A DNA stretch of 42,197 nt from a virus, in the IMG/VR virus record IMGVR_UViG_3300046331_000369, positions 1 to 42,197 of that record. One strand, given 5' to 3'. Below the pieces are notes generated by a model. It was given only the letters and a program-made list of their open reading frames with translations. It searched no databases and was not told the origin of the DNA. The position numbers and the translations under genes were made by a program. The stretch's first letter is position 1, and each line of letters begins with the position of its first letter. Of the stretch, positions 1-42,197 are shown piece by piece.

Positions 1-679
1 ACGCAGCGCCGCGGAATATAGACGACCTCCCACCGCCCGCTCCACCGCCGTAGCTACCGCCCGTTAGCGTGCCCGGTAATCCTCCCCCGCCGTATGTCAA
101 GGTGAGAAACTCGCCAGGTGTGACCGCGATGTTTCCGGTGCAGTTTCCACCAGCTCCGCCATTGCCCGCGGATGCCGACCGGCCACCTCCACCGCCCGCC
201 CCTTTCACGTCGTACGCGATCGACGTGACCCCGGTTGGCACCTGAAAAATGATGTCAGTGTTTGGTGTGCTTAGTGTCTGATTTGTCGATAAAACACCAT
301 CCGACCCCGCGGCCCCGTCGAAGTTGATCGCCCCGGGCCCCATCCCTCGCCCGTCGCAATGCAGCGCGCGAAGAATCGATCCGAGGACCTTGATTCTCCC
401 CGCGTGACCCGGTGTGAAAGTGATCTCGTTGTATTGCTTGTCGCCGGTCAGAGTGACGTCAGTGTCACCGACCAGGACGTTCCCGTCCGACCCGTCGCCC
501 ACTTCAAGGTTGCTCCGGACGCTGAGCAGGTAGTTCAGGTATTGCGCCGGGATAGGGTCGCCCGGGATGAACCCGGAAGCCACTACGCCGGCAGGCGGTT
601 CGACCTTCGTAGGTGTTGCGTTCAGCGCGGCCTGGTCGCCTGTTAGGCCTGAGAAGTTGTCGTCGTTTGCGAATGCCAT
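1..679 (-). CDS. Glycine-rich tail fibre protein, C-terminus beyond the window
   Basis: Read on the minus strand from ATG at 679, the frame stays open to position 1, so at least 226 residues are present and the gene runs off the left edge. The first 130 residues are an ordinary, Asp/Gly/Thr-rich beta-type region starting MAFANDDNFSGLTGD. From about residue 155 the protein turns glycine-rich (GAGGGGGRS, NGGAGG, TYGGGG, GGSYGGGAGGGRS), the pattern of the Gly-rich receptor-binding tips of phage fibres. It starts two bases after the stop of the DUF2612-like baseplate gene and has an AGGGG stretch as ribosome site, so it is the next gene of the baseplate operon. Host-range role is inferred from position and composition. 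Confidence 0.75.
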   Translation of the reverse strand, partial: MAFANDDNFSGLTGDQAALNATPTKVEPPAGVVASGFIPGDPIPAQYLNYLLSVRSNLEVGDGSDGNVLVGDTDVTLTGDKQYNEITFTPGHAGRIKVLGSILRALHCDGRGMGPGAINFDGAAGSDGVLSTNQTLSTPNTDIIFQVPTGVTSIAYDVKGAGGGGGRSASAGNGGAGGNCTGNIAVTPGEFLTLTYGGGGLPGTLTGGSYGGGAGGGRSSIFRGAA

Positions 680-681
680 TG

Positions 682-2010
682 TCAAACCCCTGGGGCTATT
701 GAGTACGTTCCGCCTACGCCCGGAAGCGTGGCTGATGAGACAAGCGCCAAGTGGCGCGCCGCGTATTTGAGTTCGGCGATTCCGAAGGTCGGACTGTTAA
801 CCCAGAGCAACGCGCGGAGACTCATGCTGACGTGCAGATCATCTCCCACTCGATCCACGTACCCAACCGTGGCGTAGTCTGTGTCCACATACGCCCCTGT
901 TGCGCCCAGCGCCGTCGTCGGGATCAGTGTTGTGATGCCTCCGCTTAGCGGTTCGAGAGACAGAACCGTTACGCTGGTCCCGTCGAAATAATGGGCAACA
1001 ACGACCTCGACCCCAACCGGGAATGCTGCGCCGGTAACAGTGAACACTGTGCCTGTGTCATTTACTACCTTGTAAACAGTGAGCCCGGTAGCCCAGTCGA
1101 CGCCCAGCATCTTATATGCGAACGTTGGCGAACCCACGCCCCAAAACGCGCGAACTCCCGTTGCAGCCTGCCCAGCCACGACCTTAACTGCCGCGGTCAC
1201 TGACCACGGAAGATTAAGCTGCCCGTTATGCGGTGTCGAAAGCGGTAGGCTATCCGGCTCCACGAGTTTGTCCTCATTAGCAGCGAGGAACGTTGCGCAT
1301 GGGAGCCCTAACCAGTCGTTGGTTATGTCTGGAAAATTAGTAGATAGTGTCCGCAGGTTCGACCCCGCCACGGCTGACCAGGACCAGGACGGCGACGCCG
1401 ACACGGGCAAATCAAACCCGCTTAACTGTGAGCTCGGCGTCTGTCCGAGGATAGTTAACAGGTCGCGGTTCGCCGAACTCATCTCACCCGCGCCGAAGGA
1501 TCCGCCGGTCGAGCTGCTGAATCGGTTGCCAACCCCGGGCGCCCACACGACATCGAGGCCAACGCCGCCGGCGCGAGTGTCGCCGAGCAAACCCAGCACC
1601 GTTTGCATCGGCACCGTGCCCAGCCCTTCCGCGATCAGTCTGAGTTTGGCTGTCGGTATCGCTTGCCAGTTGACTACACCTGCGTGGAAGATCGCGAACA
1701 CTTTGATCAGGTCGTCAACGTTGCCCCGGCTGCGGTTCGCCAAGGCGCGAGCCTTGACCGCCTTGCGGTAGTCTTCAAGGTCTAGCCCCGTGTCAGGCTG
1801 ACCCACAAGCTCACCGAGAACTCGGAGCTGGTTTCGAAACGCCCCGTCAATCGTGCGAGTCGCGATCACTTCTTGCGTCGCTGTCTCGACTTCTTGCACG
1901 CCCTCAAGCAGAGCGCGCAACGCGGACGCGATTCTGGGCTTGCCCCAATAGCTCGGCTGAAGGTTTAGTATCCCACGCCTTACGATGTCAGTGATCGGGT
2001 CTAGGCTCAT
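682..2010 (-). CDS. Baseplate protein, DUF2612-like N-terminus with lectin-like tail
   Basis: 442 residues. The first ~190 residues (helical, with the pattern RTIDGAFRNQLRVLGELVGQP and YRKAVKARALANRSRGN) resemble the DUF2612 family of baseplate/tail proteins, the counterpart of P2 gpI and Mu gp48 that follows protein J. The rest, ~250 residues, is beta-rich with Trp, Gly and Ser (PSWSWSAV, FWGVGSPTFAYKMLGVDW), like the jelly-roll lectin-type domains often attached to such proteins; this second assignment is inference from composition. It overlaps the upstream gene by four bases (ATGA) and is followed by the tail fibre, fitting a link between baseplate wedge and fibre. Confidence 0.7.
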   Translation of the reverse strand: MSLDPITDIVRRGILNLQPSYWGKPRIASALRALLEGVQEVETATQEVIATRTIDGAFRNQLRVLGELVGQPDTGLDLEDYRKAVKARALANRSRGNVDDLIKVFAIFHAGVVNWQAIPTAKLRLIAEGLGTVPMQTVLGLLGDTRAGGVGLDVVWAPGVGNRFSSSTGGSFGAGEMSSANRDLLTILGQTPSSQLSGFDLPVSASPSWSWSAVAGSNLRTLSTNFPDITNDWLGLPCATFLAANEDKLVEPDSLPLSTPHNGQLNLPWSVTAAVKVVAGQAATGVRAFWGVGSPTFAYKMLGVDWATGLTVYKVVNDTGTVFTVTGAAFPVGVEVVVAHYFDGTSVTVLSLEPLSGGITTLIPTTALGATGAYVDTDYATVGYVDRVGDDLHVSMSLRALLWVNSPTFGIAELKYAARHLALVSSATLPGVGGTYSIAPGV

Positions 2011-2522
2011 GGCGCGGCCGGAATGGTGGCTACCTTGCGCAGCTCAAAAGAGACACGGCAACCTCTTGTCGTTCCCGTGCTGTTTGTTAACGTTCCGCGC
2101 ACATTGCTACCCGAAACGCTTATCCCGAAGGTCCAACTTGCAGCCGCGTTGGTGTAGGCGACGACGTTGCTTTTGATGATGGCGGTGCCAGCCGGATTGG
2201 TAACCACAAGCGCGCGTTCTTCGTCGAAGAGCACATCGCCAGAACCGTTCTCCGATACGGCCCGCGCGATCAGGTTGTAGCGGCTCCCGGTCGCGGTCGA
2301 GAAGTTCACGACATTGGTCCCGCCGCTTGCCGCTACCGTTGCGCCTGCCGCGCTTGCGGCTTGGTCGGTTGCCGCCAAGGTCGCCGCGATTGTGGTGGGC
2401 GACTTATAGTCGAGATTCATCGGCGCCGTGGCGGTTGCGGTTGCAATGAAGCCCGCTTGGTCAAGCGTTGGGGCGTTGATGCCTTGCGTGTATTGCTCTA
2501 TCAGGGCAGCATCTAGGCTCAT
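2007..2522 (-). CDS. Hypothetical baseplate-associated protein
   Basis: 171 residues, rich in Ala, Thr, Ser and Val. The first ~40 residues look helical (MSLDAALIEQYTQGINAPT); the rest looks like a beta-sandwich (NVVNFSTATGSRYNLIARAV, SWTFGISVSGSNVRGTL). I do not recognise the family. It lies between baseplate protein J and the DUF2612-like protein, overlapping both neighbours by four bases, so it is almost certainly translated with the baseplate set. A wedge accessory or a short fibre/adaptor is the most likely role. It and the next gene both begin MSLD. Confidence 0.6.
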   Translation of the reverse strand: MSLDAALIEQYTQGINAPTLDQAGFIATATATAPMNLDYKSPTTIAATLAATDQAASAAGATVAASGGTNVVNFSTATGSRYNLIARAVSENGSGDVLFDEERALVVTNPAGTAIIKSNVVAYTNAAASWTFGISVSGSNVRGTLTNSTGTTRGCRVSFELRKVATIPAAP

Positions 2523-3706
2523 GAGTTCACCACCGTTACGCTGATGTTAGCGCTGTCTAGGTTGTAGATTTCTGTTTCACCAGGTACGATGTTGCTATCT
2601 TCGTTGTCGGGCGTCGCGTGCGTGTCGAGCTTGAAGATCGTAACGTCGTCAACACCGCTCACGCTAATCGGCGATGCCTTCGCCTTCAGGAACACAAGCG
2701 TTGTGCCGATTGTAGTTGGCACCGTTGCCTTGATTGCATCCTTCACGAGATCTTCACTCGTGCCAGCGGGGGCAAGTACCGTCACCGTGCAATAGAGCTG
2801 AGTAATCGTCGCGCGGTCGAAATCCACCGTCACTTGGTCGTCGTTGCCATCGAGAGCTGTCCCGCTGTTGGTCGTTCCGTAGGCTGGAATTCCGCCGGCT
2901 TTCGAGCTGTAGATAGCTTGCGCGATCTCGTTATCGTTGGCCTCGGGAATGATCCCGTCATAGACCACGACGTGCACACAATGCGGAGGGAGAGCCCCGA
3001 CGGTGAAGTCGGTATCGTTCTCGTAGACCTTGACCTCTCTCACTCCGTTGACCGCCGCGACGTCAGAGCGAATCCCGCGCGAGCTAGCGGACCCCGCGAT
3101 CGCAACGCTCTGCATGAGCCGCACGCGGAACGCGCCGGGCGACTCCGCGTCCTTGCCGTCGATAGCGTCCGCCGTGTTGGTGACTGATAGCCAGCCAGCG
3201 ACCCGTTGCGCTATTACGGCAAGGCTTGCGGTTGGCGCGGTGTACGTCGCGCCCGGGCTCTCAGAAACGAACACGTTGCCCGTGTAGTTCCCGGCCGTTG
3301 TCGAGGCTATCGGGTCGCGATTGATCCATCGATTGGCCGCGTCCCCGGTCACATGCGCGACCAGTGCGCCCGCCGCGTAGGACTGATTGGCGTCCAGATT
3401 GACGGTCACCGAATCGCAGATCCCGACTTGCGCCGGAAGTCTCGGAAGCCCGGTCAGGTCGCCCAAGGAGAACAGCAGGAAATCTTCGGCGTTGCGCGCG
3501 TCAAACCCGTAATAAGCGACCTCTAGGAGCTGCCAGATCTGATCCAGTTGCTCAGCGTCCGAGTGCACGATCGCGCCGTAGGGGTCCTTATCGTCAAGCG
3601 TTAGCTGAGCGCCGAGCAGGGCGCGGACCCTCGCCTTTAGTTCGTCCAGAATGACGGCGTAAGGCTTGCGTAGAAAGCCGGCGTCGGATGCTCCGTAGGT
3701 AGTCAT
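2519..3706 (-). CDS. Baseplate J-like protein
   Basis: 395 residues, the normal length for P2 gpJ/Mu gp47 baseplate wedge proteins. Typical features are the N-terminal region with VHSDAEQLDQIWQLLEVAYYGFDARNA, the Ala/Gly-rich central domain, and the motif DGKDAESPGAFRVRLMQS followed by GSASSRGIRSDVAAVNGVREVKVYEN, the J-family signature (an ES..aFR.R......G....I...v..v.GV..v.V.eN pattern). It acts in the baseplate wedge that triggers sheath contraction. The gene lies 13 bases after the gp25/W-like gene and overlaps its downstream neighbour by four bases. Confidence 0.9.
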   Translation of the reverse strand: MTTYGASDAGFLRKPYAVILDELKARVRALLGAQLTLDDKDPYGAIVHSDAEQLDQIWQLLEVAYYGFDARNAEDFLLFSLGDLTGLPRLPAQVGICDSVTVNLDANQSYAAGALVAHVTGDAANRWINRDPIASTTAGNYTGNVFVSESPGATYTAPTASLAVIAQRVAGWLSVTNTADAIDGKDAESPGAFRVRLMQSVAIAGSASSRGIRSDVAAVNGVREVKVYENDTDFTVGALPPHCVHVVVYDGIIPEANDNEIAQAIYSSKAGGIPAYGTTNSGTALDGNDDQVTVDFDRATITQLYCTVTVLAPAGTSEDLVKDAIKATVPTTIGTTLVFLKAKASPISVSGVDDVTIFKLDTHATPDNEDSNIVPGETEIYNLDSANISVTVVNS

Positions 3707-3719
3707 GAGTTCACTTTCA

Positions 3720-4076
3720 TCAGCTGATCACTAGGAGCCCAAGTGAATCGGAAACGACTTCCCCGCTGGTCACGGTGAGCGAGTAGGTCACCGTTGCGAG
3801 CCCGGCCGAGTCTTGGGTGACTGAGAGCTCCAGGATCTTGTCGACCTCAGAGAAGCTCAGCAGGTACTGAGTGGCGTAGGCCTTCAGCGTTCGAATCGTT
3901 AACTTTTCCCAGTCAGTGAGCGGAACCCCGCTCTGCGTGTCCCAACGCCACGTGCCGCGAAGAGTCTCCCACCCGATCCGGATCCGCTGAACTAGTCGCG
4001 GCATGCTGGACGCGAGCACGAAACGCCGGCCGTCGTCTGAGATTTTGAGGTCGCCCTGGACAGGAAAACACGGCAT
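3720..4076 (-). CDS. Baseplate wedge protein, gp25/W-like
   Basis: 118 residues when started at ATG 4076, which overlaps the upstream stop as TAATG; the frame is open further upstream to 4190, but that would overlap the spike gene by more than 100 bases. The pattern QGDLKISDDGRRFVLASSMPRLVQRI, then RGTWRWDTQSGVPL and later LLSFSEVDKILELSV, matches small baseplate wedge proteins of the T4 gp25/P2 W type. It sits between the spike and protein J, the usual W position. Assignment rests on size, position and general pattern. Confidence 0.7.
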   Translation of the reverse strand: MPCFPVQGDLKISDDGRRFVLASSMPRLVQRIRIGWETLRGTWRWDTQSGVPLTDWEKLTIRTLKAYATQYLLSFSEVDKILELSVTQDSAGLATVTYSLTVTSGEVVSDSLGLLVIS

Positions 4077-4732
4077 TACACGGCTCCGATCTTCAGTGAC
4101 GCGGTGGAAAGAATGACCGGCGGCGCGACTATCGGCGGGGTCGTTGGGCTCCCCGCTGATGCGCTTGTATGGGTATGCGTAGACTCCCAAGTCCTTAGCG
4201 CCGACAGCGCGGCGTCTACCTTCGATGCCAGCGCAACGAAGTCCAGGGCCAGTGACCCGCCTAGTTTCATTCCGCCGGTTGTGATCTGAATTTCCATCAG
4301 GCCGTCTTCGGTGCCAATCGAAAGCGCACCAGGTACAGCGACGTTCGTTAGCTGCTTCGGGTCGCTTGAAGCCGCCGGAGTCGCCGTTGCGTAGAGTCCG
4401 CTCTTGCGCTGGTAGTCCGCGGCGGACACTTTCCCGGTGACCTGAAACCGCGTTGGGTCGGACTTCTGAAAGTTGAGCTCGACCTCATCGCCAGCCGCAA
4501 GCGGCCACACTAGGCGATACCCTCCGCCGCGGGGGAACAAGACCGGAACATCTTCAATCGGCTGGTGCGGCTCGGCTGAATCGTAGGCTGCTGGCTGAAC
4601 AACTGCGGTGCGCTTGGTCTCATCGTAGGATACCACGATCCCCGGGAGCGATGTGTAGACCTTGGCCATGGCGGACGCGGCCGCCGACTTGAGGAGCCTT
4701 ACCTCGCTTGGTTGGTCGATTGATGCGCTCAT
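4076..4732 (-). CDS. Baseplate spike protein, Gp138-like N-terminal domain
   Basis: 218 residues from ATG 4732, which overlaps the hub stop by four bases (ATGA). After a short helical start, residues 25-110 read MAKVYTSLPGIVVSYDETKR...PVLFPRGGGYRLVWPLAAGDEVELNF, the OB-fold pattern of the Gp138 N-terminal domain seen in phage tail spikes (the P2 gpV role). The C-terminus carries a short Thr/Ser-rich tract (STHTHTSASAGSPTTPP) ending in hydrophobic residues, as at the tip of some spikes. It would form the central membrane-piercing needle under the tube, next to the hub encoded upstream. Confidence 0.85.
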   Translation of the reverse strand: MSASIDQPSEVRLLKSAAASAMAKVYTSLPGIVVSYDETKRTAVVQPAAYDSAEPHQPIEDVPVLFPRGGGYRLVWPLAAGDEVELNFQKSDPTRFQVTGKVSAADYQRKSGLYATATPAASSDPKQLTNVAVPGALSIGTEDGLMEIQITTGGMKLGGSLALDFVALASKVDAALSALRTWESTHTHTSASAGSPTTPPIVAPPVILSTASLKIGAV

Positions 4733-5643
4733 GGGAGGGATGTCACGTTGTAGCGTTGTGATAGGTACGCCCCGAAGCCGCCCGGGGGCACGCCTCGCCA
4801 TTCGACGCGCCAGTCAGTCGCGCCGTGCGTGTCGCCGATGTGCCGGGTCTGAGCGCAGATGTACTGCCCGTTAACCTTGCGCGACGCGACGACGAAGCCG
4901 ACACCAGGAACCATCGCGGGGTTAAGCAACGCGGTCCCGATCGCGTGGCCCTTGTCATTGATCCGAGGGCTCGGCTCTATCAGTCCGGTGTCTGGCGAGA
5001 GTAACGGGCCGAGTGCGGTAAACGTCCCTGCAATCGCGCCTTGAAACGCGCCGTCCTGAATGTTCCAGACGATGCCGCAAGACCGACAGAACACGTTCAG
5101 TTCGTCCAGCGCGCTGTCGTAAACGCTCAGGCTCTTTTCGAGCTTGTCGGCGCCGCTCTGAAACTTGAGGTCACTGATGAACGGTACGCCCAGGAGGTTG
5201 CTGTTTCCAGGCTTCAGCCCGGCGAGCTTTACCATCTCTTTGAGCACGGTCGCAAGCGGGGTGCCTTCCGCGAAGGTCTTACGGGCCTTGGCACCCTTGT
5301 CGCGCTCGAGCTCTACGACATCGCCGACTTGCGCGCGAAAGATCCACTCTGGACCCTGGCGGACCGACTCCGACTTGCGGAGCACCCCAACGAAGAGCGA
5401 GCTTGCTCCTCCCTCATAGCCCGCTTTGATCTCGCACGGTAGATCCGGGATCTGCTCAAGCTCCGCGCGGGTGTCCGCTGACAGACCCCAGATCGCGACG
5501 TCCGCCCGCGGGGGTTCCTCGCCCAGCTCGCGCTCGACCTGGAAGGCAATGCGTAGCGATGGCTCCTTCGGCTTGTGCTCGACAAGCATCTCGCCAACCT
5601 GCACCGAGCACTCACGGCCCCACTGCGCAACGGGTAGATTCAT
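4729..5643 (-). CDS. Baseplate hub protein (gp27/gpD-like)
   Basis: 304 residues from ATG 5643, which overlaps the upstream stop (ATGA); the longer frame to 5775 adds an Arg-rich, non-genuine-looking stretch. The arrangement (N-terminal SLRIAFQVERELGEEPPRADVAIWGLS, then ...IKAGYEGGASSLFVGVLRKSES, and later LDELNVFCRSCGIVWNIQDGAF) is that of hub proteins of T4 gp27/P2 gpD type: a beta-barrel ring connecting tail tube and spike. It lies between the plug-like gene and the Gp138-like spike gene, the expected place. Confidence 0.8.
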   Translation of the reverse strand: MNLPVAQWGRECSVQVGEMLVEHKPKEPSLRIAFQVERELGEEPPRADVAIWGLSADTRAELEQIPDLPCEIKAGYEGGASSLFVGVLRKSESVRQGPEWIFRAQVGDVVELERDKGAKARKTFAEGTPLATVLKEMVKLAGLKPGNSNLLGVPFISDLKFQSGADKLEKSLSVYDSALDELNVFCRSCGIVWNIQDGAFQGAIAGTFTALGPLLSPDTGLIEPSPRINDKGHAIGTALLNPAMVPGVGFVVASRKVNGQYICAQTRHIGDTHGATDWRVEWRGVPPGGFGAYLSQRYNVTSLP

Positions 5644-5981
5644 GGGAGCACCTCGCCTGGCTCTAGGTAGAGCACGTGGCACCTCGACCCGAGGTCGTCT
5701 AGACCGGGCTGTTCTTGCGAGCCGTCCACAGAGAACACCCAAACCGACCCGGCTGGCCTGCTCGGATGCTGGCAACGCTCTAGCAAGTCGTGCCCGATGT
5801 GCAGCTTGGCTCCGTCAATCACCTGCGTCGGGTCCTCTGTTTCGCCGATGACCGCGAACGAGATCGCCCAGCTTCCGGCGCGCGCGTTGAATGCCCAGCT
5901 CACCTCGTAGTCTACGCCGGTGAGCTGGGTGCGCTGCGTCTGGTAGGGTACGCCTGACGCTGGCGGGATGAGTAGCATCAT
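5640..5981 (-). CDS. Baseplate plug-like protein (DUF6983 type)
   Basis: 113 residues. One compact beta domain: LIPPASGVPYQTQRTQLTGVDYEVSWAFNARAGSWAISF, then KLHIGHDLLERC and GSVWVFSVDGSQ...LGSRCHVLYLEPGE. Small proteins of this pattern between the Dit-like protein and the hub are known as baseplate plug proteins in long-tailed phages. Position, size and pattern agree. It overlaps both neighbours by four bases. Start ATG 5981 gives MMLLIPP; the second Met could equally be used. Confidence 0.65.
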   Translation of the reverse strand: MMLLIPPASGVPYQTQRTQLTGVDYEVSWAFNARAGSWAISFAVIGETEDPTQVIDGAKLHIGHDLLERCQHPSRPAGSVWVFSVDGSQEQPGLDDLGSRCHVLYLEPGEVLP

Positions 5982-6820
5982 GACCCGGTGTTCTCCAGTG
6001 CCGGGTTAGATGCGCGAGCCGCGCCGCTTGCAGACGTAGCAGCTCCGCCGGTGAGCGCTTTCGCGGGGACAGAACCCGCGTCCTTAGGAAGCTTCATCGT
6101 CAGCTCAGCAGGGATCTGAAGCGCGGCCGCTGAAGCCGTCGAAACGAAGGTGATCTTTTTGAACGTCAATGAGAAGACGCCAAGTTGTCTCCCCGCGGCT
6201 CGTGAGTAGTCGAGCTGCTCTAGGACAAGCGGTCCCCAAGTGCGGCCTAGCCAAGTCAGAGTGAATTGACCGACCTGCGAATAAGCCTTGTCGAGTTCGT
6301 CATACAGCGCATTGATCCGGTCCGCGTTGGTCTTGCTCTTGAGTACCGTTGCGCGGAACGGCTTGGATCCGGTGTCGATACCTACGAGGCTGCCGAGCGC
6401 GCCGGCTACGGCTCCCGCGGCTGCGCCTACAGCCGTTGTAGCCAAGAGCAAACCCGAGGGCTTGAAGTTGTTCTTCGGCAGCGTGAGAGTTATCTGGGCA
6501 AGCTCCAGAGACGGCTTGAACTTGCCCCCGTGATTCTCGATTGGTGTCTGAGTCTGGTTGATCTCAAGCTTGATCGTCTGCGCGTTTCGAATGAAGTGGT
6601 CAGCGATGCTTGTGCCATCCTCAAGTGCGAAGTCTGTGACCTTGCCAGCGCGTGAATCCGTGAACGTTGGGATAGCGTCAACCTCAACGAACACGGCCTT
6701 GCCTTGCCCGACCCATGAAAGGACCGGGCCGTCCGCGTCGCGCGAGGGAACCTTGAAGTCGTCGCCCTTGGGCTGCGCCCCGAAGCCTACCGCGCTTGCT
6801 GCTGCGTCAAGAAGTCCCAT
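5978..6820 (-). CDS. Dit-like baseplate/distal tail protein
   Basis: 280 residues. Residues ~50-95 (FTDSRAGKVTDFALEDGTSIADHFIRNAQTIKLE) carry the typical Dit-like pattern in which a beta strand is followed by xDGxxIxDH and a conserved hydrophobic/polar strand. A hydrophobic Ala/Gly segment at ~130-150 (LLLATTAVGAAAGAVAGALG) is inserted before the second beta half (TVLKSKTNADRINALYDELDKAYSQVGQFTLTWLG). Such proteins form the ring joining tube and baseplate hub. It follows the tape measure gene by three bases. Confidence 0.7.
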   Translation of the reverse strand: MGLLDAAASAVGFGAQPKGDDFKVPSRDADGPVLSWVGQGKAVFVEVDAIPTFTDSRAGKVTDFALEDGTSIADHFIRNAQTIKLEINQTQTPIENHGGKFKPSLELAQITLTLPKNNFKPSGLLLATTAVGAAAGAVAGALGSLVGIDTGSKPFRATVLKSKTNADRINALYDELDKAYSQVGQFTLTWLGRTWGPLVLEQLDYSRAAGRQLGVFSLTFKKITFVSTASAAALQIPAELTMKLPKDAGSVPAKALTGGAATSASGAARASNPALENTGS

Positions 6821-6823
6821 GGC

Positions 6824-9223
6824 TTAGCCCGCCGGCGCAACTGAAGCCATCGTGCGGCTCCTGTCAGAAGTGAACACGCTATCGAGTGAACTGCTGACGG
6901 CGCCCGCCACTGCGCCGGGAGCAGGTGCACCGCTAACACTGATGTTTATGTTTCGCTGATCGGTGAGCGTCGTGCTCTGGTTCGTGGTCGCGTTCACGTT
7001 CGCCGTCGGCGCGCTCGCCACTACGGCCCGCGAAGCTCCACTTGCCACAGCTTCCACACTGACGCTGCCGGTCCCGATACCTACCGCCGCAAGCGCTCCG
7101 CTTAGCCCAGATTTCACGCCGTCCCAGATCGCGGTGAAGTACCCAAGGATCTTGTCACCGAACCCGGTGATAGCGCTCCACCAATCGGCAAAAGCTGTGT
7201 CGAGCGCGCCGCTTGCCGCTGCCATAGCTTCCCCGTTGCCAGTGAACGCGGCCCATAGGAGCTTGACCGCGTTGATTGCGATCGTGAGAGTGCTGCCCAG
7301 TACGGACAGCCCTGCGATCCACGTGGCTGTAGCGCTCGATATGATGTCGATAGCCGGCACCAATAGCGCGGTTAGGATGTTCGCCAGCATCGTGATGATG
7401 GGCGTAAGGTCCGTTACGAGCTGTACGAGTATAGGCATCAGCTGCTCGACAAGTGGCACCAACGCCACTGCTAGCGTGACAAGCGCCGGCACAAGTGCGA
7501 GGAACGCAGGGAGCAGCGCGTTTAGCAGCGTCGGCACGAGCGGGAGAATGGCCATCATTACTTGGGCCAGCACAGGAACGATCCCCTGCAGCACCGGGCC
7601 GAGCGCGGAAACCAGCACCGTAGCGACCTGAACCACTACTGGGATCAGTGCCGCGAACACGGGCATCAACTCTTTGAGCATGTCGCCGAACAGCGGCAGC
7701 ACGCTCTGAATCACCGGACCCAAGCCCTCGGCCAGCTGCTGAACGATAGGGGCGATCTGCTCCGCAATCATCGGAAGCAACGGCAGCAACGTGCTCGAGA
7801 TCACATCGATCATCGGCGCGAAAGCGACCAGCATCTCGGGGCCAATCTTGCCGAATCCCGCCTTGAGGTCCTTGACCTTCTGGTCAACCGCCGCGAGCTT
7901 CTCGATTGTCGGACCGCTCATTGTCACGCCGAGCGTGGAGAACTTGCCAACGAGCGCGTCAACGGCCTGACCTCCGCCCTCGAATGCTGGCGCGAGCTGA
8001 AGGCCGGCCTCGCTCAAAAGCTTTTGCGTTGCAACGGCGCGCTTCGCTGGGTCTTCGATCTCGCCAAGAGCTCCGCCGACCTCGCGCAGAAGGGTACCCA
8101 TCGGGCGAGTCTTGCCCTCAGCGTCCTTGACGGAAACGCCAAGCTGCTGAAAGAGCGCGGTGAACTCCTTGTTGCCGTTGTTCGCTCCGTCAACCGCTGC
8201 GGCAAGGCCCTTGAAGGATCCCTTGACCGCGTCGGGGCCAGCGCCTGAATTCTTTGCGATGGCCGTCCATATCTGGATCGCTTGCCCGCTCGCTCCGGTT
8301 GTCGCACTGAGCGCCTTGATCTGGTTGGCCGTCTCAAGTGCCTGAGATCCATAGTCGGCTAGCGCGCGCGCTCCTTGGACTACCGCGCCAACGGCAAGCC
8401 CCGCGACTGCGCCGGCAGCGCCTGCGGTGAGCAGTCCACCTTTGGATTCTCCGCCGCCCTTGGAGCCCGCGGGAGAGTCATCGCGCTGCGCTTGCAGCTT
8501 TCGCGACATGCCGCCGACCGCGACTGTGGCACTCTGCGACGCGCTGACGATCTTGGCACGGATGTCGTTCGCGGCTCGCGATGCGATGGCAGAGATCTGC
8601 TGGCCCCACGTGGTGAGCACCGCGCGCGACTCGGACGCGGCCCGGGCCATCGGGTCCAGCATCGGGCGGACCGTGGCTGATACCCTGTTGGCCGCACGCA
8701 TGACCGGAGCGAATGCGCTGGCGATGCCGTTTCCGGCCGCCGCCGCTACGCCCTGAGCGGCTTTCAGCGGACCGGCTAACCCAGACTGGATGCTGGCGTT
8801 AACCCGCCCCATGGCGGCCGCCGTGCTGGCCTGCGCGGCCTGGATCGGGGCCACCACGCTCCGCTGAACCGCGGCGCCTATCTGAGTCAGTGATGCTGAG
8901 ACGGTTCTGGCCGCAGCGGAGGCGCGCGCCGCAAGCGGACCGAACGCAGTAGCAGCGGCAGAAGCGCGTTCAGCTAGCGGCGCAAACGCCTCGCCGAAAG
9001 CCTGACCGATCTCATTAGCGGCCGTGCCGGCGATACCAGCGAGCTGCTGAAGAGCAACACTGCTAGCCGTAGCGGCGGCACGCGCTCCACCCGCAACGCC
9101 TGATAGGCCCGCGTCCAGATCGGAAACGCGGGCAGTGGCTGACTCAAGACCGGCTTGGAGCCGGCTCAAGTCGCGGGTGTCAGCCCGCGTTGTGAGTTGG
9201 ATGATGAGTTCGCGTAGTGCCAT
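6824..9223 (-). CDS. Tail tape measure protein
   Basis: 799 residues. Residues 1-240 are Ala-rich amphipathic helix (LSRLQAGLESATARVSDLDAGLSG) typical of tape measure starts. Around 290-450 is a domain with TTGASGQAIQIWTAIAKNSGAGPDAVKGSFKGLAAAVD, a known tape-measure pattern. Residues ~455-640 form one long hydrophobic Leu/Val/Pro-rich stretch (LLPLLPMIAEQIAPIVQQLAEG and similar), likely the membrane-inserting part. At about 1.5 A per residue the tail would be near 120 nm (rule-of-thumb inference). It follows the frameshifted chaperone pair by three bases, the canonical order. Confidence 0.9.
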   Translation of the reverse strand: MALRELIIQLTTRADTRDLSRLQAGLESATARVSDLDAGLSGVAGGARAAATASSVALQQLAGIAGTAANEIGQAFGEAFAPLAERASAAATAFGPLAARASAAARTVSASLTQIGAAVQRSVVAPIQAAQASTAAAMGRVNASIQSGLAGPLKAAQGVAAAAGNGIASAFAPVMRAANRVSATVRPMLDPMARAASESRAVLTTWGQQISAIASRAANDIRAKIVSASQSATVAVGGMSRKLQAQRDDSPAGSKGGGESKGGLLTAGAAGAVAGLAVGAVVQGARALADYGSQALETANQIKALSATTGASGQAIQIWTAIAKNSGAGPDAVKGSFKGLAAAVDGANNGNKEFTALFQQLGVSVKDAEGKTRPMGTLLREVGGALGEIEDPAKRAVATQKLLSEAGLQLAPAFEGGGQAVDALVGKFSTLGVTMSGPTIEKLAAVDQKVKDLKAGFGKIGPEMLVAFAPMIDVISSTLLPLLPMIAEQIAPIVQQLAEGLGPVIQSVLPLFGDMLKELMPVFAALIPVVVQVATVLVSALGPVLQGIVPVLAQVMMAILPLVPTLLNALLPAFLALVPALVTLAVALVPLVEQLMPILVQLVTDLTPIITMLANILTALLVPAIDIISSATATWIAGLSVLGSTLTIAINAVKLLWAAFTGNGEAMAAASGALDTAFADWWSAITGFGDKILGYFTAIWDGVKSGLSGALAAVGIGTGSVSVEAVASGASRAVVASAPTANVNATTNQSTTLTDQRNINISVSGAPAPGAVAGAVSSSLDSVFTSDRSRTMASVAPAG

Positions 9224-9226
9224 CGC

Positions 9227-9885
9227 CTAGCGCGCCCTTCGGGCGCTCTCCGCTTCCTGCCGTTCACGCGCGCGTTGCGCCGCGTCGTCAAGTGCATCTA
9301 GGACCACGAGCGCTTCCTCTAGTTCAATTAGCGTCCAGCGGTCCCTGATGTCTGCGTAGGAGTCTTTAATCCGTGGGTCCGTTACGACTCGCCAGACCCC
9401 CCAATCAACCCAGTCGGGAATGTTGAGGCGTTCCCCTTTGCCAGCTACAGGCTTAGGCCAAACTCTCCTAAAAAATCCCCGAACTCAATCATGATGCACC
9501 GGCCGAGCCATTCGACCTGGCGCCCATGCTTGCGCTGGAAGACCTCATCAAGGAACTTGTCGAGCGGCAACCAACGATCTCCGGTCTCCTCGCGCTTCAC
9601 CTTGCAGTAAGTCTCAAACGGCTGAGCCAGCTCACTGAACTGCTCCGCCGCCGTTGCCAAGTTCGGCAGGTGTTGCACGATCATCCCGAAGAGCTGGTCC
9701 GGTCCGAGTTCAACCAGCGCGTCACCTTCGGACTTCGCGCTCTTCTGGTAGTCCGCGATTGCCACGACTACCGGTTGCATCACTCGGAGCACCAACGGAT
9801 AGAGTTTCCGCGCATCCTTGACGAGCATCGGGGACAGCTGAAACGCTACCCCGCCCGCTTCAAACTCGTCCGGCTTGCGACTCAT
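9227..9885 (-). CDS. Tail assembly chaperone, long form made by -1 frameshift
   Basis: Predicted 219-residue fusion: 139 codons of the short chaperone frame, then after a -1 slip on TTTTTTA (9469-9475) 80 codons in the second frame, ending at the stop 9227-9229, three bases before the tape measure start. The second frame is uninterrupted across the whole gap and has no start codon of its own near its beginning, so frameshifting is the simplest way to express it. Its product begins RRVWPKPVAGKGERLNIPDW and ends in a charged helix (DDAAQRARERQEAESARRAR). This is the gpG/gpGT arrangement of phage lambda, known in most long-tailed phages. Confidence 0.85.
9445..9885 (-). CDS. Tail assembly chaperone, short form
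   Basis: 146 residues in the unshifted frame, stopping at 9445-9447. Helical protein with FQLSPMLVKDARKLYPLVLRV and a C-terminal EWLGRCIMIEFGDFLGEFGLSL. Size, position between tube and tape measure, and the slippery site near its end identify it as the short tail chaperone, which coats the tape measure protein during tail assembly. It overlaps the tube gene by four bases. Confidence 0.8.
   Translation of the reverse strand: MSRKPDEFEAGGVAFQLSPMLVKDARKLYPLVLRVMQPVVVAIADYQKSAKSEGDALVELGPDQLFGMIVQHLPNLATAAEQFSELAQPFETYCKVKREETGDRWLPLDKFLDEVFQRKHGRQVEWLGRCIMIEFGDFLGEFGLSL
9469..9475 (-). promoter_or_regulatory. Slippery heptamer TTTTTTA for programmed -1 frameshift
   Basis: In the chaperone frame the codons are GAT TTT TTA, so the heptamer T TTT TTA lies exactly in the X XXY YYZ phase needed for a tandem -1 slip. 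The 0 frame stops eight codons later; the -1 frame is open for 80 more codons to just before the tape measure gene. Confidence 0.85.
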
Positions 9886-10325
9886 AGCTCTACGACATTC
9901 CCGCCGAGTGCCATCGTTGCCATCTCAGCTACGACCATGAGAGACCAAGTTTCCTCTTGGACCGTGTTGCCATAGACACGCTTAGGCGCCTTTTTGACCC
10001 AGCACTGCCCGGCCATCTTGGTTGAGCCCGATCCGTCAATGACGAGAAACGGACCAACGCCCGCGCCGCCCGTTGCCATCACATCGGCAGCGTGCACCGC
10101 CCACAGCTGATCGGTTGCTTTGCTTGAATGCAGGAGCTTGAGCATCGTTGGGAACTTGACGTCTAGCGTCTTGCACCGAATGACCAGGCCGTCCGCGGAA
10201 TCAACCTCGGTAAACTGCTCGGGGAATTCGATCTCGAGCACGCCCTCTTTCGGGCGGCCGTCGTCAATGGGGATCCCCATCACGATGATCTGGAGTGACT
10301 TGGAGTCGTGGATTGCTACTCTCAT
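9882..10325 (-). CDS. Tail tube protein (DUF3277-like)
   Basis: 147 residues, a single beta-rich domain with IIVMGIPIDDGRPKEGVLEIEFPEQFTEVDSADG at residues 13-46 and LLHSSKATDQLWAVHAAD, the pattern of the DUF3277-type tube proteins found directly after DUF3383-type sheaths. It forms the rigid inner tube through which DNA passes. The gene follows the sheath by 21 bases and overlaps the chaperone gene by four. Confidence 0.8.
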   Translation of the reverse strand: MRVAIHDSKSLQIIVMGIPIDDGRPKEGVLEIEFPEQFTEVDSADGLVIRCKTLDVKFPTMLKLLHSSKATDQLWAVHAADVMATGGAGVGPFLVIDGSGSTKMAGQCWVKKAPKRVYGNTVQEETWSLMVVAEMATMALGGNVVEL

Positions 10326-10346
10326 GTGCTGGTTGCTCCCAAAGCG

Positions 10347-11657
10347 TTAGAAGGAAACGGTGCCGGATACGGCGATCTTGTCGATGCCAACGGACTTGAC
10401 CGCGGACCACGTGAATCGAAGCAACTGAACGGATTTGTCAGACGGGTCGTCTGCGCCGTCGGCTGGCATCTGCACCGCGAACGTGCCGGGCTCGAACACG
10501 CCGGCGGTAGTAGCCAGGGCTCCGCGTCTCTCCGTTGCGGCCTGAATCAGAGCCTTACCGCGCGCGTCATAGGGCACCTTCTCATTGTTGACGAGCACGA
10601 GAAACAGATCCGTTGCGAGGTTCGCATCAAACCAATCCAGATCCCGCGTGGTGTCGTAGAGTCGCCCGCCTGAAGTCTTTGCGTTGTGCGTTACCCCGAC
10701 GCCGCCAAACACGCCGAAGATCGTCGCATTCTTGCCGGTTGCGTGCCCGAGCTGCGTGCTCGTGTAGTTGTCTGCGTTGGCGACAAGAGCGCGGTTATTC
10801 CAACTCGAAGAGCCGGGAGATTGCGCTAGCTGCCGGCCCATCAGCGCGGCGTGCGCTTGCGTGGTCTGGTAAGCGGACGGAGCAACGCCAGCTCGCGTGT
10901 AAGCGGCTGTTTCCATGTCGCTTGCAACGTCGGTGCTCGCGGACGTGATGACTTCCGTGTCGTGCGACAGGCCGATGAAAAGCTTGCCGTTAGCTTGGCA
11001 CCATGCGGCTGCGGCATTGATCTCTGCCTCTGAGTAGCCGTCAGTTAGTACGCCGTAGAAGTCCGGATCGAGCGCCTGACCCGTTGCGAGGTCGGTAGCG
11101 ATCCCGGCGTCTGCTGATGTGTCCTTGCGCGTGAAGTCGTTTCGCGGGGTGTCGATAAAGAACCGGTCACCTGCTACGGTGGGAGTCACGGTAATCGTTC
11201 CTGTTACGGACACGGCTCCGACTCCGGCGAGCGCGTCAATCAAGGCCGCGAGCGCGGTGCCGATTGTGGTGGCCGTTGCCGCGGCGAGCACGGTGTACGT
11301 GATGCTTGAAGATACCCCAGAAGGGCCCTTGACCGTGAAGTCATAGACGTAGTCTTGAGAAGTGACCAGCGGCAGAAGCGTAACGGTCTGGGCGTTCGCT
11401 GCTGCGCGACGGTAGACCTTCACGCGAGGCGGCTTGACCTCTTGCGAGGATATGCTGCTCAGCTTGACGTAGGCGTCGTGCCCGGTGCCGATGCCATCGG
11501 CTACCATCGCGGCAAGGCCTGCGGGGTTGGTGTCGTAGGTTCGGACGGCTGGGCCTAGCGTGTGACGTGCGAAGATCGCGATCGTCCCGAAGCTCGCGCG
11601 ACTCGCTGAACGGTCTTGGACAACCGTGTTGACTGTAATGACGTTTGAAATATCCAT
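10347..11657 (-). CDS. Contractile tail sheath protein (DUF3383-like)
   Basis: 436 residues. MDISNVITVNTVVQDRSASRASFGTIAIFA at the N-terminus and the central FYGVLTDGYSEAEINAAAAWCQANGKLFIGLSHD are typical of DUF3383-type sheath proteins, as is the C-terminal polymerising domain (ALIQAATERRGALATTAGVFEPGTF). Presence of a sheath makes this phage a myovirus. Expressed as part of the leftward structural operon, just before the tube. Confidence 0.88.
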   Translation of the reverse strand: MDISNVITVNTVVQDRSASRASFGTIAIFARHTLGPAVRTYDTNPAGLAAMVADGIGTGHDAYVKLSSISSQEVKPPRVKVYRRAAANAQTVTLLPLVTSQDYVYDFTVKGPSGVSSSITYTVLAAATATTIGTALAALIDALAGVGAVSVTGTITVTPTVAGDRFFIDTPRNDFTRKDTSADAGIATDLATGQALDPDFYGVLTDGYSEAEINAAAAWCQANGKLFIGLSHDTEVITSASTDVASDMETAAYTRAGVAPSAYQTTQAHAALMGRQLAQSPGSSSWNNRALVANADNYTSTQLGHATGKNATIFGVFGGVGVTHNAKTSGGRLYDTTRDLDWFDANLATDLFLVLVNNEKVPYDARGKALIQAATERRGALATTAGVFEPGTFAVQMPADGADDPSDKSVQLLRFTWSAVKSVGIDKIAVSGTVSF

Positions 11658-11684
11658 GAGCTAGTCCCTGGGGTGGTGTTGGGG

Positions 11685-12113
11685 TTAGGCCTCGACGGCT
11701 TGAGACTTCTTGTGGGGGTTCGCCTTCGGCGACGGGTCGGGCTCGGCAATGGCCGCGACTGGCGCTCCGACGACGCAAGCCGCGCTGAAGCCGACGACGA
11801 AGTCACTCCCGGAACGCGACGTCTGCACCGGGCCCGCTCCTGTGCACTGCTCGCGCAAGTGCTCCGCCATGACGCAGGCGCACACGAGACCCTTGGGGCC
11901 ATCCGCTACGACCTCCACGCGGCCAGTCTGAGTCTTGATCTGCAGGCTCACCGCCGGCACGCCAGGCTCACCGGAACGCGCCCGGATGGTGGTCACAGAG
12001 TCGGAGTCGCTTGACGCCACGTCAACCCGCAAGCGCGGCCCGAGCTTGGCGCCCGTTGCCCCGATGCGGTTCGGCATGTTGGTTGCGGCCTTGATAATGT
12101 CTGCGTGATTCAT
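11685..12113 (-). CDS. Hypothetical neck/tail protein
   Basis: 142 residues, beta-rich with several Cys (GLVCACVMAEHLREQC, SAACVVG) and a Pro/Lys-rich C-terminus (EPDPSPKANPHKKSQAVEA). I do not recognise the family. It lies between the neck-terminator-like gene and the sheath, where related phages carry small proteins of unknown function. Start ATG 12113 has GGAGAGGCG upstream at a good distance. Confidence 0.6.
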   Translation of the reverse strand: MNHADIIKAATNMPNRIGATGAKLGPRLRVDVASSDSDSVTTIRARSGEPGVPAVSLQIKTQTGRVEVVADGPKGLVCACVMAEHLREQCTGAGPVQTSRSGSDFVVGFSAACVVGAPVAAIAEPDPSPKANPHKKSQAVEA

Positions 12114-12127
12114 TGGGTCGCCTCTCC

Positions 12128-12727
12128 TTATGGGCGGGTCACTTGGAGCCCGTCCGTCTCAAATTCGTCCCCGTCGCCGTTGACCGTTCCGGTTGCCACG
12201 ATGGTGTTGATTACTGTCCCGTTCGTCGGGTCTATGAGCTCGCTCACGATCGCGCGGAACTTCAACTCGAAGCTTGCCATCGCGAGCGTTACGCCGTTGC
12301 GCTCAGCAGAACGGTTCAGCGTCTGCCCGATGTCGGCGATAAGTACGACGTTGCCTTCGGTGAGCAGGGCTCTCACCGCTGCGGTTCGCCATGCGGCTTT
12401 CATGGCTCGCGCAAACGTCAGGTGGTGCCGCGGGTGCACGTTGCCCCATTGCGACCCGATGCGCCCGCGCTGCGACTCAATGCGAAAGTCCACCGATAGC
12501 AGCGCGCGCTGGATCAGCGTAGTGGTGAGCGAGTCGCCGACCAACTCAACGCACTCGCTTGGGTCGTTGTCCTCTTCGGTCTCAGATACCACCGACAGAA
12601 TCACGTGCATGTCGCCATGCTTCACGTCGGGAGACTCGTCCCACTGGACATAGGACGGAGCTAGCGATGGGTCCGCAAGCGTCGCCGCCATCCGCGCGGC
12701 ATCGAGGATGGTGAGGTATACGGACAT
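12128..12727 (-). CDS. Neck/tail terminator-like protein
   Basis: 199 residues. Starts MSVYLTILDAARMAATLADPSLAPSYVQWDE and has the alpha/beta pattern (IQRALLSVDFRIESQRGRIGSQWGN ... ASFELKFRAIVSELIDPTNGTVI) of the neck terminator proteins found before the sheath in phages of this type (T4 gp15/P2 gpR-like role). It would cap the tail tube at the head side. Assignment is from pattern, size and position. Confidence 0.6.
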   Translation of the reverse strand: MSVYLTILDAARMAATLADPSLAPSYVQWDESPDVKHGDMHVILSVVSETEEDNDPSECVELVGDSLTTTLIQRALLSVDFRIESQRGRIGSQWGNVHPRHHLTFARAMKAAWRTAAVRALLTEGNVVLIADIGQTLNRSAERNGVTLAMASFELKFRAIVSELIDPTNGTVINTIVATGTVNGDGDEFETDGLQVTRP

Positions 12728-12731
12728 GCGT

Positions 12732-13196
12732 TCACTTCAGGCGGGTTTCAGCTTTGCCGCGTATTGAACCGAGCATCTGCGATGAGTCAACCAACGGGAC
12801 CGCCGAGTCCCCGCGCTTGCGTCGGGTCGACTTCGCAAGTCCCGGGCTGAGTCGACCTAGGATGCGCTCCTTGATCTCACCCTCAATCTGGACCGCGACA
12901 AGCTCAGCATTCAGCCGCAAGCTCTTGCCGCCGTCTTCGATCAGCGCGTCAATGATGGCATCCTCGACAAGCCCGCCGATGTGCGCCTCATTCTCGTCGA
13001 AGTAGGCGCGAATAAACGATCTCTGCGGAACGCCAAAGCCGAACTCGTGGATCTCTCCAAGAGCCGCATTGGTCAACCCGTCGTGACCGCCGGAGCCTTC
13101 CGCTGCGTGAATCCCGACAGTGATCTGAACAAGCGCGTCGAGCGACGGAAGTTCAACGCTCTTGGCTATTGGCAAACGACCATCCGAGCCAGGCAC
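12732..13196 (-). CDS. Tail completion/neck protein (gp10/gpG-like)
   Basis: 154 residues. The motif EIHEFGFGVPQRSFIRAYFDEN (residues ~50-70) and the C-terminal PLVDSSQMLGSIRGKAE are the two hallmarks of the HK97 gp10/Mu gpG-type morphogenesis proteins (FG.....P.R.Fl and lvDtg.ml.Si patterns). It helps join head and tail. It overlaps the end of the DUF4054-like gene by 31 bases if ATG 13196 is used. Confidence 0.7.
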   Translation of the reverse strand: MPGSDGRLPIAKSVELPSLDALVQITVGIHAAEGSGGHDGLTNAALGEIHEFGFGVPQRSFIRAYFDENEAHIGGLVEDAIIDALIEDGGKSLRLNAELVAVQIEGEIKERILGRLSPGLAKSTRRKRGDSAVPLVDSSQMLGSIRGKAETRLK

Positions 13197-13465
13197 GTCC
13201 TACGCATCTGGTTTAGGATCGTGTCGTAGGGCGTATCACCAGGCGGTCGGTACTTGCTCGCGGGGGCCCCGCTCCAGCCCGTCGAAAGTAGAACCGCAGT
13301 CTGGTATGCGATCAGCTGCTTGTGCAGCGCGCCGCACGCTTCCGCGTCGTAGATCTGGTGGGCCAAGTCTAGCGTGACCTGTACCGTTGCCTCGTCGACC
13401 TCGGAGAACGGAGCGAACCGTCCGTCTGAAGAGAACTCCGCGTAGGTGAGAACAGGGTCGGCCAT
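13166..13465 (-). CDS. Head-tail connector protein (DUF4054-like)
   Basis: 99 residues, helical: MADPVLTYAEFSSDGRFAPFSEVDEATVQVTLDLAHQIYDAEACGALHKQLIAYQTAVLL. The opening 'F..rF..Fs.v....v...l..A' and the helix with His and 'QLIAYQTA..L' fit the DUF4054 connector family, which sits under the portal. It lies between the capsid and the tail completion gene. Somewhat shorter than the usual family length. Confidence 0.7.
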   Translation of the reverse strand: MADPVLTYAEFSSDGRFAPFSEVDEATVQVTLDLAHQIYDAEACGALHKQLIAYQTAVLLSTGWSGAPASKYRPPGDTPYDTILNQMRRTCLARMVVCQ

Positions 13466-13548
13466 TGTGTTGCGCTCAGAAGTTAACGCAGGATGCCGGG
13501 CCTATCTCCGAAGGAGGGGAAGAAGACCGGCCCGGTCCTGCTGAATCG

Positions 13549-13830
13549 TTACCGCCGCCCAGCTTCGGGCTGCTTCGCTTCGGACTTCGCTTCGGGCTTG
13601 TCCGCTTGCGCTTCTTCGGTCTTGCCCCACTTGAGCACCTTGGCTTCAAAAAGCTTCATGCTTGGGCGGTGAGCCTTGATCGCAGCGGCTTGCGCTTCAG
13701 TGCACGCGGTGCGGCTAGGCGCCACAACGTTGCCACCGGTGGCCTCATCGAGCTTGAGCTCTGCCGGTAGACAGGTGAGTTCAATGAGCTGCACGCGGCT
13801 CGCGCGGTGATTCAGAATTACTAGATCCAT
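13549..13830 (-). CDS. Small head-associated hypothetical protein
   Basis: 93 residues. The first ~45 residues look folded (MDLVILNHRASRVQLIELTCLPAELKLDEA); the C-terminus is a charged Ala/Glu/Lys tail (EEAQADKPEAKSEAKQPEAGRR). Unrecognised. Its place between capsid and connector, and a charged tail of the kind found on capsid-associated proteins, suggest a minor head protein. The 83-base gap after it contains no gene. Confidence 0.5.
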   Translation of the reverse strand: MDLVILNHRASRVQLIELTCLPAELKLDEATGGNVVAPSRTACTEAQAAAIKAHRPSMKLFEAKVLKWGKTEEAQADKPEAKSEAKQPEAGRR

Positions 13831-13899
13831 AAAGCGTTCCTCATTCCTTCGTTTGGTGCAAAGGCGAGCGAGTCACTACGACAAGCCCGCCCCTGTCTT

Positions 13900-14889
13900 T
13901 TAGTCGACATCCATGTAAGCGCATGCGAGCGGCTGGAAGATCTGAAGACCGCTGGATCGGCCATGTGCCGGGGTCTCGATAACCAAGCCCTTCCGCTGGG
14001 GGGGCTCTTCCGTGTAGGCGTTGTTCGCGCCGTACAGCATGACCTCTCTGCTCTTCTTGTAGACCATCGCGCGGACGCTGGTGCCTGCGCTTGCGGTCTC
14101 CAAGTGGAAGGTCGTCTCAATGTTCTTGATCGCCGGGTAGTTCGCGCGGATGAACGTCATCAGCGTGCGGTCGGCATTGGTACCAAGCGGCGCGTTGAAC
14201 TTCTCCAAGAGCGACGTTGGAATCAAGAAAGTGTCGGGCTCAAAGTTTTCCTTCGTCGCGACGTACACGCTCGAATAGAGCTTGTTGAAGTCGGCGAGGA
14301 TCTGATCCGTGGTAGCCGTCGAGTTCCAGTTGCCTGTGATGGCCGTTACCAGAGGGACGTTCGCGTCATTGACGAGCCCGGTCCAACCAAGATCGGTACT
14401 GCCCACCATCGCGGTGCGATCATGCAGGCGCCGAACGGCCATGACAGCGGCTTTCTTTTTCGCCGTGTCGAGGTGGATAGACGGGTTCGTTGCGATGCGA
14501 GCGAGGTCAACGACGTTGATGCTCCAAGCCGCTCCAAGGGTCTTGACCTGTCGAGTGTATTCAGAGCCAACGGCGTCAACCACCGGGAGAGTCGTGGTGC
14601 CGTCACCGATGAACTGAGCGACGCCAAGCTCCTTGACCTTGCGCCAAGTGACCTGGTCAACACCGGCTCCGCCGCGTGCGTCGTAGTCAATGAGAGTCTC
14701 CGCCTTGAGAGGGGCGAACTTCTCCTCTTGCAGGACTTGATCAATGAACTCAAGTTCACGGGCGAACACCGCGGTGAGATCGTTTGCGTCGAGCGTCAGG
14801 CTGTCGACTTCGCCGGGTGCGATTAGGTTTGCCAGGATTCGCCCCATGTACTGGTTGCGCGGCCGTGGCTGGATCTGTTGTAGTGACAT
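13900..14889 (-). CDS. Major capsid protein (DUF2184-like)
   Basis: 329 residues. Residues 40-130 (VFARELEFIDQVLQEEKFAPLKAETLIDYDARGGAGVDQVTWRKVKE) and RRLHDRTAMVGSTDLGWTGLVNDANVP are the typical DUF2184 capsid pattern: an HK97-fold coat protein. The C-terminus LVIETPAHGRSSGLQIFQPLACAYMDVD is also family-like. The gene has GGAG ten bases before ATG, and lies between the cement gene and the small head genes. No delta-scaffold domain is visible in this protein; the upstream DUF2213-type fusion may supply protease/scaffold. Confidence 0.87.
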   Translation of the reverse strand: MSLQQIQPRPRNQYMGRILANLIAPGEVDSLTLDANDLTAVFARELEFIDQVLQEEKFAPLKAETLIDYDARGGAGVDQVTWRKVKELGVAQFIGDGTTTLPVVDAVGSEYTRQVKTLGAAWSINVVDLARIATNPSIHLDTAKKKAAVMAVRRLHDRTAMVGSTDLGWTGLVNDANVPLVTAITGNWNSTATTDQILADFNKLYSSVYVATKENFEPDTFLIPTSLLEKFNAPLGTNADRTLMTFIRANYPAIKNIETTFHLETASAGTSVRAMVYKKSREVMLYGANNAYTEEPPQRKGLVIETPAHGRSSGLQIFQPLACAYMDVD

Positions 14890-14921
14890 GGGGGGTTTTT
14901 CTCCGATGCAAAACGGGTCCG

Positions 14922-14947
14922 CCCCATCGCCAGAAGAGGCGATAGGG
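14922..14947 (-). terminator. Hairpin between cement and capsid genes
   Basis: Perfect 6-bp stem ATCGCC/GGCGAT with a 6-base loop, extended by CCC/GGG across a one-base bulge. It lies in the 88-base gap before the capsid gene on the transcribed strand. There is no strong T-run directly after it, so it may be a weak terminator or an mRNA-processing/stabilising hairpin that sets capsid mRNA level. Confidence 0.35.
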
Positions 14948-14977
14948 TCCAGACCGCTATTGGTTCAGTGGGGGCGC

Positions 14978-15433
14978 TTACGCGCGGTTGACTTCGAGGA
15001 CGATGTTCGTGGTGCCCGCTTCGCGGACGTAGAGCCCGGGGATGGCGGTCGCGTTCGCGGTGTCTGCGTCAGACCGGAATGCGCCGATCTCACCGGTGCC
15101 CTGGAATCGGGCGAACACGTTGGCATTGATCGCCAGCGCGTTCTCGGAGGTGATCCGAATGCGGCCGCGAGTGAGCACGTTGACCGCATCGCCGTCTACA
15201 TAGACACCATCGCTCTGCCCGTAGGATTTGCGAATAGCTACACCGAAGCGAGTGCTAGCCGTTGGTGCGGCTGCGGGGTGCTTGCACTTCTTGGTGACCG
15301 CGTCGAAGATCACATACTGCCCGGGGCGAACTGCGCCCTCGGCAATATAGGTTCCGTCGACATCGTTGTCAGTGCCAACGAGCTGGCCAACAACTCCCGC
15401 TGATGGCTCATTAGAGTATGAGGTTTGAGACAT
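14978..15433 (-). CDS. Capsid cement/decoration protein
   Basis: 151 residues, nearly all beta: GTYIAEGAVRPGQYVIFDAVTKKCKHP, FGVAIRKSYGQSDGVYVDGDAVNVLTRGRIRITSENA and GLYVREAGTTNIVLEVNRA. The pattern matches the Gp24-like structural cement proteins encoded just before DUF2184-type capsid genes, which stabilise the expanded shell. Good agreement of size (about 150) and position. Confidence 0.75.
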   Translation of the reverse strand: MSQTSYSNEPSAGVVGQLVGTDNDVDGTYIAEGAVRPGQYVIFDAVTKKCKHPAAAPTASTRFGVAIRKSYGQSDGVYVDGDAVNVLTRGRIRITSENALAINANVFARFQGTGEIGAFRSDADTANATAIPGLYVREAGTTNIVLEVNRA

Positions 15434-15465
15434 TGGTTTTCCTTAGTGGGGGTTTGCTGGCGGGC

Positions 15466-17013
15466 TTATTCGGCCGCGCGCTGGAAGTCTGCGATCTGGT
15501 CGCCTACGGTCTTGTAGACGGCGCTTCGTGAGTCGGCGGTGGTTACCGCGCGGGTCTTGCCAAGCTCCTTGGCGTTCCGCGCCCGGTCTTCTGCGGCCTT
15601 GAGCGCTACGCGGTAAGCCGCGCCGATTGATTCATCGCTTTCGCTCGCGTGCTCGAACTTCGAATCGAGGCTCTTGATCACGTCAACCTTGACCTCACGC
15701 GTAGACTTGCCGCGCGTGGTGTACCCGTCGCCCATGACGGTCATGGCTTCGGTGCGAACTTCGACGCCTTCTTGCGCGATGCGCTCGACGTCCTTCGCGT
15801 CCAGGGTCGGCGCGGGCTTTTCCTCAGCCGGCGGCGCGTCGGCAGTCGGCGCGGGGGTCATCATCGCCATCAGCTTGGGCATCATAGAGACAAGCTCCTT
15901 GACCGCTTTCACCTCGTCCGCGCTGAGCGCATCAGGAGCAGCCGGCGGGGGCGCGTCCTTGGTTTCGGTGACCGGAGCGGGAGCGGGTAGAGTGTTTTCG
16001 GGATCCATGTGTTCGGCCTTCTGCGGCTCGGCCGCGAGTTGGTTGTCGTTGCTGTCGAGAGTTAACGCGACTTCTTCGCCCTGTCGTCCCCAACCCGGGG
16101 GACCCAAAGCAATGTGATTGTAAACGTAGTCTGTCTGGACCAGATCGTAGGGCTTGCCATCCGGTGACGTGCCCGATTCAAGCGTCCGCTGGTTGTCGTA
16201 CCCGCAAGAGATCTCGAGCAGTTCACCCGCGTCGATCTTGCGTACAGCGCTCGCGTCATTGATCACGACCCATCCGTCAACAGACTGCGCTTCTTCGTTC
16301 CACTCCGGATCTTCAAAGTGCCCAACGGTGAGCCGCTTGAAATTCTCGGTGGTGACAGCTTGCCCGGGCTCAGCCATCGGGTGAAGCACCACGATCGGCG
16401 CACCCTTGAGCGAGGCCATGGCCTCAGGTCGCTTGAGCTCTTCAGCTGGGCGATACTCACGGAGCACGCGGCCAGAACGGTTGTAGTCATAGACCCCCGC
16501 CTTGCTGACCCTCGCGCGGATGCGTAGGCCGCCCTGTGGCGTGCGTTCGACATTGCCGCCGGCGTAGTCCAGCGTGCTCAGCGCGTAGCGCCTGGTTGCC
16601 ACTGGAAAGTCTGCGCGGTCTTGAGTCTGTGAGGTCAATGATTCCTCTTGAATGATTGGCACGTTGGGGTTCAACGCGGCCCACTGAGCGAGCACGGTAG
16701 CTACGCCCTTGCCCATGTTGGACTGAAGTTCGGTCTGCTCGACCTTGGGCGCGGTGAGGTAAACGACCGCGTCAACTTCGAGCCCGCTTCGCAGCACGTC
16801 GGCCGCTCGCACTCCTTCGAGCACGTAGCGAGGGAGCCTCTCCGATTCGGATTTCACCGCGTCCGGTAGCTCTCGCCACGGCAAGTGCATCCAGTCATCG
16901 GTGTGCAGGACCGGGCGGTCCGTGACTTGTAGAGCCAGGCTGGTCTTGCCGGTTCGGGGTGCTCCGGTGATTACCAGGCGCGGATACTTGGCGAGCAGCT
17001 CCGCGAATGTCAC
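15466..17013 (-). CDS. P-loop kinase-like domain fused to DUF2213 head protease/scaffold
   Basis: 515 residues, three parts. (1) Residues 1-125: Walker A GAPRTGKTS at 17-25, then HTDDW and YVLEGVRAADVLRSG...AVVYLTAP, the layout of an adenylate-kinase-like nucleotide-binding fold. (2) Residues ~133-330: DUF2213 pattern (RRYALSTLDYAGGNVERT, GAPIVVLHP, LEISCGYD, YNHIALGPPGWGR), with His211 and Ser269 as plausible protease residues. (3) Residues ~330-515: Pro/Ala linker and acidic helix, scaffold-like. The frame is continuous with no stop between the parts. It overlaps the small gene upstream by four bases. In phages known to me the two functions are usually separate genes, so the fusion is unusual. 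Confidence 0.75.
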   Translation of the reverse strand: MTFAELLAKYPRLVITGAPRTGKTSLALQVTDRPVLHTDDWMHLPWRELPDAVKSESERLPRYVLEGVRAADVLRSGLEVDAVVYLTAPKVEQTELQSNMGKGVATVLAQWAALNPNVPIIQEESLTSQTQDRADFPVATRRYALSTLDYAGGNVERTPQGGLRIRARVSKAGVYDYNRSGRVLREYRPAEELKRPEAMASLKGAPIVVLHPMAEPGQAVTTENFKRLTVGHFEDPEWNEEAQSVDGWVVINDASAVRKIDAGELLEISCGYDNQRTLESGTSPDGKPYDLVQTDYVYNHIALGPPGWGRQGEEVALTLDSNDNQLAAEPQKAEHMDPENTLPAPAPVTETKDAPPPAAPDALSADEVKAVKELVSMMPKLMAMMTPAPTADAPPAEEKPAPTLDAKDVERIAQEGVEVRTEAMTVMGDGYTTRGKSTREVKVDVIKSLDSKFEHASESDESIGAAYRVALKAAEDRARNAKELGKTRAVTTADSRSAVYKTVGDQIADFQRAAE

Positions 17014-17261
17014 GGGCCCGCGTCTAGCCTGTTGGCTACAGCGACCAGCGCGGCCGCAAGCCTGCGGATCGCCACTGTTGGGATCTCGCTGAGAGTGACT
17101 CGGGTTCCGCCAAGCGTCAGAGTTCCGTCAACGATAGAGACCGTCATCGGGCCCACAGCGACATTGAGCTCGCGAACGATCTCGCTCCGCCGCACGTGAA
17201 GAGCCTCCGACTCATCCGTGATGGCCCTCAGCTCTGCGACTAGTTCGGCGGTTGTGGGCAT
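17010..17261 (-). CDS. Small hypothetical protein with N-terminal coiled coil
   Basis: 83 residues: charged helix (TTAELVAELRAITDESEALHVRRSEIVREL), a short beta hairpin (VGPMTVSIVDGTLTLGGTRVTL) and a C-terminal helix (VAIRRLAAALVAVANRL). Unrecognised. It lies between the KilA-N gene and the protease fusion, four bases after the former and overlapping the latter. Confidence 0.55.
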   Translation of the reverse strand: MPTTAELVAELRAITDESEALHVRRSEIVRELNVAVGPMTVSIVDGTLTLGGTRVTLSEIPTVAIRRLAAALVAVANRLDAGP

Positions 17262-17265
17262 TAAG

Positions 17266-18099
17266 TTACTTCACCAAGGTCAGTTGTAGGTCAGTGCCCG
17301 CAACGTTTCGCGCGTACTTCTGGAAGCTTCTGAAGTGAGGCTCGAATTCAGATGGGTCTTTTCGTGCGTGGCAGAAGCGGCAGATGAGCCAACCGTTCTC
17401 ACGTTGGTTCTGTGACCGCACATTGTTCCAATGGTCGAACTGTCCAAGTGATCCAGCTGCGTCGCGTAGGATGCGGCCATCAGTGACTATCCGCGTATCG
17501 CGGCACACCGGGCAGTCACAGCCATACTTCTCACGAACTACCTGGATGAACTCACCGCGAACACGCGCCGTGAAGTCCTTCCGAACGTTGATCGACTGGC
17601 TTAGCTCGGTGACGCTCTTGCTGAGCGCGCGAGTCTCGACCTTGAGAATATCGATGTCACCCTTGACCGATTCGATCTTGGCAATCATCAACTCGGCGCC
17701 CTTTTCGAATCCGCGCTGGATGGCTAGTTGCAGGCCGGAATGGTCAACCCCGCCATAGGTTTGCCCCGCCATGTGAGCCCGCACGACATCGTTGCACCAC
17801 GCGTGGAACTCGGGACTGAGGTACTTGGCGTAGGCCATGGCGAGTTGCCAATGAGCCCAGGTGGCACCGGAACCGCCTGCCCCACCGCTCTGCGCTCGCA
17901 CGGTGTCCCTGATACGGACACCGTGGTTTTCTGCGATGAATTCGCGGAAAACCTTAGCTGACTCCGTTTCGAGCCACTTCGACGGCCGCTTGCTCGGATC
18001 GCCATTGGCTGCCCGCCACATGTCGGTGAGGCAGAGGAACTTGTCTTCGGAGTGACGGACTGCGTTGCCGCCGAATTCGAGCTTGATGACGTTGGACAT
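17266..18099 (-). CDS. KilA-N domain protein with HNH-like zinc domain
   Basis: 277 residues. Residues ~15-112 are a KilA-N DNA-binding domain (FLCLTDMWRAANGDPSKRPSKWLE ... WAHWQLAMAYAKYLSPEFHAWCNDVV). Residues 130-175 form a coiled coil (KIESVKGDIDILKVETRALSKSVTELSQS). The C-terminus holds Cys196-x2-Cys199, Asp222-His223 and Cys240-x2-Cys243-His244 with NGWLICRFCH, the pattern of an HNH nuclease or a derived zinc domain. A good ribosome site (AAGGAG) precedes ATG. It sits in the head operon between MuF and the protease gene after a 106-base gap, an odd place for a DNA-binding protein. Confidence 0.8.
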   Translation of the reverse strand: MSNVIKLEFGGNAVRHSEDKFLCLTDMWRAANGDPSKRPSKWLETESAKVFREFIAENHGVRIRDTVRAQSGGAGGSGATWAHWQLAMAYAKYLSPEFHAWCNDVVRAHMAGQTYGGVDHSGLQLAIQRGFEKGAELMIAKIESVKGDIDILKVETRALSKSVTELSQSINVRKDFTARVRGEFIQVVREKYGCDCPVCRDTRIVTDGRILRDAAGSLGQFDHWNNVRSQNQRENGWLICRFCHARKDPSEFEPHFRSFQKYARNVAGTDLQLTLVK

Positions 18100-18205
18100 T
18101 CGTTCGGTCTCCTTCAGCCGCGCCCGCGCGCGCTGGTTAAAGCCTTGGTTGATTGGAGCCGGACCAAGAGAACAGCTACCGGCTCAGCCAAGAAAGCCAC
18201 GGGTT

Positions 18206-19081
18206 TTAGCGCTTGCGCTTCGGAATGACCGGTATCGCCTGGCATCGGCACACGTCCGCGCTGCCTGGGTGCCCGCGGTCTTTGGGTCCGCCGCCTCCGC
18301 CTAACGGCGGGGCGTCGTAGCGCTGGACCGTGCCATCGAGCTTGCGGTGCCAGTCGCGGGTGTTGGAGTCTGGGACAGCTCGCCACTTGTACTCGACAAT
18401 GCCGAGCAGCTTGTGGCGGTCCTGAGTGATCGATGAGTTGACCCGGATGACCTGACCCACCGCGATGCGCTCGGCTTGCTTTTCGCTGACCTTGAGCCTC
18501 TTGGCCACCTCGGCCGCGAAAGCCTCGCCTCGGAGACCCTCGCGAACAGAACGCCCTATCAGAGGGGCAAGCGCCCGGGCGACGATGCCCGCGATGCTGC
18601 GGATCGTCTTGACCGTCTGCCTTGCGAGGGCAAGGGACCGCCGAGTGCTCATCTCTGGGATCTTGACCCCGAGGGACTGACCCATCTGGCGCGCGTTGTG
18701 CGCGGTCACACGGGCAACTAGCGACGCGGCTTCGGGTTCGCTGAACTTGACTTGGGGCTCCAGGAGCCGCGTCATCAGGTCGGACTCTGATCCCGTCTCT
18801 TCTATGCTGTCGGTGGTGAGTGTTTTCGTTCGGTCCGCTAAGGTCTGGACCGCTTTACGCGCCAGCTGAGCGTGCACCCGTCGCGCAAGCTCCGATGCCT
18901 CACGCTCTATCCCGTGCGGGTCACGTAGGGGTTTCGGTTTGACCTTGCGCGGGTCCAGTTGGACCCGGGGCTTTCGCGCCGATGGGGCGCCAGAGGACCG
19001 ACCACTGGATGTTTCCCTCTGCGTCCCTGACCGGTTGACCATCGTTGCCAATTGCAAAGTCCCTTGTTCGTTCGATGCCAC
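18206..19081 (-). CDS. MuF-like head morphogenesis protein
   Basis: 291 residues. The C-terminal third (EYKWRAVPDSNTRDWHRKLDGTVQRYDAPPLGGG...HPGSADVCRCQAIPV) is the phage Mu F-like signature: R..H..ldG, a Gly-rich turn, then hPg....CRC.a.p. The middle is helical (AGIVARALAPLIGRSVREGLRGEAFAAEVAKRLKVSEKQAERIAV). MuF proteins are minor head proteins carried with the portal. Start at 19081 gives a 161-base overlap with the portal frame; an internal ATG at 19042 shortens it to 122. No start lies after the portal stop until deep in the gene, so a long overlap is real. Confidence 0.8.
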   Translation of the reverse strand: MASNEQGTLQLATMVNRSGTQRETSSGRSSGAPSARKPRVQLDPRKVKPKPLRDPHGIEREASELARRVHAQLARKAVQTLADRTKTLTTDSIEETGSESDLMTRLLEPQVKFSEPEAASLVARVTAHNARQMGQSLGVKIPEMSTRRSLALARQTVKTIRSIAGIVARALAPLIGRSVREGLRGEAFAAEVAKRLKVSEKQAERIAVGQVIRVNSSITQDRHKLLGIVEYKWRAVPDSNTRDWHRKLDGTVQRYDAPPLGGGGGPKDRGHPGSADVCRCQAIPVIPKRKR

Positions 19082-20807
19082 ACTTAACGCACCGGTTGAC
19101 CACGCCGTGCTCGCAACGCTGAACCGCGAACTCCGTCATCTTGGAGGCCAGGGCCTCGACGGATGCGTCCGTCCCTTGGTCAGTGTCGGCGGTGTCTACC
19201 GGGTTCACCGGTTGCACGCCGGGCACGGGCGGAAGGATCGTCGCCACTGTGCCCACGGCTTGCGCGGTACCTGCTTGCTCGCCAGTGATCTCAGCAGCCG
19301 TTGCTCGCTTGGCCGCGAACTCCTCGATAGTCAGTCCGCCGTCTGGATCCGGTTCGCCTTCTGGCGTGTTCAGTAGTGATAGCCCGCTTGCGCGCCGAGC
19401 CTCGTTCACGGTGACGATCTTTGCCAGGTCGCTTGGAGTGATCTCAAGCGCGTTAGTCTGCGTCGGCGCCTCAGTCTCGACCGCTAGATCATCGCCATCC
19501 GTTGGGACTTCGACCATCGCCGGCGAGATCGCCTCAATCTCCGCCTCAGTGAGCACCACTCGCTCACCGCCTCCGGCGGTGAAGCGAGCCTTCGCGATCT
19601 GCTGAGCGGTCAATGCCCCCATGTCGAAGTAGGTCTGGTCCGTGGCCGCGTTCTTCGTTGCGATGTCCGCTTCCTCGCTCGGGGTAGGCGCCCAAAGTGG
19701 CGGCCAACTCACCTCCCAGCTATCGGGCTCGGCTCCTCCCGTGGGTCCGTTGGGCGCGTTGAACATGACGCGAAGAGCGCGATCCATCGCAGGCTCTAGT
19801 TGCTCACGCTGCTCGACCGCGACTTGCGCGTGCCAGTTCCTCGCGTCGCCTTCACCGGTCGCGTTGAGCCCGGCCGACGCCTCACCGAAGAGCTTGCTTG
19901 CCGGCATGTCGGCGGCTCCTGATACGCGCAGCATGAACTTGTCCATGATGCCTTCGATACCGCCAAGCTGAAGCTGCGAGCGCACGAAGTCCTCTGAGTC
20001 GGCGTCCACCACGATGGCTTTAATAGCCGATCGCACCTGATCAAAGACCTTCATGCGGGCCTCTATGAGATCGTTCTGTCCAGCCATCAGCATATCGCCA
20101 AGGCCCTTCCACTTGTACACGTTCTGCGATGAGTCGGCGAGCAACGCTTGCACCGTGGCAAACGTCGCGTTGAATTGCTGGATCGCTTTCATCGGGCGAA
20201 TCAGAACCGAGCCGCCCCATCCCTGCCGCTGCTCGCGCTTGATCTTCGTCGTGTCCACGCCGTCGAACAGAATAAGCCTCGACTCGTGAACAATCGGGCG
20301 AACCGCTGCGCGCGTCATTGGCATCAACTGGTAGTGACTCGGGGCCCCGTAGTTCGGAAGCAGCGGGTTGCTGTAGTACCTCGAAGGGATCAGCTCCGAC
20401 GCCTCGTACGCCGTCAGAAAGTGCAAGCGCCCCTTGCCGATGGTGAGTGGGTCAGTCTGCGAACCGTCATCGCTCCCGATGTAGACGGCTCCGCCGCCGT
20501 AGAGTCTCGACCACTTGCGCGCTTGCTTGATCGCCTTCGTTCCGCCGATAGCGTCGAACCAATCGCGCGAAGCTTGTGCCGCGTCAGAGTCAGCGCCTAC
20601 CTCAAGCGTCCAGTCGGACATGAAGGATTCATCAACCACAGCGTTGACGATCTTGGCCGCGATTGCATCGGCCTCGTACAGGTCAGCAAGACGCGTCCAG
20701 TCCCAACACCACTCATCGCCACCCACGAATGTGAAGTTCGCCGACTTGTCGGAGGCCCCGCCGACTCCGGTGACTGGGTTGACCCAGCTGTCATGGGTAG
20801 TGATCAT
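18921..20807 (-). CDS. Portal protein (DUF1073-like)
   Basis: 628 residues. Residues 25-450 follow the DUF1073 portal pattern: ADLYEADAIAAKIVNAVVDESFMSDW, RKWSRLYGGGAVYIGSDDG, and GIEGIMDKFMLRVSGAADMPASKLFGEASAGLNATGEGDARNW. This ring at one vertex is the DNA entry channel. The C-terminal ~100 residues are acidic and Gly/Pro-rich with a CEHGVVNRCVKCG cluster that could bind zinc; this tail lies over the MuF start. It overlaps the terminase gene by four bases. Confidence 0.88.
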   Translation of the reverse strand: MITTHDSWVNPVTGVGGASDKSANFTFVGGDEWCWDWTRLADLYEADAIAAKIVNAVVDESFMSDWTLEVGADSDAAQASRDWFDAIGGTKAIKQARKWSRLYGGGAVYIGSDDGSQTDPLTIGKGRLHFLTAYEASELIPSRYYSNPLLPNYGAPSHYQLMPMTRAAVRPIVHESRLILFDGVDTTKIKREQRQGWGGSVLIRPMKAIQQFNATFATVQALLADSSQNVYKWKGLGDMLMAGQNDLIEARMKVFDQVRSAIKAIVVDADSEDFVRSQLQLGGIEGIMDKFMLRVSGAADMPASKLFGEASAGLNATGEGDARNWHAQVAVEQREQLEPAMDRALRVMFNAPNGPTGGAEPDSWEVSWPPLWAPTPSEEADIATKNAATDQTYFDMGALTAQQIAKARFTAGGGERVVLTEAEIEAISPAMVEVPTDGDDLAVETEAPTQTNALEITPSDLAKIVTVNEARRASGLSLLNTPEGEPDPDGGLTIEEFAAKRATAAEITGEQAGTAQAVGTVATILPPVPGVQPVNPVDTADTDQGTDASVEALASKMTEFAVQRCEHGVVNRCVKCGIERTRDFAIGNDGQPVRDAEGNIQWSVLWRPIGAKAPGPTGPAQGQTETPT

Positions 20808-22264
20808 TGGTTAACTTTTCCTAGCAAGTAGCTCATCATAGAAGTCTCTGAATTCAGCGCCTCGAAAGCGTTGCCGAGTCCGTCCACATCGTCGTCCACC
20901 TCTTTACCCATGCCGGTGAAGTTGCCCACGATGTCAAGGAACGGGTATAGCCACTCATCCAAATCCTCAAAACCTGGGACGTCGGCAAAGGCTTCAGGGT
21001 CAGGAACGAACACGCGCCCTTCGTTCCAAGCTGCGGCCACTTCTGTCGCTGATACGAGCTTGTCCCCAGGGGGATTCTGCACCACAAGCGGCAGTGTCTT
21101 CTGCAGGAATTGCGCGGCGCCCTTCTCTGTGCCGCTGCTTCGCCAAAGCATCTTCCACCCGGGCCGGCGCAGACTTCGAGCCTTAAGCGTGGTCGAAAAC
21201 TCTGGGGCCTCACACTGTTTGCGGTCAACGTGAACAATGTAGAAGTTCGGACTCTTGGGATCCCCAGTCTCCTCGCGCCACATCTCCACGCAGATAGACC
21301 AGTCCGCCGATGTCCGCGCGGTGTACGCGAGATCCACACCGAAGGCTCCGCGGTACTTGGTCGGGAGCTTGCTGTAGTAGGTCGGCTCCCGGAAGACCTT
21401 TCCGCCCTTGGGGCGCGGGCGGCCTTGGTAGAGAGCGGCCCATGTGAACTCCAAAACCTTGGCGCGCTTCTTTTCGAGTTCGTCAACCGGCCACTTCTGC
21501 GGAAAGAGTGCATCGCCTACCGCTCGCCCGTTGGGGTCTTCGGCCTCGGCAAGCGCCGGAAGGTTAATCGATTCCCACCCCTCAGCTATCAGCGTCCCGC
21601 TCAAGTCGTGCGGGTGCCACCTTGTCGCGAGTAGTAGGATCGATGCTCCCGGGTGAACACGGGTTTCAATCGCCTCCCGGTAGCTATCTAGAACCGTCGC
21701 CCGCCTAGCGGCTGAGTCTGCTTCTTTGCGGTTTTTGTAGGGGTCATCAATGATCGCGAGGCCGTCAACCGGTTCACCAGTGATCCCACCGTCAATCGAC
21801 GTGAACAGGATTTGACCACCGCTCGGTAGCTGAACCATGTCGAGCGTCCCCGACGCCTCGACGCCGCACACTTGCAGGAGCCTGCGGACCTTCCTGGCGA
21901 CGCTCCGCGCGCGCTTCTGGCCGTAGGTGATGTACGCGTGACGCTTGCCCGGGTACCGCAGGATCAACCAAACTAGACCGTGAAGAGTCGTCTCTGACTT
22001 GCCGTGTTGGGGCGGCGCCGAGAACACGAGCCGGAGACCTCCGCCCACCGCGGCCTCAATCTTGCGGCAGTAGATCCCGAAGTGGTCCGCTCGGAAGTAC
22101 CTTGGCGACACCCGACCCATCAGGTCAAGCACACCCTCCTCAGCTCTCTTGGTCTTAGTGGACTGGCGAGCCTGTGCCGCTCGGCGGCGCTCCCGGGTCT
22201 CGTCCCGGAGCTTGAGCAGCCGCCTCGCTTCCGCGATAGCCTGGAGGGGGTTCGTTGTCGGCAT
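20804..22264 (-). CDS. terL: Terminase large subunit
   Basis: 486 residues from ATG 22264 (MPTTNPLQ); the frame is open to 22282. ATPase: Walker A APPQHGKSE near residues 83-91, Walker B GLAIIDDP near 168-175, motif III LLLATRWHPHD near 211-220. Nuclease: FGVDLAYT near 308-315 with further acidic residues, and the closing VDDDVDGLGNAFEAL near 455-470 supplies the last catalytic Asp. It packages DNA through the portal, powered by ATP. It overlaps the small-subunit frame by about 110 bases and the portal by four. Confidence 0.92.
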   Translation of the reverse strand: MPTTNPLQAIAEARRLLKLRDETRERRRAAQARQSTKTKRAEEGVLDLMGRVSPRYFRADHFGIYCRKIEAAVGGGLRLVFSAPPQHGKSETTLHGLVWLILRYPGKRHAYITYGQKRARSVARKVRRLLQVCGVEASGTLDMVQLPSGGQILFTSIDGGITGEPVDGLAIIDDPYKNRKEADSAARRATVLDSYREAIETRVHPGASILLLATRWHPHDLSGTLIAEGWESINLPALAEAEDPNGRAVGDALFPQKWPVDELEKKRAKVLEFTWAALYQGRPRPKGGKVFREPTYYSKLPTKYRGAFGVDLAYTARTSADWSICVEMWREETGDPKSPNFYIVHVDRKQCEAPEFSTTLKARSLRRPGWKMLWRSSGTEKGAAQFLQKTLPLVVQNPPGDKLVSATEVAAAWNEGRVFVPDPEAFADVPGFEDLDEWLYPFLDIVGNFTGMGKEVDDDVDGLGNAFEALNSETSMMSYLLGKVNQ

Positions 22265-22664
22265 CGTATCCCTCCACCACAACGTCCTCTGACATCACCA
22301 TGTCCCGGGTCATCTTCTGTGACCCGAGGATTCCGATGGCCCCAATGAGGTTGTAGTCCTTCATTCTGTCGCATTTGTCGCGTGCCGCAATCCGCTCAGC
22401 CAGGGCTTTTAAGGCCGCTTCGTACGTGTCTGTTAACAAGTCACGGCTACGCATTGTCGCGATCTTGGCGTTTTGCGCGACGATCGCTGCCAGTTCGGGC
22501 TTTTGGCCCTTGGCAATCTCCGACCTTCTGCGTTGTATCGTCCTGATACTTATGCTGAATTTCTCACTGGCGGCGCTGTCGCCAAACAGTTGCCCATAGG
22601 CTAGCGCCTCAGCCATATCGTGGTGTGGCTTGTTCGGCGGTCGCTTGGGTTTCCGTTTGGCCAT
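22155..22664 (-). CDS. terS: Terminase small subunit-like protein
   Basis: 169 residues. N-terminal basic tail and HTH-like region (MAEALAYGQLFGDSAASEKFSISIRTIQRRRSEIAKGQ), then a helical body (IAAIVAQ.., TYEAALKALAERIAARDKC). Position directly before terL, size and HTH fit the DNA-recognition subunit. The last ~35 residues are low complexity (PPPGYRGSEAAAQAPGRDPGAPPSG) and overlap the terL start. Just upstream lie three perfect 10-bp repeats that could be its binding site. Confidence 0.7.
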   Translation of the reverse strand: MAKRKPKRPPNKPHHDMAEALAYGQLFGDSAASEKFSISIRTIQRRRSEIAKGQKPELAAIVAQNAKIATMRSRDLLTDTYEAALKALAERIAARDKCDRMKDYNLIGAIGILGSQKMTRDMVMSEDVVVEGYDADNEPPPGYRGSEAAAQAPGRDPGAPPSGTGSPVH

Positions 22665-22674
22665 AGCCTCTACT

Positions 22675-22797
22675 CTACCTGTTCACTTTCAGAGTCTTTG
22701 GTACTGTTTGGTACTGTTTGGTACTGTCTGCACTGTTTGAACCTGTGGCCTCATTGGTTAGGACCGTCGCCGCTTGAGCGATGGCTCGCGCGCTCAA
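22675..22797 (-). CDS. Possible 40-residue peptide over the 10-bp repeats
   Basis: From a TTG at 22797, overlapping the upstream stop as TTGA and preceded by GAGGTGGAG, a frame runs 40 codons to a stop at 22675. It reads through the 10-bp repeats as STKQYQTVPKTLK. No family recognised; the repeats alone may explain the open frame. Confidence 0.25.
   Translation of the reverse strand: MSARAIAQAATVLTNEATGSNSADSTKQYQTVPKTLKVNR
22697..22726. repeat. Three perfect 10-bp tandem repeats before terS
   Basis: TTTGGTACTG occurs three times in a row with no mismatch, followed by a degenerate fourth unit (tctgcactg, 22727-22735). Each unit contains GGTAC. They lie about 30-60 bases before the terS start on the minus strand. 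Spacing of one helical turn favours a protein-binding site, such as a pac/cos recognition element or operator. Confidence 0.75.
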
Positions 22798-23024
22798 AAC
22801 TCCACCTCGCTCAGCTCTTCGAAGAGCTCCAGGGACAAGTCCCGAATCCGCGATCGCGTGGTGAACCATCCACCGCGAAGCCTCCCGGTCTTGTCCCTCA
22901 GCTGGAAGCCAATGCCGGTGCGGACGAACATCCGCCGCACGCGGTCCGGGTCCCATTCCCCGCCCATGTACTGCGCCAGCATCGTTGTCGAGATCAGCCC
23001 CTTGGGCAACGGTTTCTTAGTCAT
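22794..23024 (-). CDS. Small MerR/excisionase-like DNA-binding protein
   Basis: 76 residues from ATG 23024. The pattern GLISTTMLAQYMGGEWDPDRVRRMFVRTGIGFQLRDKTGRLRGGWFTTRSRIRDL resembles the winged-helix HTH of excisionase-type proteins (a helix with 'lAqym', a recognition helix with 'VRR', then a basic wing). Family membership is inferred, not certain. It is the last gene before the terminase repeats, so a role at that site or as a late-gene regulator is possible. Confidence 0.5.
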   Translation of the reverse strand: MTKKPLPKGLISTTMLAQYMGGEWDPDRVRRMFVRTGIGFQLRDKTGRLRGGWFTTRSRIRDLSLELFEELSEVEF

Positions 23025-23247
23025 GCGATCCACCCATCTCGTTATCCTCCGCCAGCTCGACCGAGACCCGGAACGTGACCCCGTTGCGAGTGCAGTAGAG
23101 CACGTTCCCTCCTTCGGCGTAGTCGCCTAGCCGCCAGCCTTCGAAGTCCTCGCTCAGCTGGTCACCTATCCAGTGAGCGAACTCCACGGGGTTCTGAGGG
23201 CGATCGGCGAGTCGTGCCGCTTCGATGTTGTCTATCACTGTTCTCAT
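23017..23247 (-). CDS. Small hypothetical protein
   Basis: 76 residues from ATG 23247, which overlaps the stop of the MazG-like gene (TGATG). Helical start (MRTVIDNIEAARLADRPQNPVEFAHWIGDQL) then a beta-rich acidic second half (NGVTFRVSVELAEDNEMG). Unrecognised; translated with its neighbours by overlap. Confidence 0.55.
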   Translation of the reverse strand: MRTVIDNIEAARLADRPQNPVEFAHWIGDQLSEDFEGWRLGDYAEGGNVLYCTRNGVTFRVSVELAEDNEMGGSHD

Positions 23248-23747
23248 CAAAAAACCTTCCCACCTTCGCCCTGCCGGGCCTCCGCCTTGTGGTCTGCCCG
23301 CTTTGCATTGTATGCCATCTTCTCCACCATAGCCCCTCCGAGGTCAAGATCTAGGCAACCGGCAAGGTCAAGGATCCGAATCATCGCGTCCGCTAGCTCG
23401 ACCTCAAGCGATAACCGGTGCGGCAAGTGGTCATCGCGTTTTCCCCGCCGCAGTCCTTCGAGCGCTTCGCTGATCTCTGAGTGAATGAGCGCCAGCTTCT
23501 CGGCGGCGAGCGCTACGGAGAGCCGACCTTCGATAGTGTTCGGCTTTGAATTTCGCATGACCGCCCGAAGGTCTGTCCCACAGAACCCGTACCACCCAGC
23601 CGAGTATGCCGCGTCGTGCGCATGCTTGACCAGCGCGTTCACTTGTTCCGCTATTCCGCCCGCACGGTTTAGCCGCTGGTCGCACTTGTCGATAACGGAT
23701 TGAATTTTCGCCCGGAACTCATCACCGCTTTTGTCTTCACTCGTCAT
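23247..23747 (-). CDS. MazG-like nucleotide pyrophosphohydrolase
   Basis: 166 residues from ATG 23747, chosen because AAGGAGAG lies at the right distance. The C-terminal half has EKLALIHSEISEALEGLRRGK followed by LSLEVELADAMIRILDLAGCLDLDL and MVEKMAYNAKR, the all-alpha NTP pyrophosphohydrolase pattern: SE..E.. in one helix and E.aD..iR..D in the next bind magnesium. It would hydrolyse a nucleoside triphosphate to the monophosphate, cleaning the nucleotide pool or lowering ppGpp-type signals. Confidence 0.7.
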   Translation of the reverse strand: MTSEDKSGDEFRAKIQSVIDKCDQRLNRAGGIAEQVNALVKHAHDAAYSAGWYGFCGTDLRAVMRNSKPNTIEGRLSVALAAEKLALIHSEISEALEGLRRGKRDDHLPHRLSLEVELADAMIRILDLAGCLDLDLGGAMVEKMAYNAKRADHKAEARQGEGGKVF

Positions 23748-24228
23748 CGTTCTCTCCTTCTTTTGCACGCGTCCTTACCATGTGCCTTAAAGCGTTTACC
23801 AGGGACGACACTATATCCCACTGCGAACACTCTGTGGCTGCCCGTATAGCTATCGCCAAAGATAGCTCTAATGGATCGCGGTTAGTCTCGGCTGCAAGAT
23901 CCAACAATGACACCTCACGCACCACGTGGTGCGCTTCTGATTCTGGACAATCAGTGTCGGTCAGTAACTTACTTAGCTTGATATCCGCCTCTATTCTACT
24001 GTGCGTTCCCAGGTCGAGTGAGCGTTGAGCGTTCTCGCCGTCAGCTGTGACGGTTATGCGAGCTCGCCAGCCGCTCTTGGTTAGGTAGAGCGACCCGGTT
24101 CGCGGGCGTCCGGTTCGCGGGCGCCCCGCACCGTCCACGGTTCTGCGTAGACCTATCGCGGCAAGTATCGCGTCCACATTTTTGGGCACATCGATAGTTC
24201 TATTAGTCTTAGGCACACCCACCCGCAC
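23737..24228 (-). CDS. Protein with integrase-arm-like (AP2-type) DNA-binding domain
   Basis: 163 residues from a GTG start; later GTGs are also possible. After a basic tandem repeat (GRPRTGRPRTG, residues ~35-45) comes GSLYLTKSGWRARITVTADGENAQRSLDLGTHSRIEADIKLSKLL, which closely follows the three-strand-plus-helix pattern of the arm-binding domain at the start of tyrosine integrases. There is no catalytic domain; the C-terminal ~70 residues are helical and acidic. DNA binding is inferred. This stretch is more AT-rich than most of the window. Confidence 0.5.
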   Translation of the reverse strand: MRVGVPKTNRTIDVPKNVDAILAAIGLRRTVDGAGRPRTGRPRTGSLYLTKSGWRARITVTADGENAQRSLDLGTHSRIEADIKLSKLLTDTDCPESEAHHVVREVSLLDLAAETNRDPLELSLAIAIRAATECSQWDIVSSLVNALRHMVRTRAKEGENDDE

Positions 24229-25381
24229 CTTCTATGCCGCGCAGAATTAACCTCATAAAGTCCCAATCCCTGCGTTTCGCCGCTAGGTAAATCTCCTCTG
24301 GAATGCAATCACTATTGAGCGCGAATCCCTGCCCTGCAACCATCCTGAGTTCATCACCGGTAACGATTCCTGGCAACCGGAATCGTTCACCTTGATCGAT
24401 TCTGTCATAAGCAATTGTTGCTATTGCTCGACCGCTCAACGAATATTCCCGATCGTCAGTTGGAAGGCCATGCTTCAGAGTTGCACCCGTAAGATCAATG
24501 ATGACCGCGTGAGACTTGCCATGTGACGGTCTCAGGACACGACCGGCGGCCTGTAAAAGATTACCCACATGCCCAAACTGGCGACCTATAACCACGCATG
24601 CGGCCTCTGGGATGTCTATACCTTCGGTGAGAATATTGACGTTAGTCAATATTCGTGTTTCGCCAGATCTGAATCTTGATATGATGCTATCGCGTTCCAT
24701 CGCCGGCGTGTTCGCCTCTACTGCCTCGGCTGAGACGCCTACTTCACGGAACCGCTTTGCCAATTCTACGGCGCCATTAACGCGCTGGCAGAATACGAAT
24801 GTTCGAGCTCCGCCTGAATACCTTAGCCAAGCATCGATAGGATCTTGAGCAGTGTCACCCCGACTGAGGCTACTCGGCGGCTGAAAGACGATCGCTGGTA
24901 CCAGGTAGCCGTCTCGGGTTAACTGCGAGTAGTTTGCGGCTACAACAATATCCTGGAAAACATCACCTAGAGGGGCTCCGTCCTGACGTTCTGGGGTGGC
25001 TGTTAGTCCGATTGTCCGCGCGCCATTGTAGCAATCAATGATTGTTGACCACTGTTCCGCCACGTAGTGATGCGCTTCATCGAGTACCAACAGATCTGCG
25101 ACTGGTCGCGAACCTGTAGCCAGCAAGGACTGCACCGTTGCAACGGTGACCGTTTTTCCAAGTTCACAAACAACTCGCTCCTCAGCTTGATTCATTAGCT
25201 CGCGACGATGCACGAGCCATAGCGCCTTACCCCTTCGCCTGACCACGTCACGCACCAGTTCGAAACCCATGCGGGTCTTGCCTGATCCTGTCGGAGCAAC
25301 CAAACAAATTGACTTTAAGCCATCCGCGAACTTCTGACGAACCGCGTTTATTGCGATTGATTGGTAGGCCCGAAGTGTCAT
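24209..25381 (-). CDS. SF2 DEAD/DEAH-type helicase
   Basis: 390 residues. Motif I APTGSGKT (~29-36), Ia-like LWLVHRREL, II LDEAHH (~99-104), III GLTATPE (~128-134), then FVFCQRVNGAVELAKRF, V ILTNVNILTEGIDIP and VI QAAGRVLRPS. All SF2 helicase motifs are in order and the protein is of short phage-helicase length with no extra nuclease. It likely unwinds DNA in replication or recombination. It overlaps the upstream gene by four bases and the next by 20. Local base composition is more AT-rich than neighbours, hinting at a different origin. Confidence 0.88.
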   Translation of the reverse strand: MTLRAYQSIAINAVRQKFADGLKSICLVAPTGSGKTRMGFELVRDVVRRRGKALWLVHRRELMNQAEERVVCELGKTVTVATVQSLLATGSRPVADLLVLDEAHHYVAEQWSTIIDCYNGARTIGLTATPERQDGAPLGDVFQDIVVAANYSQLTRDGYLVPAIVFQPPSSLSRGDTAQDPIDAWLRYSGGARTFVFCQRVNGAVELAKRFREVGVSAEAVEANTPAMERDSIISRFRSGETRILTNVNILTEGIDIPEAACVVIGRQFGHVGNLLQAAGRVLRPSHGKSHAVIIDLTGATLKHGLPTDDREYSLSGRAIATIAYDRIDQGERFRLPGIVTGDELRMVAGQGFALNSDCIPEEIYLAAKRRDWDFMRLILRGIEGAGGCA

Positions 25382-26133
25382 CGTATCGCCTTCCAGTTGT
25401 TCTGTGCGTCCGCCAGCAACTCCCTTGCTTCGTCGTCCGCCTTGTGCAGTTTCCTTCGGACTAGATCGTCCGGCGTTGTGGCCCTTCGGTTGACCGCGGC
25501 CACCGTCCGAATGATCTCGTCGTGCCGAATGAACGACTCAGCTTCGGGCCTCGTGCGTAGCCAGTCGGCGATCAACGCCTTGCCGTGCGCCGTCATCGGG
25601 TACACCGCGCCAATCCTTCCGGCTGGGCTTAGCACCCAGCTCGAACCTATGTCTCCGTAGTACCTCGCGAGCACCTCGACCTGCTGCGCGCTCATGAGGC
25701 GGAGCTTCCGCGATACCCTCGCGAATCGCCTCATGCTCTCATCATCGGGCACGTAGCTAGGCTCGGACCTAGCCGCCGACATTGGGCGAGCGGTGAGCGT
25801 TACGAGCCCCGCCCCTCTAGCTACCACAGCCGGTGCAAGTGCTCGCCACGCCGGCGCCAAGCGCCCAAGCTTGCGGCTCGGGAACGACCCTCGGCCTCGG
25901 CACTTGCGGCACACCTGCGGCGAGTCGGGTTCGGTTGTCACGTCTGGATCGCTCAGCATAACGATCTCCGCGCTAACCTCTGCCACACTGTAGCCTGTTC
26001 CCTCGCACGCCTCGCAAGTCTTGGACTCATGCGCCATGAGTGCGGCCCGGTCGAGCATGCCGCCGAATAGGGACTTTTCGAAAGCGCATTGGCCGGCGCT
26101 GAAGTACCAGGTGAGTTCTGCTTGGTGCTTCAT
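25378..26133 (-). CDS. Protein with two DnaJ-type CxxCxGxG zinc motifs
   Basis: 251 residues. CEACEGTGYS and CRKCRGRGSF, about 35 residues apart near residues 40 and 75, form a DnaJ-like zinc centre. The C-terminal half is helical (RRFARVSRKLRLMSAQQVEVLARYYGD; then a region rich in charged residues). Similar zinc motifs occur in lambdoid Q-type antiterminators and in primase-associated proteins; neither can be chosen from sequence alone. It is embedded between the helicase and a small CxC protein in the replication operon. Confidence 0.6.
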   Translation of the reverse strand: MKHQAELTWYFSAGQCAFEKSLFGGMLDRAALMAHESKTCEACEGTGYSVAEVSAEIVMLSDPDVTTEPDSPQVCRKCRGRGSFPSRKLGRLAPAWRALAPAVVARGAGLVTLTARPMSAARSEPSYVPDDESMRRFARVSRKLRLMSAQQVEVLARYYGDIGSSWVLSPAGRIGAVYPMTAHGKALIADWLRTRPEAESFIRHDEIIRTVAAVNRRATTPDDLVRRKLHKADDEARELLADAQNNWKAIR

Positions 26134-26309
26134 TCGTCGCGCACCTTACAAGAGCAAGCCAACACCTGGAATTCTCCGCAATCAACTTCAACCAGTAGCC
26201 CTCGCCCGCACTCGCACCACTCATCAAGCTGAGGTTCGCTCGTTCTGAAAGCGTTGAATGATAGCACCGGCATGATCACTCGATGCGGGAATATCCCTTG
26301 GATCTTCAT
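26130..26309 (-). CDS. Small CxC zinc-binding-like protein, 59 residues
   Basis: Starts ATG 26309 over the upstream stop (ATGA) and ends over the next start (ATGA), so it fits exactly between neighbours. Sequence begins MKIQGIFPHRV and contains WCECGRG and ACSCKV, two Cys-x-Cys pairs 18 residues apart, suggesting a one-zinc ribbon. Function unknown. It is too short for many gene finders but the double overlap makes it convincing. Confidence 0.7.
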   Translation of the reverse strand: MKIQGIFPHRVIMPVLSFNAFRTSEPQLDEWCECGRGLLVEVDCGEFQVLACSCKVRDE

Positions 26310-26533
26310 TCGCCCACCTTGCCCTTCCAGTCCGCAAACGTCCGCAGTTCATCCCCGCGCCGATTGAACACGCGCATAGACCTCCCGGTCTTGGTGACGT
26401 AGATGGCCAACAGGTTCTGGCCGCACTTGAGCTGCATCCGCCTGGCCCCGTCTGGGCAGTGGACTTGCGAGAGAATCACCGGGTGCTCCTTGCGACTCGC
26501 CACCCGCTTGGCTTGATCGTTCACCTTTCCCAT
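26306..26533 (-). CDS. Small basic hypothetical protein
   Basis: 75 residues: MGKVNDQAKRVASRKEHPVILSQVHCPDGARRMQLKCGQNLLAIYVTKTGRSMRVFNRRGDELRTF. Basic, with a beta-type centre and two Cys. Unrecognised; follows the DnaB-type helicase with a 13-base overlap and is coupled to the small CxC gene. Nucleic-acid binding is plausible from charge only. Confidence 0.55.
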   Translation of the reverse strand: MGKVNDQAKRVASRKEHPVILSQVHCPDGARRMQLKCGQNLLAIYVTKTGRSMRVFNRRGDELRTFADWKGKVGE

Positions 26534-28284
26534 CCTCCTCCGAAGTCGTCAAACTCCGGTTCGTAACTGCGCTTCGGTCTGCTCAGAAAGCTTGCCGAGT
26601 GGCTATCCCAGTGGATCTTGAAGTCGACGTCCTTCGCTCCGTCCTTCGCCTTGTCGACATAGAGCAACCGCTCTTCCGAGTCGGGCGGCGTCCAGCCGAA
26701 TAGCACATACTCCGCGCCGTGTGCAAGGTCCTTGCAGTCCCTGATGTTCTCTCGTCCCGGTCTCTCGCCGTCCTTGACCCCGGTTAACTGTGTGAGCTGA
26801 AAACTGCAAGCGTTGGCCCGCTTGCTCGTGTCTCCGTACAGGTCGCGTATGTAGCTCAGTTCCGTCCTTCTGTCTTGGTGATTCTTTCGTGACCTCGCTT
26901 TTTGCATGTAGTCAAAGATCACGAGATCGATCCCCTCGGACGCGCATAGGCTTGCAACGTCGGACGCAACGTCTTCCGCGTAGCGCCCCACCGCGTCTAG
27001 GTACAACGGGTCAGGCTTGGCCATGGCTACCACGTCAACGGCCGCCTTGATCTCCGCGTCGCTCATGTTGCGATCTCGCAAGCGGGCAGCGCTCACCCCG
27101 GAGCGCCTCGCAAGCAACCTGCGCCCGTAGAGTTCCTCGGGATCCTCGTTGCCAACGATCAGCGCGCGCTTGCCTTGGCTCATGACCTCATCAGCGATCG
27201 CGACCGCGAAGGAGGTGTTGTGAGTCACGGTGAAGTCCCCAAGCATGAAGTGAGGATCTCCTGAAAGGGTCCAGCCACAGAACGGTCCCTCACCGACCGG
27301 CTCGATAGAAAATCCGGTGCGGTCCGGGTCGTGCTCGGCGATGTCCGTTAGGCCCAACCCACCTAGTCCGCCGTGAAACAACTGCTGCTCAGATTGCCAA
27401 GATGGATCGCATCGCAAGAACTCATCGAGTTCGATGTCTAAAACCTCACCGGTTTTCGACCCAAACACTGTAAGCACATGACACCAGTTGCAGGTCCAGG
27501 GCGTGCCGCGACGAGGCACGATCCTAAACATGGGACCCGTTCCCCTTGCTAACGACGCAACCCGCCGGGGCTTGGTGTCCGGACCCATCAGCATGTCACC
27601 AACAGCGACATCACGCGCCGCCTTCACTTTCCCGTCGAACATCCTCACCAACACATCGGGCCCTAGGCACTTGCCCCAGTTCGTAACCCCGCCGACAACC
27701 CACACGTGCTTTCGACGTAGCCACCCGAGAGCGCGGTCAAGCTCCTCGAAGTTCGTCTTACAAACGACATCCGCGTCGTCTTCGAACTTCGTCGTAGCGG
27801 ACTTCAGTGCGAGTTCCAGCGCGCTCTTCACCGTCGACAGCTGTACACCTACGCCGGACACGCTTTCACGCAGCGCATCCGCGATCATCTCCTTCGCTGT
27901 GTCAAGGTTACCCTCGTGCTCGATGGTTTGCAATGCGCGATCAAGGCCGGCGCGTAGCCTCACGAGCGCCAAGTGCCGCTTGAGATCGTCGACTACTCGC
28001 CACGGGTCAGCAGCCGTCGGGGTATTGTTGAGCACGTCGCTCACTGCATCGAGTCCGCCCGCGCGGTCAATGCGACCCGACCTCTGGAGCTCGAGCAGGC
28101 ACGCACCTTCTGTCACCGGGAGGCCCGCCCCGTGGATCGTCGCTAGCGCTTTGGCGATCTCCGCGTGAGAGGCGCTTCTGAAAAGCCCGGCGTCGAGAGT
28201 GAACGCCATGCGGAACTTTTCGTTGCATACCCAATTGCTGAGCAGCGCCCGTTCCGCGTCGCTGTCGAATGCCACCAGAGTCAT
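26521..28284 (-). CDS. DnaB-type replicative helicase with intein
   Basis: 587 residues, of which 206-356 are an intein; the spliced product would have 436. N-terminal DnaB domain (DAERALLSNWVCNEKFRMAFTLDAGLF, residues 7-35); RecA-like domain with Walker A GGVTNWGK|TS split by the intein; Walker B-like GIDLVIFDYMQKARS; and SFQLTQLTGVKDGERPGRENIRDCKDLAHGAEYVLFG near the C-terminus. Drives fork unwinding. It overlaps the initiator-like gene by four bases. The ATPase motif is interrupted, so activity depends on splicing. Confidence 0.88.
   Translation of the reverse strand: MTLVAFDSDAERALLSNWVCNEKFRMAFTLDAGLFRSASHAEIAKALATIHGAGLPVTEGACLLELQRSGRIDRAGGLDAVSDVLNNTPTAADPWRVVDDLKRHLALVRLRAGLDRALQTIEHEGNLDTAKEMIADALRESVSGVGVQLSTVKSALELALKSATTKFEDDADVVCKTNFEELDRALGWLRRKHVWVVGGVTNWGKCLGPDVLVRMFDGKVKAARDVAVGDMLMGPDTKPRRVASLARGTGPMFRIVPRRGTPWTCNWCHVLTVFGSKTGEVLDIELDEFLRCDPSWQSEQQLFHGGLGGLGLTDIAEHDPDRTGFSIEPVGEGPFCGWTLSGDPHFMLGDFTVTHNTSFAVAIADEVMSQGKRALIVGNEDPEELYGRRLLARRSGVSAARLRDRNMSDAEIKAAVDVVAMAKPDPLYLDAVGRYAEDVASDVASLCASEGIDLVIFDYMQKARSRKNHQDRRTELSYIRDLYGDTSKRANACSFQLTQLTGVKDGERPGRENIRDCKDLAHGAEYVLFGWTPPDSEERLLYVDKAKDGAKDVDFKIHWDSHSASFLSRPKRSYEPEFDDFGGGWER
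27217..27669 (-). other. Mini-intein in the helicase Walker A motif
   Basis: 151 residues beginning Cys206 (CLGPDVLVRMFDGKVKAARD, block A) with VGDMLMGPDTKPRRVASL, block B-like region FRIVPRRGTPWTCNWCHVLTV, and the closing FCGWTLSGDPHFMLGDFTVTHN, where His355-Asn356 is the C-terminal splice pair. The following extein residue is Thr357. Removing it restores GVTNWGKTS. There is no room for a homing endonuclease, so it is a mini-intein. Confidence 0.92.
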
Positions 28285-29267
28285 CGGAGCCGCCCCTCGA
28301 ACCCTGGGAAGCGATTGTGGTCCAATGTTTTCAGCGGGACCTTGACTACCTGCCGCGTCCCCGCCGGCTCACCGGGGCGAGTCGGGCGCCGCCCCTCGAT
28401 CCAGTCACCCACGATCCAGGTCGCGGCTTTCTTGACCCATGCCTTGCGAGTGCGGACGTCAGACGGGTCTGACCCAAAGTGGGTGTGTACTTTTTGCAAC
28501 ATATCCGGGATCGCCCATGCCGGGACCTGGCTCCCCGATAGCGCCGCCGTCACGTCTGCCACGGTGCACGAATGGGGCGAGCAAGGGACGCACTCGCCCG
28601 GGTTTACAGATCTCGCTCTCTCGGGAGATACAGGACTAGTGTTTGCTGCGCCGGAATTGGCACGCCCTTTCGTTTCTGGAGTCACTTGGTCGCCTGGGGT
28701 ACCGACTAAGGCTAAAGGCTCTCTGCGTGGCAGTGTGGCGGTTTCGCTGTGTGAGTGAGTTTTCGAGTCGGTTTCCGGTCGCGTTAACTCTTCACGGCTC
28801 GCGGGTTCGCGCGGGGTTCCCACACTCTCGGTTAGAGAGTGATCAGGTACGGGTACGGGTACGGGTACGGGGCAGAGTTTTGCTTCCGTTTTGCTTCCGT
28901 TTTGCTTAAGCGTTTGCTTCTGTTTTGCTTTGACTTTGCCGCCTTTTTGCCCGGCTGAGGCGCGTACTTTTCGAGTCTCCCGCACTTGCTCGGCAGACGG
29001 GTTCCAGTCCAAGAAATCGTGAACCATCCACCCGTAATCATTGAGTTCCCAGAGACCCTTTGATTCGAGCTCTGCTATGGTTTTGCTCAGTGCTTTACCG
29101 CGCGGAGCGGCAGGCCAAGTGACTGGCATATCGCGCGCGATTTTCCCGTCTGTTAGTCTCGCGCAGCACTCAAGCATAGCCGTCACGTGCAATCGCCACG
29201 CGCGATCGGAAAGCGGCGCGATCTTTTCGTGGCGGTGAATTTGATCGTCGAGCCTGAGCCAAGTCAC
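28281..29267 (-). CDS. Replication initiator/helicase-loading-like protein
   Basis: 328 residues. Residues 1-95 (WLRLDDQIHRHEKIAPLSDRAWRLHVTAMLECCARLTDGKI ... GLWELNDYGWMVHDFLDWNPSAEQV) follow the N-terminal winged-helix pattern of phage replisome organisers. A long low-complexity middle (GGKVKAKQKQTLKQNGSKTEAK, CPVPVPVPVPD, then Ser/Thr/Glu/Pro) links to a C-terminal domain of ~90 residues (VPAWAIPDMLQKVHTHFGSDPSDVRTRKAWVKKAATWIVG). It lies directly before the DnaB-type helicase. The middle contains repeats that may form the origin. Confidence 0.65.
   Translation of the reverse strand: MTWLRLDDQIHRHEKIAPLSDRAWRLHVTAMLECCARLTDGKIARDMPVTWPAAPRGKALSKTIAELESKGLWELNDYGWMVHDFLDWNPSAEQVRETRKVRASAGQKGGKVKAKQKQTLKQNGSKTEAKLCPVPVPVPVPDHSLTESVGTPREPASREELTRPETDSKTHSHSETATLPRREPLALVGTPGDQVTPETKGRANSGAANTSPVSPERARSVNPGECVPCSPHSCTVADVTAALSGSQVPAWAIPDMLQKVHTHFGSDPSDVRTRKAWVKKAATWIVGDWIEGRRPTRPGEPAGTRQVVKVPLKTLDHNRFPGFEGRLR
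28847..28872. repeat. GTACGG hexamer repeat in the initiator-like gene
   Basis: GTACGG occurs four times in tandem and is read as the Pro-Val run of the protein. It lies just left of the TTTTGCTTCCG repeats; together they form a repeat cluster in the middle of the initiator gene. Confidence 0.75.
28878..28910. repeat. 11-bp AT-rich repeats, possible origin iterons
   Basis: TTTTGCTTCCG appears twice in direct tandem followed by TTTTGCTTAAG; weaker copies (tttgcttctg, ttttgcttt) continue to about 28932. The strand bias (T/C on plus) and 11-bp spacing resemble iterons plus an AT-rich element. Lambda O carries its origin inside the gene in the same way; that comparison is inference. Confidence 0.6.
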
Positions 29268-29280
29268 GAGTCAATCCCCC

Positions 29281-29493
29281 TCACTGGGTCACCTCTTCGA
29301 GCCACGCGCCCGGCGGGATATTGCGGACCTCCTCTAGATAGACCCTGATGGCCCCTCTAGGGCGGACCTTGCCCCTGATGATCTTGTTGAGCGTGGTAGC
29401 CGAAAGCCCGGCCTCAATGCAGATCTGTTTCTTGTCGCCGTGGCGCAGCTGGCGCTCAAGTAGCCATGCTCCGCGGTTGATTGTTGTTTTCAT
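29281..29493 (-). CDS. Small HTH repressor-like protein
   Basis: 70 residues from ATG 29493; an upstream ATG at 29523 would leave almost no leader after the palindrome. NRGAWLLERQLRHGDKKQICIEAGLSATTLNKIIRGKVRPRGAIRVYLEEV is a Cro/C1-type helix-turn-helix (kqiCieaGlS.ttLnkIirGk). A 26-base palindrome lies 35 bases upstream. It may regulate its own promoter and the replication genes that follow it. Confidence 0.75.
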   Translation of the reverse strand: MKTTINRGAWLLERQLRHGDKKQICIEAGLSATTLNKIIRGKVRPRGAIRVYLEEVRNIPPGAWLEEVTQ

Positions 29494-29527
29494 GACGCAC
29501 GCATCTAGCACACGAGCCGGCATATGG

Positions 29528-29553
29528 CAATAGTGTAAATGCTAACACTATTG
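29528..29553. promoter_or_regulatory. Palindromic operator upstream of the HTH gene
   Basis: CAATAGTGT and ACACTATTG are perfect 9-bp inverted arms separated by 8 bases, centred about 48 bases before the HTH start. No T-run follows on either strand, so an operator is more likely than a terminator. The arm spacing suits a dimeric HTH protein. Confidence 0.7.
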
Positions 29554-29563
29554 CATGTGGTAG

Positions 29564-29842
29564 CTAGTCCCCGATCTCCGCCACAAGGTCCACCTCGACA
29601 TCGCCCCCCGCGATCCCCACGACTCGGAGCATGCCGAAATTCTCGTACTCAAGCAGCGCCGACATCACCGAGACGGTCCCTAGCGCGTTGATCCTCGCGT
29701 CCCCCATCGTCTCGCGGACGTGCCGCACGAACGGGGGCCCGCCCACCTCGATGGCTACCAGGAGCCGCCGAATGCGCGCGTTGCCGAGCCCTATGCCGGA
29801 CTCGAACAGGGAGTCAAAGAGTGTGAGCGGAACACGGATCAT
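29564..29842 (-). CDS. Hypothetical protein
   Basis: 92 residues, hydrophobic and Gly/Val-rich: LGNARIRRLLVAIEVGGPPFVRHVRETMGDARINALGTVSVMSALLEYENF, ending in an acidic beta stretch (GGDVEVDLVAEIGD). Unrecognised. It overlaps the upstream gene by four bases and is followed by the operator of the HTH gene. Confidence 0.5.
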   Translation of the reverse strand: MIRVPLTLFDSLFESGIGLGNARIRRLLVAIEVGGPPFVRHVRETMGDARINALGTVSVMSALLEYENFGMLRVVGIAGGDVEVDLVAEIGD

Positions 29843-30093
29843 GTTCGCTTGAGAGGCTTCGCCCTCTGCTTTCGGATCGTCTCGCAGGCGAGATAGATCG
29901 CCCCGTCAAGAAACTCCTCATGAGCCTCGCGCTTCCAGTCGCGCGGGTCGTGCTCGATACTCAATGGCCCGTAGACCTCGCGACCCATCACGAGGCGTTT
30001 AGCGACAGAGAGCAACACCTCGCGCTCGTCATCGTTGAGGCGCTTGAGCAGAGCGCCTAGGTCGCTCAGTAGGTCAGTATTGCGCTTGCTCAT
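29839..30093 (-). CDS. Small phage protein with YGPL..RDW..EA.EE motif
   Basis: 84 residues. VMGREVYGPLSIEHDPRDWKREAHEEFLDGAIYLACETIRKQR matches a widespread small phage family in which a 'YGPL' turn is followed by RDW..EA.eE.lDg..Yla; the acidic helix (EA..EE..D) resembles a MazG-like metal site, so a nucleotide phosphohydrolase activity is possible but unproven. The N-terminus is a charged helix. Confidence 0.6.
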   Translation of the reverse strand: MSKRNTDLLSDLGALLKRLNDDEREVLLSVAKRLVMGREVYGPLSIEHDPRDWKREAHEEFLDGAIYLACETIRKQRAKPLKRT

Positions 30094-30449
30094 AGATACT
30101 CTCTCAACTCTGCCATCAGCTCCGGATTGTCCCGGACCTTTGCGAGAGCCATCTCGTAGATATTCCGCGCGCGTTGCCGGCTTACGCCTAGGACCTTAGC
30201 GATCTCAGCGAACGTCGCGCTGGCGCTGTGGTCATCGTCCAGGTTCTCGCCCGGATGCTTACTGTGGTCCCCGCAGCTGACCACGTTGCCGCCTAGCATG
30301 TTGCCAGACCTAACTTGTTTGACCGCTCCACAGTCGCACCGGCAGACCCACGATACGCCTTGCGCGTTCGACTTGTCTCCGGTGCGCGATAGCGCAACAA
30401 GCTTCCAGAAGCGCCTGCCAGTGAGGTCCTTAGCTTTTCGCCCACCCAT
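30090..30449 (-). CDS. Zinc-ribbon plus sigma-4-like HTH protein, copy 2
   Basis: 119 residues. Residues ~8-55: LTGRRFWKLVALSRTG...WVCRCDCGAVKQVRSGNMLGGNVVSCGD, the Cys-rich domain found at the start of many phage AP2/HNH proteins (CxCxC...SCG). Residues 75-115: ATFAEIAKVLGVSRQRARNIYEMALAKVR, an HTH like sigma-70 region 4 (TFeEIAkvLGvsreRvRqI...ALrKLR). It is a tandem paralogue of the gene just upstream and starts on its stop (TAATG). A transcription regulator is the best guess. Confidence 0.65.
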   Translation of the reverse strand: MGGRKAKDLTGRRFWKLVALSRTGDKSNAQGVSWVCRCDCGAVKQVRSGNMLGGNVVSCGDHSKHPGENLDDDHSASATFAEIAKVLGVSRQRARNIYEMALAKVRDNPELMAELREYL

Positions 30450-30802
30450 TACCTGTGTTCCCTCAGAGCGCTAATCACAGCGATGTTATTCTGCAGCTTG
30501 CGCAACGCGCGCTCGAATATTGCACGCGCGTGCGCCTTGGTTATCATGAGTTCTTTTGCGATCTCCTCAAACGTCATCCCGGTCCCGCGAACGTCAGCCA
30601 ACCAAGCGGTCTTCGGGTGCCTCTCGATGTCCCCACAGCTGACAGTGTTGCCGCTGGTAAGGTTACTCCCTCGCACCACGTGGTTAGTTTTCCCGCATGA
30701 ACAATCGCAGAACCAGTGAGCATGGTTGCTCCTCGGCTTGTAGCACCGACCGGTGACCACCAATTGGCCGAATGATTGATCGATCAAGTCGGTGACTGTC
30801 AC
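30449..30802 (-). CDS. Zinc-ribbon plus sigma-4-like HTH protein, copy 1
   Basis: 117 residues with the same two-domain layout as its downstream paralogue: IDQSFGQLVVTGRCYKPRSNHAHWFCDCSCGKTNHVVRGSNLTSGNTVSCGD, then MTFEEIAKELMITKAHARAIFERALRKLQ. The shared order of Cys residues (C.C.CG...SCGD.......HP) and the HTH shows tandem duplication with divergence. The sigma-4-like helix could bind -35-type promoter DNA; the ribbon could replace the nuclease half seen in homing relatives. Confidence 0.65.
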   Translation of the reverse strand: MTVTDLIDQSFGQLVVTGRCYKPRSNHAHWFCDCSCGKTNHVVRGSNLTSGNTVSCGDIERHPKTAWLADVRGTGMTFEEIAKELMITKAHARAIFERALRKLQNNIAVISALREHR

Positions 30803-31413
30803 AGCGCGCCGCTCCAGATCTCAAAGTACCCGAAGCCTTTCCCAGCTGGCGCGTACTCCCACCAGACTTTGAGGTTAAGCTTAGACGGTCTGTCGTCCTC
30901 AATGATCCCTAGCCCCTTGCTCCGCAAGGTATCAATCGCGTTCTTGCGCTTATTGCTCCTAACCGTAAGGCGGTCAATCGCCAGCTTGGTCCACCCGTTG
31001 TCAACGTCGCCTTCTGTCGAGCTGAATCTGATGGCTCGAATCATGGGGCGCCCTGGAAGCGGGATCGCCATGGATGATCTCAGATGCGCAAGCTGCGCCG
31101 CGATGTGGCCCCGAAGCTTCTCAATGATCGAAAACTTCTGCCAACTTTCGAGCCGCCCCCACGGGTTATTGCTCGGGAGCAATTCGAGCGGCACAACGAA
31201 ACGCGCCAGCCTGTCACCAATGCCAGGCACCCTCATGATGTGAGACTTGTGCGGCAGTTCCGATAGCGTACGTTCTGCCAAGACCAAACACTCCGCGATT
31301 GACGGCGGCGCTACGTGACGCTTGACCACTCGCCGCTGTAGCTCCTCCAATCCAGCGGGTGAAGCGGCTGAGGCTCGAAACGAGTGCGGTCTTTTGAGTT
31401 GTTTTGGGGGCAT
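30799..31413 (-). CDS. RusA-like Holliday junction resolvase
   Basis: 204 residues from ATG 31413; the longer frame to 31539 overlaps the next gene. After a ~70-residue extension, the body has ARFVVPLELLPSNNPWGRLESWQKF, then FSSTEGDVDNGWTKLAIDRL and LRSKGLGIIEDDRPSKLNLKVWWEYAP. The D.DN..K...D.L spacing followed by GiI.DD is the RusA active-site layout, with the Asp residues binding magnesium. It would cleave junctions before packaging. Assignment rests on these motifs; overall similarity looks distant. Confidence 0.65.
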   Translation of the reverse strand: MPPKQLKRPHSFRASAASPAGLEELQRRVVKRHVAPPSIAECLVLAERTLSELPHKSHIMRVPGIGDRLARFVVPLELLPSNNPWGRLESWQKFSIIEKLRGHIAAQLAHLRSSMAIPLPGRPMIRAIRFSSTEGDVDNGWTKLAIDRLTVRSNKRKNAIDTLRSKGLGIIEDDRPSKLNLKVWWEYAPAGKGFGYFEIWSGAL

Positions 31414-31456
31414 GGTTGTTCCGTGTGGTCCGGGTCTTCGGGTGGGCGCTTGGGGG

Positions 31457-31819
31457 TCACATCGAGTCCAGGACCCGAAGGAATGCCGCGATTCCTTGGT
31501 CATAATCTGACGGTGAGAACTTGAGCCCCGATGCACCACTGAACCACGGCGCCAGCCTCCGCAGTTCTTCTTTGCTCACCATGCCCTTGTTGGCCTCGGC
31601 GAGAACAGCGGCCCATATCTCTTGTTGGGTCTTTTGCCGTAAACCGTACCGCTCTTCTTTGACGTGCACCTCGCGCACTCGCTCCCATCGTTCCTTCGCC
31701 GGCGGGTCGAGTTCGTCGGCCTTTTCTTGCAACCATTCTCGCACGTTAATCACGGACCTCTCCGACAACACATCCGCAGCCTCGCGCAACTTCCGCGCCT
31801 GTTCTTTCTTGTCGGTCAT
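31457..31819 (-). CDS. Small helical hypothetical protein
   Basis: 120 residues from ATG 31819. N-terminal charged helix (KKEQARKLREAADVLSERSVINVREWLQEKADEL) and a second helical half (TQQEIWAAVLAEANKGMVSKEELRRLAPWFSGASG). Unrecognised. It is separated from the RusA-like gene by 43 bases and lies with other small early genes. Confidence 0.5.
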   Translation of the reverse strand: MTDKKEQARKLREAADVLSERSVINVREWLQEKADELDPPAKERWERVREVHVKEERYGLRQKTQQEIWAAVLAEANKGMVSKEELRRLAPWFSGASGLKFSPSDYDQGIAAFLRVLDSM

Positions 31820-31833
31820 CAACTGTTCTCTTT

Positions 31834-32136
31834 CTAGTAGTAGAGTTCGCCGTGTACAACAACACGATCAAACGATTCATCAATCAGCGCAAGTCGCGCG
31901 CATGCTAGGAACTCCAAAGCTTTCGCGTTGTGCTCACTAGCTAGTTTGGTGCCCTGGAAAAAGCTTAGTCTGGCAATCGCTACGTCAATGACACCCGCAA
32001 CGGATGCCCCGCTGCTATCAAGTGGCCCGTCCTGCCATCTGATGTCGATGCCAACGCCCGAGACAGTGCCGCCTGCCGGCTCGTTCGTGTCCGTTAAGTG
32101 GTGCCGAATAACCGTCACAGCGCTCGCTCGATCCAT
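31834..32136 (-). CDS. Small phage protein, possibly Acb2/Tad1-hairpin related
   Basis: 100 residues. Residues ~28-95 read IDIRWQDGPLDSSGASVAGVIDVAIARLSFFQGTKLASEHNAKALEFLACARLAL. This follows a common small phage family (WQDGPL....Ga.v..VI..a..RL.ffQ......eN..AL..L..A...L), some members of which are grouped with nucleotide-sponge anti-CBASS/anti-Thoeris proteins. Here the Arg-rich end usual in that family (R T..R..RGVEG) is replaced by DESFDRVVVHGELYY, so ligand binding is doubtful. Link to those proteins is from memory of the pattern, not a search. Confidence 0.45.
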   Translation of the reverse strand: MDRASAVTVIRHHLTDTNEPAGGTVSGVGIDIRWQDGPLDSSGASVAGVIDVAIARLSFFQGTKLASEHNAKALEFLACARLALIDESFDRVVVHGELYY

Positions 32137-32510
32137 TCTTTCAACTCCGCTATCTGCGACGAGCCGAAGACCGGCATGCCGATCCGCAAGGCCTCATCAC
32201 GCTCGCCTGTAGCGCCCTTGGACTTTTCCCACTCGTCAACCATCAGCACGGCGTCGCACCGGTAAAGCATGGCCATCGTTCCAGCGGCGATCCAGAAGTC
32301 GTAAGGATGAGCCTTCTCAAAAGCAGGGTGCCCGGTGTTGGTGTGCGGGATGAAAGGGAAGGCTCCCATGCGCGCTACAGCTAAGCCCGTGAGTTCAGCG
32401 CAAGCTATGTTCCGCTCGACGTCTGCGCGCGTTGCGCCGCTGAATGGCCCGGCGATGTAGACCAGCGGCGGGCGCTTGCGAACACCGAATTCTGTAGCAT
32501 CATACCTCAT
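32115..32510 (-). CDS. DUF4406 / nucleoside deoxyribosyltransferase-like protein
   Basis: 131 residues from ATG 32510, with AAGGAG at a good distance. PLVYIAGPFSGATRADVERNIACAELTGLAVARMGAFPFIPHTNTG, then CDAVLMVDEWEKSKGATGERDEALRIGMPVF, the Rossmann-like pattern of the DUF4406/nucleoside 2-deoxyribosyltransferase group: YIAGPf, n...A, P..pH....., and S.GA..E...A...g.pv. It could act on deoxynucleosides or on modified nucleotides; substrate unknown. Confidence 0.75.
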   Translation of the reverse strand: MRYDATEFGVRKRPPLVYIAGPFSGATRADVERNIACAELTGLAVARMGAFPFIPHTNTGHPAFEKAHPYDFWIAAGTMAMLYRCDAVLMVDEWEKSKGATGERDEALRIGMPVFGSSQIAELKEWIERAL

Positions 32511-32946
32511 AACCGTCATCTCCTTCGTCGTCGTCACTGCCGCCAAACTCATCATCAATGTCACCAAGCGGCAACTCCTTCTGCCGCTCACCCTCGCTCA
32601 TATCTCGCTCCGCTAGCACCTCTCCCGAGTCGAGCCGCACGTCAGTCACTCGCCCCGTCTCGTAGTCAAAGCGCCGCTCGCAGTCTACAAGCCGCATCTC
32701 CTCACGCTCGCGAATGGCACCGCTCAGCCGGCGGATCTCGGTCTCGAATTCCGTCAACTTCATTCGGTTGGCTTTGGCGATCTCTTTCGCGTCAACCTCC
32801 CAAGCGTCCCGCTCACTCAGTTTGCGGCTCATCATCTGCGCGCGCTCTTCGATCTCCTCGCGGCTCAGCGCGGCCGGCAGGTCCCGCTGGTACTTCTGGA
32901 TCTTCACGTCGTCGCTCTTCTTCGGGGTCTTCTTCTTAGTTGCCAT
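32500..32946 (-). CDS. Coiled-coil protein with acidic tail
   Basis: 148 residues: basic start (ATKKKTPKKSDDVKIQKYQRDLPAAL), long charged helix (LSREEIEERAQMMSRKLSERDAWEVDAKEIAKANRMKLTEFETEIRRLSGAIRE) and a very acidic end (DIDDEFGGSDDDEGDDGYEV). Unrecognised. Starts inside the end of the AAA+ gene (11-base overlap), so the pair is translated together. Confidence 0.6.
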   Translation of the reverse strand: MATKKKTPKKSDDVKIQKYQRDLPAALSREEIEERAQMMSRKLSERDAWEVDAKEIAKANRMKLTEFETEIRRLSGAIREREEMRLVDCERRFDYETGRVTDVRLDSGEVLAERDMSEGERQKELPLGDIDDEFGGSDDDEGDDGYEV

Positions 32947-33871
32947 CTTGTTCTCCTTCTGCGGCCTCGTCGGCCAGAATCTGCCTCATCGCTTCCCGTC
33001 GCGCATGCGTTAGGCAGCGCTTGGTTACTTCGTCAAAGTTCGCGCAGTCGTCCACGTCCGGAGCTGTCACAGCGTGCGGAGCCGATACCTTGACCGCAAG
33101 CGATCGCATCTGCTCAACACTCGGCGCAGGGAAGTGCACCGACTCATCAAAGCGCCTTTTTAGCGCGGGGTCAATAATCTCTAGCCGGTTAGTTGTCGCG
33201 ATGATGATCCCTTGGGCGCGATCCATCAAGGTCAGCATGACGTTAACCGTCGCGTTCTGCTCCTTGCTGCTCCCCGTGTTGCTGTCCCCGCGCGAACTCC
33301 CAATCGCGTCCAGCTCGTCGAACACCACAACGCGATTAGGGTTAAGCCCGTCGAACAACTTCCCAAGGTTCGCTCCCGTCCCTCCGATGTACTGAGAGAC
33401 GAGATCCGGAAGGCTCACCACGTAGGCGTCTAGCCCAAGGGCGCTCGCGATGGCCGACGCACACGAAGTCTTCCCGTTGCCCGGCGGCCCGTAGAATAGC
33501 AGCCGGCTTCGAGGCGCAAGGTTTCGCGCTGCTAGCTGATCGCGGTATTCGAGCTCGACAACGAGTTCGTCAAGAGTCGCTTGCAGTTCGTCGCCCAGCA
33601 TCAAGTCAGGAAACGTGCAAGGCCTCGCGAGCCGCAAGAGCCCGTCCGTCTGCAGCAGCGGAACGGAAGCGCTACCCGCGGCAGGTGGCGCGGCTTGCCG
33701 GCGCCTAGCTTGTTCGATCGTCGTCCCGTCTCGCACAAGCGCAAGGATTGAGTCCCGCACATGCGCGACCTTCGACGACCTCCCGAGCGCTTCAGCCGCG
33801 GCCTTGAAGGCCGCTTCGTCACCGCGATAGTGAGCGCGTAGAAGCTGGGTGACATGTGCGGCTGCGCTCAT
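32936..33871 (-). CDS. AAA+ ATPase
   Basis: 311 residues. Helical N-terminus (1-110); Walker A GPPGNGKTS at 128-136; pore-like region YIGGTGANLGKLFDGL; Walker B VVVFDELDAI with Asp185-Glu186; sensor 1 Asn228 in IIATTNRLEIIDPALKRRFDESVHFP; arginine finger in KRRFD. This is a classic AAA clade domain (the FtsH/Cdc48-type motif set) without protease or other effector. Its partner is likely the overlapping coiled-coil protein; target unknown. Confidence 0.82.
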   Translation of the reverse strand: MSAAAHVTQLLRAHYRGDEAAFKAAAEALGRSSKVAHVRDSILALVRDGTTIEQARRRQAAPPAAGSASVPLLQTDGLLRLARPCTFPDLMLGDELQATLDELVVELEYRDQLAARNLAPRSRLLFYGPPGNGKTSCASAIASALGLDAYVVSLPDLVSQYIGGTGANLGKLFDGLNPNRVVVFDELDAIGSSRGDSNTGSSKEQNATVNVMLTLMDRAQGIIIATTNRLEIIDPALKRRFDESVHFPAPSVEQMRSLAVKVSAPHAVTAPDVDDCANFDEVTKRCLTHARREAMRQILADEAAEGEQDGN

Positions 33872-33889
33872 TCGATTCTTTCGATTGCA

Positions 33890-34141
33890 TCAGTTGTCAT
33901 TAGCGATCTCCCTAATATCACGGAGCAACTCGCGCCCGGCGACAGCGTGCAGCAGTCGCGTTAGGATGTTATCCAGACCCGCTTGGGCATAGGCACTAGG
34001 CGCGGGCGGGAGTGTGCTCATGATCAGGCGAAACTGTTCTTCTACTCGTTCCGCTTTGGCGCCCATTGGGATCATCTCCAGCAGCTCTTGAAAGATGTCG
34101 TCCTCTATTCGCGACCGCGGGGCAAAGTCGTAGTCGCTCAC
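33890..34141 (-). CDS. Small helical hypothetical protein
   Basis: 83 residues from GTG 34141, which overlaps the methyltransferase stop (GTGA). SDYDFAPRSRIEDDIFQELLEMIPMGAKAERVEEQFRLIMSTLPPAPSAYAQAGLDNILTRLLHAVAGRELLRDI: two helical bundles around a Pro linker. Unrecognised. Confidence 0.5.
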   Translation of the reverse strand: MSDYDFAPRSRIEDDIFQELLEMIPMGAKAERVEEQFRLIMSTLPPAPSAYAQAGLDNILTRLLHAVAGRELLRDIREIANDN

Positions 34142-34743
34142 GGTGCCAACGCCTTTGGCGTGCGCCAACTAAACCCAGGGTAGCAGACCGTTGGGCCGCT
34201 GTAGCCCGGCTGCCAGACGAAGAACCCATAAGCCGCGGTGTCTGTTTTTCCACCGGTGAACGATGGTCGTTCAGCCAGCACGTGGATAGTAGCCGCCGGG
34301 TGGTCGCGCCAGAATTCGATCCGTGACTGCGACTCACAGAAAGCAAGACGCAGTAGGAATGCCACACGGCCGCACGGTTGCACGATGTCGAGCGCGTGCC
34401 TGATGTGGGCTTCGGCGTTGTTGTATGGCGGATTCCCGATGATCAGGTCAGGCCATTGGGGCCGCAGCTCCAAAAAGTCGCAACGAGTGAACTCATGGCA
34501 ACAATGGTCCTCAGGGTCTCGGCTCTCAATGTCGACCCCGTGAACAATTGTCCGTGGCATGTGGGCCCCCACCGCCCTCGACCATGCGCCGCGCCCAACG
34601 TTGGGCTCCAGTGCGCGGATGGGTACCGGGTGATGCCTGAGATACTCAGCGACAAGCGCGTCGGCTACGGGCTGCGGGGTGTAGTACTGGTCGAGGTGAC
34701 GCCTCACGCCCACCGGTTCATGCGGCGCCAGCGCGTAGCTCAT
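34138..34743 (-). CDS. N6-adenine DNA methyltransferase-like protein
   Basis: 201 residues. Motif X/I region: QYYTPQPVADALVAEYL then RALEPNVGRGAWSRAV (a Gly-rich SAM-binding loop), HGVDIESRD as acidic strand, and motif IV DLIIGNPPYNNAEAH. NPPY is the N6-adenine/N4-cytosine catalytic motif. A C-terminal stretch with FLLRLAFCESQSRIEFWRDHPA follows. Probably a stand-alone enzyme protecting phage DNA or regulating genes; no restriction nuclease is adjacent. It follows the endolysin by a four-base overlap. Confidence 0.82.
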   Translation of the reverse strand: MSYALAPHEPVGVRRHLDQYYTPQPVADALVAEYLRHHPVPIRALEPNVGRGAWSRAVGAHMPRTIVHGVDIESRDPEDHCCHEFTRCDFLELRPQWPDLIIGNPPYNNAEAHIRHALDIVQPCGRVAFLLRLAFCESQSRIEFWRDHPAATIHVLAERPSFTGGKTDTAAYGFFVWQPGYSGPTVCYPGFSWRTPKALAP

Positions 34744-35252
34744 CGCAGTCTCCTTTCAAATTGTCTCATCGTCGCGACCCTACCGTCGCCAGAGTATCCC
34801 GTGTCACACCCACGGCCAGTACCGTACGCGCTGATCACTCGCCCGATGCTTTCGTCCGTGCCGTCGTACAGGCACCACCGCGCGAAGCGCTGCAAGATGC
34901 GAGCGGTGACGCGAGCGCAAGCGAGTGTGCTGGCGTAGTCTGTGCCGACGATCGAATCGTATTCCCCCGGGTCGAGCAACCCGGTCGGATGTACCTGGCT
35001 CAGGCAACGCGCTTGCCCGTTGTCGCTCCCGCGCTTCGTCGAGCCGCCAGCGTGAACGCTCTTAGCAAACCGTGACTCGCCGTGCATCGTCGCGAGTGTG
35101 AGAGCCACTAGTCTGCGCTTGCTCAGTGGGCCATTGTATTCGTCGCCGGCGGCGTCAACCGCCATGGCGATCGTTGCGTATCGTTCGAGAGTGTCAGGCT
35201 CGTGCGGAGTCTGCAGTCCAAGCAGTAGGGTCAAGATAGCGTGATACATCAT
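34740..35252 (-). CDS. Endolysin / lysozyme-like transglycosylase
   Basis: 170 residues. Hydrophobic start MMYHAILTLLLGLQTP could be a signal-anchor. RRLVALTLATMHGESRFAKSVHAGG places a catalytic Glu after a helix (HGES.F), followed by NGQARCLSQVHPTG, like the E...f....Q...G pattern of lysozyme-fold muralytic enzymes; SAYGTGRGC resembles the third conserved segment. Cell-wall lysis at the end of infection is the likely job, supported by small membrane proteins encoded immediately upstream. Confidence 0.68.
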   Translation of the reverse strand: MMYHAILTLLLGLQTPHEPDTLERYATIAMAVDAAGDEYNGPLSKRRLVALTLATMHGESRFAKSVHAGGSTKRGSDNGQARCLSQVHPTGLLDPGEYDSIVGTDYASTLACARVTARILQRFARWCLYDGTDESIGRVISAYGTGRGCDTGYSGDGRVATMRQFERRLR

Positions 35253-35284
35253 GCCGCCAGCGCCCTGGTTTCAAATTCTGTCAT
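35249..35284 (-). CDS. Possible 11-residue leader peptide before endolysin
   Basis: ATG at 35284 preceded by GGAGG five bases earlier, 11 codons (MTEFETRALAA), and a stop at 35249-35251 that overlaps the endolysin start region (TGATG). The strong ribosome site fits a re-initiation leader rather than a protein. Confidence 0.35.
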   Translation of the reverse strand: MTEFETRALAA

Positions 35285-35412
35285 GACCGCCTCCGAAGGG
35301 CCCACAGCAACGCGCGGGCAGGGATAAAGCCTCCGCGCCTAGTGCGCTTTGGCGGGTGAAGGTACCGCGCGAATGCGTAGGCACTGATGGCGAATAGGAT
35401 GACGGGCAGCAT
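35281..35412 (-). CDS. Small membrane protein of the lysis cassette, 43 residues
   Basis: From ATG 35412, overlapping the preceding gene as TGATG. One hydrophobic helix (MLPVILFAISAYAFARYL) followed by a basic C-terminus (PPKRTRRGGFIP ... LRRRS). The positively charged tail after one membrane helix resembles small holins or spanin-related proteins. Function inferred from position before the endolysin. Confidence 0.6.
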   Translation of the reverse strand: MLPVILFAISAYAFARYLHPPKRTRRGGFIPARALLWALRRRS

Positions 35413-35588
35413 CAGAGCAACCCCCGAAGCACCCACCCGCCGAAGAATCCGCCGAAGAACGCGAACGCGACGACGATGCCGCGAAACCAAACCGCATTCC
35501 GGATCGCGTCCAGGTTGTTGAGTTCCGCGCGGATCTCAATGAGTAGGCGTTTCTCCTCGTCAAGTCGCCGTTTGATCTCGTCACTCAT
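35412..35588 (-). CDS. Holin-like membrane protein, 58 residues
   Basis: Starts ATG 35588 with AAGG upstream and overlaps the HTH-like gene. N-terminal charged helix (SDEIKRRLDEEKRLLIEIRAELNNLD) then one membrane helix with FGGFFGGW glycine motifs. This soluble coiled coil plus single transmembrane layout resembles XhlA-type haemolysin/holin accessory proteins. It is the first membrane protein of the lysis cassette. Too short for many gene lists but held by overlaps at both ends. Confidence 0.65.
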   Translation of the reverse strand: MSDEIKRRLDEEKRLLIEIRAELNNLDAIRNAVWFRGIVVAFAFFGGFFGGWVLRGLL

Positions 35589-35802
35589 AGATCGCCGCCT
35601 TGAATTCCGGGTCGTCCTGCAGCACGTTGCGCAGCGACCGGTCTGGCATGCCGACCGCGCGCGCGAAGGCCTGCTGATTGCGACCTGCCGCGCGAAACAG
35701 TTTGCGGGCCGCTGATATTGTTGGATCGCGCAGCCACTCGACCCTGAGAGCCTGTCTCAGAGCCGCAGCCACGCACGGTGGAGGTAGTTGTTTTTTAGCC
35801 AT
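35581..35802 (-). CDS. Small HTH-like protein, first gene of the leftward operon
   Basis: 73 residues. RNQQAFARAVGMPDRSLRNVLQDDPEFKAAIYE looks like a helix-turn-helix (aFaravGmpdrSLrnvL). ATG 35802 has no visible ribosome site. It is the promoter-proximal gene of the whole leftward block and faces the CCTAGG region, so it is a candidate to bind those sites. Confidence 0.55.
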   Translation of the reverse strand: MAKKQLPPPCVAAALRQALRVEWLRDPTISAARKLFRAAGRNQQAFARAVGMPDRSLRNVLQDDPEFKAAIYE

Positions 35803-35817
35803 GGGGCGCCATTACCA

Positions 35818-35829
35818 CCGGGCGCCCGG
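35818..35829. promoter_or_regulatory. 12-bp palindrome CCGGGCGCCCGG near the leftward start
   Basis: Perfect palindrome 16 bases before ATG 35802. A TTGACT (35833-35838, minus strand) just upstream could be a -35 element but no good -10 follows at 17 bases, so the leftward promoter is uncertain. Confidence 0.4.
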
Positions 35830-35842
35830 CAGAGTCAAGCGC

Positions 35843-35868
35843 CGCCTAGGCGTTTCCTGGCCTAGGCC
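35843..35868. promoter_or_regulatory. Two CCTAGG palindromes on the leftward side
   Basis: CGCCTAGGCG (35843-35852) and GGCCTAGGCC (35859-35868) are perfect 10-bp palindromes 16 bases apart centre to centre, in the divergent control region. They face the leftward genes. Confidence 0.6.
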
Positions 35869-35898
35869 TACGTATGCACTCCCACTGGAACTTGTTTG

Positions 35899-35930
35899 AC
35901 CGGCCTAGGCCTAAAGCGTCCTAGGCCGGT
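35899..35930. promoter_or_regulatory. Inverted repeat with CCTAGG arms before the rightward start
   Basis: ACCGGCCTAGG (35899-35909) and CCTAGGCCGGT (35920-35930) are perfect 11-bp inverted arms with a 10-base spacer. A TGTAAT at 35942-35947 is a good -10 candidate, placing this repeat over the -35 region of a rightward promoter; start would be near 35954, supporting ATG 35976 as the first start. Confidence 0.6.
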
Positions 35931-35975
35931 CGAATGTCTATTGTAATAGGCGGCTGGCGGCCTCACTATCCTCCC

Positions 35976-36452
35976 ATGAGCAAGCGTCACCCATTTGAAA
36001 CAGCAGGACTCGGAAAAGCGCCGTTTAGATTTGCCGGCATGGCGCAGCAAGATCGCGTTTATGGCCAGATAGTGAGCGCGCGCATGGCCAACGGCCTAGA
36101 GATCACAACCAAGCCCGGCGGGACCTGCGCCTATTGCGGCCAGGCAATCCTGCGGATCTGCCGTGTCAAGTCGGCTGACGGCCGCGAATTTGGCGTAGGC
36201 GTAGACTGCGCCCGCAAGGTCGACCCGGCGCTGGGCCGCAAGGCGGCAAGCGCGACCCGGAAGGCCGTGGCGGCCAACACCCGGGCGACGCTCGCGGAGC
36301 TCGTAGCGGCCAATGCTACCCGTCTAGCTACCGAGTCGCACCCCTACGCGGCAGGTCGGACCCTGCTCGACTGGGCTACCAGGGCGCAATCGTGGGGACC
36401 CGCAGCCCAGCGCCGCGCAATTGCAGCGCTACGCCCACACTGCAATATCTGA
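35976..36452 (+). CDS. Zinc-ribbon phage protein (APFRF...CxxCG type)
   Basis: 158 residues from ATG 35976, preferred to ATG 35934 because a TGTAAT -10 candidate lies between them. ETAGLGKAPFRFAGMAQ at the start, then CAYCGQAILRICRVKSADGREFGVGVDCARKV: a widespread phage domain with CxxC, SADG and a later C...K that probably binds zinc. The C-terminal half is an Ala/Arg-rich helix. It stands alone between two sets of CCTAGG palindromes, like a separately controlled gene. Confidence 0.7.
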   Translation: MSKRHPFETAGLGKAPFRFAGMAQQDRVYGQIVSARMANGLEITTKPGGTCAYCGQAILRICRVKSADGREFGVGVDCARKVDPALGRKAASATRKAVAANTRATLAELVAANATRLATESHPYAAGRTLLDWATRAQSWGPAAQRRAIAALRPHCNI

Positions 36453-36456
36453 CCAC

Positions 36457-36480
36457 GCGGCCTAACCGCGCCTAGGCCGC
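36457..36480. promoter_or_regulatory. GCGGCCTA inverted repeat after the zinc-ribbon gene
   Basis: GCGGCCTA (36457-36464) and TAGGCCGC (36473-36480) are perfect 8-bp inverted arms with 8 bases between. It ends exactly where the -35 element of the next promoter begins and could serve as terminator for the upstream gene and operator for the next. Confidence 0.6.
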
Positions 36481-36509
36481 TAGACACTAGGCGGCCCCTG
36501 TCCTATACA
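36481..36509 (+). promoter_or_regulatory. Sigma-70-like promoter of the rightward operon
   Basis: TAGACA (36481-36486, five of six to TTGACA), 17-base spacer, TATACA (36504-36509, four of six to TATAAT). Start of transcription would be near 36516, giving a ~45-base leader with a small CGGGC/GCCCG hairpin (36522-36536) before the AAAGGAA ribosome site. Confidence 0.6.
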
Positions 36510-36560
36510 CACTGAGTCAGCCGGGCAACGGAGCCCGCGACGGAAAAGGAACCAAACAAA

Positions 36561-37166
36561 ATGAATATCGACCTGGACACACTGGACCTAGCGACCATCG
36601 AGATCATCGCCGCAGCTATCGAGGCAGAGGCGCCAGCGCTCGTGCTAGAACTGGCCCGTGAGTACGGGGAGATCGCCGGATACATGGCCGACGACGGCAA
36701 CGCAGAGATAGAGTACGAGCACGCTACGACACGACAGGATGCCGCCGAGGAGTACGTCTCGGATGGCGATTGGGGCGATGAGTCCGGGACCGCCCGGATC
36801 ACTGTCGACACATGGCCTATCTATCAGCTCGGCGACGTCCGGGTCGCAGATCCAAATGATCGAGAGAGCTGCCGCGTCGAGCTGCCCGCGACGGAGCCCG
36901 CGTGCTCCGAGTCCGAGCACGACTGGACGACCCCGTTCGAGGTCCTGGGCGGAATAAGCGAGAACCCCGGTGTCTGGGGCAATGGCGGCGGAGTGATCTG
37001 TCGCTGTATTTGTCGACACTGCGGCTCCCTACGTACGACGGACACCTGGGCTCAGGATCCGCAGACCGGCGAGCAGGGCCTGGATTCGATCAGCTACGCC
37101 GAGCTCGGTGAGCACGCATACTCAGAGGCGTACGAGGATTGGCGCGACGCTCAGGACGAGGCCTGA
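36561..37166 (+). CDS. Acidic early protein with zinc-type CxCxxxC
   Basis: 201 residues, strongly acidic. Residues 55-85 (TTRQDAAEEYVSDGDWGDESGTARITVDTWPI) and 120-175 (HDWTTPFEVLGGISENPGVWGNGGGVICRCICRHCGSLRTTDTWAQDPQTGEQGLDSISY) are two patterns that recur in phage and plasmid proteins of unknown function; the Cys cluster CRCICRHCG may bind zinc. Strong ribosome site AAAAGGAA. First gene of the promoter-driven rightward operon. Confidence 0.65.
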   Translation: MNIDLDTLDLATIEIIAAAIEAEAPALVLELAREYGEIAGYMADDGNAEIEYEHATTRQDAAEEYVSDGDWGDESGTARITVDTWPIYQLGDVRVADPNDRESCRVELPATEPACSESEHDWTTPFEVLGGISENPGVWGNGGGVICRCICRHCGSLRTTDTWAQDPQTGEQGLDSISYAELGEHAYSEAYEDWRDAQDEA

Positions 37167-37176
37167 CCTGTTCACT

Positions 37177-37202
37177 CCGCCCGGCACTACGGTCCCGGGC
37201 GG
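37177..37202 (+). promoter_or_regulatory. Leader hairpin before the next rightward gene
   Basis: CCGCCCGG (37177-37184) and CCGGGCGG (37195-37202) are perfect 8-bp arms with a 10-base loop, in the 69-base gap between genes. No T-run follows; it may attenuate or process the transcript. A similar but smaller hairpin precedes the gene at 36561. Confidence 0.5.
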
Positions 37203-37235
37203 AAGGGGCAATTCAGCAAAAAGGAACCAGAACAA

Positions 37236-37454
37236 ATGACCATCAAACTGAACGGAATCAAACTCAGCGCTGACGTGTACGAGGTGCTCGAATGGGCGGG
37301 ATGCGCGTCCAACGAATGCGTGGCGGCCGACCTGGATGAGCTGCGATCCGGCGGACGTTCGGCGCTTATAGCGCGACTCACTGACGGCGCAGACGACCCG
37401 GCCACAATCGACGCATGGCGCGAATACGCCACAACGCTAGAGGCATCGCTATGA
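37236..37454 (+). CDS. Small acidic hypothetical protein
   Basis: 72 residues: MTIKLNGIKLSADVYEVLEWAGCASNECVAADLDELRSGGRSALIARLTDGADDPATIDAWREYATTLEASL. Helical, acidic, two Cys. Unrecognised. Strong AAGGAACC ribosome site like that of 36561, and coupled to the next gene by ATGA. Confidence 0.5.
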   Translation: MTIKLNGIKLSADVYEVLEWAGCASNECVAADLDELRSGGRSALIARLTDGADDPATIDAWREYATTLEASL

Positions 37455-37732
37455 GCGACAATCGCGAAAAACACGAATACATCGCCAGGCTCAACAAGGC
37501 GCTCAAGATCCGAGCGTCAATCGAGCGCGCTAGCGCTATCCGCACTGATGACTACGGGCCGGACCGCATGCTGGACGCAGCCCGCGCTTGGGGCGATCCA
37601 CAGTGGGCGATCGTCTGCCAGTGGGCGGGTGTCCCCGAGGCGTCGGATCTGACTCGCGATCTCGTGCTAGATCTGCTACGCGAGCGGGTGGCGAGCTCGG
37701 CCCGATGCACATCGAAGGGCGGGCACCTGTGA
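37451..37732 (+). CDS. Small hypothetical protein
   Basis: 93 residues from ATG 37451, overlapping the upstream stop. MSDNREKHEYIARLNKALKIRASIERASAIRTDDYGPDRMLDAARAWGDPQWAIVCQWAGV: charged helices. Unrecognised. Confidence 0.5.
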   Translation: MSDNREKHEYIARLNKALKIRASIERASAIRTDDYGPDRMLDAARAWGDPQWAIVCQWAGVPEASDLTRDLVLDLLRERVASSARCTSKGGHL

Positions 37733-38073
37733 CTGACCAGGAGGCATTTAACATCATGGCTGCGCATCTGCTGAGGCAGGCGGCGCGTTCGCGCCTCGGA
37801 GAGCACTGCGCTTACCGTGGCGATGGGGGCCGCAAATGCGCGATTGGGATCCTGATCCCTGACGACCAATATCGAGACGATTTTGAGAACAGATCCGTGA
37901 GCGAACTAATGGTCGACGAAGGACTCCCTTGTCTTCACGGCTTAACGCTCGCGATGCTGAAATCGCTACAGTCCATCCACGACTACCGTGACCCAATTGA
38001 TTGGCCGCTGGAGCTTGTGAGTGCGGCGGAAGGCTGCGGCCTGAACTTTGCCCAGTCCGGGGTGCAGCCATGA
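37729..38073 (+). CDS. Conserved phage protein of unknown function
   Basis: 114 residues from GTG 37729, overlapping the upstream stop (GTGA). CAYRGDGGRKCAIGILIPDDQY...LHGLTLAMLKSLQSIHDYRDPIDWPLELVSAA matches a widely distributed phage family (CaYr...kCaiG.LIpd..Y, then LQ.iHD......W...l), function unknown. The two conserved Cys may bind metal. Confidence 0.65.
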   Translation: MTDQEAFNIMAAHLLRQAARSRLGEHCAYRGDGGRKCAIGILIPDDQYRDDFENRSVSELMVDEGLPCLHGLTLAMLKSLQSIHDYRDPIDWPLELVSAAEGCGLNFAQSGVQP

Positions 38074-38309
38074 GCGTGCCAATTCCGGCGCTAGACCTCG
38101 CCTACGAGGGCCGCCTCCGCAGCGTTCCGCCATCCGCAAATCTCGCGGAATTCCACCATTTCCGAATAGAAATCCTGCTCGCCAGCATCGAGCGAATGGC
38201 TTGCGAGGCCCCGCCCCCAGAAGGGGCTTGGTACACCCGCGCCGACACTATCCGCGAGCAGCTGGGCAAGGCGCGCTACGAACTACAGGAATTGAGGGCC
38301 GGGCGATGA
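38070..38309 (+). CDS. Small hypothetical protein
   Basis: 79 residues from ATG 38070 (ATGA overlap). MSVPIPALDLAYEGRLRSVPPSANLAEFHHFRIEILLASIERMACEAPPPEGAWYTRADTIREQLGKARYELQELR; helical C-terminus. Unrecognised. Confidence 0.5.
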   Translation: MSVPIPALDLAYEGRLRSVPPSANLAEFHHFRIEILLASIERMACEAPPPEGAWYTRADTIREQLGKARYELQELRAGR

Positions 38310-38467
38310 GTAACACAGCTATTCGCATATTGATCGAGCAGCGTAAAAAGAACGACGCCGCGCTGGAGGTCCAGCTCATGCAGCTAGCCGCGGAAGTCGC
38401 GCGACTGACTGAAGAGCTGCGCGTCGCAAACGCGGACATAGCTCGATATGTGGGGGAGTGGTTATGA
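38306..38467 (+). CDS. Small coiled-coil protein, 53 residues
   Basis: From ATG 38306 (ATGA overlap). MSNTAIRILIEQRKKNDAALEVQLMQLAAEVARLTEELRVANADIARYVGEWL has heptad-like Leu/Val/Ala spacing over most of its length. Unrecognised; shape suggests an oligomerising partner. Confidence 0.5.
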   Translation: MSNTAIRILIEQRKKNDAALEVQLMQLAAEVARLTEELRVANADIARYVGEWL

Positions 38468-38715
38468 AATTCTACAACGTACACGACGGATCCGGCCTGC
38501 GCTGTCCAGATTGGTGCGAGTGCGCGATTTGCAATCAACCGCTACAGCTCGACCGCGCTGTTCCGTTGTTCGATCCGGGCTGGGCTTACCGTGACCCGAC
38601 TTGTCATACGGACGACGGGCGGCCGGTGTGCTCGGAGTGTATCGACGAGCTTGATTTGTTTGATGGCGGGACTGTGATGATTAACGAGTGGGCGGAGCCG
38701 AGGGTGCAAGCATGA
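38464..38715 (+). CDS. Cys-rich zinc-ribbon protein
   Basis: 83 residues from ATG 38464, with GGGGGAG as ribosome site. CPDWCECAICNQPLQLDRAVPLFDPGWAYRDPTCHTDDGRPVCSECIDELDLF carries CxxxCxCxxC near 15 and CSEC near 60, likely one or two zinc sites. Function unknown; adaptor or DNA-binding role possible. Confidence 0.6.
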   Translation: MKFYNVHDGSGLRCPDWCECAICNQPLQLDRAVPLFDPGWAYRDPTCHTDDGRPVCSECIDELDLFDGGTVMINEWAEPRVQA

Positions 38716-38993
38716 CCAAAACTATGTATGTGGCCAGATCGTGGGGGCCAAGTATCGGGGCCGTTCAGGTCGAGCGCGAGAGCGCGCACTATGTGACGAT
38801 CGTTGGTGAGACCCGGAGGATCGCAAAACGCGCCGAGTCCGAATCCGTATTTGATACGTACGATTCGGCTTACGAGCACATCCGATCGGAGCTCGCAAAG
38901 CGAGTGCGTGCGACTAACGCCGAATGCGTGACGGCTCAAGAGAAGCTCAATAAATTTGTAACAGAGTGGCGAACGCGATGGGCCGCAAGCTGA
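38712..38993 (+). CDS. Small hypothetical protein
   Basis: 93 residues from ATG 38712 (ATGA overlap). Beta start (MTKTMYVARSWGPSIGAVQVERESAHYVTIVGETRRIAK) then charged helix (SAYEHIRSELAKRVRATNAECVTAQEKLNKFVTEWRTRW). Unrecognised. Confidence 0.5.
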   Translation: MTKTMYVARSWGPSIGAVQVERESAHYVTIVGETRRIAKRAESESVFDTYDSAYEHIRSELAKRVRATNAECVTAQEKLNKFVTEWRTRWAAS

Positions 38994-39061
38994 CGCTTGA
39001 CTTGTTCACCGCCGACATAGTACTAGCAAACGCTTGGGCGGAACAGCCCGCGCAAGCTTGA
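38978..39061 (+). CDS. Possible 27-residue peptide
   Basis: ATG 38978 to stop 39059-39061, overlapping the end of the previous gene in another frame: MGRKLTLDLFTADIVLANAW then EQPAQA. Weak ribosome site; could be chance. Confidence 0.25.
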   Translation: MGRKLTLDLFTADIVLANAWAEQPAQA

Positions 39062-39088
39062 CAACCAAAACGAAAGGGACCAGCAACG

Positions 39089-40120
39089 ATGCAAACTGTA
39101 CCGGGTGGAAGCGACAAGGGAAAACCGTGGAGCGAGATAGACGAAAAGGCGATCACATACTGGGCCGAGAAGGCCACTAATCCAGCTGCTAAAGCGGCCG
39201 CACAGGAGGAACTCAGGCGCAGAACTTCCGGCGGGGGTGAACAGTCTGGACAGTCGTCGCTAGCTGAACGGCCTCGGGATGAGCCTAGGCCTCAGCCGGC
39301 GCAGCGACCTCAACCAACCGCGCTTGCGGTAGCGCCTGTGCCCAAGTCTCTAGGTCGCGCGATGCATGACCCTGGCGCGGTGAATGAACAGCTCGTGAAG
39401 CTGGCCGAGAGCTATCATCTCGTCTCCCCCGTGACTCGTTTCGACAGCTTGCCCGAGGGGTTCGGGGTCTCATTTTCGATGGTGCAGATCAATCCAGACC
39501 CGAACGCGGGCGAGGTCTACAAGGTCGACGGCGGGAAGCTCGCGCTATCGCACAACGCGCTTAACCGGATCGCCGCAGCCGCTGAACTGAGCTGGGACGC
39601 GGAGAGAAGCCGACGGCTCGATGATGGCTCGGACTCGTGTTATTGTCACTATCGAGCAGTGGGGTACGTGCGCAGCTCGGACGGGTCCCCGCGGACTGTG
39701 ACGGGTGAGGTCGAGATCGATATGCGCCCCGGGTCGCCCGACGTCAAGGCTGCGAAGTCGGACACTCAGATCTCTCAGGTGCGCCGCTTTATTCTCAGGC
39801 ACGCTGAAAGCAAAGCGAAGAATCGCGCGATCTCATGCATGGGCGTCAAGCGCTCGTACATGCCGGACGAACTACGCAAGCCGTTTGCCGTGACTCGCCT
39901 TCAGTTCACGGGTCACTCCGACGACCCCGATCTCCGCCGCGAATTCGCTCGCATCCGGGCCGAGCAGGTCATGGGAGCTCACCGCGCACTGTACGGAGCC
40001 GCTCCCCGCGCTGCGCTACCGCCGAGCGACGGCATGGCGCCACACGCGCCGCCCCCGCTTGACGCGGCTTTCGCGGTCAGCGACGACGGCGAAGTCTTTG
40101 ATGAAGAGGGGCGGTACTGA
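39089..40120 (+). CDS. Putative single-strand annealing/recombination protein
   Basis: 343 residues, strong ribosome site GAAAGGGA. After a helical, Gln/Pro-rich start, residues 90-265 form one domain: ESYHLVSPVTRFDSLPEGFGVSF, DGGKLALSHNALNRIAAAAELSWD, CHYRAVGYVRSSDGSPRTVTGEVEIDMR and ISQVRRFILRHAESKAKNRAISCMGVKRSYMPDELRKPFAV. The closing 'r...eSKAkNRAI...G.K.sY...EL.KPF.v' pattern occurs in uncharacterised phage proteins encoded with SbcD-type nucleases. A role in homologous recombination with the next gene is inferred. It ends in an acidic tail. Confidence 0.55.
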   Translation: MQTVPGGSDKGKPWSEIDEKAITYWAEKATNPAAKAAAQEELRRRTSGGGEQSGQSSLAERPRDEPRPQPAQRPQPTALAVAPVPKSLGRAMHDPGAVNEQLVKLAESYHLVSPVTRFDSLPEGFGVSFSMVQINPDPNAGEVYKVDGGKLALSHNALNRIAAAAELSWDAERSRRLDDGSDSCYCHYRAVGYVRSSDGSPRTVTGEVEIDMRPGSPDVKAAKSDTQISQVRRFILRHAESKAKNRAISCMGVKRSYMPDELRKPFAVTRLQFTGHSDDPDLRREFARIRAEQVMGAHRALYGAAPRAALPPSDGMAPHAPPPLDAAFAVSDDGEVFDEEGRY

Positions 40121-41265
40121 TGCGCGTCTTGGCCTCAGGGGATCTGCACATCGATGCGGACGGTCCCCGCTCGAAAGAGTGCGCGCGCATCCTGGATTGG
40201 ATCAACGTGCAGATCGAAACGCTGAAGCCCGACGCGTACCTCTGCACGGGCGACGTCTATCACGCGGCGAGCACGCCCGCGGATCGGCTTCTGGCGGCCG
40301 AGCACTTCACGCGGTCGGCGAAGGTCTGCCCGGTGTTCATCGCACGTGGCAACCACGACAAGCTGAGCGACTTGGAGATCATCGGTCGGCTCAGTAGCGA
40401 CTTCCCGATCGTCGTCGAAGAGGGAGCCGGAATCCACATCGCCGGCGATGGCTCGATTGCGATTATGGCATGGCCGAACCGTGCAAGCTTGTCCGCGATG
40501 CTTGGGCGCCCGATTGGCTCCGAAGGTCTGGACGATGCGGCGCGGGTCGCAATGCGCGAGGTGCTCAAAGGGTTCTCTGATTCGTGGTGGCGCGGAGAAA
40601 ACTCCCCCAAGATCCTGCTGGGCCACTTCATGTGCGACGGCTCGGTGACATCAACGGGGCAACCACTGATCGGCGCGGAGCTTTCGGTGGGCACCGCCGA
40701 CCTTGATCTGGCAGGTGCCGACGTAGTGATCATGGGACACATCCACAAGCCGCAAGAGTTCGATGCCGGCACACAATGCCCCAAGTACTATTGCGGTTCG
40801 CCCTATCGCACGGCGTTTGGTGAGGTCGAGCAGAAGAGCGTCCTACTCGTAGAGTTCAGCGCGAGCGGGCGTAGCATCACGCGGGTCCCAACGCCTTGCA
40901 CGCAGATGGTGCTTTGCGAACTGACTTGGGACGGTAGCGGTTTATCACACCCGTGCGACGGGTGGGGCGGTCAAGGGTGCGAGGTTCGATTGCGCTACAG
41001 CGTCCCAAGCGACTGCCGGGAAAAGGCTCGGCACCAGGCGGAAGGGTGGCGCGCAGAGATGTTGCGCAAAGGCGCGAGTTCCGTTAAGCTCGATGAGCGC
41101 GTCGAAACGACATCGCGCGCGAGGGACGGCGCTGCAGAAGTGGCGCAGGCCGTCAGCTTGCAAAAGAAGCTTGACGGCTACTGGCTGATGCGGGGCGACG
41201 TCCCGCCGAATGAACGGCGCGCGGCGCTGATGCAAAAAGTGAACGAGCTACAGGAGGCACAATGA
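40120..41265 (+). CDS. SbcD-like metallophosphoesterase nuclease
   Basis: 381 residues, start overlapping the upstream stop (TGATG). Metallophosphoesterase motifs in order: SGDLHID (Asp8, His10), CTGDVYH (Asp45), RGNHDKLSD (Asn78-His79-Asp80), LLGHFMCDG and MGHIHKPQ. This is the Mn-binding set of SbcD/Mre11/T4 gp47, with the usual length. DNA end-processing for recombination or repair is the likely role. The SbcC-type ATPase partner is not seen in the window; it could lie beyond the right edge. Confidence 0.88.
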   Translation: MRVLASGDLHIDADGPRSKECARILDWINVQIETLKPDAYLCTGDVYHAASTPADRLLAAEHFTRSAKVCPVFIARGNHDKLSDLEIIGRLSSDFPIVVEEGAGIHIAGDGSIAIMAWPNRASLSAMLGRPIGSEGLDDAARVAMREVLKGFSDSWWRGENSPKILLGHFMCDGSVTSTGQPLIGAELSVGTADLDLAGADVVIMGHIHKPQEFDAGTQCPKYYCGSPYRTAFGEVEQKSVLLVEFSASGRSITRVPTPCTQMVLCELTWDGSGLSHPCDGWGGQGCEVRLRYSVPSDCREKARHQAEGWRAEMLRKGASSVKLDERVETTSRARDGAAEVAQAVSLQKKLDGYWLMRGDVPPNERRAALMQKVNELQEAQ

Positions 41266-41624
41266 GAAACCCAGAAAAAACATTCGAAAAACGTATAGCG
41301 CAGGGCGAACTCTACATCACTCGCGTGGAGTCTATCCCGCCGAGTTTCACAGCTTCGACGCGAGGTGAGCTAATCGTTGGACACTCCGAAACCGGCCACC
41401 ACCATGTGATCAGGGACGGCGTGACCATGTTTGACGCCGAACCTCGCGACCCGTCAGTTTGCTATCTGCAAGTTGATGATACGCTGAAGGGCCCGGCAGC
41501 TCTGGAGCACCTGAAGAGTTACGCTCCTGTCCACCCGACGGTGTTGCTGAAACCCGGCGCGGTCTATCGCGTGCGGCGCGCTCGCCAGAAGACTCCGAGC
41601 GGATGGGAGATGGCTCGTGATTGA
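41262..41624 (+). CDS. Conserved protein with GHSETGHHHV motif
   Basis: 120 residues, ATGA overlap with the nuclease gene. ELYITRVESIPPSFTASTRGELIVGHSETGHHHVIRDGVTMFDA...HPTVLLKPGAVYRVRRARQKTPSGWEMARD. The HSETGHHH cluster and the closing 'Y.vrrqr.ytp.gw' pattern recur in small phage and bacterial proteins, often beside repeat proteins like the next gene (from memory). Possibly metal-binding. Confidence 0.65.
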   Translation: MRNPEKTFEKRIAQGELYITRVESIPPSFTASTRGELIVGHSETGHHHVIRDGVTMFDAEPRDPSVCYLQVDDTLKGPAALEHLKSYAPVHPTVLLKPGAVYRVRRARQKTPSGWEMARD

Positions 41625-42197
41625 TTACCTAACGCCTGAGCAGCTCGCTCTCATGAGCGTGGTCGCGAACGAATGGATCGAACGGTCTAGGACTTGGAGA
41701 CCGGTAAACATAGACAACGTAAGGGGCGCCCTGCCGTTGCTATACAGTGGAATGCCTGCGCCGCTAATTATCGCATTGCCGTCTCCAATGGCTGCGCAGC
41801 GGCATGCCAACGTGAGCGCCAACGTGGACGACAACGTGAGCGCCAACGTGCGCGCCAACGTGCGCGCCAACGTGGACGCCAACGTGGACGCCAACGTGTA
41901 CGCCAACGTGCGCGCCAACGTGTACGCCAACGTGTACGCCAACGTGTGCGCCAACGTGTGCGCCAACGTGGACGACAACGTGAGCGCCAACGTGGACGCC
42001 AACGTGCGCGCCAACGTGCGCAAGAACGTGTACGCCAACGTGTACGACAACGTGCACGCCAACGTGCGCACCAACGTGGACGACAACGTGGACGACAACG
42101 TGAGCACCAACGTGCGCGAGAACGTGGACGCCAACGTGAGCGCCAACGTGAGCGACAACGTGTACGCCAACGTGAGCACCAACGTGGACGCCAACGT
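41617..42197 (+). CDS. DUF6745-like tetrapeptide-repeat protein, cut by window edge
   Basis: Open from GTG 41617, with GGGAG eight bases before, to the window end: at least 193 residues, no stop. It overlaps the upstream gene by eight bases. The first ~63 residues (IDYLTPEQLALMSVVANEW; later LLYSGMPAPLIIALPSPMAAQ) resemble the start of DUF6745-type proteins, where a 'lG...P.......SP..a' segment precedes repeats. From residue 64 it is Asn-Val-x-Ala repeated 32 times. It replaces the minus-strand reading of the same DNA. C-terminal domain lies outside the window. Confidence 0.7.
   Translation, partial: MIDYLTPEQLALMSVVANEWIERSRTWRPVNIDNVRGALPLLYSGMPAPLIIALPSPMAAQRHANVSANVDDNVSANVRANVRANVDANVDANVYANVRANVYANVYANVCANVCANVDDNVSANVDANVRANVRKNVYANVYDNVHANVRTNVDDNVDDNVSTNVRENVDANVSANVSDNVYANVSTNVDAN
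41806..42197 (+). repeat. 12-bp tandem array, 32 units plus a partial one
   Basis: Unit GCC-AAC-GTG-xxC, continuing past the window. The AACGTG core is invariant in all units. The last codon varies only among AGC, GAC, CGC, TAC, TGC and CAC; the first codon is mostly GCC with some GAC, ACC, AAG or GAG. Length is in frame, so unit gain or loss would not shift the reading frame. Confidence 0.95.

Follow-up and report, generated by a model that had tools for sequence, protein, structure and literature searches.

A hypervariable tetrapeptide-repeat array and a conserved small partner gene at a DUF6745-type phage locus

The repeat array and the gene that carries it

The window analysed here is an entire IMG/VR virus record of 42,197 bases, which may be incomplete, and a 12-bp tandem array fills its final 392 bases and is cut by the contig end. 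TRF reported a single array of 12-bp period at 41806-42197 (32.7 copies, score 413), and a count of units placed 32 full copies of AAC GTG NRC RNN, read as N-V-x-[A/D/T/K/E], at 41809-42192 on the plus strand, followed by a 33rd of which 5 bases are present and the rest is lost to the contig end. Codons 1 and 2 are AAC and GTG in 32/32 units each, in agreement with the 32 full units and fixed AACGTG described in the initial annotation. Codon 3 is GAC in 9 units, AGC in 7, CGC in 7, TAC in 6, TGC in 2 and CAC in 1; by base it holds A7, G9, C8 and T8 at the first position, A16 and G16 at the second and C32 at the third, so that it is always NRC and encodes D, S, R, Y, C or H, the xxC codon and residue set reported earlier. 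The accompanying claim of a single hypervariable codon did not survive, since codon 4 varies too (GCC 21, GAC 6, ACC 3, AAG 1 and GAG 1, encoding A, D, T, K and E) and each unit therefore carries two variable codons. Changes are confined to the first two bases of codons 3 and 4, with the exception of two third-base changes in codon 4 (AAG and GAG). The pattern AACGTGNNCRMCAACGTGNNC occurs 29 times on the plus strand of the window and 0 times when it is read backwards. The encoded protein thus contains 32 or more copies of a four-residue unit in which two residues are frozen and two vary, and the order of units in the window shows no more block repetition than do shuffled arrays (longest repeat 2 units, shuffle mean 2.2, p ~0.97).

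The array belongs to the 5′ part of what is almost certainly a DUF6745-type phage gene (41617-42197, plus strand), defined from the ORF list, its translation and an N-terminal HMM and still open at the contig end. As first annotated, the plus frame opens at a GTG (41617) with a ribosome-binding site, GGGAG at 41605-41609 on the same strand, 7 nt upstream, and its first 8 bp are shared with the preceding gene (41262-41624). We take this frame to be the coding one because its N-terminus is homologous to other phage proteins and because the third codon positions of the array are frozen. The first 63 aa (41617-41805, plus strand) form a domain homologous to the N-terminus of DUF6745 phage proteins, a relationship that the initial annotation had proposed to search for: an HMM of the N-termini of 72 relatives matched the window with 26.7 bits and E=1.1e-6, the next best of 5,845 targets (845 window segments and 5,000 shuffles), a shuffle, reaching 10.2 bits. 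An earlier HMM of 32 sequences had given E=0.0025. This domain, of the form LT..Q...W......P..SP in DUF6745 phage proteins, lies before the array in the window, and the closest single sequence to the window N-terminus is that of locus L130 (phmmer, 2.6e-5), whose array mixes SV and NV units. A direct search of viral contigs for close relatives of the window N-terminus or of its NV array returned none.

The first lead to the family was a weak tblastn match (31%, E=7) to phage cta39025, which encodes a full-length relative with a similar N-terminus, an SSLx array of 12-bp units and, after it, a C-terminal domain with a PF20530 (DUF6745) match at 1.1e-33. Scans with the C-terminal part recovered 52 viral and 5 bacterial loci, and most of the viral ones share the architecture of N-domain, tetrapeptide array and DUF6745 C-domain, so the C-terminal domain anticipated in the initial annotation is present in relatives, after the array. 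PF20530 itself has no match in the window record, because the model covers the C-terminal part and the contig stops inside the array. Such truncation is usual for the family: contigs starting inside the gene or array make up 21/52 of the viral set seeded with DUF6745 and 22/48 of that seeded with the partner gene described below. These breaks indicate that arrays disrupt assemblies and that their lengths are uncertain, and could be taken to mean that short-read assembly collapsed or invented the array at the contig end, but we consider this highly improbable, given that genes built in this way are also present in complete annotated records (cta39025, prophiGD102-1 and, by analogy, Tweety) and in the interior of contigs. 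The proteins of cta39025 (UOF77368.1, in MW202476.1) and of the Mycobacterium prophage prophiGD102-1 (gp38) are DUF6745 (PF20530) phage proteins whose N-terminal domain is collinear with that of the window and, as in the window, is followed immediately by an array with a frozen core and a variable NR codon, with the partner gene next door. The window differs from other DUF6745 proteins in its NV core and NRC residue set, in a C-terminal domain that would lie beyond the contig end, and in having its partner upstream.

Several matches to other proteins were set aside. A match to the T4 gp5 C-terminal triple beta-helix (PF22178, 16.8 bits) fell below its cut-off of 30.9 and was confined to the array, a phrog_430 match at 6.5e-7 covered the array only, and baseplate lysozyme matches were likewise confined to the periodic array and below the Pfam cut-off; all were read as low-complexity. 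Elsewhere in the window, TRF found further short tandem repeats at 22697-22739 (10-bp period), 28846-28871 (6-bp) and 28877-28930 (11-bp).

A conserved partner gene and its surroundings

The gene whose 3′ end runs past the start codon of the array gene (41262-41624, plus strand, 120 aa) was not recognised in the first reading as a conserved partner, which HMM and phmmer proved it to be; it is of the QGE/QGDV...GHSETGHHH type, similar to phrog_27831. An HMM built from the neighbours of DUF6745 genes matches the window at 41280-41621 with E=9.6e-23, and the window protein matches the neighbour of the DUF6745 gene in L031 directly (phmmer 7e-26). The HMM has matches in 43/57 DUF6745 loci, many of those lacking one being contigs that break at the array, which would put a partner lying upstream out of view; it also matches in prophiGD102-1, in Microcystis phage LMM01, on a Nocardia plasmid and at loci beside array-less chromosomal DUF6745 genes. 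In the reverse direction, 73/80 viral loci found with the partner as seed carry DUF6745. Where the two were paired, 67/72 pairs lie at most 300 nt apart and all share a strand, with the partner upstream of the DUF6745 gene in the window and in the same order in 10/72 pairs. Among 50,697 phage records the only match to the window partner adjoins the DUF6745-array gene of cta39025. The partner accompanies the genes of DUF6745, an unstudied phage family of wide occurrence, almost everywhere that both flanks are visible.

BLAST clustering of flanking ORFs (E 1e-6) missed this gene, which was recovered by a PHROG tally and the HMM; its family corresponds to phrog_27831, an unnamed PHROG, and the window's own copy stayed below threshold in a PHROG scan at 1e-3. 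Partner sequences share a near-invariant Q-G, a G-H-x-H and a later His, and the protein is possibly a small metal-binding beta protein. The family has no relatives in Pfam, NCBIfam or PDB, and profiles of the partner and of the C-domain gave nothing convincing against PDB sequences. Array-less DUF6745 genes adjoin the partner in Microcystis phage LMM01 (gp174, L077) and on Actinomycetes chromosomes (L072-L074); within the sampled loci, it is mainly phages and prophages that carry the added array.

Upstream of the module, on the same plus strand and opposite to the structural genes, lie a phrog_13782-type protein (39089-40120) and then an SbcD-like metallophosphatase (40120-41265; PF00149 2.2e-15, phrog_100 1.1e-14), which we record as context only. 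Across DUF6745 loci most annotated neighbours are genes for replication, recombination or nucleases, named ones including helicases, DnaB, RecT, RusA, exonuclease and other nucleases, methyltransferases and WhiB, with some terminase matches also among them. The predominance of helicase, RecT, nuclease, methyltransferase and WhiB neighbours makes a role at the virion tip unlikely. PADLOC returned scattered matches only, including Type I specificity, nicking-endonuclease and Cas2 models, which we read as low-complexity.

Variation, predicted structure and separate encoding of the repeats

Across 47 arrays, Tweety serving as a comparison, variation spares the core and the third codon positions, and pN is higher than pS in 44 (medians 0.154 and 0.021), a ratio that within a tandem array is a description and not a formal test, the units not being independent, and that is persuasive because it recurs in dozens of arrays. 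Averaged over the same 47, the variable codon has a purine at its second base in 98.8% of cases, and in a wider set NR occupies at least 85% of variable codons in 83/93 arrays. Cores among the 93 are QV, AT, AV, SL, QL, SV, NL and a few others, NV being confined to the window; each core is constant within one array and differs between arrays even synonymously, which fits the homogenisation expected of such repeats. Blocks of units are repeated at p<0.05 in 25/80 arrays, and unit number spans 0 to 81. Two loci, L024 and L025, have downstream flanks that are 98.6% identical and carry arrays that differ in unit order and in length (34 and 21 units), lengths that metagenome assembly could distort. 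The array is a module that combines a frozen core with hypervariable residues, and the proposal of expansion together with selected variation made in the initial annotation is upheld by the pN and pS values and by the different arrays between near-identical flanks. Diversity-generating retroelements also focus variation on the first and second positions of particular codons; we rejected such an element here, as the window record, which may be incomplete, contains no reverse transcriptase (PF00078), and unlike their targets the adenines of the AAC core are never altered.

AlphaFold2 predicted the window array alone as one long helix (pLDDT 84-96, pTM 0.32). For a full-length relative, L057, the N- and C-domains were mostly above 90 and the array was poorly predicted, at 43-60 over most of its length, again as a helix at low confidence. 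The solenoid-like fold suggested initially finds no support in these predictions, which give a helix in both cases, and no solenoid of solved structure was matched: a fold search with the DUF6745 model found no match below E=2 in PDB, and against viral models it found other DUF6745 proteins, one unnamed fragment and nothing else. Gly is common at the variable positions of arrays (24% and 17%), and Pro is nearly absent from fused arrays but reaches 7-8% in the mini-genes of L104 and L111, so that the helix is a tentative prediction. Pentapeptide-repeat proteins are likewise built on a short repeat with regular small and hydrophobic positions, but their period is 5 where that of the window is 4, and no pentapeptide-repeat family is among the window's Pfam matches. 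The long regular helix predicted for the window array, with the DnaB, RecT, RusA and exonuclease genes found near DUF6745, would suit a rod or filament serving to organise a replication-associated body, with variation arising from repeat instability and composition constraints. Such a structural polymer is a rather improbable explanation, as it needs neither hypervariable residues nor multiple different mini-proteins.

Those mini-proteins come from loci in which the DUF6745 gene has no array. Small stand-alone tetrapeptide-repeat genes occur in 13/25 array-less loci with both ends visible and in 0/53 fused loci (Fisher p=2.4e-8), with the proviso that L140, L141 and L142 are near copies (L140/L141 98.4% identical) and L104 and L111 look related, so that the independent number is smaller than 13; the mutual exclusion of the two arrangements holds. 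L140 has ten consecutive mini-genes at 6493-8277, with 4-base overlaps and about 50-70 aa each. Runs of repeat-only mini-genes near an array-less DUF6745 gene are seen at L140:6493-8277, in L141, at L135:1413-3016 and L143:4395-5694, and in L104 and L111; they mostly overlap by 4 bases and consist of repeats only, between a conserved start and end (e.g. MKQV...QVKENLK). The fused-or-split pattern argues that the parts function jointly, the array being a hypervariable unit that can be encoded apart and that works together with DUF6745 and the partner.

The same pattern counts against a purely intramolecular spacer. A length ruler or linker, in which unit number alone counts and sequence variation is neutral, would accommodate the range of 0 to 81 units and the altered repeat numbers in Tweety escape mutants (PMC9262239), but nearly all arrays show variation that is nonsynonymous only, with a purine-restricted second base, and separately encoded repeat proteins cannot space two domains of another protein. 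Already strained by the separate mini-genes and the codon pattern, this explanation seems to us improbable, and the repeats look like a fast-changing recognition surface and not a plain spacer. It is conceivable, though we hold it with reserve, that phages carry a three-part system of small partner, DUF6745 body and hypervariable chain, the last serving as an interchangeable specificity subunit that is either fused or supplied by an operon of about ten mini-proteins; such a system would amount to a phage-borne, rapidly evolving repertoire of binding rods.

Tweety gp54 and a possible recognition module

The closest precedent is gp54 of mycobacteriophage Tweety, with its counterparts Che8 gp57 and PMC gp51, in which 12-bp units keep the first six bases and the third codon positions invariant, vary at positions 7, 8, 10 and 11, and differ in number among close phages (PMC2884959). 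We confirmed this codon pattern on the Tweety sequence record, and the window has the same fixed positions, 2/32 units departing at the third base of codon 4. The likeness ends there: the gp54 core is Ala-Ala and not N-V, its flanking parts and neighbours are unrelated, and partner, N-terminal and C-terminal HMMs of the DUF6745 family found nothing significant around it (best E 0.45), so that the comparison concerns mode of working and not kinship. According to two reviews, Tweety escape mutants with more or fewer gp54 repeats overcome the Phrann gp29/gp30 prophage defence (PMC9262239, PMC8549241), the second of which adds MichelleMyBell. The initial annotation held the function of such proteins not to be established; this stands for DUF6745, for which a literature search found no paper on any member, but it passed over Tweety gp54, a close precedent with a measured phenotype.

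Building on this precedent, we tentatively favour an intracellular recognition module, with counter-defence as its probable purpose, as a reading that has somewhat less than an even chance of being right. Inside the cell, the repeat chain would confer specificity on a phage protein machine, with Val/Leu and Asn/Gln/Ser/Ala at the frozen positions building one regular rod and the two variable positions of each unit forming its binding face. Recombination and mutation could quickly change unit number and order, so that the phage could either match or escape a partner that is itself changing. The likeliest such partner would be a defence system belonging to the host or to a resident prophage. In this model docking would be left to the array and the subsequent action to a body made up of DUF6745 and the small partner, giving the phage a tunable counter-defence. 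Since Tweety gp54 has no detectable homology to the DUF6745 family, the link to counter-defence is an analogy, and the array-less DUF6745 and partner genes on bacterial chromosomes (L072-L074) mean that the core function need not be counter-defence.

Arrays might instead pair with identical arrays and so tell kin phage from competitors in the same cell, and superinfection exclusion of this kind would favour endless novelty of unit order. The extreme turnover between the near-identical L024 and L025, the private order of units and the co-encoding of many mini-array variants by one phage (L140, L143) all accord with such self/non-self recognition. We nevertheless judge it unlikely, because variants co-encoded within one phage differ, which is a poor fit to a single identity tag.

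The linked partner, the rule of a frozen core with a variable face and the alternation of fused and separate arrays make an odd repeat accessible to experiment: they indicate which genes form a set, that the repeats work as one unit, and where the residues expected to set specificity lie. Should it be a counter-defence or kin-recognition module, it would be widespread, highly evolvable and hidden by the breaks of short-read assemblies at the array. A further parallel, cited in PMC2884959 and likened here by description, is VR2 of Bordetella phage gene bbp36, a short repeat of variable copy number whose unit is 24 bp as against 12 bp in the window. On a practical level, many viral contigs break exactly at DUF6745 arrays, and contig ends could serve to find the family.
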